A stretch of DNA of 45,495 bases from Candidatus Magasanikbacteria bacterium CG11_big_fil_rev_8_21_14_0_20_39_34. Lineage in GTDB: Bacteria; Patescibacteriota; Patescibacteriia; Magasanikbacterales; UBA922. Position 1 is the first letter of the stretch. Each line of letters begins with the position of its first letter. Below are positions 1 to 45,495 of the stretch, one piece after another. Location: the NCBI GenBank assembly GCA_002787355.1, contig PCWN01000002.1, positions 1 through 45,495 of the forward strand, written 5' to 3'. The notes under the pieces were generated by a model. That model saw nothing but the letters and a program-made list of their open reading frames with translations. It made no database searches and was not told where the DNA came from. Made by a program: the position numbers and the translations under genes.

Positions 1-200
1 GGTCGGGGTCGGCGGCCTCGGCGTCCAGCTCCGGGTCGGGGTCGGCGGCCTCGGCGTCCAGCTCCGGGTCGGGGTCGGCGGCGGCGGCGTCCAGCTCCGG
101 GTCGGGGTCGGCGGCCTCGGCGTCCAGCTCCGGGTCGGGGTCGGCGGCCTCGGCGTCCAGCTCCGGGTCGGGGTCGGCGGCGGCGGCCTCCAGCTCCGGG
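1..200. repeat. 33-bp tandem repeat, six copies visible
   Basis: The motif CAGCTCCGGGTCGG recurs every 33 bp (near 26, 59, 92, 125, 158, 191), with single-base changes that mainly swap Glu for Ala in the encoded 11-mer. The period is a multiple of three and the array lies inside the minus-strand reading frame. The array continues past the left edge, so the total copy number is unknown and may be collapsed in assembly. Confidence 0.9.
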
Positions 201-340
201 TCGGCGGCGAAGTAGTCCTCGAGGTCACCCTCGGGCACGAGCACATACTCGAGCTCGTGGGGCGCCAACAGGAGCAACAGCGCGTCGCGCATGGTGCGCG
301 ACAGGCCGCGGATCACGATACCGTCGGTGTTCTCGTCCAT
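1..340 (-). CDS. GC-rich orphan acidic repeat protein (3' end beyond window)
   Basis: Reading leftward from an ATG at 340-338 the frame stays open to the window edge, at least 113 codons. The first 45 or so residues (start MDENTDGIVIRGLSRT) look like a small globular head. They are followed by a run of 11-residue repeats, ELDAEAADPDP with variants ELDAAAADPDP and ELEAAAADPDP, encoded by a near-perfect 33-bp DNA repeat with six visible copies. The repeat part is strongly acidic and rich in Ala and Pro, so it is probably extended or disordered. There is a GGAAGG 11 nt before the ATG. GC content is far above the flanking DNA. I do not recognise a family and give no function. The open frame with regular third-position G/C supports real coding; the rightward frame over 225-416 is a shadow. 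Confidence 0.62.
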   Translation of the reverse strand, partial: MDENTDGIVIRGLSRTMRDALLLLLAPHELEYVLVPEGDLEDYFAADPELEAAAADPDPELDAEAADPDPELDAEAADPDPELDAAAADPDPELDAEAADPDPELDAEAADPD

Positions 341-421
341 CTGCTACGAAACCTTCCGTCTGTGCACCCGAAGGTGCAGGATTGCGTGCACGCCGTCCGT
401 GGATTACGGTCGACAATTTTC

Positions 422-450
422 ATCCTATCATTTCTTCTCTCTCTTTACAA
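422..450 (-). promoter_or_regulatory. sigma70-type promoter of the GC-rich repeat gene
   Basis: On the minus strand TTGTAA (450-445), a 17-nt spacer and TAGGAT (427-422). The predicted start lies near 415, just where the sequence changes from AT-rich to GC-rich. The leader then holds a small hairpin with a UUCG loop (TGCACC-TTCG-GGTGCA, 377-362) before the ATG at 340. Confidence 0.5.
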
Positions 451-477
451 GCATTTGCGGGGATAACTCTTTTCCAA

Positions 478-545
478 AAAAAATACCCAGAAATTCAGTT
501 ATTTCCAAAGTTCTTAGAAACAGCTGAATGATTCCGGGTATTTTA
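478..545 (-). terminator. long hairpin terminator of the 54-aa gene
   Basis: On the minus strand an imperfect long inverted repeat (outer arms AAATACCC and GGGTATTT, inner arms ATTCAG/CTGAAT and GTTTC/GAAAT) is followed by eight T. It lies 40 nt after the stop of the gene at 585-749. The rest of 341-584 holds no gene I can support apart from the promoter and leader of the repeat gene. Confidence 0.65.
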
Positions 546-584
546 TGAGGGGGTATACGTAAAGAGAAGATGTGTCGTGTTGAA

Positions 585-749
585 CTAGGCAAAAGGCTGT
601 TCCCTTGGATCCCGGTTTTTTGGGGTGTCAACCCCATTTTCCACCTGACGCGCACGTCGGGCAGCCTGAATCATCGGGAGGATCTTGTCTCGCGGATCCT
701 CCTGCCCCGGTGGTATAGACCAAAAGCTTTCCACACTTTCCTTTCTCAT
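585..749 (-). CDS. small orphan hydrophilic protein, 54 aa
   Basis: Short protein starting MRKESVESFWSIPP and ending DPREQPFA, rich in Arg, Asp, Glu and Pro, with no membrane segment. A near-perfect Shine-Dalgarno AAGGAGGTGA sits 5 nt before the ATG at 749; that decides the start over an in-frame ATG at 803, which lies inside the promoter. It is a complete unit: promoter at 775-803, SD, gene, terminator at 478-545. The coding part is richer in GC than its flanks. Such a strong SD is rare here, since neighbouring genes mostly start without one. I do not recognise the family. Reality of the gene is well supported by its signals; function unknown. Confidence 0.6.
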   Translation of the reverse strand: MRKESVESFWSIPPGQEDPRDKILPMIQAARRARQVENGVDTPKNRDPREQPFA

Positions 750-774
750 CCTCACCTCCTTAAACGCAATTTTC

Positions 775-803
775 AGTATACTGCTCTCTCTATTTTTGGT
801 CAA
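775..803 (-). promoter_or_regulatory. sigma70 promoter of the 54-aa gene
   Basis: Minus strand TTGACC (803-798), 17-nt spacer, TATACT (780-775). Predicted start about 20 nt before the ATG, leaving room only for the Shine-Dalgarno. Confidence 0.75.
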
Positions 804-836
804 TTTTTCTTATTTTTCTCTCTTCTACTCCCTCAC

Positions 837-865
837 TTGATTCTCTCATATTTTTGTGATATATT
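837..865 (+). promoter_or_regulatory. promoter of tRNA-Leu
   Basis: TTGATT (837-842), 17-nt spacer, TATATT (860-865), preceded by TGTGA in the manner of an extended -10. Predicted start is about 7 nt before the tRNA. Confidence 0.7.
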
Positions 866-878
866 AAATCCGTTTTTA

Positions 879-960
879 GGGCTAGTGGTGGAATGGTATA
901 CACGAGGGACTTAAAATCCCTTGGTCTTTGACCTTGCGGGTTCAAGTCCCGCCTAGCCCA
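879..960 (+). tRNA. tRNA-Leu (anticodon TAA)
   Basis: Acceptor arms GGGCTAG and CTAGCCC pair over 7 bp. The anticodon stem AGGGA/TCCCT carries the loop CTTAAAA, giving anticodon TAA. A long variable arm, typical of class II leucine tRNAs, and a T-arm GCGGG-TTCAAGT-CCCGC follow. The 3' CCA is not encoded. Own promoter upstream and terminator downstream. Confidence 0.95.
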
Positions 961-962
961 CA

Positions 963-992
963 AAAAAAGCTATAGGATCCTTATAGCTTTTT
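963..992 (+). terminator. terminator after tRNA-Leu
   Basis: AAGCTATA and TATAGCTT arms around a GGATCC-containing loop, then a T run. Confidence 0.8.
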
Positions 993-1019
993 TCTTCTCT
1001 ATTCAGATACACATCTCTC

Positions 1020-1379
1020 ATGAAAGATAAAATTATTTTAGATAATGCAAAATTTTTTGTTCACTTGGGCGTTTCTGAAAAGGAACTAAAAAAGAAGCAA
1101 CCCATATTTGTGACCATAGAACTGCTCTGTGATATCCGTTCTGCTGCCAAGGAAGATGATATTGAAAAAACGTTTAATTGGGAGCAAATTCATGAACGTA
1201 TGTTTGAGCTTATCTCAAGTCAACAGTGGAGGCTGGTAGAAACCCTTGCAGAAAAACTTGCATCTTGTCTTTTGAAAAATTTTTCCCCTCAGGCAGTCCG
1301 TGTTCGTGTGGAAAAGCCATCTTCACTGAAGGGAAAAAAAGTTCATTTTTGTGCCGTAGATATAGAAAGAAAACCCTAA
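1020..1379 (+). CDS. folB: dihydroneopterin aldolase (FolB)
   Basis: 119 aa, the usual size for FolB. It would convert dihydroneopterin to hydroxymethyl-dihydropterin and glycolaldehyde in folate synthesis, in the cytosol. The sequence shows the N-terminal strand 'KIILDNAKFFVHLGVSEKE' with the conserved GV-E turn, 'QPIFVTIEL' for the second strand, 'RLVETLAEKLAS' with the family's helical Glu-x-x-Ala motif, and the C-terminal 'VRVRVEKP'. The related FolX (epimerase) cannot be fully excluded. No other folate genes lie in the window. The start ATG has no Shine-Dalgarno. It follows tRNA-Leu and is followed 86 nt later by an independently promoted CBS gene. Confidence 0.85.
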   Translation: MKDKIILDNAKFFVHLGVSEKELKKKQPIFVTIELLCDIRSAAKEDDIEKTFNWEQIHERMFELISSQQWRLVETLAEKLASCLLKNFSPQAVRVRVEKPSSLKGKKVHFCAVDIERKP

Positions 1380-1411
1380 CATGGTTTCTTTTTTTTATTT
1401 ATTTTTTCCAC

Positions 1412-1440
1412 TTGCACAAAGTTTTTTCTCGGTGTATAGT
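1412..1440 (+). promoter_or_regulatory. promoter of the CBS-pair gene
   Basis: TTGCAC (1412-1417), 17-nt spacer, TATAGT (1435-1440). It puts the transcript start near 1447, supporting the gene start at 1466 and not an upstream in-frame ATG at 1226. Confidence 0.65.
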
Positions 1441-1465
1441 AAAAGTGAAAGCTAAAAACACTCCT

Positions 1466-1930
1466 ATGATAGTCCAAGACATCATGACAACTGACTTCAT
1501 AACACTTTCTCCAAAGACAAAGTTTTTTGAAGCAGCAAAACTTTTTTTGGATCATCACATAAGTGGAGCACCAGTTGTAGATGATGACGGAAAGCTCGTA
1601 GGAATTCTCTCTGAGAAAGATATCTTTCGCGCACTGTATCCAAGCTATAAAGAATTTTACCTCCAACCTGATCACTACATCTCCCATCAGGGATTACGCG
1701 AATCTCTTGGAGATGCAAAAAGTAAAACCATAGAAGAGATGATGTCCAAGCGTCTTATTACCACACATCCTGGTGGATCCATCCTCAAAATAGGGGGACT
1801 TATGGTAGCAACTGGAATTCATAGAGTACCCGTAGTCAAAGATGAAAAAGTTGTCGGTATGGTCTCTCGCGGTGATGTATACCGTGCCATTCTTCAAGAA
1901 GACTTTAACCTTTATAATGATTCAGAATAA
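1466..1930 (+). CDS. CBS-pair domain protein
   Basis: 154 aa made almost wholly of two CBS motifs. The first runs from 'VQDIMTTDFITLSP' to 'GKLVGILSEKDIFRAL', the second from 'IEEMMSKRLITTHP' to 'KVVGMVSRGDVYRAI'. Such stand-alone pairs bind adenine nucleotides (AMP, ATP, SAM) and sense energy state, sometimes acting on a partner protein. No partner domain is fused here, so the target is unknown. The frame is open back to 1226 inside folB, but the promoter at 1412-1440 and the start of CBS similarity favour 1466. A hairpin terminator follows at 1960-1980. Confidence 0.85.
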   Translation: MIVQDIMTTDFITLSPKTKFFEAAKLFLDHHISGAPVVDDDGKLVGILSEKDIFRALYPSYKEFYLQPDHYISHQGLRESLGDAKSKTIEEMMSKRLITTHPGGSILKIGGLMVATGIHRVPVVKDEKVVGMVSRGDVYRAILQEDFNLYNDSE

Positions 1931-1959
1931 AAATAATGCCTTCTGCATCATTCTTTCAT

Positions 1960-1980
1960 ACAGACTTTTCGTCTGTTTTA
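1960..1980 (+). terminator. terminator after the CBS-pair gene
   Basis: ACAGAC-TTTTC-GTCTGT followed by TTTTAT, 30 nt past the stop and just before uppS. Confidence 0.6.
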
Positions 1981-1993
1981 TATTCTCCAAAAT

Positions 1994-2674
1994 ATGAAAT
2001 CTTCTCTCAAACATGTAGCCATTATCATGGATGGTAACCGTAGGTGGGCAACTCAAAAAGGCCTCCCAAAATTTATGGGGCATACAGAAGGTGCACAGAA
2101 TCTTGAAAAGATTGCACAGCAGGCCATAGATCACGACATTCTCTACCTTACCGTCTATGCACTCTCCACTGAAAATTTAAAAAATCGCAGCCGTATCGAG
2201 CTCAAGCATCTTTTTAAACTTATAGAACAATTTGCCAAAAGGTTTCCGGAATATGAAAAACACGGAATCCGTATTCACACCATTGGAGATCTCAACGCTC
2301 TTCCCAAAGAAACCCAAGCAATCCTTTCTGACCTGAAAAAAAAGACTGAACATTTTAAAAATCTCACGCTCACTCTTGCCATAAACTATGGAGGGAAGGA
2401 TGAAATTATACGCGCAGTACAAAAAATCCAAAAGCAAAAGATAAAGATTACCTCCGAAGAAGAATTTGAAATTTTTTTGGATACTGCCCTCTTACCTGAA
2501 GTGGATTTGGTCATACGTACTGGAGGAGATGTTCGGCTTTCCAATTTTTTACTCTGGCAATCTGCCTATGCGGAGCTCTACTTTACCAAAGTATACTGGC
2601 CAGCTTTCTCTCAAAAAGATTTTCAAAAGGCACTTGATACTTTTTATTCCGCAAAAAGAAATAAAGGAAAATAA
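1994..2674 (+). CDS. uppS: isoprenyl (undecaprenyl) diphosphate synthase
   Basis: 226 aa cis-prenyltransferase that elongates farnesyl diphosphate with isopentenyl diphosphate to make the C55 lipid carrier for cell-wall and surface glycan synthesis; membrane-associated cytosolic enzyme. Visible hallmarks are 'HVAIIMDGNRRWA' near residue 8 with the catalytic Asp, 'YALSTEN', 'INYGGKDEI', and 'RTGGDVRLSNFLLWQSAYAE' near residue 185, which contains the substrate-binding Arg residues. The usual Glu of the GGE/GGD motif is Asp here. Length is slightly below the typical 240-250. The start context 'AAAATATG' is the one used by many genes in this window. It ends convergently against nrdB at a shared terminator. 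Confidence 0.95.
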   Translation: MKSSLKHVAIIMDGNRRWATQKGLPKFMGHTEGAQNLEKIAQQAIDHDILYLTVYALSTENLKNRSRIELKHLFKLIEQFAKRFPEYEKHGIRIHTIGDLNALPKETQAILSDLKKKTEHFKNLTLTLAINYGGKDEIIRAVQKIQKQKIKITSEEEFEIFLDTALLPEVDLVIRTGGDVRLSNFLLWQSAYAELYFTKVYWPAFSQKDFQKALDTFYSAKRNKGK

Positions 2675-2690
2675 TTTCAGAAAAGGAAAC

Positions 2691-2719
2691 AAAAAAACTC
2701 CAGAATCTGGAGTTTTTTT
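2691..2719. terminator. bidirectional terminator between uppS and nrdB
   Basis: AAAAAACTCCAG and CTGGAGTTTTTT arms around AAT. Both strands have a T run after the stem, so it can stop uppS on plus and nrdAB on minus. Confidence 0.9.
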
Positions 2720-2749
2720 ATCCACGACAAGCGGTTTTTTGAAGTCCTT

Positions 2750-3784
2750 TTACCAATCAAGCGTTCCACCTACCTGATATTCTGTAACACGGGTTTCAAA
2801 GAAATTTTTCTCTTTATTGAGGTCAATACTTTCACTCATCCACGGAAATGGATTGGGAACATTGTACTGAAGTGGGAGCCCCACACGGGCAAGTCTTCTG
2901 TCTGCGATGTGTTGAATATACTGACGAAATCCTTCTGCATTCATACCAAAGATTCCCTTTGGAAATACACTCGTTGCAAACTCAACTTCCAAATTTACTG
3001 CCTCACGAATATTATTTACAATTTTTTGTTGAAATTCTGGTGTCCAGAGTTCTGGCTGTTCTTCTTTGATGGTATTTATAATATTGATACCAAAGTTGAG
3101 ATGCTGTGACTCGTCTCGCATAATGTACTGAATTTGTTCTGCAGAACCAACCATTTTGTTTTGTCTGTGAAATCCAAGTATCACAGCAAAGGCACTGTAG
3201 AAAAATATACCTTCCAAAATGAGAGAAAAAATACAAACATTCTCCAAGAATTTTTGATCGCTTTCAAAGGTACCCGTCTTAAAATTTGAATCAAAAATCC
3301 CTTCATTGAAACTCAAGATAAAAGATGCTTTATTGTAGATAGCATCTACCTCACGATACATGTTAAAGATTTCTCCTTCATCCAAACCAAGACTCTCTAC
3401 AATATACTGATAGGCATGCGTGTGAATAGCCTCTTCATATGCCTGACGAAGAAGATACATACGACACTCCGGTGACGTGACATGTTTATACATGGCAATC
3501 ACGATATTATTTGCAGCAATGGAGTCAGCAGTTGTAAAAAATCCAAGAACGGTTTTAAAGGCAGAACGCTCGTCATCGGTAAGTACATCGCTTGCCCGCC
3601 ACTGTTCAATATCATTTTGCATGGTGATCTCGGTTGGAAGCCAATGGTTGGAATTCCCTACATTATATGCATCCCAAGCAAAGGTATGACGCATTGGATA
3701 GAGTTGTATAACATCCGCATCTTCACCATTGATGACGCGCCTTTTGTTGATATCTACTTTTTGATGTGTTTTTTGAATTGGCAT
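2750..3784 (-). CDS. nrdB: ribonucleotide reductase small subunit R2 (class Ia)
   Basis: 344 aa R2 protein that holds the diiron-tyrosyl radical and passes it to NrdA for making deoxyribonucleotides. All six iron ligands can be placed: Asp87 (TTADS), Glu118 and His121 (EEAIH), Glu191 (ILEGIFF), Glu225 and His228 (RDESQH). Tyr125, four residues after the His as in E. coli Tyr122, supplies the radical, so it is the tyrosyl type and not the Phe/Val class Ic type. The C-terminus 'GGTLDW' is the tail that docks on NrdA. It lies 39 nt after nrdA in the same operon and ends at a terminator shared with uppS. Confidence 0.95.
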   Translation of the reverse strand: MPIQKTHQKVDINKRRVINGEDADVIQLYPMRHTFAWDAYNVGNSNHWLPTEITMQNDIEQWRASDVLTDDERSAFKTVLGFFTTADSIAANNIVIAMYKHVTSPECRMYLLRQAYEEAIHTHAYQYIVESLGLDEGEIFNMYREVDAIYNKASFILSFNEGIFDSNFKTGTFESDQKFLENVCIFSLILEGIFFYSAFAVILGFHRQNKMVGSAEQIQYIMRDESQHLNFGINIINTIKEEQPELWTPEFQQKIVNNIREAVNLEVEFATSVFPKGIFGMNAEGFRQYIQHIADRRLARVGLPLQYNVPNPFPWMSESIDLNKEKNFFETRVTEYQVGGTLDW

Positions 3785-3823
3785 AGGGTAGGTTATATTA
3801 ACTAGGTTAAATGCTCAACAAAA

Positions 3824-6736
3824 TTATTGGCATGCCTCACAATCAGGGTCCGCAATCTTACACAACTTTACTCCCGATTCCGGATCTACTCCAACCATTT
3901 TTTCCTCGTTTTGTTGTTTTATATTTTTATTTACCATAGCTCCCACTGTTGCAACCGGTTTATTTTCTTCTTGAACTTGTACGGTCACAGGTTGTGCCAC
4001 AGTAGACTGTGCAGTAGCCGTGGTAAGGGTTGCTTCACTTTGTGAACGAATGTGTGTAGAACCAAACTGCGTTGTTTGTACCGTTGATTTTTCTACCTGT
4101 GAAGCACTTAATGTTCGTAGATAATAGGTAGTCTTCAACCCCAAACTCCATGCATAGAGGTAAAGATTTGAAAGTTCCCTTCCAGAAGTTCCCGAAAAGA
4201 AAATATTCAATGACTGACTTTGATCAATCCACTTTCCACGGTAGGCTGCAATCTTTGCAAGCCATGTCATATCAATTTCAAATACTTCCTTGTATGTATC
4301 TTTAATTTGTTGTGGAATTTCATTAATAGCCTGGATACTTCCATCATGGTATTTCAATTTTGAAAGCATTTCGTTGTCCCACAGATTGTGCTTTTTCAAC
4401 TCATCCACCAAGTATGGATTCACAATAGTAAAATCTCCTGCCTGGTTCGCCTTTACATAGATATTTTTGTAGATCGGTTCAATAGTTGGAGTTGTCCCGG
4501 TAATATTGGAAATAGTAGCTGTTGGCGCGCATGCCATAGTATTTGAGTTTCGCATACCCCAAGTGGCCACATGTTCACGCACCGGTGTCCAATCCAGTCT
4601 TCCTTCACGAGAAACATCAATCTTTTCTCCACGTTCTTTCTCCAATACATCCAATGTATCTACTGGGAAAATACCTCTGTCCCATTTTGATCCTTTGAAA
4701 GTTCCATAGGTGCCTCTTTCTTTTGCCAATTCACTGGAACAAAGAATAGCATAGTAGGAAACCACTTCCATAGAGTAATCTCCAAATTCAACCGCTCTTT
4801 CACTATCAAAATTGATACCCATTTTATAGAGGGCATTCTGGAATCCCATGATACCCAGACCAACTGGTCTGTGTCGAAAATTTGAATTTTTTGCCTCAGG
4901 TGTAGGATAAAAATTCAGGTCTATCACATTATCCAACATCCGCATGGCAATTCGTACGGTATTTTCCACCATTTTGACATCCAAACCTTGCTCACCAACA
5001 TGTGCCTCCAAATTTATAGAACCGAGGTTACAAACTGCAGTTTCGTCAGGAGAAGTATTGAGTGTAATTTCGGTACAAAGATTTGAATTATGTACCACTC
5101 CCACATGATCTTGTGGAGATCTGATATTTGAAGGATCCTTCCATGTAATCCAAGGATGACCCGTTTCAAAAAGCATGTTGATCATCTTCTTCCAGAGATC
5201 TACCGCTTTCATTTTTTTATACATCTTTAACTCACCACGTGCCCCTTTTTTCTCATACTCTGCATATCTGCGTTCAAATTCTTTTCCGTAGGTATGATGA
5301 AGATCCTCTACTTCGTTTGGAGAAAAGAGAGCCCAATCACCATTATCTCGTACACGTTTCATAAAGAGATCTGGAATCCAGTTACAGGTATTCATATCAT
5401 GGGTTCTTCTTCTCTCATCTCCAGTATTTTTTCGAAGTTCCAAAAAGTCTTCAATATCATAATGCCAAACTTCCAAATACGCGCATGTCGCACCACGACG
5501 TCTTCCAGATCTATTGATAGCTACCGTGGTGTCATTGGCAATCTTCATAAATGGTACAATCCCCTGACTTTCTACACCGGTTCCTTTTATAAGGGCACCG
5601 CAGGCACGAAGATTGGTCCAGTCATTTCCAATTCCCCCTGACCATTTAGAAAGTTGTGCATTGTCTGAAATACATTTAAAGATATGATCGAGTGAGTCTT
5701 CAATGGTAGTCAGATAACAAGAGCTCATCTGTGGGTGAGTCGTTCCTGAGTGGAAGAGGGTTGGAGTAGAAGGAACATACAGACGTTTGCTCATGATGTG
5801 ATAAAACTCCTTGGCCTTTTCCTGTCTATTTTCCTCATTAATAGCAAGTCCCATGGCAACACGCATCCAAAAAGATTGAATGGTTTCTAGTATTTCCTTT
5901 GTATATGGATTGGTATTAAAATATCTATCTGTAAGTGTTTGTGTAGAAAGGTAGTTGTGTGTATCATCAAGAGAAAAATCTAGCTGTGCCGCTAAATCTT
6001 CCAAATCAAACATAAGCAATCTTGGATCTAATCTACCAATTCCAATTGCTTTTTTAATATTTTTTATAAATGATTCTCGTAACTGTGCATCCAACCTCTC
6101 AAAGTTCACAATATCTGCCCCGATAACTTCTTTATAGGTACGTGTATTTAATGCCTTAGCTGCTGCGTAGGAATATGCAGGATCAAGCTCAATCCAAGAG
6201 CGAAGCACCATAATAAGTGCACGCTCAATACCATCAGTATCAATCCCCTCATAAATCTCCAAACGAAGTTGGTCGGCCACCGCATCTACATCAATAATAT
6301 GCTCCTGTCCTTCAATGATATGACCAATATACTTTTTTAGCTTTTCCATGGAAAAAAGCTCTTTGCGTCCATTCTTTTTTGTAATATAGAGCTGACCTTC
6401 TTCTGCCTTCTTTATAGCCTCTTGCTTTTTTTCCTGACGAACCTTTGAATGTTCATATCTATAAATAATGTATGCCTTTGCAACATTGAAAAACCCTTCA
6501 CCCATAAGAATTTTTTCCACGGTATTCTGTACATCCTCAACACTTGGTACTTTTTCATCGGAAAAACTTTTTTCTAAATCTGCAAGAACATCTTTAGCAA
6601 TTTTTTCAAGCATTTTTTCGTCTACAGAACCATGAACAACCTGAAAGGCCTTTGCGGTAGCCCGGGTAATTTTCATAGGATCAAATGGAACAATATCTCC
6701 ATTTCTTTTTTTCACTTTTGCAATGGTGCTTGTCAT
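3824..6736 (-). CDS. nrdA: ribonucleotide reductase large subunit (class Ia, two ATP cones)
   Basis: 970 aa catalytic subunit reducing ribonucleoside diphosphates. The N-terminus has two successive ATP-cone regulatory domains: about residues 5-95 ('VKKRNGDIVPFDPMKITRAT') and about 115-205 ('YITKKNGRKELFSMEKL'); most relatives have one. The catalytic barrel has the redox cysteine in 'PQMSSCYLTT', the finger loop 'NLCTEI' (Asn, Cys and Glu all present), the second redox cysteine in 'AVCNLGSINL' and the radical-transfer tyrosine pair in 'TTYYLRTLSA'. A variable Thr/Gln-rich linker leads to the C-terminal cysteines 'LCKIADPDCEACQ' that regenerate the active site. First gene of nrdAB; two NrdR boxes lie upstream at 6945-6992. 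Confidence 0.95.
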   Translation of the reverse strand: MTSTIAKVKKRNGDIVPFDPMKITRATAKAFQVVHGSVDEKMLEKIAKDVLADLEKSFSDEKVPSVEDVQNTVEKILMGEGFFNVAKAYIIYRYEHSKVRQEKKQEAIKKAEEGQLYITKKNGRKELFSMEKLKKYIGHIIEGQEHIIDVDAVADQLRLEIYEGIDTDGIERALIMVLRSWIELDPAYSYAAAKALNTRTYKEVIGADIVNFERLDAQLRESFIKNIKKAIGIGRLDPRLLMFDLEDLAAQLDFSLDDTHNYLSTQTLTDRYFNTNPYTKEILETIQSFWMRVAMGLAINEENRQEKAKEFYHIMSKRLYVPSTPTLFHSGTTHPQMSSCYLTTIEDSLDHIFKCISDNAQLSKWSGGIGNDWTNLRACGALIKGTGVESQGIVPFMKIANDTTVAINRSGRRRGATCAYLEVWHYDIEDFLELRKNTGDERRRTHDMNTCNWIPDLFMKRVRDNGDWALFSPNEVEDLHHTYGKEFERRYAEYEKKGARGELKMYKKMKAVDLWKKMINMLFETGHPWITWKDPSNIRSPQDHVGVVHNSNLCTEITLNTSPDETAVCNLGSINLEAHVGEQGLDVKMVENTVRIAMRMLDNVIDLNFYPTPEAKNSNFRHRPVGLGIMGFQNALYKMGINFDSERAVEFGDYSMEVVSYYAILCSSELAKERGTYGTFKGSKWDRGIFPVDTLDVLEKERGEKIDVSREGRLDWTPVREHVATWGMRNSNTMACAPTATISNITGTTPTIEPIYKNIYVKANQAGDFTIVNPYLVDELKKHNLWDNEMLSKLKYHDGSIQAINEIPQQIKDTYKEVFEIDMTWLAKIAAYRGKWIDQSQSLNIFFSGTSGRELSNLYLYAWSLGLKTTYYLRTLSASQVEKSTVQTTQFGSTHIRSQSEATLTTATAQSTVAQPVTVQVQEENKPVATVGAMVNKNIKQQNEEKMVGVDPESGVKLCKIADPDCEACQ

Positions 6737-6844
6737 AGAAATCGGTTATTAAGAGGTATCTTTCCTTTCAGAAAAATTACCTTAAAATTTTAATAGAAAA
6801 ACCGTCAAAAATGTATACCAATCCGGTGGATAGGGATATTTAAA

Positions 6845-6862
6845 ACCGCTCAATGGCGGTTT
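6845..6862. other. hairpin in the nrdA leader
   Basis: AAACCGC and GCGGTTT arms around TCAATG. It lies in the long untranslated leader of nrdA (about 270 nt from the predicted start near 7000), without a T run on the minus strand. A perfect 18-bp palindrome, TTCTCTTAATTAAGAGAA (6919-6936), lies further upstream. The stretch 6737-7211 otherwise holds only the nrd promoter region and the upstream region of ruvB; I see no gene in it. Confidence 0.45.
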
Positions 6863-6944
6863 ATTTCCACACTGCCGTCGTGATCAAACAGTGCAGATTC
6901 ATTTACCCCCGATATTTTTTCTCTTAATTAAGAGAATTTCTGAG

Positions 6945-6992
6945 ATACTATATCTTGTGTCTGTTGGTATTACCAAACACAATATATAGTAT
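6945..6992. promoter_or_regulatory. two NrdR boxes upstream of nrdAB
   Basis: ATACTATATCTTGTGT (6945-6960) and ACACAATATATAGTAT (6977-6992) each match the established NrdR box (ACACWATATATWGTGT-like). They are spaced 32 bp centre to centre, about three helical turns, which is the known paired arrangement. They lie just downstream of the predicted start of the nrdA promoter, so binding would block transcription when dNTPs are plentiful. The nrdR gene itself is not in this window. Confidence 0.85.
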
Positions 6993-7008
6993 TTTTTGCT
7001 GTTTGGTC

Positions 7009-7037
7009 ATTATAGCATATAAGAAAAATTCCAACAA
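7009..7037 (-). promoter_or_regulatory. nrdAB promoter
   Basis: Minus strand TTGTTG (7037-7032), 17-nt spacer, TATAAT (7014-7009). Predicted start is near 7002, next to the first NrdR box. Confidence 0.7.
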
Positions 7038-7211
7038 ACCTACAAATAAATTCCATATTTGCCTCAATTTAGAAAAAATAAAAAAGAGAAACCAGATTCG
7101 TCCACAGTGTTATCCACAAGGAAAATCTTTTTCTTTCGTTTGAAAAAATTTTTCAAGTATATGACTGGTAATTTTAAGACGTCATGATACAATAGACATA
7201 CTTGAGAATAT

Positions 7212-8243
7212 ATGAAAAATACTATGGAAGAAGAAAGACCCCTCCAACCTGAACTTCTCTCAGAGAATGAGGCAAATTTGGAGCAAACCCTCCGCCCACA
7301 ATTTTTGGGTCACTTTATTGGACAAGATACCATAAAAAAACAACTCCACATTGCCATTGCAGCGGCCGGTTCACGTGATGAGCCCATAGAGCATGTTCTG
7401 CTCTATGGAAACCCCGGACTTGGAAAAACCACCCTCGCACATATCATTGCCCGTGAGATGCAAAGTAATATAAAAGTTACCTCTGGACCTGCCCTTGAAA
7501 AAGTTGGAGACCTTGCCGCCATTCTTTCTAACCTCGAAAAAGGAGATGTCCTTTTTATAGATGAAATCCACCGCCTCAACAAAACCATAGAAGAAGTCCT
7601 CTACTCAGCGATGGAAGATTTTGCCCTGGATATTATTATTGGAAAAGGCCCTACAGCAAGAACCTTGCGTATGCCGCTTGAGCCCTTTACACTCATTGGA
7701 GCCACCACACGAATGAACCTCATTTCTGGACCTCTCCGTGATCGTTTTGGACATCTCTTTCATCTTAATTTTTATACTCCCGCAGACGTAGAAAAAATTG
7801 TTCAGAGAAGCTCTTCTATTCTTGACGTCAACCTCCAATCACAAGCAAATGCCCTTATTGCAAACCGCGCGAGACGAACTCCCCGTGTTGCAAACCGCCT
7901 CCTCAAGAGAGTACGGGATTATGCAACCGTACACGGAGATGGTATAATAACGGAAGAATTAGCCCTCGCAGCTCTGAATCTCTTGGATATCGACCAGTAT
8001 GGCCTGGATACGGTAGATCGAAAAATCCTTATTGCTATCATAGAAAAATTTCAGGGTGGCCCTGTAGGGCTCTCAACCCTTGCAGCTGCAACCAGCCAAG
8101 ATATGGATACACTTGAAATCATCTATGAACCATATTTGCTCCAAATCGGGATGCTAGAAAGAACTCCTCGCGGAAGAAAAGTAACGGATATGGCCATCAA
8201 ACACATCCAAAGTACCCAAAAATCATCAATACCATCCTTATGA
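7212..8243 (+). CDS. ruvB: Holliday junction branch-migration ATPase RuvB
   Basis: 343 aa AAA+ motor that drives branch migration with RuvA during recombination and repair. The Walker A motif 'GNPGLGKTT' is at residues 66-74 and Walker B 'LFIDEIH' ends at 120. The sensor 1 region 'TLIGATTR', the Arg finger region 'GPLRDRFG' and the C-terminal winged helix ('GGPVGLSTLAAATSQD', 'LERTPRGRKVTD') all follow in order. Length is normal. It starts with a short N-terminal tail before 'LRPQFLGHFIGQD'. The next gene overlaps its stop by four bases (ATGA), so the downstream membrane gene is probably co-translated. Confidence 0.97.
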   Translation: MKNTMEEERPLQPELLSENEANLEQTLRPQFLGHFIGQDTIKKQLHIAIAAAGSRDEPIEHVLLYGNPGLGKTTLAHIIAREMQSNIKVTSGPALEKVGDLAAILSNLEKGDVLFIDEIHRLNKTIEEVLYSAMEDFALDIIIGKGPTARTLRMPLEPFTLIGATTRMNLISGPLRDRFGHLFHLNFYTPADVEKIVQRSSSILDVNLQSQANALIANRARRTPRVANRLLKRVRDYATVHGDGIITEELALAALNLLDIDQYGLDTVDRKILIAIIEKFQGGPVGLSTLAAATSQDMDTLEIIYEPYLLQIGMLERTPRGRKVTDMAIKHIQSTQKSSIPSL

Positions 8244-8554
8244 GTATTCCCCTTTACAGTTTTCTTTTTGCATATATTCTCTTTCTTATTTTCTTCGTTA
8301 TTTTTTATATTCTTATCGTTTATCATATTCACATTAGTGCTTCGTATACTATATTTAGTTTTTTCATAACCTTTTTTGTAGGCACCTGTGCAATTCTTAC
8401 ATTCTACTTCACATGGCATCTTCTCTCAGACGTAGACTGGAAAAAACGAGTTGTTCTTTTTGAAAACAATTCCATGACCCTCTTTGAAAAACCTGCCCCC
8501 ATACCTCTTGATGAAAATGTTCCGGGTACCCAAGATGAAGTTAACTTTAATTAG
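8240..8554 (+). CDS. small membrane protein, two predicted helices
   Basis: 104 aa, unrecognised. Two hydrophobic stretches, about residues 5-30 ('FLFAYILFLIFFVIFYILIV') and 37-60, are followed by a soluble tail starting with 'HLLSDVDWKKRVVLFE', which ends in an acidic segment. The start overlaps the ruvB stop (ATGA) and the stop lies 4 nt before the next membrane gene. The tight spacing suggests it works with, or is made together with, the bPH2-type protein downstream. No function is claimed. Confidence 0.7.
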   Translation: MSIPLYSFLFAYILFLIFFVIFYILIVYHIHISASYTIFSFFITFFVGTCAILTFYFTWHLLSDVDWKKRVVLFENNSMTLFEKPAPIPLDENVPGTQDEVNFN

Positions 8555-8558
8555 TCTT

Positions 8559-9116
8559 ATGGATATTGCACGCTTTATCAAAAAAAAGTCATACGAAAAA
8601 ATAGAACTTGTCCTCAGAAGACACGTTATCACGTTTTTGGCACATGTTTTTCTTTTTGCACTCCTCATGCTTGCGCCTGTCATCTTCTACTTTATTCTCA
8701 AAAATCTTTTCCCGGGTATTTTTGAAATGGAAATTATATATATATTCCTGGTGCTTGGTACCAGTATCTTTTACATGACCGCATATCTTCTGTTTTTTGT
8801 GCACTTCTTGGATTACTACCTTGACCTCTGGATTGTTACCAACGATAGAATTATAGATATAGAACAATTTGGACTTTTTTCTCGTACTATATCCGAGTTG
8901 GATCTTTTCCGTATACAAGATGTTACAAGTAATGTACATGGTTTTTTCCCCACCATGCTCAACTATGGAAATATACATGTAAAAACAGCTTCTTCAAATA
9001 TAGATATTGTATTTAGAAATGTACGCGACCCCAATACCATCCGAGAACAGTTGATCAAACTTTCAGATGAAGATAGAAAATTTCATTACAAACAAGACAA
9101 GGACGAAAATCAATAA
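8559..9116 (+). CDS. bacterial PH-domain (YdbS/DUF304-like) membrane protein
   Basis: 185 aa. Two transmembrane helices, about residues 25-50 and 60-85, are followed by a soluble domain. Its start, 'YYLDLWIVTNDRIIDIEQFGLF', is the bPH2 pattern (Trp-x-Val/Ile-T-ND-R-I-x-D), and it continues with 'ISELDLFRIQDVTSNVHG' and 'GNIHVKTAS'. Members are membrane proteins of uncertain role, some linked to envelope stress. The frame is open upstream to 8484, but the ATG at 8559 follows the previous stop directly and precedes the conserved part. Second of three small membrane genes after ruvB. Confidence 0.75.
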   Translation: MDIARFIKKKSYEKIELVLRRHVITFLAHVFLFALLMLAPVIFYFILKNLFPGIFEMEIIYIFLVLGTSIFYMTAYLLFFVHFLDYYLDLWIVTNDRIIDIEQFGLFSRTISELDLFRIQDVTSNVHGFFPTMLNYGNIHVKTASSNIDIVFRNVRDPNTIREQLIKLSDEDRKFHYKQDKDENQ

Positions 9117-9122
9117 TATTTC

Positions 9123-9428
9123 ATGATTCTTCAAACTTTTTTTGAACTTCCTATTTTTATAAAGGGAATTATCCTCTATCTTGTGATCATAAATGGGATC
9201 ACTTTTTTTATTTTTGGACTAGACAAATATAAATCTCGAAAAAAATATAGACGTATATCTGAAAAATCTCTTTGGATAGCATCTCTTCTTGGTGGCTCTC
9301 CTACTGCACTGTTTGCTATGAAGTTTTTTCGACATAAAACAAAAAAAACGAGCTTTCAAGCCGGAATTATTCTCATACTGGCTCTCCAACTCGGTCTCAT
9401 TTTTTTCTTTCTCTCAAAAAAATTCTAA
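9123..9428 (+). CDS. DUF1294 family membrane protein
   Basis: 101 aa with the DUF1294 signature: an N-terminal helix, 'FGLDKYKSRKKYRRISEKSL', 'SLLGGSPTALFAMKFFRHKT' and a last helix. The family is widespread, membrane-bound and without a settled function. It follows the bPH2-type gene by 6 nt and is closed by a strong GC-rich terminator at 9440-9467. Confidence 0.85.
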   Translation: MILQTFFELPIFIKGIILYLVIINGITFFIFGLDKYKSRKKYRRISEKSLWIASLLGGSPTALFAMKFFRHKTKKTSFQAGIILILALQLGLIFFFLSKKF

Positions 9429-9439
9429 ATTGTCTTTCC

Positions 9440-9467
9440 GGCCCCGATCAACGATCGGGGCCTTTTT
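9440..9467 (+). terminator. GC-rich terminator of the ruvB group
   Basis: GGCCCCGATC-AAC-GATCGGGGCC followed by TTTTT on the plus strand only. Its stem is much richer in GC than other terminators here and it borders the GC-rich gene to its right. Two direct copies of AGGTGGGTT follow between 9467 and 9493. Confidence 0.85.
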
Positions 9468-9490
9468 AGGTGGGTTTTTGTATAGGTGGG

Positions 9491-10108
9491 TTAGCGCTGA
9501 GGCAGAAGGGTTCCCAGTTCTGAGCGGACCTGTTCTTCCTCACAGTGGGGGCAGTTCATCAAGGCCCGTTGCAGCTCGCCTTGGATCTGCGTGCGAGAGA
9601 AGATCTTCTGCACCAGTTCATCGGCCATCTCAGAGCGGCCCGTGGCGTTGAAGTAGGCGATGATCCGGCTGCAGTTGGGATGACTCCGGTCAAACCCCGC
9701 CGTCCGCCACTGCTCCATACGGTAGGCCCGGGAGTGAATCCCACTCGTCCAGTAGGACAGATGCATGCCCATGGACGCGACCATCAGGATGCCGTGAATG
9801 ATGGTGGGATCGCGGTACACCATCATCCCATAGGCCCCGAAAGCGATGAGCGGTGCGTACATCAGGAAGAGGCGGTTGAACCGCTCGCGACGGCTGAAGG
9901 CCGCAAACGGAACCAAAAGGGAGGCGAAAAGCGCCACCAACATCAACACCCAGACGGAGTTGAGCGCCGAGTTGATCTGCTCGCTCGAGTACGGGATACT
10001 CGCGAGACACCCCACCAGAAACCAAAGTACATACCACATGACGATTGCTCTCCATAGTGCGCTTACCGACGCCTCCTGGTCACCCATTGACCAGAAGCTC
10101 GGTTTCAT
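9491..10108 (-). CDS. GC-rich orphan membrane protein
   Basis: Up to 205 aa, unrecognised. Hydrophobic segments lie near residues 20-40 ('VMWYVLWFLVGCLASI'), 50-72, 80-97 and 103-122. A soluble, Arg-rich tail follows, ending in 'ALMNCPHCEEEQ', a CxxC that might bind metal. GC is about 63 percent in a sampled 60-base line against about 27 percent in a line just upstream. Start is uncertain: the promoter predicts transcription from about 10102, which would exclude the ATG at 10108 and favour 10087 or 10039 (the latter has GGAG 10 nt upstream). Antisense frames over the same DNA look like shadows. Divergent from trmB-like 10179 with overlapping promoters. Composition suggests recent transfer or unusual selection. 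Confidence 0.6.
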   Translation of the reverse strand: MKPSFWSMGDQEASVSALWRAIVMWYVLWFLVGCLASIPYSSEQINSALNSVWVLMLVALFASLLVPFAAFSRRERFNRLFLMYAPLIAFGAYGMMVYRDPTIIHGILMVASMGMHLSYWTSGIHSRAYRMEQWRTAGFDRSHPNCSRIIAYFNATGRSEMADELVQKIFSRTQIQGELQRALMNCPHCEEEQVRSELGTLLPQR

Positions 10109-10116
10109 ACTATAAT
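10087..10116 (+). promoter_or_regulatory. promoter of the first TrmB regulator
   Basis: TTGACC (10087-10092), 18-nt spacer, TATAAT (10111-10116). It sits inside the 5' end of the GC-rich minus-strand gene; predicted start about 10123, upstream of the operator. Confidence 0.7.
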
Positions 10117-10137
10117 TTATATATTAAGAGTGGCCAA
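10109..10137 (-). promoter_or_regulatory. promoter of the GC-rich membrane gene
   Basis: Minus strand TTGGCC (10137-10132), 17-nt spacer, TATAGT (10114-10109). It overlaps the -10 of the opposing promoter, so the two probably compete. Its -35 touches the inverted repeat at 10137-10165. Confidence 0.6.
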
Positions 10138-10165
10138 TATCACCCTAAGGTGATATGTATCACCT
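10137..10165. promoter_or_regulatory. overlapping inverted repeats, likely TrmB operator
   Basis: ATATCACC-CTAA-GGTGATAT (10137-10156) overlaps AGGTGAT-ATGT-ATCACCT (10148-10165). Both are perfect. The second has the same 7-4-7 layout and GGTG/CACC core as the repeat before the other TrmB gene (39539-39556). It lies between the promoter and the start codon of 10179. Confidence 0.7.
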
Positions 10166-10178
10166 CTAATAAAAATTT

Positions 10179-10940
10179 ATGTACAGTGACATCCTTGAAG
10201 AAGCCGGGCTTACCCCAAATGAATCAAAAATTTACGAAGCACTTCTCTACATAGGAGAATCCCCCGTTTCTCAAATTTCTATAAAATCCGGAGTACACAG
10301 AAGAAATGTTTACGATGCGCTGAACCGACTTGTAGACAAAGGTCTTGTGTGTCCTATTTTTCAAAAGGGGGAAAATATTTACAAAGCGGTTGAACCACAA
10401 AAAGTCATTCAAATCATTGAAAGCAAAAAGAAAAAATTGGAAGCCATACTCCCCGACTTACAAAGCATGTACGATTCCGACCCAAAAAAAGAAGCCGCAT
10501 ATATTTATAAAGGAATTGAAGGCTATAAAAATTATCGAATAGATCTTCTCCGTGTTGGTCAAGAAACCCACTTCCTGGGTGCAAAGGGTTTATGGCTCAG
10601 TAAACAAATTGATGAATCCTTTAGACAACAATATATTGAACCTTTTCACGCGCAAAAAAACAAACATCTTTACCTTTTTGACCCACGAGTAAAATATGAA
10701 CTCCCCAAAGCAACAGCCAATATCTGTGGCGAATTTAAATTTCTTCCAGAATCCTATTCTACCCCGGGAATTGTAGATATCTTTGGTGACCATGTGGTTA
10801 CCTTCACCAGTGTAGGCATAGGAAATATTGGTGAAGATGTCACTATTTTTGTAATGATCAATCCTGAGCTTGCAAAGACCTACAAAACATGGTTTCAACT
10901 CATTTGGGATATGCTTCCCAAAAACACCTCGAAAGATTAA
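10179..10940 (+). CDS. TrmB-family transcriptional regulator
   Basis: 253 aa. The N-terminal winged helix (about residues 5-65: 'AGLTPNESKIYEALLYIGES', 'GVHRRNVYDALNRLVDKGLV') is the TrmB type, with a dimer helix near residues 75-95. The C-terminal effector domain begins at 'AAYIYKGIEGYKNYRIDLLR'. TrmB proteins regulate sugar uptake and central carbon genes in response to sugars. This one lies 72 nt before a transketolase gene. It is a full-length paralogue of 38766-39530, sharing 'YIYRGIEGFKNYMREI'-like and 'VDIFGDHVVTF'-like segments. Inverted repeats in its leader suggest it represses itself. Confidence 0.88.
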   Translation: MYSDILEEAGLTPNESKIYEALLYIGESPVSQISIKSGVHRRNVYDALNRLVDKGLVCPIFQKGENIYKAVEPQKVIQIIESKKKKLEAILPDLQSMYDSDPKKEAAYIYKGIEGYKNYRIDLLRVGQETHFLGAKGLWLSKQIDESFRQQYIEPFHAQKNKHLYLFDPRVKYELPKATANICGEFKFLPESYSTPGIVDIFGDHVVTFTSVGIGNIGEDVTIFVMINPELAKTYKTWFQLIWDMLPKNTSKD

Positions 10941-11012
10941 TTTTAAAAAGATATACACCATTCTTTTAAAAATAAAAATACGTTATACTGAATCTACCAC
11001 TTTATTCTTCAG

Positions 11013-12956
11013 ATGACTCCTATGCCAATTAGTATTCCACAAAATGAAAAAAAACTTACCAAAGAACAAATTACTTTTTTGAAAACATTTGCAACGTCCT
11101 GCCGATACTCCATTATTTCCATGCTCAAACAGTCCCAAAGTGGACATCCTGGTGGATCTCTTGGTTGTGCTGACTATCTTTCTCTTTTGTATGCTTTCCG
11201 TATATCCCAAACGGGAGAACCGCTTGTTGTCTCCAATGGCCATATTTCCCCGGCCGTCTATGCCGCACTTGCAGAACTTGGCATTATTCCCAAAAAAGAT
11301 GTCATAGAGGGTTTTCGAAAGATTGGTTACCCCTATGAAGGACATGTTACTCGACATGTACGTGGAGTAGATTATGGTACCGGTCCATTGGGAACGGGTG
11401 TATCGGCAGCATCCGGCTTTGCACTTGCCCAACAACTCCAATCCAACTCGAACACTTCCAATCATGCAAAAACCTTTGCCATGATAGGTGACGGAGAATC
11501 ACAAGAAGGTCAGGTCTATGAGATGATGAACTTCTCAAAAAAATATAAGCTCAACAATTTCATTGTTTTTATGGATTACAATGAAGTACAGCTTACCGAT
11601 TCATTAAAAAAAATCATGCCTATCAATCCGAAAAAAATTTTTGAAGCAGGGGGATGGGAAGTGATTGAGATGAATGGACATGATTTTCAAGATATGTGGA
11701 GTTCACTCAAACAAGCAGAAAAAATAGATGGAAAACCAGTACTTCTCCTTGCCCATACTATTATGGGAAAGGGAGTATCCTTCATGGAACAAACGGGAGC
11801 AAATATGCAATCAACCTGGCATGGAAAAGCTCCTAATGAAGCGCAGGCAAATGAGGCCTTACGGGAACTGGTCTTGAAGTCAGATGAAAGAAAACTACTT
11901 TCCAAATTCCAAAAGCAGGTGAAATGGAAACCAAAAGAAATGGAGCACAATACATTTCTTAAACCTAAAAAAATTCGCAACGGAGCACCACGAATATACA
12001 AAAAAGAGGAACTTACTGACTGCAGAACGGCTTACGGAAATGCACTTTTAGATCTTGCACAACTCAACCAAAATGTGGTGGCACTCACAGCCGACCTTGC
12101 AGATTCCGTAAAGACCTCCATCATGGAAAAAGAAATTCCAGAACGCCACTTTGATGTAGGAATTGCAGAACAACAGCTTGTCTCCTGCTCTGGTGGACTT
12201 TCTCTCTCCGGATTCACTCCCTTTTGTTCTACATTTGGGGCCTTTATGAGTAGCCGTGCAAAAGATCAAGCACGTGTGAACGATATCAATCAGGCAAATG
12301 TAAAAATGGTTGCCACTCACTGCGGACTCTCTGTAGGAGAAGATGGCCCGACACACCAAGCTATTGATGACATGGGATCATTCCTTGGTTTTTTCCATAC
12401 TGGAGTCATAGAACCTGCAGACCCAAATCAGTGTGATAGAATTATTCGTTACATTGCATCTCACTATGGAAATTTCTATGTACGTATGGGGCGCCACAAG
12501 TTTCCCGTCATTACCCGTGAAGATGGAAGCATCTTTTATGACGAAAACTATGAATATGTTTATGGCAAATCTGATGTCATACGAAAAGGAAAATCACTAA
12601 CCATTGCGGCAAGTGGTGCCACTGTATATGAAGCACTTCTTGCCATAGAAAATATAAAGAAAAAAAATCCAAAACTCTCCGTAGAACTTGTAGCGGTAAG
12701 CTCCATCAAAGAATTTGATAACACTCTCATTCAATCTATCAAAAAAACAAAAAATGTTCTCACCGTGGAAGATCATAATACCCACAATGGGCTCAGTTCC
12801 CAACTCTCCAAGTATCTTCACGACCATAAAATTTCTGTAAAAACATTTCGCTCTCTTGGAGTAGATCATTATCAACTCTCTGGGACTGCACAAGCCCTCT
12901 ACCAAGCAGCGGGGATAGACTCAAAAGGAATTCAAAAAGCAATTCTTACAAAGTAA
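11013..12956 (+). CDS. tkt: transketolase, single-chain
   Basis: 647 aa thiamine-diphosphate enzyme that moves two-carbon units between sugar phosphates in the non-oxidative pentose phosphate pathway. The N-half has 'QSGHPGGSLGCADYLSLLY' near residue 41, 'GPLGTGVSAASGFALA' and the ThDP/metal motif 'GDGESQEGQVYEMMNFS'. The middle domain has 'DLADSVKTSIM', 'DVGIAEQQ' with the catalytic Glu, and 'EDGPTHQAIDDMGSF'. The C-terminal domain has 'GASGATVYEALLA'-like and 'VLTVEDHNTHNGL'. N- and C-halves, split in many archaea, are joined here. The gene follows a TrmB regulator, and a TATACACCA half-operator lies at 10952-10960. Terminator at 12965-12990. Confidence 0.93.
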   Translation: MTPMPISIPQNEKKLTKEQITFLKTFATSCRYSIISMLKQSQSGHPGGSLGCADYLSLLYAFRISQTGEPLVVSNGHISPAVYAALAELGIIPKKDVIEGFRKIGYPYEGHVTRHVRGVDYGTGPLGTGVSAASGFALAQQLQSNSNTSNHAKTFAMIGDGESQEGQVYEMMNFSKKYKLNNFIVFMDYNEVQLTDSLKKIMPINPKKIFEAGGWEVIEMNGHDFQDMWSSLKQAEKIDGKPVLLLAHTIMGKGVSFMEQTGANMQSTWHGKAPNEAQANEALRELVLKSDERKLLSKFQKQVKWKPKEMEHNTFLKPKKIRNGAPRIYKKEELTDCRTAYGNALLDLAQLNQNVVALTADLADSVKTSIMEKEIPERHFDVGIAEQQLVSCSGGLSLSGFTPFCSTFGAFMSSRAKDQARVNDINQANVKMVATHCGLSVGEDGPTHQAIDDMGSFLGFFHTGVIEPADPNQCDRIIRYIASHYGNFYVRMGRHKFPVITREDGSIFYDENYEYVYGKSDVIRKGKSLTIAASGATVYEALLAIENIKKKNPKLSVELVAVSSIKEFDNTLIQSIKKTKNVLTVEDHNTHNGLSSQLSKYLHDHKISVKTFRSLGVDHYQLSGTAQALYQAAGIDSKGIQKAILTK

Positions 12957-12964
12957 CTCAAATA

Positions 12965-12990
12965 AAAAAACAGCCCATAGGCTGTTTTTT
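12965..12990. terminator. bidirectional terminator after transketolase
   Basis: AAACAGCC-CATA-GGCTGTTT with T runs on both sides; convergent with the minus-strand gene ending at 12995. Confidence 0.85.
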
Positions 12991-12994
12991 GTTT

Positions 12995-13342
12995 TTATCT
13001 TTCTTCCTCTTCTTGTGCTCTCTCAGCTGCGACTCTTTTTGCATGATCCAAACGCTTTCTTCCTCTATATGCCCTATCAAGTAACCGGAGGGCTTCTAAA
13101 ACATCTTCCAAATGCTTCGTATCAGAATCTGACAGACCTTGGTCTGGTCCTACTCGAAGCGCCGTTTCAAGTGCTCCCTTATCCAGGCCAGAACTTTTTA
13201 AAAAATTTGGCAAACGAGCTAAAAAAGTATCCATATTTTGTAGTCCTTCTTCCAAGGCAGCTTCAGGATTTTCAGCTTCAAGAGTTGGGGCACCAAGAGC
13301 CTCTAAAGTTCTTCGTGTTTCAGAAGATATTGGTCTCTTCAT
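12995..13342 (-). CDS. orphan helical charged protein, 115 aa
   Basis: Unrecognised. Starts MKRPISSETRRTLEALGAPT. It is highly charged and predicted almost all helical: Leu/Ala/Glu repeats from 25 to 60, a second block 'LSDSDTKHLEDVLEALRLLD', and a basic-to-acidic tail ending in 'AQEEEER'. No signal peptide or membrane helix. Start context is AAAAAATATG without a Shine-Dalgarno. It is the last of three minus-strand orphans (14755 to 12995) that resemble one another in charge and helical style but share no clear sequence repeats. Confidence 0.65.
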   Translation of the reverse strand: MKRPISSETRRTLEALGAPTLEAENPEAALEEGLQNMDTFLARLPNFLKSSGLDKGALETALRVGPDQGLSDSDTKHLEDVLEALRLLDRAYRGRKRLDHAKRVAAERAQEEEER

Positions 13343-13389
13343 ATTTTTTGATTATTGTGTGAATAAAAATTTAAAAATGATTGCATATT

Positions 13390-14202
13390 TTATTTCTTCC
13401 CCCCCAACCAAGCAGGTCTTCTTGCCCACAATTGAGCAAGTCTTCCTTGTGGAGCCTTAGGTCTTTGTGATGCTTCATATGCAATAATAGCATCACGTAA
13501 TTGAGAGGCCTCATGTATACTCAACTGTCCGTCATCATTCTGTTCCGAAAGCCTTCTCACAAACTCTTTTGCCAAGTCTGCTCCTTCTGAAGCTATAATG
13601 TCATCCCAATGTTTCATCACCGTATTTTTATCTCCATCAGAAATTTCCAGAGTTTTGTCGTAATATTCCCCTGACTCAGAGGCATTCACTATCTTCCGAA
13701 ATGCCACCAAAGCATCTTGAAAATCGCTTCGTTCACTTTCAAGATCCGCCCCACTATCCGCTGTATTCTCTGCCCTTTGTCTTGCAACCCCTTCAAGAAT
13801 ATCGGCTATTCTTTCAAATTTTGCCACAGCATCTTTTGCCTCTATATCCCCCGAAGTTTCTGCAAAGTCCCTCAATCTCTTAAGAGTGCTTCTATCATAG
13901 GCATCTGCTTCTACAGTAAGAGTATCTTCATTCCCCTCACGTGACGCAACAGTGATTTGTCTTAAAAGTTGCTCTTCTCGAGACGTCAATGCTACCCTCC
14001 CTCTTAAATCATCCTCATATCCAGGATCTAAAGCAAAATTTGGTTGACTACCTTCTGCCTCAGCCTCGTTTGCATGTGCTTCGTGCTCTTGTGCGGCATC
14101 AAGCTCACCATGTTCTCTGGCCGCACCAGCTAAATTTCTAAACTCATCAGGACCAAAGTTCAGTGTAGCTCGTGGGTCACCTTCTCTACTTAATTTTGCC
14201 AT
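13390..14202 (-). CDS. orphan helical acidic protein, 270 aa
   Basis: Unrecognised. Soluble, rich in Glu, Asp, Ala and Arg, and predicted mostly helical with no membrane segment. An N-terminal Ala/Glu/His-rich helix (about residues 27-52, 'AREHGELDAAQEHEAHANEA') precedes two longer helical blocks around 75-145 and 155-185. A C-terminal domain follows, including 'DDGQLSIHEASQLRDAIIAY', which faintly recalls an EF-hand-like loop, but I do not rely on that. The tail is basic, ending WLGGKK. Start context is AAAAAAATATG. It lies 47 nt before the 115-aa orphan, so both could be on one transcript. Confidence 0.65.
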   Translation of the reverse strand: MAKLSREGDPRATLNFGPDEFRNLAGAAREHGELDAAQEHEAHANEAEAEGSQPNFALDPGYEDDLRGRVALTSREEQLLRQITVASREGNEDTLTVEADAYDRSTLKRLRDFAETSGDIEAKDAVAKFERIADILEGVARQRAENTADSGADLESERSDFQDALVAFRKIVNASESGEYYDKTLEISDGDKNTVMKHWDDIIASEGADLAKEFVRRLSEQNDDGQLSIHEASQLRDAIIAYEASQRPKAPQGRLAQLWARRPAWLGGKK

Positions 14203-14267
14203 ATTTTTTTGTATATTATTACTGAAAAGTAGTATACCCTTTTATTATAATTATTCAAGCAAAGAAA

Positions 14268-14290
14268 AAGTCGCCCAACAAAAGACGACC
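14268..14290 (-). terminator. terminator after the 126-aa orphan
   Basis: On the minus strand GTCGTC and GGCGAC arms (one G-T pair) followed by TTTTTC. It separates the 126-aa orphan from the 270-aa one. Confidence 0.5.
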
Positions 14291-14374
14291 TATTTTATAC
14301 CTGAATATAGCTTCGTTGTCTTTTGTTTGTATTTTTGTTTTTGCGTCTTTTTTTGAAATCCTTTGTTTTCTCTA

Positions 14375-14755
14375 CTATGCATCCGATGCTTTTTCTGCTG
14401 CAGCACGTGCACGTTCCTCAGCAGCAATCCTATGAATTTCCAAATCCTCTTCAACTTTTGATCTTAATTCAGGAGATAATTCACCAGCCAAAAGACCTTC
14501 TAAATCTTCCTTACTTGGTAGACTTACCTGTATATCACCACTTTCTACGGCTCTTCGATATTCACGATACTGTTCTACTTTTTCTGCTCTTGCAGCACTT
14601 TCTGCTGCAGCCAATAACTCATCTGCTGATGCTCTCTCATAGTCAAGGGGACCATTTGGTACGCCCTCATCTTCCAATTTTCCAGCTTCCCTAGCAAGTT
14701 CTTCTGGTGATTTGAAGAAATCTGGATGTCGTTCGCCTCTTTTTTCATCTATCAT
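14375..14755 (-). CDS. orphan helical acidic protein, 126 aa
   Basis: Unrecognised. Starts MIDEKRGERHPDFF and ends in an Ala/Glu/Arg helix, 'ERARAAAEKASDA'. Predicted helices include 'SADELLAAAESAARAEKVEQ' and a segment 'SPELRSKVEEDLEIHRIAAE'. No signal peptide, membrane helix or cysteine. The A-rich leader ends in AAAAAAAATATG. It has its own predicted terminator at 14268-14290. It is similar in style to the two downstream orphans and to the acidic orphans at 35847 and 36468, perhaps lineage-specific cytosolic factors. Confidence 0.6.
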   Translation of the reverse strand: MIDEKRGERHPDFFKSPEELAREAGKLEDEGVPNGPLDYERASADELLAAAESAARAEKVEQYREYRRAVESGDIQVSLPSKEDLEGLLAGELSPELRSKVEEDLEIHRIAAEERARAAAEKASDA

Positions 14756-14862
14756 ATTTTTTTTAAGAAAATATTGAAAAAATTAACTCTTTTTGTATTT
14801 TATACAGTTAGTATATCATAAATTAACCCTTTTGTCAATAGAAAAATTCATCTAAAATAAGC

Positions 14863-14885
14863 AAAAACGGCTTTTTGCCGTTTTT
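14863..14885. terminator. terminator after efp
   Basis: AAAACGGC and GCCGTTTT arms with T runs on both strands; closes the epmA-efp unit on the minus strand. Confidence 0.8.
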
Positions 14886-14915
14886 GTATTTGCGTATATG
14901 AAAAAAAATTTTTTG

Positions 14916-15482
14916 TTATTCGTTTACACGACCACAGTAATCACCACTTTCTGTATTGATAAGTATTTCATCTCCCTCTTTTATAAAAATAGGAGCATAC
15001 GCAATCAATCCATTATCCAATTCTACTTCTTTGGTTACATTTCCGCTGGCGGTATCTCCTTTTACGGCCGGAGGCGCCACAACTACAGTGTATTGAATCT
15101 TTTTTGGAAGTTCAATCGCAACAATATTGCCGTCGTGAAAGGCCCCGATAACATCAAATCCCTCTTTGAGGTATTTTGCATCATCTCCCATAACATCACG
15201 ATTCACATCTACGGTCTCGTAGGTGCTTTTATTCATGAAAGAAAGCATATGCTCATCTCCGTAGAGGTATTGTACTGTTTGTTTATCTACTCGCACGGTA
15301 TCCAATGACTCACCACTCTTATAGGTAATTTCAACACCCTTTCCATTGGTAATGCTTTTAAGTTTTGTTTTGTAAAAAGCTGAACCTTTTCCTGGATTTA
15401 CAAATTGAAAATCTGTAATCACATACAAGTCATTCTGATGACGAATAACGGCTCCCTTTCTAATATCATTAGTATCTCCCAT
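14916..15482 (-). CDS. efp: translation elongation factor P
   Basis: 188 aa, normal EF-P length. It binds ribosomes stalled on polyproline and helps peptide bond formation. Domain I starts 'DIRKGAVIRHQNDLYVITDF' and has the tip loop 'NPGKGSAF' with Lys32, the residue modified by beta-lysylation in E. coli (Lys34). Domains II and III follow, with 'FMNKSTYETVDVNRDVMGDD' and the C-terminal 'GDEILINTESGDYCGRVNE' typical of the family. It lies 21 nt downstream of an EpmA-like ligase gene on the same strand, strongly suggesting that Lys32 is modified. Start context is TAAAAATATG. Terminator at 14863-14885. Confidence 0.95.
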   Translation of the reverse strand: MGDTNDIRKGAVIRHQNDLYVITDFQFVNPGKGSAFYKTKLKSITNGKGVEITYKSGESLDTVRVDKQTVQYLYGDEHMLSFMNKSTYETVDVNRDVMGDDAKYLKEGFDVIGAFHDGNIVAIELPKKIQYTVVVAPPAVKGDTASGNVTKEVELDNGLIAYAPIFIKEGDEILINTESGDYCGRVNE

Positions 15483-15503
15483 ATTTTTAAAAACAATGTT
15501 TAA

Positions 15504-16586
15504 TTATAATTCTTCCTCTGAAATATCCGTATCAAAGAGTACAGACGCAGGTAATGTTAGCACATTATCTATGTTTTTGCAAGAGAGTAATGCCAAAGTC
15601 AATCTATCAAAACCAAGCGCAATACCAGCAATCCCCCCCCATTTTGACTCCTCTTTTGAGGGTATTTCACCCAAAGCTGAAATGAAATCACGGTCAATGG
15701 GATATACGGGTTTATTCAATTTTTTTCTCTGTTTTTGTTCTTGCTCAAAGCGGCTCGTCTGTTCTTGGGGGTCAGTGAGTTCAAAAAATCCATTGGCAAG
15801 TTCAAGGGGTCCAATATACACTTCCGCTCTTTGTGCATACCCTGGATTATTCTCACATAATTGTGAAAGTGCCGCCATTTCTGCAGGATATGTATGTAAA
15901 AAAAGTACCTGATCTTCCAAAAATGTATTTTCTATCTCCGAGAGAAAAATTCTATAAAAAAGATCCTCATAGCTCTCATCTTCTCCTACCTTGTAGCCTC
16001 TTTCCTTACAAAGCAGCGACAAAGACGTTACATCCAAATAGTCATCCAGATTCACCCCTATAATCTTCATCCAAAGCTCTTTCATGGAGCACATTATCAT
16101 AGCTTCAGATAGCTTTGGAATTTCGCGCTGAAACTTCTTTTCTAATCCCTTTTCTACATACAACAAAAGCCGCCGTATATCCTCCGCAAGGGCCATCACG
16201 TCTTCTACTCCGCAACGATACCACTCTATCATCGTAAACTCTGGATTATGCGTCCCCCCGAAACTTTCGTAATCTCGAAAACATTTCCCTAGAAAAAAAT
16301 AATCATTTGGTTTTTTATTATCTTCACAGATATCTGAAGCCAAAAGTTTTTTCAACGTATACTCTGGTGAAGTATGAAGAAATGCTTGAAAAGGTTTCCC
16401 ATTATCATCATGCATGGTTACTTCCATGGGGGAGAGATAGGGTTCTTGTCCCGGTGTGGAAAGTAATGTTGGAGTTTCTACTTCTACAAAATTTTCAGAC
16501 CAAAAAAATTGCCTTGTTAATTTAAGTAATTCAAAACGCATTTCCAGAAATGTTTTATTATTTTTAAGATGTTCCAGATGTTTCAT
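15504..16586 (-). CDS. epmA: EF-P lysine ligase, EpmA/GenX-type LysRS paralogue
   Basis: 360 aa, class II lysyl-tRNA synthetase catalytic core without the N-terminal anticodon-binding domain; true LysRS is about 500 aa. Motif 2 is 'FLGKCFRDYESFGGTHNPEF' with 'TMIEWYR' after it, motif 3 is 'GIALGFDRLTLAL' near the C-terminus, and 'GPLELANGFFELTDPQEQ' is the lysine-pocket segment shared with GenX. In E. coli EpmA attaches (R)-beta-lysine to EF-P. Here it is directly upstream of efp by 21 nt, so EF-P is its likely substrate. No EpmB (lysine 2,3-aminomutase) is in the window, so whether alpha- or beta-lysine is used is open. Confidence 0.9.
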   Translation of the reverse strand: MKHLEHLKNNKTFLEMRFELLKLTRQFFWSENFVEVETPTLLSTPGQEPYLSPMEVTMHDDNGKPFQAFLHTSPEYTLKKLLASDICEDNKKPNDYFFLGKCFRDYESFGGTHNPEFTMIEWYRCGVEDVMALAEDIRRLLLYVEKGLEKKFQREIPKLSEAMIMCSMKELWMKIIGVNLDDYLDVTSLSLLCKERGYKVGEDESYEDLFYRIFLSEIENTFLEDQVLFLHTYPAEMAALSQLCENNPGYAQRAEVYIGPLELANGFFELTDPQEQTSRFEQEQKQRKKLNKPVYPIDRDFISALGEIPSKEESKWGGIAGIALGFDRLTLALLSCKNIDNVLTLPASVLFDTDISEEEL

Positions 16587-16631
16587 ATGCCTGGTAACCT
16601 ACCATAGATTATCTTTTTTTTCAATATTTTG

Positions 16632-16640
16632 TGATATAAT
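16632..16640 (+). promoter_or_regulatory. extended -10 promoter of mgtC-like gene
   Basis: TGATATAAT, a TGN extended -10, with no good -35. The same TGTGATATAAT context recurs before 36842, and in weaker form before tRNA-Leu. Confidence 0.5.
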
Positions 16641-16675
16641 AAAGCGTGAAAAGATACATTCACTAAATTTTTTTT

Positions 16676-17071
16676 ATGGACATTAAAATTCTTATTACAG
16701 AAATCCTTCTTTCCATTTTTCTTGGAGGTTCTCTTGGATGGCAACGCCAACATATTGGAAAAACCGCGGGTTTTCGAACCTTTGCTATTATAACAGTTGC
16801 CTCTATGCTTGTAACACGTCTTTCAAGTCAAGCATTTGGTCAAGATCCAGCACGAGTTGCCGCCCAAATTCTCACTGGAATTGGTTTTATTGGTGCCGGT
16901 ATTATTATTCACAAAAAAGATACCGTAGAAGGGCTCACTACAGCTGCAGGATTCTGGGCTGCAGCGGCTATTGGTATGGCAATTGGAGCAGGCTGGTATA
17001 TAGAATCCATTATTGTGACTATTTCTCTTTTTCTCCTTCTCGTTTTACCAGATAAAAAAATCATCAAATAA
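16676..17071 (+). CDS. MgtC/SapB family membrane protein
   Basis: 131 aa with four predicted membrane helices. Conserved MgtC features: 'GGSLGWQRQHIGKTAGFRT' near residue 17 and 'QILTGIGFIGAGIIIHKKDT' followed by 'GLTTAAGFWAAAAIGMAIGA'. It has the membrane part only and lacks the C-terminal ACT-like domain of Salmonella MgtC, as most SapB-type members do. MgtC proteins are linked to survival at low magnesium and to control of ATP synthase; the role in this group is unknown. It is divergent from epmA, with a plus-strand promoter at 16632-16640. Confidence 0.88.
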   Translation: MDIKILITEILLSIFLGGSLGWQRQHIGKTAGFRTFAIITVASMLVTRLSSQAFGQDPARVAAQILTGIGFIGAGIIIHKKDTVEGLTTAAGFWAAAAIGMAIGAGWYIESIIVTISLFLLLVLPDKKIIK

Positions 17072-17104
17072 AAAAGAAAATTCTTTAACCGTAGATATTC
17101 TGGT

Positions 17105-18214
17105 TTATTCTTGTATATCGAAATTCTTTTTAATATATCCAATAATCAGATCCAAGAGTTCTGCCGAATATTCTTTTTGTGATTTTAAAGTCGTAATTTT
17201 TTCTCTATTCCGTATAAACGGCAACTTCCTCTCAGTGCAAATAGCTTCTACAACTTTTTCTACGTAACCACGGGAAAAATTTGGTCTTTCCAAAGAATGA
17301 AATTCTGCATTTACCATTTCAGTAAGTTTTTTACATGAATACCATATTCCCCCAGACTCATCTTGTTGGGCATGATGCTCTTGAACCGTACGTACTCTAT
17401 TTTCCATCGCTTCTATGAGCTCTGGTGAGAATCTATAAATATCCAAACCTGTTTCATTTTGACCAAGGTGTTCGGTATGATCATTTTTATTAAGTTTGGG
17501 ATTTTGCTTTAAACATAACTCCGCCAAACGAATAACATGCTTTCCATGAATCCCAAATCTTCTGCCCAATGCCCAATTGCTTTTCCAGTTTTCATCATGT
17601 ATGGACTCAATAAAATCTATATCTGTTGCAAGCCTATTTAATCTTTTTCGTAAACCTTGCTCCCAGTCATCTCGTGTTGTTCTATCTTCTAATACCTGAA
17701 CATCTTGTCCAACTCTCTTTCGAAAATCTTCTTTTGTTTTTGTTGCCCACATTTCTACTTCTTCTCTAGTGATATCTTCTGTACCTAAAACATCAACTAT
17801 AAAAGAAGCATTATTATGCGCATCACTTACAAAAAAAAGTTTTTTTAAACCCTCTATAATATAAATAACATATGGATTTTTTCTCGCTTTCTTCCCTTCT
17901 ACATCACCCCTTCTTGCCAAAATATAGTGTTGTTTTAAATCTTTAAGAATCTCTCGAGTTTCTTTTTCTCTCTCCCTTTTTTCTTGTTTTTTTTCTTCTA
18001 GAGCTCCACTTTGTGGTGGTAAATCAAAATCCCGATCACCAGTGGGAATAATATCGTGATCAAGCTCCCATACGGCAGTGGGTCCCCAATTATCATGAGC
18101 TTCTAAATCTTCTCCAAGCCAATTCAAAAAATTTATTTGACTATTTTCCTTCCGCTGATCTGGATTTTGGGATGCAGCCCCCATTCTTTCTAAAAAACCT
18201 CTTTTTTCTTTCAT
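17105..18214 (-). CDS. orphan protein with two HTH-like modules
   Basis: 369 aa (an in-frame ATG at 18232 would add six). Unrecognised overall. The N-terminal 75 residues are polar, followed by a charged coiled-coil-like stretch 'EKKQEKREREKETREILKDL'. Two similar C-terminal modules can be seen, roughly residues 210-280 and 295-365. Each has a helix-turn-helix-like part ('WALGRRFGIHGKHVIRLAEL'; 'YSCKKLTEMVNAEF') and a closing helix after an aromatic-Ser motif ('YRFSPELIEAMENRV'; 'EYSAELLDLIIGYI'). This resembles MerR-like winged helices that end in 'Y(S)PELV', so DNA or RNA binding is plausible but not shown. Start chosen because 18214 has the common AAAAAATATG leader. Confidence 0.6.
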   Translation of the reverse strand: MKEKRGFLERMGAASQNPDQRKENSQINFLNWLGEDLEAHDNWGPTAVWELDHDIIPTGDRDFDLPPQSGALEEKKQEKREREKETREILKDLKQHYILARRGDVEGKKARKNPYVIYIIEGLKKLFFVSDAHNNASFIVDVLGTEDITREEVEMWATKTKEDFRKRVGQDVQVLEDRTTRDDWEQGLRKRLNRLATDIDFIESIHDENWKSNWALGRRFGIHGKHVIRLAELCLKQNPKLNKNDHTEHLGQNETGLDIYRFSPELIEAMENRVRTVQEHHAQQDESGGIWYSCKKLTEMVNAEFHSLERPNFSRGYVEKVVEAICTERKLPFIRNREKITTLKSQKEYSAELLDLIIGYIKKNFDIQE

Positions 18215-18270
18215 ATTTTTTATATTCAGCATTTAGTATAGCTTTTTTTCATAAAAAATAAAAGAAAAAA

Positions 18271-18297
18271 ACACTCCCCATTGGGGAGTGTTTTTAG
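18271..18297. terminator. terminator of the tRNA operon
   Basis: ACACTCCCC-ATT-GGGGAGTGT, T runs on both strands. On the minus strand it is the last of three hairpins after tRNA-Gly(GCC). Confidence 0.85.
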
Positions 18298-18299
18298 CC

Positions 18300-18352
18300 A
18301 TACAACTTAAAAGGGATTAAGTTGTATTCTTTGAATGTAGCACTTTCGTGCT
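18300..18352 (-). other. two hairpins trailing the tRNA operon
   Basis: AGCAC-GAAA-GTGCT (18352-18339, GNRA-type loop on the minus strand) and a perfect 11-bp stem ATACAACTTAA/TTAAGTTGTAT (18327-18300) lie between tRNA-Gly(GCC) and the terminator. They may protect the 3' end or form a small RNA released by tRNA processing. Confidence 0.45.
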
Positions 18353-18354
18353 TG

Positions 18355-18428
18355 AGCGGTAAACCAGATTCGAACTGGCGACCTCTTCCTTGGCAAGGAA
18401 GCGCTCTAGCCAACTGAGCTATTACCGC
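18355..18428 (-). tRNA. tRNA-Gly (anticodon GCC)
   Basis: Acceptor GCGGTAA pairs with TTACCGC, D-arm GCTC/GAGC, anticodon stem CTTCC/GGAAG with loop TTGCCAA (GCC), T-arm CCAG-TTCGAAT-CTGG. No encoded CCA. Confidence 0.95.
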
Positions 18429-18436
18429 ACCCTTTG

Positions 18437-18509
18437 TTGCGGGACCCGGACTCGAACCGGGAACCTTCGGGTTATGGGCCCGACGAGCTGCCAATTGCTC
18501 TATCCCGCG
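18437..18509 (-). tRNA. initiator tRNA-Met (anticodon CAT)
   Basis: Anticodon loop CCCATAA. Three hallmarks of the bacterial initiator are present: C1-A72 mismatch at the acceptor end (CGCGGGA against TCCCGCA), three G-C pairs next to the anticodon loop (TCGGG/CCCGA) and A11-T24 in the D-stem (GAGC/GCTC). Confidence 0.93.
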
Positions 18510-18516
18510 ATAGAAA

Positions 18517-18589
18517 ACAGCTTTCAACGATCAAACAGACTTTTTTGTTCTATGAAGAACTTTTTTCACGTTTGATAACTGAAAGCTGT
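18517..18589. repeat. nested inverted repeat between tRNA-Gly(TCC) and initiator tRNA
   Basis: Three collinear stems: ACAGCTTTCA/TGAAAGCTGT (10 bp), ATCAAAC/GTTTGAT (7 bp) and GTTCT/AGAAC (5 bp) around an ATGA loop. They are separated by small symmetric internal loops. It fills the whole 84-nt spacer. No T run suitable for termination follows on the minus strand. Confidence 0.8.
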
Positions 18590-18593
18590 CTAG

Positions 18594-18665
18594 AGCGGGC
18601 GATCGGAATCGAACCGACGTCACCGGCTTGGAAGGCCGGGGTAATAGCCACTATACGACGCCCGC
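18594..18665 (-). tRNA. tRNA-Gly (anticodon TCC)
   Basis: Acceptor GCGGGCG/CGCCCGC, anticodon stem CCGGC/GCCGG with loop CTTCCAA (TCC), T-arm TCGG-TTCGATT-CCGA. First of three tRNAs on the minus strand. Confidence 0.94.
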
Positions 18666-18758
18666 ATAGGTCTGTGGACTCCAGTATAGTTTACTCTTCA
18701 TTTTTTGTCAATATATAATAAAAATGGTATATCTATGTTTTCCACACCTTTTCCACTT

Positions 18759-18786
18759 TTGAAAATTTCCTGCTCTATGCTATACT
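18759..18786 (+). promoter_or_regulatory. promoter of a candidate small RNA
   Basis: TTGAAA (18759-18764), 16-nt spacer, TATACT (18781-18786), pointing to the stretch 18793-18888, which has no ORF. Confidence 0.55.
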
Positions 18787-18792
18787 ATATCT

Positions 18793-18888
18793 TGCAAACT
18801 TATAAATAGTTTTGCCTTTGCTGTATGGCCCTTAGCACCCCGCTAAGACCAATAAAAAAACACTCTCATTATAAGGGTGTTTTTTTAT
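18793..18888 (+). ncRNA. candidate small structured RNA
   Basis: About 95 nt between a good promoter and a terminator, with no open reading frame. It can form GCAAAC/GTTTTGC and a perfect CTTAGC-ACCCC-GCTAAG hairpin, then the terminator stem ACACTC/GGGTGT with seven T. It does not match tmRNA, SRP, RNase P or a riboswitch that I know. The rest of 18666-18951 holds nothing further apart from the terminator of the Fn3 gene. Confidence 0.4.
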
Positions 18889-18914
18889 TTCAAAGACAAA
18901 CTATTAAAAAAAGA

Positions 18915-18940
18915 AAAACCTGTAGTCTCCTACAGGTTTT
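18915..18940 (-). terminator. terminator of the Fn3-repeat gene
   Basis: AAAACCTGTAG and CTACAGGTTTT arms; on the minus strand followed by a T-rich run, 12 nt past the stop at 18952. Confidence 0.8.
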
Positions 18941-18951
18941 CTCTTTATCTT

Positions 18952-21438
18952 CTATTGTGTAATGGTAAATTCTGCTGATGTCTGTGCGCTATCTACATTA
19001 TTCGCATCTGCTGCCCAAACCCACCATTTGTAGTGGTGTCCGGCAACTAATGGGTCATTTGACCTAAAACTGGTGTTATTGAGTTCTCTTTCCCAAATAA
19101 CAGGTCCTTGGCCAGTGGTTATGTCATTAACCCAAATTTCGTAATGCTGAGCTCCAGCTACTGGATTCCATCGAAAGGTTGGATTCACCTCAGCAGTATT
19201 ACCCTGCGGTCCAATAACCGTTGGAGCAGCCAGTTGTTGGGCTCCAATGGTAAATGTCATTCCATTAGACCATGTTCCATTGGTATTTCCAGCTGCAGCT
19301 CGTACATACCATGAGTACTGTACTCCTTGTTGTAAATCTTGATCTAGAGTATAACTGGTTGCTTGAAGGTTATATCTTCGAACAGGATTTTGACCCTGTG
19401 TCTGTACCCACAATTCATAGTGATCTGCGCCTGCTACCGGTTGCCAACGGAAACTTGGCCGTCTGGACTCAACATTTCCAGTTGGTGAAAGAAGTGTAGG
19501 CTTTGTTGCTGCATTAAAAGCATTCACTACCTCTTGTTGTGGCTGTGCTTGACCCACAACCGTAAATTGAGGGCCTGAATACCAACTTGAAAGCTGATCA
19601 TTGGGTCCATGGCTTCTTACCCACCATCTATGTACTCCTGCCTTTAGATTTTGTTGATCTGCATAGTTTGATCCATTTACTTGCGTATTGATGAATCCAT
19701 TTTCTCGAGTTGTAATATTACTTACGTATACATCATATTGAGTTGCGCCAGGAATATCTTGCCAGTCAAAGAGCGTACGTACTCCATTTACCTGACCATT
19801 TGGAGCCACAAATGTTATGGCACGTGTGCTATCATAGAGTGCGTTCCCTGCAGCTGGTGCACCAATTGTGAAGCTCACTTCTCGTGCCCAGTTGGAAACA
19901 TAGGACCTTCCTTCTCCATAGGCCAAAACTTTCCATACATATTCACCTTCATCCAAGTTAAGTGCAGGAGTATAAGAGGTACCACGCACAACTTCATTGA
20001 TATCCTCACCAACTCGGTTACTTTTTCTCACAGCTAACTGGTACTCCACAGCTCCATCTACAGCCTCCCAACGGAAAGTTGGTGTTCTGTCTGCGGTACG
20101 TCCATTTGGAGTAGTAAGTACTGGGAAGATGTTGCGGTAGTCGGGCCTTGGAATGTTAAATAACATTGCAGAAGACCAGTCTGATGCATAACTTCCATCT
20201 GGATAGTAGGCAAGAATCTTCCAACTATATTCTCCATAATCCATCTCATCCTGTGGAGTATAGTCCGTTCCTTGAACATTTTCATTGATAAATTGTGTCA
20301 ATCCATTTGGTGAAGTGACAGAAAGTAAATAATGATCTGCACCTTCCACGGCATTCCAACTAAAGGTAGGTGTTCTATCATTTATTGCCGCACTTGGAGC
20401 AAGAAGTGTTGGATGAACATCATGAAAATTTCTTTGATTCCCTGCATTTACTATGAAAACCTTTGGCAATCCCCATGTACCCACATTTCCTTGTGCATCA
20501 TATGGTTGTATCCATCCGGTGTAGCGACCATTTTGTAAGTCTCCATCCAGGGTATACCTATTTTCTACAATGTGCTGTCTTTGTATAATAGTTTCCCATC
20601 GTCCATTATCACCTTGTCTTTGGATATTGAGATTATATCCTGCAGCACCAGAAACTCTCTCCCAATCAAAAGTTGGTCGTCGAGTATCTATATTTCCGCT
20701 TGGTTGGTAAATGGTTAATCTATAAGTGTTATCAAATGCACCTTCTCTATTTTCTGGATCAACGATACGGAAACTTCGGATAGAACGTTGACTATCACTG
20801 TATACAGCACGTCCCGCATCCCCAACAGCAACAATAACAAAGGAATAGGATCCGGTTGAAAGTCCATTCAAATCAAATGAATTTCCATGAATATTCCTGT
20901 TTAAAACAAGATTTCTTCCGTTTTCATCTGTTACTGATACACGATAGAAGAGCGCTCCCGGATACACTTCCCAACTGAAGTGGGGAGATCTCTCTTCAGT
21001 TCTCTCCGCAGGAGTCAAAATGGTTACATGACCATTGGCATTGAACTGTGGTGCTACTAAATAGTTCCTTAAAATATCAATACTAAGAGGTCTTGCCTGG
21101 GACGTTTGTCCACTATATTGTCCTCCTAAAATACCCACTTCGTAGGTATAGTGATGATCAAGATTTACCAAACGCAATCGAAGATCATAATGCGCTTCTC
21201 GAATATTATCATCAAATACGGAGCATTGTGTTGGGTTTGCTCCATCTAAGTCCTTAAGACAAAATGTATACGCGGTGGCTCCCTCTACAGGCTGCCAATC
21301 GACTCGAATACTTAAATCTGGTTGCCAACCATTTGGCAGGGCATACGCCACTTTGGGGAGAAAAAAAGCAGAAAACGCGGCCACAACAAAAAGTGCCACG
21401 TACCACCCTGCTTTCCTCGACAAAATTCCTTGTTGCAT
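18952..21438 (-). CDS. secreted protein with eight Fn3-like repeats
   Basis: 828 aa. Signal peptide at residues 1-33 (basic start, hydrophobic core 'YVALFVVAAFSAFFL', AYA cleavage site). The rest is about eight repeats of roughly 95 residues. Each carries the core 'PTFxWxxVxGAxxYxLxV', for example 'TPTFSWNAVEGADHYLLSV', 'RPSFRWQPVAGADHYELWV' and 'NPTFRWNPVAGAQHYEIWV'. The repeats end with a Trp-x-W/V-A region, as in fibronectin type III-like domains of bacterial surface proteins. There is no membrane anchor or sortase motif at the C-terminus (ends AEFTITQ), so it is released or held non-covalently. Adhesion or surface-coat roles are plausible. Promoter TTGGGA-16-TATACT lies upstream. Confidence 0.8.
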   Translation of the reverse strand: MQQGILSRKAGWYVALFVVAAFSAFFLPKVAYALPNGWQPDLSIRVDWQPVEGATAYTFCLKDLDGANPTQCSVFDDNIREAHYDLRLRLVNLDHHYTYEVGILGGQYSGQTSQARPLSIDILRNYLVAPQFNANGHVTILTPAERTEERSPHFSWEVYPGALFYRVSVTDENGRNLVLNRNIHGNSFDLNGLSTGSYSFVIVAVGDAGRAVYSDSQRSIRSFRIVDPENREGAFDNTYRLTIYQPSGNIDTRRPTFDWERVSGAAGYNLNIQRQGDNGRWETIIQRQHIVENRYTLDGDLQNGRYTGWIQPYDAQGNVGTWGLPKVFIVNAGNQRNFHDVHPTLLAPSAAINDRTPTFSWNAVEGADHYLLSVTSPNGLTQFINENVQGTDYTPQDEMDYGEYSWKILAYYPDGSYASDWSSAMLFNIPRPDYRNIFPVLTTPNGRTADRTPTFRWEAVDGAVEYQLAVRKSNRVGEDINEVVRGTSYTPALNLDEGEYVWKVLAYGEGRSYVSNWAREVSFTIGAPAAGNALYDSTRAITFVAPNGQVNGVRTLFDWQDIPGATQYDVYVSNITTRENGFINTQVNGSNYADQQNLKAGVHRWWVRSHGPNDQLSSWYSGPQFTVVGQAQPQQEVVNAFNAATKPTLLSPTGNVESRRPSFRWQPVAGADHYELWVQTQGQNPVRRYNLQATSYTLDQDLQQGVQYSWYVRAAAGNTNGTWSNGMTFTIGAQQLAAPTVIGPQGNTAEVNPTFRWNPVAGAQHYEIWVNDITTGQGPVIWERELNNTSFRSNDPLVAGHHYKWWVWAADANNVDSAQTSAEFTITQ

Positions 21439-21517
21439 AGGTATTATTTTATGAATAAAACATTTTATTATATGAATTTAGTATACCATGGGTTACCTCT
21501 TTCCCAAAATTTTTCCC

Positions 21518-22285
21518 CTAAAATTGAGCCACACATGCAGATATGTCTTTACTCATGGTCCACTCACATTTTCCATTTCTTTGCCTTTCACAAAGCGCTT
21601 TTTGAAAACAAATATATTCTTCTTTATACATGCAGTCAGTCAAAACTTTTTCATCAGAACAGACCTGAGCGCTGCAACCACTTATGACACACCCATCTTT
21701 TTCTCGTTCTTCTTTTGAAGAGGGCACACTTTTTTCGTCTTCACTCTCTTGAAAAGTAATGGGTACCCGGTATTCCTCATCATTTTCCCGCATGTCAGAT
21801 GGATTATCCTTTTGAAAAATCAAAAAACCCGTTGGAGGCAAAGGCTCTTCACCCATCCCAATAGGTTTCCATTCAAACTGAATATCTGTATGGAATGGCA
21901 CCATTTTTTCCGTCATCCAATCTCCTTGTGCTGTGGCAATTCCATCCCCAATAACTTTCCCATGTGCGTCTACAACCATAACGGGAAAACTACCCTCAAA
22001 AAAGTAGCGTCCAGGAGCTTCACCCACTATACTTACTGGACTTTTTATGGTTTGTTCTGGTACGAGATTTGAAAAAGTGAGAGGAGCCTCTTTTGTTGTG
22101 GTTTCATCCTGTATATTCACTTTTGGTGAAGGAATCACCTCTAGATCTTGCATTACCTTCTCTTTTGGAATTTCCTTTTCTTTTTCATTCCCAAATTTCA
22201 TATGAATAAAGTACCCCAAGTACACCGACACCCCCATAAGACATAACACCAAGACTCCCAGTCCCCAAATAACAGATTTTTTCAT
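21518..22285 (-). CDS. membrane-anchored Gmad2 and eight-cysteine protein
   Basis: 255 aa. An N-terminal helix (about residues 7-27) anchors the protein outside the membrane. After a polar linker comes a Gmad2 immunoglobulin-like domain, about residues 68-180 ('QTIKSPVSIVGEAPGRYFFE', 'FPVMVVDAHGKVIG', 'ATAQGDWMTEKMVPF'). Gmad2 is found in spore germination proteins and in many exported proteins of non-sporulating bacteria. The C-terminal 60 residues contain exactly eight cysteines ('GCVISGCSAQVCSDEKVLTD' onward), matching the pattern of small eight-cysteine cluster domains. Disulfides could be made by the DsbA-like/VKOR pair at 29947-31024. Function unknown. Confidence 0.75.
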   Translation of the reverse strand: MKKSVIWGLGVLVLCLMGVSVYLGYFIHMKFGNEKEKEIPKEKVMQDLEVIPSPKVNIQDETTTKEAPLTFSNLVPEQTIKSPVSIVGEAPGRYFFEGSFPVMVVDAHGKVIGDGIATAQGDWMTEKMVPFHTDIQFEWKPIGMGEEPLPPTGFLIFQKDNPSDMRENDEEYRVPITFQESEDEKSVPSSKEEREKDGCVISGCSAQVCSDEKVLTDCMYKEEYICFQKALCERQRNGKCEWTMSKDISACVAQF

Positions 22286-22348
22286 ATTTTTATGGTTATT
22301 AATAAAAAAACATATATGTCTCTATTGTACCCTTCTTGAAAAAATAAA

Positions 22349-22378
22349 AAAAGCCCTTATCAAGAGGCGCTTTTTTTA
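22349..22378. terminator. bidirectional terminator
   Basis: AAGCCCTT and AAGAGGCGCTT arms (one bulge) with long A and T runs on each side. On the minus strand it starts directly after the stop of the 25-codon ORF at 22376-22453. Confidence 0.7.
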
Positions 22379-22453
22379 GGTAAGTATACTTAGGAGAACT
22401 GCAAGAACAATGTTTAGCATGATCCCCGTGAAAAAGGCAAGATGAATGCTCAT
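22376..22453 (-). CDS. possible 25-aa hydrophobic peptide
   Basis: ATG at 22453 opens a short frame (MSIHLAFFTGIMLNIVLAVL followed by LSILT). It would be a single membrane helix. Its leader TTGAAATATG matches the SD-less start context common in this window and its stop abuts a terminator. A structured segment (22503-22565) lies upstream between two bidirectional terminators, as in a stand-alone unit. Small hydrophobic peptides of this kind include type I toxins and membrane regulators, but nothing here proves expression. Confidence 0.35.
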   Translation of the reverse strand: MSIHLAFFTGIMLNIVLAVLLSILT

Positions 22454-22502
22454 ATTTCAACATTAATGGATATATCCAATGAGTGAGTGGGTAAACCCCA
22501 TA

Positions 22503-22565
22503 ACAAGGGGGAAGAAAGCATTGAGCCAAAGGGGTGCTAACATTTGGCCTGCTTCCTCCCCTTGT
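22503..22565. ncRNA. structured intergenic segment, candidate RNA or leader
   Basis: Outer arms ACAAGGGG/CCCCTTGT and inner arms GCCAAA/TTTGGC, with partial pairing between (AAGCA against TGCTT), form a 63-nt hairpin. The minus strand includes GGAAGCAG, which recalls the SRP RNA core, but the opposite strand of that core is missing. The strand is undecided. The region 22379-22612 lies between bidirectional terminators and holds only this and the 25-codon ORF. It also contains the palindromes TAAGTATACTTA (22381-22392) and TGGATATATCCA (22470-22481). Confidence 0.35.
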
Positions 22566-22612
22566 ACTCTATATGACGTATAAGGAAAGAAAATCTTACA
22601 AAGTAAAAAAAT

Positions 22613-22645
22613 AAAAGAGTGCTCATATTGGGCACTCTTTTATTT
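22613..22645. terminator. bidirectional terminator after the sigma/anti-sigma unit
   Basis: AAAAGAGTGC and GCACTCTTTT arms around TCATATTGG, with T runs on both strands; 8 nt past the stop of 22653-25142. Confidence 0.85.
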
Positions 22646-22652
22646 TTCTACT

Positions 22653-25142
22653 TTAGTAGTCTTCACTCGGGAACTCTGATACCACACTAAACATATTACT
22701 TTGCACGGATACTCCTCCTGGGCCAATTATCTCAAATCGGTAGGTGTTGGGCGCAAAGTCCTCTGGTATCTGCCACATAAGCTTTCCAGTATCAATGGAG
22801 ATACTCTTTGAAAGCACAGCCAATACTTCTCCACCCCAACCTTCCAAAAGTATTTGGACTTGTTCTTGTGTACCGCTGTGAGATGATGAAGGCCTCCATT
22901 CTAATATAATAGGATATCCTCGCTTGTAAAAGTTTGGAACGGGAGCGAGAATCTTTGCAAACGAGGTATCGTCTCCAACTTCTCGTTTTACAATTTGTAG
23001 TCTTCCCTTTTTTGTTACATCTACACGAACTCCATAAGATCGAACCTGAAAAATATTTTCTTTGTCTTCAAAAGAAATATCCTCCGGATGTGCAATACCA
23101 CAGAAAATGGTTTGTGGACGAAGACCTTCTTTTACTCGCACAAATACACGATATACTGCTTTTTCTGAAATAGGTTCTGCAAGATTATCAAAGAAAATGA
23201 ATTCTTGACTACTTTGTTCTGCCATTTTGCTCAGCTTTCCGCCCACACGTTGTATACGAGCTTGAGATATATATTTTCCATTTGCACTACAAGTAAGAAG
23301 TATATTATCAAGTACTACCTTTGCACTTGGCTTTATAGAAAACTCAGCTGCAATGGACTCATCGGTGTTTTCTGCTACATAGTATGTTTCTTCCTGCACA
23401 ACATCCACATTTACAAGTGGTGCATCACTATCTATGATATCAAATATTTCACTACGTCCTACAACATTTCCCTTTGCCTCTACTTCAATATAATACCTTC
23501 CCGGCAAAATAGTATGAGGGATATTATATAACAAACTTCCTTTAAATAATCCTGGAAGATTCTCCGTTATGATATCTGCAATACGCCCGTCCATATTTCT
23601 TAGAAAAAAGTTTGACGCTGTCCCTCCCAAAGATCCATCAAGCATCTTCCAACGAATAATATTGGCATTTGTTGAATATTTGAAAAACTCTGCCAAACGA
23701 TTTGGAGTAATAAACTCAATTCCCTTTTGGAAAGGAGCAAGCTGTAATTCAGTTTTTCCAGTGGGGTCTTCTTTTTTCTGGTCAAGGATAAGAGAAAGAT
23801 CAACGGAGGTATCTTTTACATAGGCGACACTTAACTTTGTCAGTGCATATTGTGAAGCATTACTACTACTTGCTCTTATGGTGTAGGTCCCTGGAATTAC
23901 TCGGAAGTATACCTTCCCGGCAACATCTGTGTAGTGACTATCAACTTTCATTCCCTTCATATCAAAAATTTCAACCAAAGCATTGTGTACTGAAGTATCA
24001 ACACCATTCTCCATCCCACGCACGTTTACCTGTACGCCCGTTGAGGTCACAGTTGGTTCTATGACATGAAATACACCGGAAATACTTGTAAATCGTGTTC
24101 CGGAATTTCCAAAAAATGATGCACGTATTTTGAAAGTTCCGGGTTCTAATTTTTCTGACTGCAAATCATTTTCATGACGGAAAATAAACTTTGGATCCCA
24201 TATAATTTTTCCATCTTGAGATGATTTTACTCCAATAAATCCGGCAACACTATTGTCTTCACGCAAAAGTTCAAGTGTCAGTGAACCGGATTCATGGGTC
24301 TGATCAGTCCACAAAATAGCATAGCTATTCCCCATAACCAAACTCTCTCCAACTTCTGGAAAAACAAATTGAATTCTCTTGTCATTGGGCAAATCACCAT
24401 CTTCACCAATATCTGGTCCCGTTATCCCTTGACGCGCAAGGAAGAGACGAAATTCCGCAGACTTTGCCGTTTGTTGTGTAGACTCAATATTTTCAACTAA
24501 CTTCTGTACCTCTGGATCTACTGCCCCTGGATTTTTTTGCACCAATTCAGAAAGCAGTCTACTATACGTATCAAGTGAACCTTGCAGTTGGTTTACAATG
24601 GAGAGGATTGCTTCGGAATCACCATTATCATGCAAACTTCGGGTTGCAAGTGCAACTTGCTTGCTGTGACGTGTAATATTTTCTTGTGCCAATTCCAGAA
24701 ATTGATCATCCGGATGTCCATTTTGTTGAATCAATTTTTCTATTTCAAGAAGTCTACGTTCTACACGTTCTGCCTCCCATTGAGCTTTGTCCCGTTCAGA
24801 AAAGAGAAAGGCAGACCGAAGTTCTTCTGAAACATTTACTTTAAATCCATACAATGCTTCTCCGGGAAGAGCACCTTCTGCTGCAAAGGTTGTGGCACCC
24901 CCACCAACAATGACAACTACAATGGCAAGTGCAACATACACAAAACTTCTTGCAAACCCTGCCAAAAATGCACCCATAAGAGAGGGAGAGTGTACTTTTT
25001 CCTTCTTTATTTTTTGTTTTTTTCCTTGCAAAGGATTTTCTTGCATAAATGACAAGATGGCATCATCCATTTGTTGATGTTCTTTTTCGTTCATCTCTAT
25101 CTCGTTACGAAATCGGTGAATTTTTTTGAAAAATTGATCCAT
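22653..25142 (-). CDS. putative membrane anti-sigma factor with large extracellular region
   Basis: 829 aa, starting MDQFFKKIHRF 4 nt after the ECF sigma stop; an ATG at 25229 inside the sigma gene is less likely. The first 65 or so residues are polar and cytosolic. A transmembrane helix 'SFVYVALAIVVVIVGGG' is followed by a DUF5667-like region, 'ALPGEALYGFKVNVSEELRS' and coiled helices ('QWEAERVERRLLEIEKLIQQ'). Beyond are several beta domains: an 'FVFPEVGESLVMGNSYAILW' Ig-like module near residue 255, a carboxypeptidase-regulatory-like module ('VEIFDMKGMKVDSHYTDVAG'), and others to the C-terminus. Gene order and topology suggest it holds and releases the sigma factor in response to an outside signal; this is inference. 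No known anti-sigma zinc motif is seen. Confidence 0.65.
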   Translation of the reverse strand: MDQFFKKIHRFRNEIEMNEKEHQQMDDAILSFMQENPLQGKKQKIKKEKVHSPSLMGAFLAGFARSFVYVALAIVVVIVGGGATTFAAEGALPGEALYGFKVNVSEELRSAFLFSERDKAQWEAERVERRLLEIEKLIQQNGHPDDQFLELAQENITRHSKQVALATRSLHDNGDSEAILSIVNQLQGSLDTYSRLLSELVQKNPGAVDPEVQKLVENIESTQQTAKSAEFRLFLARQGITGPDIGEDGDLPNDKRIQFVFPEVGESLVMGNSYAILWTDQTHESGSLTLELLREDNSVAGFIGVKSSQDGKIIWDPKFIFRHENDLQSEKLEPGTFKIRASFFGNSGTRFTSISGVFHVIEPTVTSTGVQVNVRGMENGVDTSVHNALVEIFDMKGMKVDSHYTDVAGKVYFRVIPGTYTIRASSSNASQYALTKLSVAYVKDTSVDLSLILDQKKEDPTGKTELQLAPFQKGIEFITPNRLAEFFKYSTNANIIRWKMLDGSLGGTASNFFLRNMDGRIADIITENLPGLFKGSLLYNIPHTILPGRYYIEVEAKGNVVGRSEIFDIIDSDAPLVNVDVVQEETYYVAENTDESIAAEFSIKPSAKVVLDNILLTCSANGKYISQARIQRVGGKLSKMAEQSSQEFIFFDNLAEPISEKAVYRVFVRVKEGLRPQTIFCGIAHPEDISFEDKENIFQVRSYGVRVDVTKKGRLQIVKREVGDDTSFAKILAPVPNFYKRGYPIILEWRPSSSHSGTQEQVQILLEGWGGEVLAVLSKSISIDTGKLMWQIPEDFAPNTYRFEIIGPGGVSVQSNMFSVVSEFPSEDY

Positions 25143-25146
25143 ATAT

Positions 25147-25638
25147 TTATATATATTTCTCAAGTTGTTGCTTTCCGCGATGAATACGCACAGAAACAAC
25201 ATTTTCTGAAAGCCCCAGAGCAAGAGCAATATCCTGCACAGATAACCCTTCTATAAAACGCATTTTCATAACCTCTTGATATTTTTCACTGAGCTTTTCA
25301 ATAATTTGCAAGGCCGCAAGAGCATCCTGTTTTATTTCTTCTTTTTCTCTGGAAACTTCTACGTCAAATCCATGCTCCATAAGTGCCTCAAGAGAGGTTT
25401 CTTTCTTTTTTCGAGAATAATCCACGACAAGATGATAGGCAGTTTTGTAAATAAATGCCTTCAGATATTCTACTTCTTTCCCAGAACTAATATATTTCCA
25501 GACCTTTATGAAGGTTTCCTGGGTGAGCTCTCGTGCAATGTCTCGATCATACACACGAAAAGCAAAATACCGAAAGATTTCATCGGAATGCCTATTATAA
25601 TGTTCTATGTAATTTTGTTCAATTTGGCTTTGTGCCAT
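25147..25638 (-). CDS. ECF-type RNA polymerase sigma factor
   Basis: 163 aa. Region 2 is 'NRHSDEIFRYFAFRVYDRDI' to 'ARELTQETFIKVWKYI', with the conserved aromatic and Asp/Glu residues for core binding and -10 melting. Region 4 is 'IEKLSEKYQEVMKMRFIEGL' then 'SVQDIALALGLSENVVSVRI', a helix-turn-helix ending 'HRGKQQLEKYI'. The frame extends upstream to 25722, but the promoter at 25670-25698 would start transcription inside that stretch, so MAQSQIEQ at 25638 is the likely start. Followed after 4 nt by its likely membrane partner. Target promoters are unknown. Confidence 0.88.
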   Translation of the reverse strand: MAQSQIEQNYIEHYNRHSDEIFRYFAFRVYDRDIARELTQETFIKVWKYISSGKEVEYLKAFIYKTAYHLVVDYSRKKKETSLEALMEHGFDVEVSREKEEIKQDALAALQIIEKLSEKYQEVMKMRFIEGLSVQDIALALGLSENVVSVRIHRGKQQLEKYI

Positions 25639-25669
25639 AGCCCGGATATGATTTCCTTTATTTTGGCTA

Positions 25670-25698
25670 ACTATAGGCAAAAAATCAAATTTTGTCAA
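25670..25698 (-). promoter_or_regulatory. promoter of the ECF sigma operon
   Basis: Minus strand TTGACA (25698-25693), 17-nt spacer, TATAGT (25675-25670). A housekeeping-type promoter, so the operon does not depend only on its own sigma. Confidence 0.8.
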
Positions 25699-25811
25699 AT
25701 TTTTTATCACCCCAATTGGCATACATTCCGAAATATTTTTCTTTCTTCATATACTGTGACGTATTTCGAGCCAAGAATCTTACATATGGAAAAAAAGACA
25801 AAATGATATAT

Positions 25812-27026
25812 TTACTCAGGTAAAACCTCAACTTTATAAATAACCCCTGCTTTATCATCACTTACATACATCACCCCACCCGGTTGAACAAGAATATCCA
25901 CCGGTCTTCCCAAGGCCTTATTATCTTCCGTTAACCAACCAGAAAGGAAGTCATAAGAACCCAAAAAGTTCCCCTGATTATCTAGGTCTACTCTTTCTAT
26001 CTTGTATCCAACGGGAGTAGTGCTATTCCATGATCCATGATATGCAATCAGAAGATCAAACCAATATTTTTCCGGCCACCCCTCTTCTGGTATAAATGCC
26101 AGTCCGAGTGGGGCAACGTGAGAAGGAAGATTAATATAACTCCCCTGAGGAGCACCATCGAAAGGAACTTTCCCATTTGGTTGGAACTTGAGATCACGGA
26201 TATTTTCCCCATAATACCATGGCCAACCGTAATTATTCCCCTCTTTTATTATATTTATCTCATCGGGAGGATTATCGTCTCCTAAAAAATCTCGCCCCAT
26301 CTCCGTCACCCACAGGTCTCCCGTAACAGGATGAATGGTTCCAAAGACTGCGTTTCTCAGTCCACTTGCGTATGGAAACAACCGTTTATTTTTGAGATCA
26401 ACTTTCATAATACTCGCATAGCGACTATCGCTTTCCTGACAAACATCACAACTGGACCCAATGGATATATAGAGTTCATTATCTGCTCCCCAAAAAAGTG
26501 TGCGAGTAAAATGACGCCCACCTTTTGGAAGATCTAAAATTTTTTGTATGGGCCCCTCAGAAAAAAGATCGAGAAAGGAAAGCTCATTTTCCTGTGCAAT
26601 ATAGAGTCTATTTGGGTTTTGTATATCAAATGCCAGTCCATGTGGTTTGTTTAATCCACGAATAATTTCATGTTGCACAACACCGTCTGCTGTTTTTTCC
26701 AACATACTTACAATACCATCTTTGGTACGACTCACCCATAAATTCCCTCTTGGTCCCATTGCCAAAACACGTGCATTATCTATGCCACTTGCATACAAGG
26801 AAATAGAAAAACCTTCTTCTATTTTAAGGGGAAAATCTGTAGTGTTTTGTAATGCTGTTACTTTTTGATTTGTTGTACTTACCGAATGAAAAATATCTTC
26901 TATCCTCTGAGAAGGTTTTTGAAATGCCGGTGCAGCACCACGATAATAGGTATATACAAAAAATATTGCATAGACAATGCTGCATAAAAAGATAATACCT
27001 ACTGAAAGAAAAATTTTTTGTTTCAT
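25812..27026 (-). CDS. membrane-anchored PQQ-type sugar (sorbosone/glucose) dehydrogenase
   Basis: 404 aa from the ATG at 27026. N-terminal helix (about residues 5-28, 'FLSVGIIFLCSIVYAIFFVY') anchors it outside. The six-bladed propeller of the GSDH family follows: 'IEEGFSISLYASGIDNARVL', 'KPHGLAFDIQNPNRLYIAQE', 'YISIGSSCDVCQESDSRYAS', 'ASGLRNAVFGTIHPVTGDLW', then 'GRDFLGDDNPPDEIN' and 'GNNYGWPWYYG'. Relatives oxidise aldoses or sorbosone with PQQ in the periplasm. No PQQ synthesis gene is in the window, so cofactor source is open. An SD-led ATG 20 nt upstream is out of frame (see findings). Confidence 0.82.
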   Translation of the reverse strand: MKQKIFLSVGIIFLCSIVYAIFFVYTYYRGAAPAFQKPSQRIEDIFHSVSTTNQKVTALQNTTDFPLKIEEGFSISLYASGIDNARVLAMGPRGNLWVSRTKDGIVSMLEKTADGVVQHEIIRGLNKPHGLAFDIQNPNRLYIAQENELSFLDLFSEGPIQKILDLPKGGRHFTRTLFWGADNELYISIGSSCDVCQESDSRYASIMKVDLKNKRLFPYASGLRNAVFGTIHPVTGDLWVTEMGRDFLGDDNPPDEINIIKEGNNYGWPWYYGENIRDLKFQPNGKVPFDGAPQGSYINLPSHVAPLGLAFIPEEGWPEKYWFDLLIAYHGSWNSTTPVGYKIERVDLDNQGNFLGSYDFLSGWLTEDNKALGRPVDILVQPGGVMYVSDDKAGVIYKVEVLPE

Positions 27027-27050
27027 ACTTTTTTTCTTATTTTCATAATA

Positions 27051-27061
27051 CCTCTCTCTCC
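27051..27061 (-). promoter_or_regulatory. Shine-Dalgarno leading an out-of-frame ATG
   Basis: AAGGAGAGAGG, then TATT and ATG at 27046. That ATG reads MKIRKKV and stops at a TGA overlapping the next ATG (27026) by four bases. The short frame runs over an A7 tract, so coupling, frameshifting or a base error are all possible. Confidence 0.5.
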
Positions 27062-27074
27062 TTTTTTTGTAAAT

Positions 27075-27107
27075 AAAAAAAACTTCCAATACATGGAAGT
27101 TTTTTGT
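27075..27107. terminator. terminator after the ABC exporter operon
   Basis: AAAACTTCCA and TGGAAGTTTT arms around ATACA, with T runs on both strands; 13 nt past the permease stop. Confidence 0.85.
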
Positions 27108-27119
27108 TTTTTAAAATAA

Positions 27120-27884
27120 TTATCCTCGAATTCTCCAACCTATTTTAAACAAGTACCATACCAGTCCGCCCAGTCCCAATATACAGAATGTTATGATCCC
27201 AATACCGGCTATCATATTGGATTCTTGCACTCCGGTCATAGAAAAACGCAAACCGTCTACAAAATAAAAAAATGGATTGACCTTCATGAACCACTGAATT
27301 TTTTCTGGCAACATAGACACAGAATTAAACATTCCTCCCAAATACGTAAACGGCATGATAATAAATGTAGTTAAAATATTGAGCTGTTCAAAGTTATCTG
27401 CCCAAAGACCAATAAAGACACCAACCAGTGCAAAGATAATTGAGACAGTAACAGAATAAAAAAAGAACCAAAGAGGGTGAACAATACTTGCTGCATGGAA
27501 AAGGATTGCAATTACATATATTCCAGTTCCCACAAAAAGAGCCCGAGTGACCCCGCCAATAATATGCCCTGTAAGCAATTCAAAATTAGAAAGTGGTGCT
27601 ACTAAATATTCTTCAATATATTTTGCAAAACGCTTGAAATACAGAGAAAATGCCGTCTGTTGAAAAGATGCGGAGATAATATTCATCATGAGAATACCTG
27701 GCAGAACAAAGGCGATATATTTTATTCCTGCAATTGAATCTATACGAGAACCAACCACATATCCAAATATAAAAATATACAGGACTGCATTAATCCAGGG
27801 ACTAAACAAAGACTGTACATATACACGAGTGAACCTTTGAATTTCTCGTGAGATAAAAGAAAAAAGTGCTATTTTATTATTCAT
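27120..27884 (-). CDS. ABC-2 type exporter permease
   Basis: 254 aa with six predicted membrane helices in the ABC-2 pattern. A short cytosolic start 'FISREIQRFTRVYVQSLFSP' precedes helix 1. 'YIAFVLPGILMMNIISASFQ' contains the conserved LPG, and 'NFELLTGHIIGGVTRALFVG' is the coupling region. It ends with 'INPFFYFVDGLRF'-like ('VNPFFYFVDGLRFSMTG'). Such permeases pair with the ATPase just upstream (27 nt gap) to export drugs, lipids or polysaccharide. The substrate cannot be told; the DrrB/NodJ-like form suggests drug or glycolipid export. Last gene of a three-gene operon. Confidence 0.9.
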   Translation of the reverse strand: MNNKIALFSFISREIQRFTRVYVQSLFSPWINAVLYIFIFGYVVGSRIDSIAGIKYIAFVLPGILMMNIISASFQQTAFSLYFKRFAKYIEEYLVAPLSNFELLTGHIIGGVTRALFVGTGIYVIAILFHAASIVHPLWFFFYSVTVSIIFALVGVFIGLWADNFEQLNILTTFIIMPFTYLGGMFNSVSMLPEKIQWFMKVNPFFYFVDGLRFSMTGVQESNMIAGIGIITFCILGLGGLVWYLFKIGWRIRG

Positions 27885-27911
27885 AATTTTACTTCGAAGA
27901 TCTTATGTTGA

Positions 27912-28640
27912 CTAACTAGACTTTGTTTTTTGTGTAAGCTCTAAATATTTTTTCTCCAAACTTTTTCCATCCTTTACAAATTCACTCTTATCACCAACCG
28001 CAATAATTTTTCCATTATCTATAATGGCAATTCTGTTACAAAGAAGTTCTACTTCCTCCAAATAATGTGATGTCAGAAGTATAGTTTTCCCAGCGGCATT
28101 TATTTTTTTTAAATATTCCCAAAGCTCATGTCGCAATTCGACATCCACCCCGGCTGTTGGTTCATCAAGGATAAGAAGGTCAGGATCATGCATGAGGGCA
28201 CGCGCCAACATGACTCTTCGTTTGAGTCCTCCCGAGAGCTGCCGAAATTGTTTTTTTCTGTGCGTTTCTAGTTCTAAAATTTTTAGAAGTTCTTCAATTC
28301 TCTTTTCACGTTCCTCTTTTTTCATATTAAAAAGTCCTCCATTGTACCAAAGGATTTTTTCTATGGTAAGAAAAATATCAATATTAAATTCTTGCGGTGA
28401 AAGCCCCACCTTTGTCCGTGCCTTTTTATACTCTTTATCTACATCTATGCCAAATACTTTAATGCTCCCATCCGTAATAGTATTGATCCCGGTAATACAA
28501 TGAATCGTTGTTGTTTTCCCTGCCCCATTGGCACCCAAAAATCCAAAAAATTCTCCCTTCTTTATTTCTAGCGAAAGATTATCTACTGCTACAAAATTTT
28601 CGTATTTTTTTGTAAAATTTTTTATTTCAAGTGCATTCAT
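27912..28640 (-). CDS. ABC exporter ATP-binding protein
   Basis: 242 aa. Walker A 'GANGAGKTTT' at residues 36-45, Q-loop in 'VGLSPQEFNIDIF', signature 'LSGGLKRRVMLARALMHDPD', Walker B 'LLILDEPTAGVD', and the H-loop in 'ILLTSHYLEEVELLCNRIAI'. All catalytic residues are present. It is the energy subunit for the ABC-2 permease at 27120-27884 (CcmA/DrrA-like group). A kinase-like gene ends 16 nt upstream. Start context TAAAATATG. Confidence 0.93.
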   Translation of the reverse strand: MNALEIKNFTKKYENFVAVDNLSLEIKKGEFFGFLGANGAGKTTTIHCITGINTITDGSIKVFGIDVDKEYKKARTKVGLSPQEFNIDIFLTIEKILWYNGGLFNMKKEEREKRIEELLKILELETHRKKQFRQLSGGLKRRVMLARALMHDPDLLILDEPTAGVDVELRHELWEYLKKINAAGKTILLTSHYLEEVELLCNRIAIIDNGKIIAVGDKSEFVKDGKSLEKKYLELTQKTKSS

Positions 28641-28656
28641 ATTTTAATTAAAATTA

Positions 28657-29271
28657 TCAAACACCGCTTAACAAAATATCGGCTTTCATGTCCGGTCTAT
28701 ATTTTTGAAAATATCTGTCATCTTGGGGGATCCATATTTCCTTCCACATTTTTCGTATTTCTTCTTCGCTTTTCCCCTTAAATCTTCCTTCTTTATCTCT
28801 TTGTATGCTCCTTTCAAAGCGAAGCTCAACAGGAGTATCCACCCAAACACTGAGATCATACTTATGTGCAAGACGATCTTGCAAACAATATATTCCTTCA
28901 ACAATCACCAATCCTTCCGAATGAATATTTACCCAATCATCCAAACAATCTGTATTCCAATTGTATTTTTGATAACGGGTGCAACATCCAGGTTTACTTA
29001 ATGCGGTTAGAAAAGATTCTAAACGATCCCAATCAAAACAGTTACTGATAATATTTTCCGAATTATGCGTTTTTCCCCGTTTTTCACTTGGTAAATAAAA
29101 ATGGTCTACACAAACCAAAGTTGCATCCTTCATTTCATCGTGCAAACGGCTGGAAAGCGTGCTTTTCCCAGAGCCTCCCAAACCAGAGATCCCTACAAAT
29201 ACCAATTCTTTTTTCTGCTGCAGGTCCTTTATTTTTTCTACCAGATCTCCATAAGTTTTATGATGCATCAT
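28657..29271 (-). CDS. uridine kinase/phosphoribulokinase-family P-loop kinase
   Basis: 204 aa. P-loop 'GISGLGGSGKST' at residues 27-38, then 'VCVDHFYLPSEKRGKTHN' with the acidic residue of the family, 'NCFDWDRLESFL', and 'LVIVEGIYCLQD' for the second acidic motif. 'YDLSVWVDTPVELRFERSIQRD' is the lid Arg region. It would phosphorylate a nucleoside or related small molecule. The uridine kinase family is clear, but substrate residues are not certain. First gene of an operon with the ABC exporter, although the functional link is unclear. Confidence 0.75.
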   Translation of the reverse strand: MMHHKTYGDLVEKIKDLQQKKELVFVGISGLGGSGKSTLSSRLHDEMKDATLVCVDHFYLPSEKRGKTHNSENIISNCFDWDRLESFLTALSKPGCCTRYQKYNWNTDCLDDWVNIHSEGLVIVEGIYCLQDRLAHKYDLSVWVDTPVELRFERSIQRDKEGRFKGKSEEEIRKMWKEIWIPQDDRYFQKYRPDMKADILLSGV

Positions 29272-29335
29272 AAGAAAGAGAAAATCTTCTCATTAAAGGT
29301 AAGGAGTTCTTCATTATATCTTTTTTCGGTTTGTA

Positions 29336-29364
29336 TTGCAAAAGAGAAAAAATCCTATTATACT
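29336..29364 (+). promoter_or_regulatory. promoter of the GC-rich 147-aa gene
   Basis: TTGCAA (about 29336-29341), 17-nt spacer, TATACT (about 29359-29364). The AT-rich promoter ends about 15 nt before the GC-rich coding stretch. Confidence 0.75.
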
Positions 29365-29389
29365 GCCTCCACACTCCATGGAGGACCCC

Positions 29390-29833
29390 ATGCCCAATCC
29401 ACTCGAGGGGATGAACCCCTACGCTCTCTCCGGCTCGCTGATCCTGACCGTGTTGACCACGATCTTGATGTTCCGGAGAGGGATCTATCGCCCCCTCCGC
29501 ATGTCGGTGGAGGTGACCCTCTGCTCATGGATCATGTGGTCGCTCCCCCTGCTCACTCGGTTCGCCCTCACCAGCGAAAACCACTGGGTTCTCAACCCCC
29601 TGGTAAGCCCGGATCTGGCACTCCTGCTGTGTACGCTCTCCTCGCTTTCCGTCCACATGTTTGTCATCGTTGTCATCCTGTGTGCCCAGATGCTGGGTCG
29701 TGCCATCGGACGTGGCATCGTCAAACACCTCTCCCCGGAGACACTGGGACAGCAGATCGGGGAAGGCATCAAGGATGCATTCCAACAGGCACTCGCACAA
29801 CGCAACACCCAGCCCCCACCTGAGTCCAAGTAG
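29390..29833 (+). CDS. GC-rich orphan membrane protein, 147 aa
   Basis: Unrecognised. The start at 29390 (MPNPLEGMNPYALSGSL) is set by GGAGG five bases upstream; an ATG at 29378 overlaps that Shine-Dalgarno and one at 29336 lies in the promoter. Three hydrophobic segments: about residues 13-31, 41-60 and 75-100. An amphipathic cytosolic-type tail follows ('IVKHLSPETLGQQIGEGIKD'), ending Pro-rich 'NTQPPPESK'. GC is about 62 percent in a sampled line, in sharp contrast with both sides. It is a single-gene unit, like the GC-rich gene at 9491-10108, with which it shares style but no clear sequence. Antisense frames over it are shadows. Foreign origin or special codon selection is likely. Confidence 0.65.
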   Translation: MPNPLEGMNPYALSGSLILTVLTTILMFRRGIYRPLRMSVEVTLCSWIMWSLPLLTRFALTSENHWVLNPLVSPDLALLLCTLSSLSVHMFVIVVILCAQMLGRAIGRGIVKHLSPETLGQQIGEGIKDAFQQALAQRNTQPPPESK

Positions 29834-29882
29834 TGTGGCCCCACCCCACACCAAAAATACTCTCCTGAATATCTCTTTTCTC

Positions 29883-29911
29883 TTGATGTTTGCGTATATC
29901 TTTGGTACTAT
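29883..29911 (+). promoter_or_regulatory. possible promoter of the DsbA-like gene
   Basis: TTGATG (29883-29888), 17-nt spacer, TACTAT (29906-29911); TATACT overlaps just downstream. Moderate match. Confidence 0.4.
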
Positions 29912-29946
29912 ACTCACAATTGAAGAGAAAATTAATCATATTATTT

Positions 29947-30585
29947 ATGAAACACAGCAATCGAAAGTCCCTGTACATTTGGGGAGGATTTATTTTGGGG
30001 GTACTCTTACTTATCTGGGGGCTATCCAAACTTACCGGTTTGTCAGGAAGCACTCTTACCACAAGTATTGATGCCAAAGACCACGTATCTGGAAATCCAA
30101 ATGCACCGCTTACTCTTGTTGAGTATAGTGACTTCCAATGCCCTGCATGCAAACACTACTACCCGTTGGTAAAGCAACTCGTGAAATCTCATGAAAATGA
30201 TCTCCAGGTGGTATATCGCCACTTTCCTCTTGAGAGTATCCATGAACATGCCCTTTTAGCAGCCCAAGCTGCAGAGGCCGCTTCCCTCCAAGGAAGATTT
30301 TGGGATATGCATGATATTTTGTTCAATACACAAGATATCTGGGTCAACGATGAAAATCCAAAAGAAAGAATCATACAGTACGCTGAATCTCTCCGTCTTG
30401 ATATAGATCAATTTAGAAATGACATGGATTCCAAAGAAGTAACAGAACGTGTGAACCGAGATATCAACAGCGGACACAAAGCAAATATATCAGGTACCCC
30501 AACATTCTTTTTAAATGGAGTACAAATACAAGCACCTCCACAATATGATGAATTTGAAAAAATTATTTCACAAGCACTCAAGTAA
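29947..30585 (+). CDS. membrane-anchored DsbA-like thiol-disulfide oxidoreductase
   Basis: 212 aa. N-terminal anchor helix at residues 9-26, then a thioredoxin-fold DsbA domain. 'NPNAPLTLVEYSDFQCPACKH' holds the active CPAC (Cys65, Cys68), the helical insert runs about 85-165, and the cis-Pro loop is 'ISGTPTFFLNGVQ'. It would introduce or exchange disulfides in exported proteins. The following gene encodes a VKOR that overlaps its 3' end, so the two form an oxidase pair. Start at 29947 chosen because it begins just before the anchor; an in-frame ATG at 29890 is unsupported. Confidence 0.9.
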   Translation: MKHSNRKSLYIWGGFILGVLLLIWGLSKLTGLSGSTLTTSIDAKDHVSGNPNAPLTLVEYSDFQCPACKHYYPLVKQLVKSHENDLQVVYRHFPLESIHEHALLAAQAAEAASLQGRFWDMHDILFNTQDIWVNDENPKERIIQYAESLRLDIDQFRNDMDSKEVTERVNRDINSGHKANISGTPTFFLNGVQIQAPPQYDEFEKIISQALK

Positions 30586-31024
30586 AGTCCCAAGCTTTAT
30601 CCCTTGGGTTTTCCTTGTCCTCGGACTTATTGGTTTCGCAGATGCTACCTATCTTACCTTCAAGCATCTTAATGGCGCACTCGGATGTTCTTTCTCCACC
30701 GGATGTGAAACGGTCCTCTCGAGCAAATATGCCACCATTTTTGGAATCCCTGTTGCACTCCCTGGCGTACTCTATTATCTTTCTTTGATTTTTTTGTCAC
30801 TGCTATATTTTGATAAAAAAAATCCACTCTGTATTACGCTTCTTTCTCACCTTACTTGGATTGGACTGCTTGCATCCATTTGGTTTGAATATCTCCAAAT
30901 TTTTGTCATTCGTGCCAATTGCCCATTTTGTTTGATATCTGCAAGTACATCTCTTATCCTATTTATCTTTGGAAGATACACCGTTTCTTACTGTAAAAAA
31001 CGCGGTTTGTGCGACTATAGATAA
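30548..31024 (+). CDS. vitamin K epoxide reductase (VKOR) family protein
   Basis: 158 aa, four membrane helices. The loop cysteines Cys47 and Cys53 ('GALGCSFSTGCETVLSSKYA') and the active CxxC at Cys125/Cys128 ('RANCPFCLISA') are all present, with the conserved Ser after the second loop cysteine region. Bacterial VKORs do the job of DsbB: they reoxidise a DsbA partner using quinone. It overlaps the DsbA-like gene by 38 nt if it starts at 30548, which suggests translational coupling. The upstream in-frame ATG at 30515 is less likely. Confidence 0.9.
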   Translation: MNLKKLFHKHSSKVPSFIPWVFLVLGLIGFADATYLTFKHLNGALGCSFSTGCETVLSSKYATIFGIPVALPGVLYYLSLIFLSLLYFDKKNPLCITLLSHLTWIGLLASIWFEYLQIFVIRANCPFCLISASTSLILFIFGRYTVSYCKKRGLCDYR

Positions 31025-31054
31025 AAGTTTATAAATTTATTAGATTATTTTACT

Positions 31055-32011
31055 ATGTTCCTACCGATATTACTTCTTGTTGTTGGTATTGCCGTTCTTA
31101 TTCTTGGAGCAGAAGCACTTGTTCGTGGTGCCTCTTCTGCAGCAAAAAAATGGGGAATTTCCACCATAGTTATTGGACTCACTGTAGTAAGTTTTGGTAC
31201 TTCTGCACCTGAACTTTTTGTAAACCTTATTTCTGCATACAAAGGAAGCACAGATTTAGCAATTGCAAACGTTGTAGGAAGTAACCTTGCCAATATTCTT
31301 TTGATTTTAGGAATTGGTGCCGTTATTATACCTCTCAAAGTAAAAGAGGGGACAACATTCAGGGAAATCCCCTTTGCTTTTTTGGCCATACTTCTTGTTG
31401 TCATCCTAGGAAATGATATGTTTCTCGATGGCGCCTATAGTACCGTAAATGTCCTTTCTCGAAGTGATGGTATTGCTTTTGTAGCCTTTTTTATCATTTT
31501 CCTCTTTTATACCTACGGCCTTACCAAAATTCAAGGAGAACATGAACACATCGACACATACTCCTGGACCACATCTGTAGTCATGTTTTTGGCAGGGTTG
31601 CTTGCGCTCGCCTTTGGCGGAAAACTCATTGTAGATAATGCAATCATTTTGGCTCATCTTGCAGGAATGAGTGAAGCACTCATTGGTTTAACTATCGTAG
31701 CGCTGGGGACTTCATTGCCAGAACTGGCAACTACAATAGTTGCTGTACGAAAAGGCCATACGGACCTTGCCATTGGAAACGCCGTTGGGTCAAACATTTT
31801 TAATGTTTTCTGGATTCTTGGACTCACTGCAGTAATCAAACCATTGGAATTTGATACACAGGCCAACATAGATACATTCTATACCGTATTTGCCACTTTT
31901 CTTCTCTTTCTTTTTATGTTCGTTGGTGATAAACATAAGCTTTCTCGCCTTCAAGGGATTCTCTTTATTGTACTCTATATTGCCTACATTGGATACGCAG
32001 TTGTTCGTTGA
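31055..32011 (+). CDS. calcium/sodium antiporter (CaCA family, YrbG-like)
   Basis: 318 aa with about ten membrane helices and two inverted alpha repeats: 'GLTVVSFGTSAPELFVNLIS' with 'GSTDLAIANVVGSNLANILL' near residue 43, and 'GLTIVALGTSLPELATTIVA' with 'GHTDLAIGNAVGSNIFNVFW' near 212. These hold the acidic and Asn residues that bind Ca2+ and Na+. It exports calcium using the sodium gradient. The cytosolic loop between the halves is short, as in prokaryotic members. The glycosyltransferase gene begins just after the stop. Confidence 0.93.
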   Translation: MFLPILLLVVGIAVLILGAEALVRGASSAAKKWGISTIVIGLTVVSFGTSAPELFVNLISAYKGSTDLAIANVVGSNLANILLILGIGAVIIPLKVKEGTTFREIPFAFLAILLVVILGNDMFLDGAYSTVNVLSRSDGIAFVAFFIIFLFYTYGLTKIQGEHEHIDTYSWTTSVVMFLAGLLALAFGGKLIVDNAIILAHLAGMSEALIGLTIVALGTSLPELATTIVAVRKGHTDLAIGNAVGSNIFNVFWILGLTAVIKPLEFDTQANIDTFYTVFATFLLFLFMFVGDKHKLSRLQGILFIVLYIAYIGYAVVR

Positions 32012-32019
32012 TACATTTC

Positions 32020-33774
32020 ATGAAGAAAAAATTCCTTTATCTTTTTACTCATTTTCAATTTCAATTTTTTGCAATCCTCCTTATTGCTATTCTTTTTCGG
32101 ATCTGTTTTTTAAGTTCAGGAGTTCTTCTGGGAGACGAACCACTCTACAGTGTTCGAAGTATCGGTTTTGTAGATTCTTTTGCCAGTGATCTTCAAACCA
32201 CCCCTTTTGACTGGTTCCCCAATGGACTCCCCTGGTGGGGAACTCTTTCCTTTCATGACCATCCACCGCTTTTCTTTATTATACAAAATCTTTTTTTCAG
32301 AAATTTGGGTTATTCAATTTTTTTATCACGCCTACCTGCTGCACTTTTTGGAATTGGATCTGTCATTGTAAGCTTTTTTATTGGAAAACAACTCTATAAT
32401 AAAAAGCTGGGGATTTTTTGTATGGGACTCATGGCGATAAATGATTTTTCTGTTGTGTATACCCGGGTTTCCATGCTGGAATCTGTAACTCTCTTTTTTA
32501 TTTTGCTTTCATTTTATTTCTTTTTACGATCACTCAAAGAAAAAAAATTCCTTTATCCTTGGGGGATTGCCCTTGGGTTTAGTTTTCTTTCAAAGTATGT
32601 TTCCTTTGCCATATTTCCAGTATATATTCTTGGTTTTTTTGTATATAAAAGAGAATACCTCAAAAGCATTCGACTCTATACGGCAATTTTTCTTTCCTTG
32701 ATAATTTTTTCTCCCGTTATCATCTACAACATTGGTATGTATCGGGCAACGGGCCACTTTGATCTTCAGTTCGCTTTTCTACTCAAACAAGATATCTCCG
32801 AACACTGGAAGAAACTCCCCGGAAAAACCCAACGCGGCGACCTCCTCCAAAGAATTTCTGATATGGGAACACTCCTCTATCTTTATACCCCTGTCTTTTT
32901 TCTTTTTGCGCTTTCAGCTTTTTTCTACCCTATTGCAAAACTTTTTCAGAGAAAAAAGTGGGATACGGCAACATTTTGTACTTTTCTTTCCACGGTATGT
33001 TTTCTTGTTTTTTTTCTTCTTATTGGCGCACGGACACGCTTTCTTTTTTACCTCACACCATTTTTTATATTTCTTATGGTTCCCTTCCTTCGAGATTTTT
33101 TTGATATCTCAAAAAAGTGGACAAAGGCTTTTCTCTGGATCTGGATTGCCTATGAAATGTTCTTTTCTGTGAATGCGGTCGTGGCATCCACGGGAAGAAA
33201 GATTGGAAAAGCGAGTGTCACCTACCCCAAACAACTGTACTTACCAGACTATGGAGCAAATGCTCTTGAGACATACCTGAGAAAAGAATTGGATGACTTA
33301 AAACCCAATCCACATTCCCGGTTCAAAAATCAAAATTATCAATCTGCCGTAGATCGTTTTTACCAACTAAACATGGGACAAGAAACCCCAGTTTTTCTGT
33401 TTTTTGACTCACGAGCGGGAGTTGGAACACTGGTACAAAGTTATGTGCGCAGAACCATGTACCTTGGTCTCCCCTTGGCAGGAATTGAATCTTTCCCTCA
33501 ATACATTTTTACTATCAATGCTTCAAATGCTCATCATCTTGTCTATTATATTTATTCAACCCCAGCTTCGAGCCAGAATACAAATGTAAATAGGCCAGGG
33601 ATGTCTCCCGATGTTTTCAAAAATAAACTTGACTTACTGGGTATAAAACCTCACAATATATATACACATGATGGTGATATTGCTTATCAAATTTATAAAA
33701 TTGACTGGTCAATTGCATTGTATGCTTACAAAAATGTAGGCGGTATGAGTTTGCCAACCGATATTAGAGAATAA
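32020..33774 (+). CDS. GT39/PMT-like membrane glycosyltransferase
   Basis: 584 aa. About ten membrane helices, with a first extracellular loop holding 'LLGDEPLYSVRSIGF' (acidic Asp-Glu as in ArnT/PMT-type GT-C enzymes) and 'SFHDHPPLFFIIQNLFFRNL' (His-Pro-Pro motif), then 'LSRLPAALFGIGSVIVSFFI'. The C-terminal third is a soluble outside domain. Such enzymes transfer sugars from polyprenyl-phosphate to protein or lipid on the outer face; lipid carrier from uppS could serve it. The start is the ATG at 32020; the preceding stop is at 32011. Substrate unknown. Confidence 0.8.
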   Translation: MKKKFLYLFTHFQFQFFAILLIAILFRICFLSSGVLLGDEPLYSVRSIGFVDSFASDLQTTPFDWFPNGLPWWGTLSFHDHPPLFFIIQNLFFRNLGYSIFLSRLPAALFGIGSVIVSFFIGKQLYNKKLGIFCMGLMAINDFSVVYTRVSMLESVTLFFILLSFYFFLRSLKEKKFLYPWGIALGFSFLSKYVSFAIFPVYILGFFVYKREYLKSIRLYTAIFLSLIIFSPVIIYNIGMYRATGHFDLQFAFLLKQDISEHWKKLPGKTQRGDLLQRISDMGTLLYLYTPVFFLFALSAFFYPIAKLFQRKKWDTATFCTFLSTVCFLVFFLLIGARTRFLFYLTPFFIFLMVPFLRDFFDISKKWTKAFLWIWIAYEMFFSVNAVVASTGRKIGKASVTYPKQLYLPDYGANALETYLRKELDDLKPNPHSRFKNQNYQSAVDRFYQLNMGQETPVFLFFDSRAGVGTLVQSYVRRTMYLGLPLAGIESFPQYIFTINASNAHHLVYYIYSTPASSQNTNVNRPGMSPDVFKNKLDLLGIKPHNIYTHDGDIAYQIYKIDWSIALYAYKNVGGMSLPTDIRE

Positions 33775-33780
33775 ATTTTT

Positions 33781-35004
33781 ATGATTTCAAACAGTATTAT
33801 ACTTTTTATCTTTCTTTTCCTTTCGGCGTTTTTTTCCGGAACAGAGGTAGCTTTTTTGTCTCTTTCCAATGCACAAGTTGAATCCATGGTGAAGAAAAAA
33901 CTCCATCGAGCAGAACTTATCAAAAAAATGAAACGAAATCCAAGACGACTTCTTGTGACTATTCTTATTGGAAATAACGTTGTAAACATTGCCGCATCTT
34001 CTTATGCAACAGTGATTGCTACTACCCTTTTTAAATCTTCCGTCATTGGAATAACTACCGGAATCATGACTTTGCTTATCCTAGTTTTTGGTGAAATTTT
34101 GCCAAAGTCATACGCAAGCTCTCATCCCAAAAAATTTGCTATTTTTAGTGCTGTCTTTCTGCGCATTTTCCAGTGGATTTTTACTCCCCTGGTTGTAAGT
34201 TTTGAATGGATTACCAATATCATTGCCGGAAAACAAAAGGAACTCCAGGTGAGTGAAGAAGAAGTCCGTGCCCTTGCAAAAGTTGGAATGCGCCAAGGAG
34301 CCATAGAAAAAAATGAAGGACTCATGATTGAACGTCTTTTTGCCTTTAATGATATCCGGGCAGAAGATATTATGACTCCTCGAGTACAGGTTCAATTTAT
34401 GAAAGATACTTTCTCAATAAAACAAGCCGCATCTCTTATAAAAGATCATCTTCATACACGCTTTCCTGTTTACAGTAGAACGCCCGATAACGTAATCGGT
34501 TTTGTGCACTCCCGTGATGTTCTGCTTGCCTATCATACCGATAAAGAAGAAAATTCTATAAAAGAGATCCTTCTCAATATTGTAAACGTCCCCAGACAAA
34601 TGCGTATTGATGATATCATGCGCGAATTCCAAAAACGTCAAACACATATAGCTATTGTAGTAGATGAATACGGTGGAACCGAAGGAATTGTAACTTTTGA
34701 AGATGTCATTGAAGAACTGGTGGGAGAAATTGCGGATGAACATGATATAAATGAAAATCTTATTCAACGTATAGACAAAAATACCATTGTGGTAGCTGGA
34801 GATACCATTATTCGTGATATCAATGATTTTTTCCACTCGGAAATTCGTGGAAATGAGCTGGATGCTATTGCAGAACGCATTTTAGATACCCTCGAACGGC
34901 TCCCAAAGAAAAATGATAAGCTGACTCTTGGAGACACCCAATGTAAGATTCTGAGTATCAAAAAGAGAAGAATAGATAAAGTAGAAATAAAAAAGTCTGT
35001 GTAG
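33781..35004 (+). CDS. CNNM/CorC-type hemolysin-family transporter
   Basis: 407 aa. The CNNM (DUF21) membrane domain spans about residues 1-185, starting '[20 protein letters not shown]' with the conserved SGxE. A CBS pair follows, about 205-320 ('[15 protein letters not shown]', '[20 protein letters not shown]'), and then a CorC_HlyC domain, about 335-400. This order is that of Mg2+ exporters CorC/CNNM and of TlyC-like 'hemolysins'. It follows the glycosyltransferase by 6 nt in the plus-strand run. Confidence 0.92.
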
Positions 35005-35046
35005 TTTTATACCATTTTTTAAAATACCATTCTCCAAAAATAATCT

Positions 35047-35850
35047 ATGCAAGTCCGAATTAATAAAGCCATAGCAGATCTTGGAATCTGTTCTCGTCGG
35101 AAAGCTGAAGAACTTATCCTTTCCGGACAGGTAAAACTCAATGGAAAAGTAGTACGAGAACTAAGTACCCAAGTAGACCTTGATATCGATGAGATAGAGG
35201 TAGGAAAACAAAATCATCGCAAACAACCGCATTCACCACAAAAAAAAGAATCCTTTTATTATGTAGCACTCCACAAACCGCTTGACTACGTATCCAGTGT
35301 AAGTAGCCAACAGGGGCACTCCATCCTTGAACTTCTCACCTATGGAAATGCTACCACAAAGAGAGATAAAGATGCCTATAAGGCCCTCCTTGGACCTAAA
35401 TCACAAGACAAAAATATAACCCTGGCAGATAAAATTCGTTTGTATCCAGTAGGAAGGCTGGATAAGGATTCTGAGGGTTTGATTCTTTTGACCAATGATG
35501 GTGATCTTACCAATAAAATGACGCATCCAAGGTTTGAGCATGAAAAGGAATATGAACTGCAATTGGATAGTCGCCTCTCAAAACAAGCCATAAAAGTTTT
35601 AGAACACGGTATGGATATTGGTGAGGGTGAATATGCAAAAGGCATCCGAATACTCAAAGAATCCGCTGTTGGACGCCGATATATTGTTCATGTTATACTC
35701 CAGGAAGGTAAAAATCGACAAATTCGAAGAATGTTTGGTAGACTTGGATATAAAGTCCTTTCACTCAAACGAACGCGATTTGGAAAATTTAAATTAGGTA
35801 CACTTCCAGTGGGAAGATGGAAATTTATTCAAAAAAAATCACTCCTATGA
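35047..35850 (+). CDS. RsuA/RluB-family pseudouridine synthase
   Basis: 267 aa. An S4 RNA-binding domain (residues 1-50, 'INKAIADLGICSRRKAEELI') precedes the synthase domain, with the catalytic Asp139 in 'PVGRLDKDSEGLILLTNDGD' and the C-terminal 'EGKNRQIRRMFGRLGYKVLS'. It modifies a uridine in rRNA: RluB/RluE/RluF in 23S or RsuA in 16S. The S4 domain favours RluB or RsuA, but the exact site cannot be told. A 30-residue insert follows the first synthase motif. Its stop overlaps the next start (ATGA). Confidence 0.9.
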   Translation: MQVRINKAIADLGICSRRKAEELILSGQVKLNGKVVRELSTQVDLDIDEIEVGKQNHRKQPHSPQKKESFYYVALHKPLDYVSSVSSQQGHSILELLTYGNATTKRDKDAYKALLGPKSQDKNITLADKIRLYPVGRLDKDSEGLILLTNDGDLTNKMTHPRFEHEKEYELQLDSRLSKQAIKVLEHGMDIGEGEYAKGIRILKESAVGRRYIVHVILQEGKNRQIRRMFGRLGYKVLSLKRTRFGKFKLGTLPVGRWKFIQKKSLL

Positions 35851-36410
35851 AAAGACCTCCCGAAGGACCGGGCTACGCTACCCTTTCACAAGATCAGAGA
35901 CTTGCTGTAGATGATTTGGAAACGTCACTTGACGAACTTTTTGATAGAACAAAAAATGTTTCTACAGAAGTCCTAACTCAAGAGCTTATTGCATGGTACC
36001 GAGAATGGATGAAAAAACGAGATCAAGTACTCCAAGCAAAAGAAGATTTAGATAGCTTATCACCGGAAGAAGTTGACGCTGCCTTGGATTTAGAACTCCC
36101 AACCGCATCAACCAATATTGAATCTGCTACTTTTCTAAACTTTTTACGAATACTCCTCAAGCAATTTCACTTTGAGCCTTCCAAACTTTCTGCTATAACA
36201 CTACAAATGCTCACTGATGAGCTTGGAATAGCCCAAGAGAGTGGTGTTGAAACGGCTCTATTAAAACGTGCCATGGATGAATTTTACCACGAAAGAATAG
36301 GTCCCGATGGGAAGATAAAAAGTGGCTACAATCTCACCAGCGTACTGGAAGATTTTGCGCTTCACTTTTTACAAATTCATACCGCATCGCCAAAGTCTTC
36401 TGCATCTTGA
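35847..36410 (+). CDS. orphan acidic helical protein, 187 aa
   Basis: Unrecognised. Starts MKRPPEGPGYATLSQDQRL, overlapping the pseudouridine synthase stop by four bases, so it is co-translated. Soluble, mostly helical and acidic ('LAVDDLETSLDELFDRTKNV', 'LDSLSPEEVDAALDLELPTA'), with a second helical half from about residue 95. No cysteine, signal or membrane segment. Its stop codon lies within the -35 of the next promoter. It is similar in character to the orphans at 12995-14755. Confidence 0.7.
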   Translation: MKRPPEGPGYATLSQDQRLAVDDLETSLDELFDRTKNVSTEVLTQELIAWYREWMKKRDQVLQAKEDLDSLSPEEVDAALDLELPTASTNIESATFLNFLRILLKQFHFEPSKLSAITLQMLTDELGIAQESGVETALLKRAMDEFYHERIGPDGKIKSGYNLTSVLEDFALHFLQIHTASPKSSAS

Positions 36411-36435
36411 CAAATGAACAAAAATATAGTATAAT
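36407..36435 (+). promoter_or_regulatory. perfect consensus promoter of the 81-aa gene
   Basis: TTGACA (36407-36412), 17-nt spacer, TATAAT (36430-36435): the only full consensus sigma70 promoter I found in the window. Confidence 0.9.
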
Positions 36436-36467
36436 TCCTTGTTATTTAATTAGATAATCAAAAATCT

Positions 36468-36713
36468 ATGACACCAGAAACACGAGGTTTTAATCCCAAT
36501 GATGTAGAGATGCCTAAAGAAGATTGGGCAATGGCAGCAAAAGAAGCAGAAGGGAGAGAAGCAGCCAAAACAGAACCATCTCACGAAGATCTCGATGCAA
36601 CATTAGATGCATCTTTCCAAAAGACTTTTGACCAACCGGATCCAGTTGGACTTGAACATCCTACTGAAGAAAACCCAAATCCAGAAATTCCCGAGTTAGA
36701 AGAAGCAGCATAA
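36468..36713 (+). CDS. orphan acidic disordered-type protein, 81 aa
   Basis: Unrecognised. Starts MTPETRGFNPNDVEMPKEDW and is rich in Glu, Asp, Pro and Ala, with no cysteine or membrane segment, so it is probably mostly unfolded. It is a complete unit: a perfect consensus promoter 33 nt upstream, and a strong terminator (36729-36753) after the stop. The promoter implies high expression. It may be an abundant small cytosolic protein, but no function can be read from the sequence. Confidence 0.7.
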   Translation: MTPETRGFNPNDVEMPKEDWAMAAKEAEGREAAKTEPSHEDLDATLDASFQKTFDQPDPVGLEHPTEENPNPEIPELEEAA

Positions 36714-36728
36714 TTATACAAAATCTCT

Positions 36729-36753
36729 AAAACCCGCGTATAGCGGGTTTTTT
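36729..36753 (+). terminator. terminator of the 81-aa gene
   Basis: AAACCCGC-GTATA-GCGGGTTT followed by TTT. Confidence 0.85.
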
Positions 36754-36791
36754 GATGCCTTAGGGATCGTTGGTATATAATGTAAAAACTG

Positions 36792-36800
36792 TGATATAAT
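36792..36800 (+). promoter_or_regulatory. extended -10 promoter of the AI-2E family gene
   Basis: TGATATAAT within GTGATATAATGAAA, the same form as at 16632-16640; no good -35. Confidence 0.45.
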
Positions 36801-36841
36801 GAAAATAGTCTATATCCAATCTTAAGATTCAAATACTTCCT

Positions 36842-37915
36842 ATGCCTCCAAAAGAAACCAAAGCAAATTTCAATAATATCCGCATGATTTTCTTTTTTGG
36901 AATCATGCTTTTACTTGGGACAATATTCCTCTATATTGTGGCACCATTTTTTTATCCTATCTTCTGGGCCGCAATTATTGCTGTAATGTTCTTCCCACTC
37001 TTCCGCTGGATTCATAAGTATATAAAAATTGATGCACTCAGTTCATTTGTTACTATACTTATAATCATAGTCGTTTTATTCCTTCCGCTCTTGCTGGTCA
37101 CAACCCTCACTGTTCACCAGTCTGCAAATCTCTACAGTGCAGTAAAACAAAACCAACTCTTCACAGGAAATTTAGATCAGGTTTCTCAACACTTTTCCAA
37201 AATTCCCTTCATAGGTGAATATACAGACACTATAAAATATCAATGGACGGAAAACGCCGGAAAGATGACACAGGTGATAACACAATTCCTCTATACGCAT
37301 CTTGTACAGTTCACCCAAAATTCCGTACGTTTCTTTTTCATGCTCTTCATCATGTTGTATACGCTTTTTTATCTGCTCAAAGATGGTCCACGTATCCTTC
37401 AAAAACTCATGTATCTCTCTCCACTTGGAGATACCTATGAAAAAAAGCTCTTTGACCGCTTTACCTCTACCACTCGGGCAACGCTCAAGAGTACTTTCAT
37501 TGTAGGAAGTATACAAGGAATACTAGGAGGCCTCCTCTTTTGGGTCACAGGAATCCCTGGAGCATTGGTCTGGGGGGTTGTTATGACAGCACTCTCTGTT
37601 ATCCCTGCCATTGGATCCTTTTTGGTCTGGCTTCCTGCTGGTATTATTATGATGGCTATGGGCAATATTGCTCAAGGACTTACCATTATTATCTTTGGAT
37701 CTTTCGTTATTGGAACTATAGATAACATCCTCCGTCCACCACTTATTGGAAAAGATATCCAAATGCATCCTTTAATCGTCCTCTTCTCTACTTTGGGTGG
37801 TATATTTATCTTCGGTATTTCCGGATTTATTATTGGCCCCATTATCGCTGCACTTTTCATCTCTGTAATGTCCATATATAAAGACTACTACAAAAATGAA
37901 CTAAGCAATAACTAA
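36842..37915 (+). CDS. AI-2E transporter family permease (PerM/YdiK-like)
   Basis: 357 aa. An N-terminal helix group (about residues 12-80), an outside-facing soluble stretch (about 85-155), then five further helices. Family motifs: 'LYTLFYLLKDGPRILQKLMY', 'GIPGALVWGVVMTALSVIPA', 'GSFLVWLPAGIIMMAMGN' and 'GTIDNILRPPLIGKDIQMHP'. Members include the disputed autoinducer-2 exporter TqsA and Na+/H+ antiporters, so the substrate is unknown. It is monocistronic between terminators at 36729 and 37931. Confidence 0.92.
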   Translation: MPPKETKANFNNIRMIFFFGIMLLLGTIFLYIVAPFFYPIFWAAIIAVMFFPLFRWIHKYIKIDALSSFVTILIIIVVLFLPLLLVTTLTVHQSANLYSAVKQNQLFTGNLDQVSQHFSKIPFIGEYTDTIKYQWTENAGKMTQVITQFLYTHLVQFTQNSVRFFFMLFIMLYTLFYLLKDGPRILQKLMYLSPLGDTYEKKLFDRFTSTTRATLKSTFIVGSIQGILGGLLFWVTGIPGALVWGVVMTALSVIPAIGSFLVWLPAGIIMMAMGNIAQGLTIIIFGSFVIGTIDNILRPPLIGKDIQMHPLIVLFSTLGGIFIFGISGFIIGPIIAALFISVMSIYKDYYKNELSNN

Positions 37916-37930
37916 TGCTTTCTCAAAAAG

Positions 37931-37962
37931 AAAAAAGGCCGGTATGCTTCCGGCCTTTTTTC
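37931..37962. terminator. bidirectional terminator
   Basis: AAAAAAGGCCGG and CCGGCCTTTTTT arms around TATGCTT; shared by the convergent genes on each side. Confidence 0.92.
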
Positions 37963-37973
37963 TTTTTCGCTTT

Positions 37974-38696
37974 TTATTTTGGACCTAAACTTACGTCTGC
38001 TATCTTTCCTACCACATACCCGACCACAGCGGCAAACGTTGCAAGAGCAAACATTTCAAAACCAGCTTTAATTGGGTTCCGTTTTGAAAAATGAGAAGTG
38101 AAAACCCCAAGTGCAAAGAGGGCAATGAGCGTAATCACAATAGAACAGATAATTGCTCCCTTCATTTCAAGAAAAAAGTATGGTGAAAGTGGAATACCAC
38201 CCCCTATAATATAGGAAAAGAGCATAATAAATCCATTTTTTAATGGATTGGTCATCTTATCTGGCACAATTTTTAACTCTCTATACGCCATCTCACGCAA
38301 CATGAGTTCTTTATCTTGTGAAGTTACCTGTACCATTTTTTTTGCTACATCCTGTGGCCAACCATCGGCAATGAACATTCCCAATAGTTCTTTTCTTTCT
38401 TCTTCAGGAAAATCTCGGATCTCTTCTTTCTCTTCATGCAAAATGCGTTGATCTATTTCTTTTCTGGACTTACTCGAGAGAAATTCCCCCACCCCCATAG
38501 ATATAGACTCCACAGAAATAATAACTAAACCTGCCAAAACAGTCGTAAATGGATCAAATGTCGCCCCAGCAATCCCAGTAATCGCTCCCAAAGTAGAGAC
38601 CATCCCATCTTCCATACCAAAGACAATCTCACGCATGGAATCAGCAACTTTAGAGTTACTATGGTGAATGTAATTTGGATTTTTTGTATGAACCAT
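37974..38696 (-). CDS. VIT1/CCC1 family metal transporter
   Basis: 240 aa. Starts with 'VADSMREIVFGMEDGMVSTLG', the conserved first helix with the metal-contact Asp/Glu, then 'GLVIISVESISMGVGEFLSS'. A charged cytosolic segment of about 55 residues ('EEKEEIRDFPEEERKELLGM', rich in Glu) resembles the metal-binding domain of VIT1. Three C-terminal helices follow. VIT1/CCC1 proteins move Fe2+ or Mn2+ out of the cytosol. Single-gene unit on the minus strand. Confidence 0.88.
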   Translation of the reverse strand: MVHTKNPNYIHHSNSKVADSMREIVFGMEDGMVSTLGAITGIAGATFDPFTTVLAGLVIISVESISMGVGEFLSSKSRKEIDQRILHEEKEEIRDFPEEERKELLGMFIADGWPQDVAKKMVQVTSQDKELMLREMAYRELKIVPDKMTNPLKNGFIMLFSYIIGGGIPLSPYFFLEMKGAIICSIVITLIALFALGVFTSHFSKRNPIKAGFEMFALATFAAVVGYVVGKIADVSLGPK

Positions 38697-38765
38697 ACAT
38701 CAAAGATAGACTCTATAAACTTGTGCACTTAGTGTACCACTCCCCACCTTCCGGGTCAACGAATT

Positions 38766-39530
38766 CTAACTTTCCTTGCACATATCCCACATAAATTGAA
38801 ACCATGTTCTATAGCTTTCTGCGAGATTTTTATCTCTCAAAACAAAAAGGGTAACGTCATCTTGGAGATACTCCAGTCTCTCTAAACTTAATCCAGAAAA
38901 AGTCACTACATAGTCTCCAAAAATATCTATTGCGGAGTGCGTCCCATATTTTTTTGGAAAAAATTTATACGGATACATTTTTTTATCAAAATTATATTCC
39001 TTTTTTTTCAAAATATCTTTTACTTCATGATCAAATATGTGATAAAAATGCAATCCTTTTCTCTTTGCTTCTTTTTCAAAACTCGGAAGATATCCCTTTA
39101 ACCTTTTGTCAAACCAACCCAGCTTTGCACCAATAAAATATCCATTTTCTCCCACACGTACAATCTCTCGCATGTAATTTTTAAACCCTTCAATCCCACG
39201 ATAAATATAGGCTTCCTGCTGTCCACCTCTTTTTTCAAAACGATTACGCAAATCCGGTAGAATTTTTTCTAAAGTGACTTCTTTTTCTCGAACCAGTTCC
39301 ATGAGTTTATCTGGATCTACGGGTGCATATCTATGTTCTCCCCTGCTCATGATAGAAAAAACCAATCCTTTATGTACCAATCTGTCCAAAGTATCGTATA
39401 TATTTCTTCTGTGAATTTTAGTATACCCTGCGATTTCACCCACCCCTGCCTCAGTAAAATTTAAGAGAGCAAGATATATTCTTGCTTCATTTTGTGATAA
39501 GCCTAATTCTTCTAGAACCTGTTCATTCAT
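38766..39530 (-). CDS. TrmB-family transcriptional regulator (second paralogue)
   Basis: 254 aa from ATG 39530 (MNEQVLEELGLSQNEARIYL). An in-frame ATG at 39557 would place the operator inside the gene. Winged helix at about residues 5-65 ('GYTKIHRRNIYDTLDRLVHK'), then a coiled dimer helix and an effector domain from 'EAYIYRGIEGFKNYMREIVR' to the end. It is nearly the same length as the paralogue at 10179-10940 and shares many motifs. It is divergent from an SSS symporter gene. The inverted repeat in its leader resembles that of the other paralogue, pointing to autoregulation and possible control of the symporter. Confidence 0.88.
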   Translation of the reverse strand: MNEQVLEELGLSQNEARIYLALLNFTEAGVGEIAGYTKIHRRNIYDTLDRLVHKGLVFSIMSRGEHRYAPVDPDKLMELVREKEVTLEKILPDLRNRFEKRGGQQEAYIYRGIEGFKNYMREIVRVGENGYFIGAKLGWFDKRLKGYLPSFEKEAKRKGLHFYHIFDHEVKDILKKKEYNFDKKMYPYKFFPKKYGTHSAIDIFGDYVVTFSGLSLERLEYLQDDVTLFVLRDKNLAESYRTWFQFMWDMCKES

Positions 39531-39538
39531 AATTTGTG

Positions 39539-39556
39539 TGGTGTAGATATACACCA
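39539..39556. promoter_or_regulatory. inverted repeat, likely TrmB operator
   Basis: TGGTGTA-GATA-TACACCA, perfect 7-4-7. Same layout and GGTG/CACC core as AGGTGAT-ATGT-ATCACCT before 10179. It lies between the predicted transcription start (about 39577) and the start codon. Confidence 0.7.
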
Positions 39557-39566
39557 TGGGGTCTTA

Positions 39567-39595
39567 TTGAACACTCTTATTCTATTATATATATT
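39567..39595 (+). promoter_or_regulatory. promoter of the SSS symporter gene
   Basis: TTGAAC (39567-39572), 17-nt spacer, TATATT (39590-39595). Its -10 abuts the -10 of the opposing promoter. Confidence 0.6.
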
Positions 39596-39612
39596 ACGCT
39601 GTAAAACGTCAA
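39584..39612 (-). promoter_or_regulatory. promoter of the second TrmB gene
   Basis: Minus strand TTGACG (39612-39607), 17-nt spacer, TATAAT (39589-39584). Confidence 0.8.
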
Positions 39613-39651
39613 TACAAGCACACCCTAGTATTGTCACGTAATATATTTTTT

Positions 39652-41100
39652 ATGTTTATGAGTCAACAAGAAGGCTACCTCCTTCTTTCTCTTTTTGGGA
39701 TTATCATGATCTCTTTTGTCTATATTCTTACAAGAAAGAAAACGCTTACCAATGAAACATTCCTACTTGCCGATAGAAATGTCTCTTGGATACGAGGAGC
39801 ATTTTCTATTGCCGTCTCTTGGGTTTGGGCACCTGCTATATTTATTTGTTCCATGCAAGCATATACGCAAGGAATCGCCGGTGCTTTCTGGTTTATTGCA
39901 CCCAATATTCTCTGTTTTTTTATTTTCGCACCTCTTGCCATACGCCTACGCAAAAATATGCCAGAAGGATACACCCTTCCAGAATACATTTTACAAAGAT
40001 ATCAAGGAGACAAACGTATTCATCTCTCTTACCTTGTTATTTTTTTTGGATACCAACTTTCTGCTATCATTATAAATGCTCTTGCCGGTGGTACACTTCT
40101 CCATATTCTTACAGGTATGAAATTCTCTATTGCAACGCTTGGTATTGCAACTATTGCACTTGCATATTCTCTACTGAGTGGACTTGAGGCGTCGGTACTC
40201 ACAGATGTTATTCAGATGCTTATGATTCTTATCCTTGGATTTTTTCTTGTGCCGATGGTCATCATCCACGCCGGTGGCTGGAGTTCTGTAACTGGTGGAC
40301 TTGCTGGAATTTCCGGTGAGTTTGGAAATATTTTTGATCCAAAAATTGCGTATGCCTTTGGGATTGCAACCACAATTGGGCTCATCACGGGCCCCATAGG
40401 AGATCAAATGTTTTTTCAACGTGGTTTTGCCGTAAAACAAAAAAATATTGTAAAAACTTTTGTGGTTGGTGGACTTCTTTTTGGACTGATTCCCATTACT
40501 TTGAGCCTTTTGGGATTTGTTGCTGCCAATCCTGCATTCAGTATCAATGTCACGGATCCCCAAATGGTTGGTCCCCTTGCAATTGGATATTTTTTGCCAA
40601 AAGGAGCACTGATGCTTTTTGTTTTTATGGCATTTGCAGGCCTTTCCTCTACTCTTGACTCTGCCTACTGTGCCATTTCTGCACTTGGAACCGTTGATAT
40701 CTACAAACGATACTTCAATAAAGATGCAAATGACAAACACCTCCTTCGTATTTCAAGAAATTTTATGCTTGGAATGGCCTTTTTAGGAACGGGGATCGCC
40801 TTGATGCAACCTCAACTCCTTTGGATATTTCTTGCGTCCGGTACGCTTGCATCTGCAGGATTTTTCCCAACCATTTTTAGTCTCTATAGCACTACGATAA
40901 AAAAAGGAGCCGTTTTCACAGCCCTTTTTCTATCAATTATGATTGGTTTTCCACTTTCTCTCTATGCAAATGTTACTGGAAGCACCAATTTAATTGTACT
41001 CTCTTCTATTCTGAGTATCTCCATTGGGTTTTTTGTCTGTGGATTTTCTCAAGTCAAAAGTTGGTATCTGCGTTCTAAGTACTTACATGAAAGTACATAA
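39652..41100 (+). CDS. sodium:solute symporter (SSS family)
   Basis: 482 aa, about 13 membrane helices. Family features: 'TNETFLLADRNVSWIRGAFS' near residue 35, 'PEGYTLPEYILQRYQGDKRI', 'LSGLEASVLTDVIQMLMILI' (the G-x-A-V-x-x-T-D-x-Q motif) and 'AGLSSTLDSAYCAISALGTV' with the Ser/Thr residues for sodium site Na2. It would take up a solute with Na+. Urea, proline or sugar-type members look alike here, so the substrate is open; divergence from a TrmB regulator hints at a carbon source. Two ATGs (39652, 39658) are possible. Its 3' end overlaps ychF by 26 nt, tail to tail. Confidence 0.9.
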   Translation: MFMSQQEGYLLLSLFGIIMISFVYILTRKKTLTNETFLLADRNVSWIRGAFSIAVSWVWAPAIFICSMQAYTQGIAGAFWFIAPNILCFFIFAPLAIRLRKNMPEGYTLPEYILQRYQGDKRIHLSYLVIFFGYQLSAIIINALAGGTLLHILTGMKFSIATLGIATIALAYSLLSGLEASVLTDVIQMLMILILGFFLVPMVIIHAGGWSSVTGGLAGISGEFGNIFDPKIAYAFGIATTIGLITGPIGDQMFFQRGFAVKQKNIVKTFVVGGLLFGLIPITLSLLGFVAANPAFSINVTDPQMVGPLAIGYFLPKGALMLFVFMAFAGLSSTLDSAYCAISALGTVDIYKRYFNKDANDKHLLRISRNFMLGMAFLGTGIALMQPQLLWIFLASGTLASAGFFPTIFSLYSTTIKKGAVFTALFLSIMIGFPLSLYANVTGSTNLIVLSSILSISIGFFVCGFSQVKSWYLRSKYLHEST

Positions 41101-42157
41101 CGTCACCATCTTTTACAATGTACTCTTTCCCTTCCAATCTCATTTTTCCTGTTTCTTTAATTTTTGACCATCCACCCGCTGCTACAAAATCTTCCCAATT
41201 GGCAACATCCGCCTTGATAAAACCTTTGATAAAGTCTGTATGAATCACTCCTGCGGCAAGTGGTGCGGGAGTTCCGCGATGAACCGTCCAAGCTCTTGAT
41301 TCTTGTTCTCCTGAAGTAAAGTAGGTCACCAAATCAAGGAGTTTATAACCCGCATGGATGATTTTATCCAAACCTGTTTCTTTGAGACCAAACTCATTCA
41401 TGTACTCCGTTAATTCTTCTCCTTCCAAACCAATAAACTCCGCTTCCAACTTTGCACATACTTTTACATGAGGAACACCGGGTTCTATCTCTGGGATACC
41501 CAACTCACTTTGTTTAATTCCATTTTCATCTACATTGACCACATACATAATGGGCTTATTGGTCAAAAGACAAAGTTCTGAGAGAATCTTTTGTTCCTCT
41601 TCATCATATTCAAGCTCACGCGCTACTTTCCCCGCTTCCAATTGTTTTGCAACTCGTTCAAGCAGTTCAATTTCCTTTTGAACTTCTTTTGCCTGTGCAC
41701 CTTTTGCTTTCTTTTTTGTATTATCCAATCTCTTACTTACGGTTTGCCAATCCGCAAGGACTAATTCTAAATTAATAATATCTGCATCTTCTTTTGGGTT
41801 TACTTTATTGTGCACATGAACAATATTTCCGTCTTCAAATGAACGCACGACTTGTGCAATGGCATCTACTTCACGAATATGTGCCAAAAATTTGTTTCCC
41901 AAACCTTCACCTTCAGAAGCTCCCTTTACTAATCCTGCAATATCTACAAATTCAATGGCTGTCGGGATAGTCTTTCCAGACTTTGATGTCCTGGAGAGTT
42001 CTGCAAGTCTATTGTCTGGTACCTCAACAATCCCAACATTTGGCTCAATAGTACAAAATGGGTAGTTCTGGGCATCAGCCTGTTTACTTTTGGTCAATGC
42101 ATTAAAGAGAGTCGATTTCCCAACATTCGGGAGTCCTACAATTCCAATTTTTAGCAT
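41075..42157 (-). CDS. ychF: YchF/Ola1-type GTPase-fold ATPase
   Basis: 360 aa, normal length. P-loop 'GLPNVGKST' at residues 8-16, G2/G3 region '[20 protein letters not shown]' and '[20 protein letters not shown]', then a coiled-coil segment (about 130-200) and the C-terminal TGS domain ('[20 protein letters not shown]'). In YchF the G4 motif departs from NKxD, giving ATP preference. It binds ribosomes and takes part in translation and stress control. The last 26 nt overlap the 3' end of the SSS gene. Confidence 0.96.
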
Positions 42158-42207
42158 AAGAAATAGTCAATAATCATATTGTCAGGATTTTAGCAGTATT
42201 AAAAGAA

Positions 42208-42238
42208 AAAATCAATGTCCTGAGGGATCATTGATTTT
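42208..42238. terminator. terminator of the SpeD-like gene
   Basis: AAAATCAATG and CATTGATTTT arms (10 bp) around an 11-nt loop; T-rich on both sides, 11 nt past the stop at 42249. Confidence 0.75.
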
Positions 42239-42248
42239 ATTACTTTTT

Positions 42249-42611
42249 TTATACCTCTACTTCTTTCCAAACTATTTCTATTGGGTTGAAGTATTCTTTG
42301 GTAAATTGTACGGCCTTTTCTGCATTAAATGGCTTGCAGGTATAGGCATCCACAGTAAAAAGTGATGGATTGCTCCAATTTTCTGAATACGAGTAAAAAT
42401 GAGCCCCCGAGGTAACCCAGTGAATCCAACCCCCATACCCCTTATCTTCTGCAGGATACGTGAATGGGTCCCGAAGTGCTCTCATATCGAGAACTTTTGA
42501 GAGTTGGAGCAAATAGTCTTCTATAGCGTCTGGAGAAACTATTTTTTGGGTGGTCCCCTCAATGATAACCCTTTGACGCACTATTTTGGGAGCAAGATTT
42601 TTCCATGTCAT
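42249..42611 (-). CDS. SpeD-like (S-adenosylmethionine decarboxylase family) small protein
   Basis: 120 aa. It resembles short SpeD-type proteins: 'RQRVIIEGTTQKIVSPDAIE', 'YLLQLSKVLDMRALRDPFTY', 'WIHWVTSGAHFYSYSENWS' and 'FTVDAYTCKPFNAEKAVQFT'. In true SpeD the cleaved Glu-Ser of 'ESHxSIHT' yields the pyruvoyl group. At that place this protein has Thr-Ser-Gly-Ala-His, so decarboxylase activity and self-cleavage are doubtful. No other polyamine gene is nearby. It is a single-gene unit behind ychF, with its own terminator. The family is inferred from pattern only. Confidence 0.6.
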   Translation of the reverse strand: MTWKNLAPKIVRQRVIIEGTTQKIVSPDAIEDYLLQLSKVLDMRALRDPFTYPAEDKGYGGWIHWVTSGAHFYSYSENWSNPSLFTVDAYTCKPFNAEKAVQFTKEYFNPIEIVWKEVEV

Positions 42612-42756
42612 ATGTATATATTTAATTCATTTTATTTATACACAAAACACTTATTTTAGGCAATTTTTTGTTTTATTTTCTATTTATAGTAAAGAGTTTC
42701 TTTACTGCAACAAGCAATTCCTGTATACTTGATTAAGAACGTTTATACGCTATACT

Positions 42757-43593
42757 ATGATTTTTGGAAGTAGAGAAACCCTAGAAGATCACGTACTTAC
42801 CTGTCTCAAAGATGGGCCACTTCTTATTTTAGATATCATTGCACACATCCAAAAAAAACATCCCTCTACTACCAAGCAAGGGGTATACTATGCCATTCGC
42901 AACCTCAAAAAATCACAAATTATTGTGGTAGAAAAAGGAAAGGCGTCCCTCAACGCAAGTTGGATCAAACAAATGAGCCAGTACTTTGAAAATGTGGAAC
43001 ACAAATATTTTCATCATCCGTTTTCAAGGGGAAACTTCTCTAACCTACAAGAGGGCGACCGCGTTGTCTATTTTTTTCACGATGCCATAACTACGGATAT
43101 ATTTTGGAATCATGTTATTATTCATCTTTTGCATAGCAGTGATCTATCCGCACCTTTTCTTGCCTACTCACCACACGTTTGGTTCTATATTGCTCATCAA
43201 GAAAATGAATTGGCACTTTTAAACTTTACTCTTGAACAAAATTATCAGTATTTGGTAACCTCAGGAAACAATAGCCCACTCGATCACTATCCAAAAAAAT
43301 TTATGGATGGAAGAATGTCACAGTATCACTGCCTCCACGCACCAATCTTTAAAAAATCAAATTATTATCTCAATATCATTGATGATTTTTTAATAGAAGT
43401 ATACATAGATAAGCAAACGCAAGAAAAAATTGATGCTTTTTACCAAGAGGAAACCGTATATACCCATGATACTCAAAAAAAATTTCGTGAAATTGTAACA
43501 TCCCGTGGAAAAACAAAGCTAAAAATATCCAGGAATAAAAAAAGAGCCCAAAGGCTCAGTAAAAAATTGCTCAAAAATTTTTTTCTTATCTAG
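42757..43593 (+). CDS. orphan protein with N-terminal winged helix
   Basis: 278 aa. The first 65 or so residues form a winged-helix pattern ('LEDHVLTCLKDGPLLILDII', 'PSTTKQGVYYAIRNLKKSQI', 'VVEKGKASLNASW') like PadR/MarR-type domains. The rest is unrecognised: a mixed alpha/beta domain with many aromatic and His residues ('DRVVYFFHDAITTDIFWNHV', 'YSPHVWFYIAHQENELALLN'). The C-terminal tail is very basic ('KLKISRNKKRAQRLSKKLLK'). Perhaps a transcription regulator with a sensing domain; ligand unknown. Its stop shares a CTAG with the convergent neighbour's stop. Confidence 0.65.
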   Translation: MIFGSRETLEDHVLTCLKDGPLLILDIIAHIQKKHPSTTKQGVYYAIRNLKKSQIIVVEKGKASLNASWIKQMSQYFENVEHKYFHHPFSRGNFSNLQEGDRVVYFFHDAITTDIFWNHVIIHLLHSSDLSAPFLAYSPHVWFYIAHQENELALLNFTLEQNYQYLVTSGNNSPLDHYPKKFMDGRMSQYHCLHAPIFKKSNYYLNIIDDFLIEVYIDKQTQEKIDAFYQEETVYTHDTQKKFREIVTSRGKTKLKISRNKKRAQRLSKKLLKNFFLI

Positions 43594-44108
43594 CAACCAC
43601 TAAGAAATTCATCTAAATTTTTAAATTGAATTTCCTCACGAGTATTGTGTAAATCTTTAAAGGTAAATTTTTGCGTCTGTGCGTCAAAAGAAGCACAGCA
43701 ATCTTTTATAACCGTGATATCAAAATCCCTATCATAGGCATCTTGTACAGTACTGCGTACACACAAATTTGCAAGAATTCCAGATATTACCACTTCCTCA
43801 ACTCCATTTAACTCTTCTTCAAGATTGGTATGATAAAAAGGACTTATCTTATTTTTCCGTATATGAATATCTTCTTCTTTTTTATCAATACCATCAATGA
43901 TATTTACTCTTGTAGTCCCTGGAGCAAAAGCATCCTCTGAACCTTCCTCTTCATGGGTAACAAAAATAATTTTGTATCCATTTTTTCTACAAAAATCAAT
44001 CAATTTGTTGGTTCTCTCAAAAAGGGAAGATATATCACCTAAAAAATAATCAGATCCTTCCGTAATCCATTCATTTTCTAGATCCACTAAAATAAGAGCT
44101 TTTTTCAT
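43590..44108 (-). CDS. isochorismatase-fold cysteine hydrolase (nicotinamidase-like)
   Basis: 172 aa. Catalytic triad visible: Asp9 ('ALILVDLENEW'), Lys87 ('IRKNKISPFYHTNLE') and Cys116 ('VVISGILANLCVRSTVQDAY'), followed by the typical 'DFDITVIKDCCAS'. Family members hydrolyse nicotinamide, isochorismate, N-carbamoyl compounds or other amides. The metal-binding His residues of PncA are not clear, so I leave the substrate open. Start context AAAAAAATATG. It ends convergently on the winged-helix orphan with shared stop bases. Confidence 0.85.
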   Translation of the reverse strand: MKKALILVDLENEWITEGSDYFLGDISSLFERTNKLIDFCRKNGYKIIFVTHEEEGSEDAFAPGTTRVNIIDGIDKKEEDIHIRKNKISPFYHTNLEEELNGVEEVVISGILANLCVRSTVQDAYDRDFDITVIKDCCASFDAQTQKFTFKDLHNTREEIQFKNLDEFLSGC

Positions 44109-44171
44109 ATTTTTTTATGCGTATTATGATCCATAAAGTATCATTTTTTTCTTTCTTGAGCAAGTATCCTC

Positions 44172-45077
44172 CTATATCCAATCGGCAATAAGTTTTGCTA
44201 ACCTCCTCTTTTTTCCATTGAATCCATGGTCTGCTCCTTTTACAATTTTATACGTCAAATCTGGCCTCTGCACCCTCAATAATGCTACCGCATCATAAAC
44301 ATTGCCTGAGGTATACTCATCTTCCGAACCATATACCACAAAGGTTGGCTTCAAGAGGGAAGAAAAGTGCCGAAAGAGTTTTTTCTTTGAAAGTTTTTCT
44401 TTTTTGAATCCTTCATAAAATGGAAATATATTGTAGTCCCCGTCGGGATTGGCAATATCCCAGAAACCTGCGTACGAAAAAAGAGCATCTGGCAATAATT
44501 CTTTTATGATTATATCCCCCTTTTTCTCTCGTATCTTTTTCTTTGACTCTTTTAAAATTTTCCAAAATTTTTTCTTACCCAACGCCTGGTAGTATATCCC
44601 CGTGTCATCACCACCATATAACAAAATATACTTTGCTATATTATTTTTTGGTTTGTAATAGTTGTAGACACAAATTTTATTTGCACCCGTTGAAGCGCCA
44701 ATAAGATAAAATGTTTTGTACCCTTTTTTTTTCAAAAATGCTATGGCACCATCTATATCTTGTATGCATTCTTTTATTTTTTCATGTACCATCCCAAAAT
44801 TTTTCCGTTCTGATTTTCCTTTTTTTGAGAGCGTCAACCGTTTTATCATATGTGCTCCTCGGTTGTTGAAATATAATACAGATATATGTTTCTTCTGAAG
44901 CTCTTGAACGAGTGGAAGTTTATTTGATTCATCATAAAAAACAGAAGAGCTTCCATTTCCATGCAGGTAAATAGCTACCGCCGTATTTTTCTCTTTTTCG
45001 TACAAAAGACCTGGTAGGCAAAGACCATCTTTGGTAGTAAATTCTATATACTCTGGTTTTACACGTTTTGTTTTCAT
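44172..45077 (-). CDS. alpha/beta hydrolase
   Basis: 301 aa. Oxyanion-hole segment 'AIYLHGNGSSS' near residue 38, nucleophile elbow 'YLIGASTGANK' with Ser129 (G-x-S-x-G as GAS-TG), an acidic turn 'FVVYGSEDEYTSG', and His in 'VKGADHGFNGKKRRLA'. It thus has a full serine hydrolase triad. It has no signal peptide and no lid insert, apart from a basic helical stretch near residues 170-190. The substrate is unknown, possibly an ester or acyl group. It is separated from the upstream structured region by a terminator hairpin at 45102-45127. Confidence 0.82.
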   Translation of the reverse strand: MKTKRVKPEYIEFTTKDGLCLPGLLYEKEKNTAVAIYLHGNGSSSVFYDESNKLPLVQELQKKHISVLYFNNRGAHMIKRLTLSKKGKSERKNFGMVHEKIKECIQDIDGAIAFLKKKGYKTFYLIGASTGANKICVYNYYKPKNNIAKYILLYGGDDTGIYYQALGKKKFWKILKESKKKIREKKGDIIIKELLPDALFSYAGFWDIANPDGDYNIFPFYEGFKKEKLSKKKLFRHFSSLLKPTFVVYGSEDEYTSGNVYDAVALLRVQRPDLTYKIVKGADHGFNGKKRRLAKLIADWI

Positions 45078-45101
45078 ATCACTATGGTACCCTCAACAAA
45101 A

Positions 45102-45127
45102 AAGAAAGTCAAAGCTTTCTTTTTTAA
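45102..45127. terminator. bidirectional hairpin upstream of the hydrolase
   Basis: AAAAAAGAAAG and CTTTCTTTTTT arms around a short loop, T runs on both strands. Confidence 0.6.
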
Positions 45128-45129
45128 TT

Positions 45130-45400
45130 ATATATTTTATTCAAGATATAAAAATATTCCGTACACGCTGTACTCCCAAATGCAGGCAAAGTACATGGAA
45201 TGAAGGGGCCTTACGTGGTGGTACGTAGAGCCTGGTGAGAAAAAAGAGGGGCGAGTGCACATTGTGTTTTGCATCCTACCTAACATTCCTAACATTGCAT
45301 ACCTTGTCAAGGTAGTTTATCGTGGAAAACTTTTCAAAAGTTTGAAAGGTACTCTTAAATAAAAAAAGACCGCGGAGGTAAGCGATCTCTTTTTCGTATG
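45130..45400. ncRNA. structured gene-free region, candidate RNA
   Basis: No credible ORF. It contains GTACA-CGC-TGTAC, a hairpin TACGT/ACGTA flanked by GGC/GCC, a direct repeat CCTAACATT-CCTAACATT (about 45277-45294), TACCTT-GTC-AAGGTA and AAACTTTT-CA-AAAGTTT. It then has a terminator-like stem, AAAAAGACCGC paired with GCGATCTCTTTTT (about 45363-45396). It lies between two bidirectional hairpins. It does not match tmRNA, RNase P or SRP cores. The strand is undecided. The last 95 bases (45401-45495) hold only a further imperfect hairpin (CCACG/CGTGG) with a T run. Confidence 0.35.
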
Positions 45401-45495
45401 CATATTTTGAGAATCTTGTGACCCCCACGCACATGATACTTTATTACGTGTGGTGTTTTTTGATTGATGTTCGAACTTTTTTTGAGCAAAACCCC

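Follow-up and report, generated by a model that had tools for sequence, protein, structure and literature searches.

A putative autoregulated ECF sigma/anti-sigma operon with a large outside sensor region in a Candidatus Magasanikbacteria genome

Described sigma/anti-sigma systems and the present locus

The anti-sigma domain of class I factors commonly carries an Hx3Cx2C zinc motif, or else belongs to a four-helix domain family, and that of the class III protein RsbN consists of three helices, the first two lying on sigma4 and the third touching sigma2. The -10 element read by SigM is of the CGTC type. Class I anti-sigma factors make a dual contact with sigma4 and sigma2 (PMC7406223). In Streptomyces, rsbN adjoins bldN, whose product controls a surface-related regulon (PMC4255298), and the SigM-YhdLK system of Bacillus subtilis, with a wall-synthesis regulon that includes murB and ponA, illustrates that release without proteolysis exists (PMC11081497). 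The SigI-RsgI systems of cellulolytic clostridia are autoregulated, and their anti-sigma factor has a domain inside the cell, a single one in the membrane and a sensory module outside (PMC6056542). A literature search brought up no paper mentioning DUF5667 or an ECF/anti-sigma system of Patescibacteria; such a system matters because these are reduced genomes whose regulation is hardly open to culture study.

The window (the whole stretch of 45,495 nt that was analysed, contig C5 of a 1.18-Mb genome) holds an ECF sigma gene followed by that of a large membrane protein with a DUF5667 region, called the partner below. Like BldN-RsbN (class III, PDB 6dxo), the pair joins an ECF sigma factor to an adjacent membrane-anchored, putative anti-sigma factor whose short helical inside domain has no zinc site, and BldN ranks with the closest sequence matches to the window sigma in the PDB, where SigE and SigW are further relatives. 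Unlike in that system, RsbN is not found by the inside-domain profile, which lists no 6dxo chains at E-values up to 10, and the window sigma scores far below the BldN family cut-off. With SigM-YhdLK the locus shares wall genes among its candidate targets, but the anti-sigma proteins are unrelated and the -35 element in the window's family is GTAAG. The layout of RsgI, from the inside domain through the membrane to the outside sensor, recurs here together with apparent autoregulation; SigI, however, does not belong to the ECF factors and has no canonical sigma4, and the outside modules of RsgI sense polysaccharides. Concerning class I (RseA, RsiW, ChrR type), the dual contact with sigma4 and sigma2 is suggested here by covariation; the partner differs in having two helices rather than four, no zinc motif (no cysteine occurs in its residues 1-60) and no Pfam match in its inside domain, the Pfam anti-sigma families matching none of 31 inside-domain members.

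The operon, its neighbours and the partner protein

The sigma protein contains sigma2 and sigma4 only (Pfam E-values of 3.9e-7 for region 2 and 5.9e-15 for region 4.2, with its helix-turn-helix), which within 163 residues is the make-up of ECF (group IV) factors. Its start is probably the ATG at 25638, favoured because a sigma70-type promoter lies inside the longer ORF and relatives start near this position; a start at 25722, giving 191 residues, is possible. With the start thus corrected, the ORFs and Pfam matches bear out the preliminary description of a sigma gene followed by that of an 829-residue membrane partner, with 4 nt between the sigma stop and the partner ATG at 25142. Judged by their sequence, two promoters lie 5' of the operon, one ECF-type and one near-consensus sigma70-type (Table 1).

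Table 1. Features of the window and motif sites elsewhere in the same genome (prefixed by contig)
Feature	Position	Strand	Basis or context
ECF-type promoter TGTAAGA-N16-CGTCA, 5' of sigma operon, putatively autoregulatory	25757..25784	-	sequence motif
sigma70-type promoter TTGACA-17-TATAGT, 11/12 match, putative basal promoter	25670..25698	-	sequence
ECF sigma factor gene, 163 aa	25147..25638	-	Pfam Sigma70_r2 and r4_2; PDB relatives
Putative membrane-anchored anti-sigma factor, 829 aa	22653..25142	-	Pfam, hydropathy, comparison with relatives, covariation, AF2
Putative cytoplasmic sigma-binding domain, residues 1-36, helices 2-15 and 19-35	25035..25142	-	conserved motif, covariation, AF2
Single transmembrane helix, residues 61-79	24906..24962	-	hydropathy
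DUF5667 extracytoplasmic helical region, residues about 90-237	24432..24875	-	Pfam PF18915; AF2 helices, pLDDT 70-80
Extracellular beta domains, residues about 258-829	22656..24371	-	Kre9_KNH and CarboxypepD_reg-like matches; AF2 strands
Intrinsic terminator closing the two-gene operon	22606..22648	-	fold -20 kcal/mol, z -8.3
Second site GTAAGA-N15-CGTCA, spacing 16	22574..22600	-	sequence motif
Membrane-anchored Gmad2 and eight-cysteine protein, 255 aa, outside operon	21518..22285	-	Pfam, cysteine count
Exported protein, eight Fn3/Ig-like repeats, 828 aa, outside operon	18952..21438	-	Pfam, repeat pattern
Exact site TGTAAGA-N16-CGTC	C2:9772		before exported subtilase
Exact site TGTAAGA-N16-CGTC	C3:55867		before membrane-anchored 502-residue protein
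Exact site TGTAAGA-N16-CGTC	C4:266917		before PGA_cap/CapA-like protein
Exact site TGTAAGA-N16-CGTC	C4:110492		before operon of ATP-grasp, 279-residue and Glycos_transf_4 (MraY-like) proteins
One-mismatch site	C4:110431		before murB; overlaps divergent ATP-grasp promoter
One-mismatch site	C7:69911		before PBP1A, whose gene precedes that of the second type-B sigma

The two adjoining genes described at the outset, for a Gmad2/eight-cysteine protein and for a secreted protein of eight Fn3-like repeats, were both found. The eight-cysteine part matches TIGR04289 with an E-value of 4e-7, yet below the cut-off of that family, and the exported protein shows eight W-x4-G-A-x2-Y repeats at a spacing of about 100 residues. 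Their membership in the operon was considered and is ruled out by the strong terminator right behind the partner gene; besides this terminator, both are placed outside because neither adjoins the closest homologous pair (L060). Downstream of the second motif site come two very small ORFs and a weaker hairpin resembling a terminator, followed by the Gmad2 gene.

As for the partner, the proposed succession of a short inside part, one membrane helix, a DUF5667 region and extracellular beta domains was confirmed by Pfam, hydropathy and AF2. The inside part comprises the 60 residues ahead of the membrane helix. DUF5667 (29.9 bits against 27) and a Kre9_KNH-like Ig domain (27.5 against 24.6) score above their Pfam cut-offs and the CarboxypepD_reg-like stretch below its own, and the AF2 confidence of the beta domains is low, notably in the C-terminal half. 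A fold search with the full-length partner returned merely generic strings of Ig domains, with a TM of about 0.1, and a plasmid search for DUF5667 relatives gave no match. The outside part is unusually large, since 38 of the 40 sigma-paired partners in the order have at most 526 residues; the other large one is that of L060 (839 residues), the closest homologue, with 27% identity over 627 residues.

Co-encoded with the sigma factor and built of a cytoplasmic N-terminal domain, a single membrane helix and an outside sensor, the partner has the composition of a membrane anti-sigma factor, and we regard it with good confidence as a putative one. Our main reading, at a probability of roughly 0.8, is that of an autoregulated ECF sigma/anti-sigma operon, in which sigma would be sequestered at the membrane, released on an envelope or surface signal, and then act at its own and at envelope promoters. 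Residues 1-36, a two-helix domain, would bind sigma at the membrane and block its access to RNA polymerase, while the DUF5667 bundle and the outside beta domains would sense the envelope or surface state. The signal would free sigma either by an allosteric change or by regulated proteolysis, which is possible since the genome encodes two M50 proteases, and the freed sigma would read TGTAAGA-N15/16-CGTC at its own operon and at envelope genes of this genome.

A contact sensor could also be envisaged, in which the outside region would attach to the surface of a host and the sigma factor would turn on adhesion genes such as the Fn3-repeat and Gmad2 neighbours. The Ig-like domains of the large outside region, the export of both neighbours and a single promoter-like site ahead of the Gmad2 gene would agree with it, but these neighbours are separate transcription units that are not kept beside the closest homologue, and the remaining candidate targets serve wall synthesis or encode CapA-like proteins and proteases; we consider it improbable. 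Of the two signals proposed in the preliminary description, host contact finds no support, and envelope state fits better with a candidate regulon that looks like one of envelope and cell-wall homeostasis.

Pairing, inside domains and co-evolution among relatives

Comparison with relatives shows that DUF5667 and ECF sigma genes go together. All three DUF5667 genes of the window's own genome lie directly behind an ECF gene, and so do 40 of the 58 in the order, of which 39 genomes were compared. All 40 sigma-paired proteins have 32-89 residues ahead of the membrane helix and all 18 unpaired ones at most 22 (signal peptides), the starts having been set near the sigma stop for the former and at the first ATG, which favours length, for the latter; the conservation of its motif shows the inside stretch of the paired proteins to be translated. 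A second, independent set of 80 loci was gathered by patterns from the extracellular part of the partners. A sigma gene is directly upstream in 72 of them, five of the other eight have neither a sigma gene nor a cytoplasmic part, and three are at or near a contig edge. A chance meeting of the sigma gene with an unrelated surface protein might be argued from the 18 DUF5667 proteins of the order that are not beside a sigma gene; it is refuted by the 72 paired loci and by the matching trees, and retains practically no probability. On these comparative grounds the pairing is not chance.

The inside domains fall into type B, the window's family (consensus F.K.A..I.LT..EK..MR..L, then P.R), and type A, a sister family that likewise occurs in the order (LK.QLK.LK...NPD..WV..NR..LL.QI.NT). 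Homology between the two is not demonstrable, with a probability of 4%, and the type B domain finds no match among Pfam or PDB sequences.

The paired proteins also co-evolve. Distances among sigma factors and among partners, taken from trees, correlate with r 0.63 for the true pairs against a mean of 0.29 for within-genome swaps of paralogous pairs, the control for shared ancestry (p 0.0045). Covariation between sigma and inside domain (94 pairs) exceeds that in random and neighbour-swapped pairings (0/200 for the top 30 pairs), helix 1 covarying mainly with the sigma4 side and the end of helix 2 with the sigma2 side. A complex was modelled by AF2 on a relative, L097, with sigma and partner read through one stop codon and so joined by a short fusion linker. 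Both inside helices are predicted confidently (pLDDT 92-97, pTM 0.79), next to a third of low confidence, and the modelled sigma is closer to SigW-RsiW (TMt 0.66) than to RNAP-bound forms (0.33-0.43); its closed arrangement is also nearer to CnrH-CnrY than to the RNAP-bound forms.

These data bear on whether the partner inhibits sigma at all or is a co-activator or membrane platform that recruits it, as might be supposed from an inside domain with no sequence match to any known anti-sigma class. This role appears highly improbable, given that the sigma-partner gene order and the single membrane helix match membrane anti-sigma factors, that the inside domain is missing exactly where no sigma gene adjoins, and that the closed form predicted for the L097 sigma matches that with membrane anti-sigma factors. 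The earlier proposal of a membrane-bound sigma regulator with a large outside sensor is well supported by the pairing, inside-domain, tree and covariation data.

Promoter motif and candidate regulon

To obtain the promoter motif all dyads of a 5-mer, a gap and a 4-mer were enumerated 5' of the sigma genes and ranked. For type B, GTAAG-N16-CGTC ranks first, upstream of 42-43 of 71 sigma genes (shuffles reach at most 4), and for type A, GTAAC-N16-CGTC does so, at 26 of 33 genes; neither motif crosses over to the other type. The sigma residues that best discriminate the types include 174, 177 and 179 of the sigma4.2 recognition helix (numbering of the 191-residue ORF). As read from sequence, the sigma genes that carry the motif, the window's included, have promoters of the autoregulated ECF kind; the exact upstream motif is absent at L060 and L097, the two closest homologues of the window pair. 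A shared non-housekeeping promoter, for which a search had been suggested, was found in this way, and in the window's own genome it precedes surface and wall genes.

The analysis yields a family of putative sigma-binding domains, a candidate regulon and a promoter code for which candidate specificity residues can be named, and the natural one-base GTAAC/GTAAG switch in sister systems offers a ready test of ECF -35 reading. We give about even odds to a broader proposal, that sister ECF/anti-sigma families one -35 base apart are widespread and undescribed in Patescibacteria, one family having a duplicated in-frame promoter that would lead to an exported DUF5667 form and to feedback on sensing, and the window containing a member with an enlarged sensor and without the inner promoter.

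The 17-spaced form, TGTAAGA-N16-CGTC, occurs at five sites in the window's own genome against four in 38 relatives combined. One of the five is at the window's sigma operon; the other four end 23-44 nt before ORFs, a zone that holds about 1.3% of positions. Their targets (Table 1) are candidate envelope or exported-protein genes, and the ATP-grasp/MraY-like operon is a candidate wall-precursor operon. Checked against the SigM type of regulon, the exact site is found at this wall-precursor operon and one-mismatch sites at murB and PBP1A, all in this genome; a scan allowing two mismatches remained below its control.

The additional sites might instead be those of the genome's other sigma factor of this type, on contig C7, in which case the window sigma would regulate itself only. 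Sites of spacing 16 are found on C7 at the sigma gene and also within the gene of its partner, and both sigmas belong to a family with common recognition-helix residues; against this, the spacing-17 form at the window's operon is common to the other targets and rare in relatives. We hold this assignment to be unlikely, though a serious competitor, and retain the window sigma as the candidate regulator of these sites. The wider regulon is claimed for this genome only, because in four further family members carrying a type-B sigma, and likewise in a distant genome (G199), motif matches beyond the sigma operon are as frequent as in the controls; in G161, the genome's only two motif matches are both in the sigma operon.

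A minor observation concerns relatives that include the genome's own second system (C7), in which the anti-sigma gene itself contains this promoter in frame. Such a promoter would yield an exported form without the sigma-binding part.

A putative inner promoter in the probable anti-sigma genes

The family of the window's sigma/partner pair (type B) is characterized by the promoter GTAAG-N16-CGTC. A motif scan of the 70 type-B genes for the partner, a DUF5667 membrane protein read as putative anti-sigma factor, yielded an in-frame GTAAG-N16-CGT copy within the gene itself in 17 of them (L077 in the same genome and 16 more, for example L099, L117 and L151), while synonymous shuffles gave a mean of 0.6 and a maximum of 3. 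In 15 of the 17 genes the site is followed, after 17-62 nt, by a start codon in the same frame, which is ATG in 12 cases and opens a hydrophobic, signal-peptide-like N-terminus; judging from sequence, these genes could hence produce an exported form devoid of the predicted sigma-binding domain. Five DUF5667 genes lacking both a sigma gene and the cytoplasmic domain (L135, L148, L156, L157 and L162) begin with a Met that is the counterpart of this inner start.

Sister family and architecture variants

Type-A ECF/DUF5667 pairs differ from type B in their inside (cytoplasmic N-terminal) domain and display GTAAC-N16-CGTC as promoter, which departs from the type-B form at one base of the -35 element. 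The inside domain seems to be doubled in tandem in L121, L136, L137, L140, L161 and L173, which belong to Peribacteria wherever the source is named. Large secreted DUF5667 proteins of 767-1648 residues without a sigma gene also occur (L038-L042, L046, L048, L050, L053, L068 and L092), some of them with DUF5667 in mid-chain.

Neighbouring features

Behind the second ECF-type site, ahead of the Gmad2 gene, lie two tiny hydrophobic ORFs (26 and 25 codons) in one frame, separated by two stops, and a weaker terminator-like hairpin. Immediately behind the closest homologous pair (L060) sits a small gene for an M50-type protease, identified by eye. The window's own genome also encodes a 363-residue protein that joins a PAS-like N-terminus to an ECF sigma factor, divergent from another ECF gene.

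Coordinates of the features described
Feature	Location	Locus
Tiny ORFs and hairpin	window 22580-22390	
In-gene promoter site (motif match)	G000:C7:65865-65891	L077
Type-A pair, same genome	G000:C3:182732-184679	L003, L085
M50-type protease gene		L060:5082-5702
PAS-like/ECF fusion gene	G000:C3, about 116354-117445	L007:874-1965
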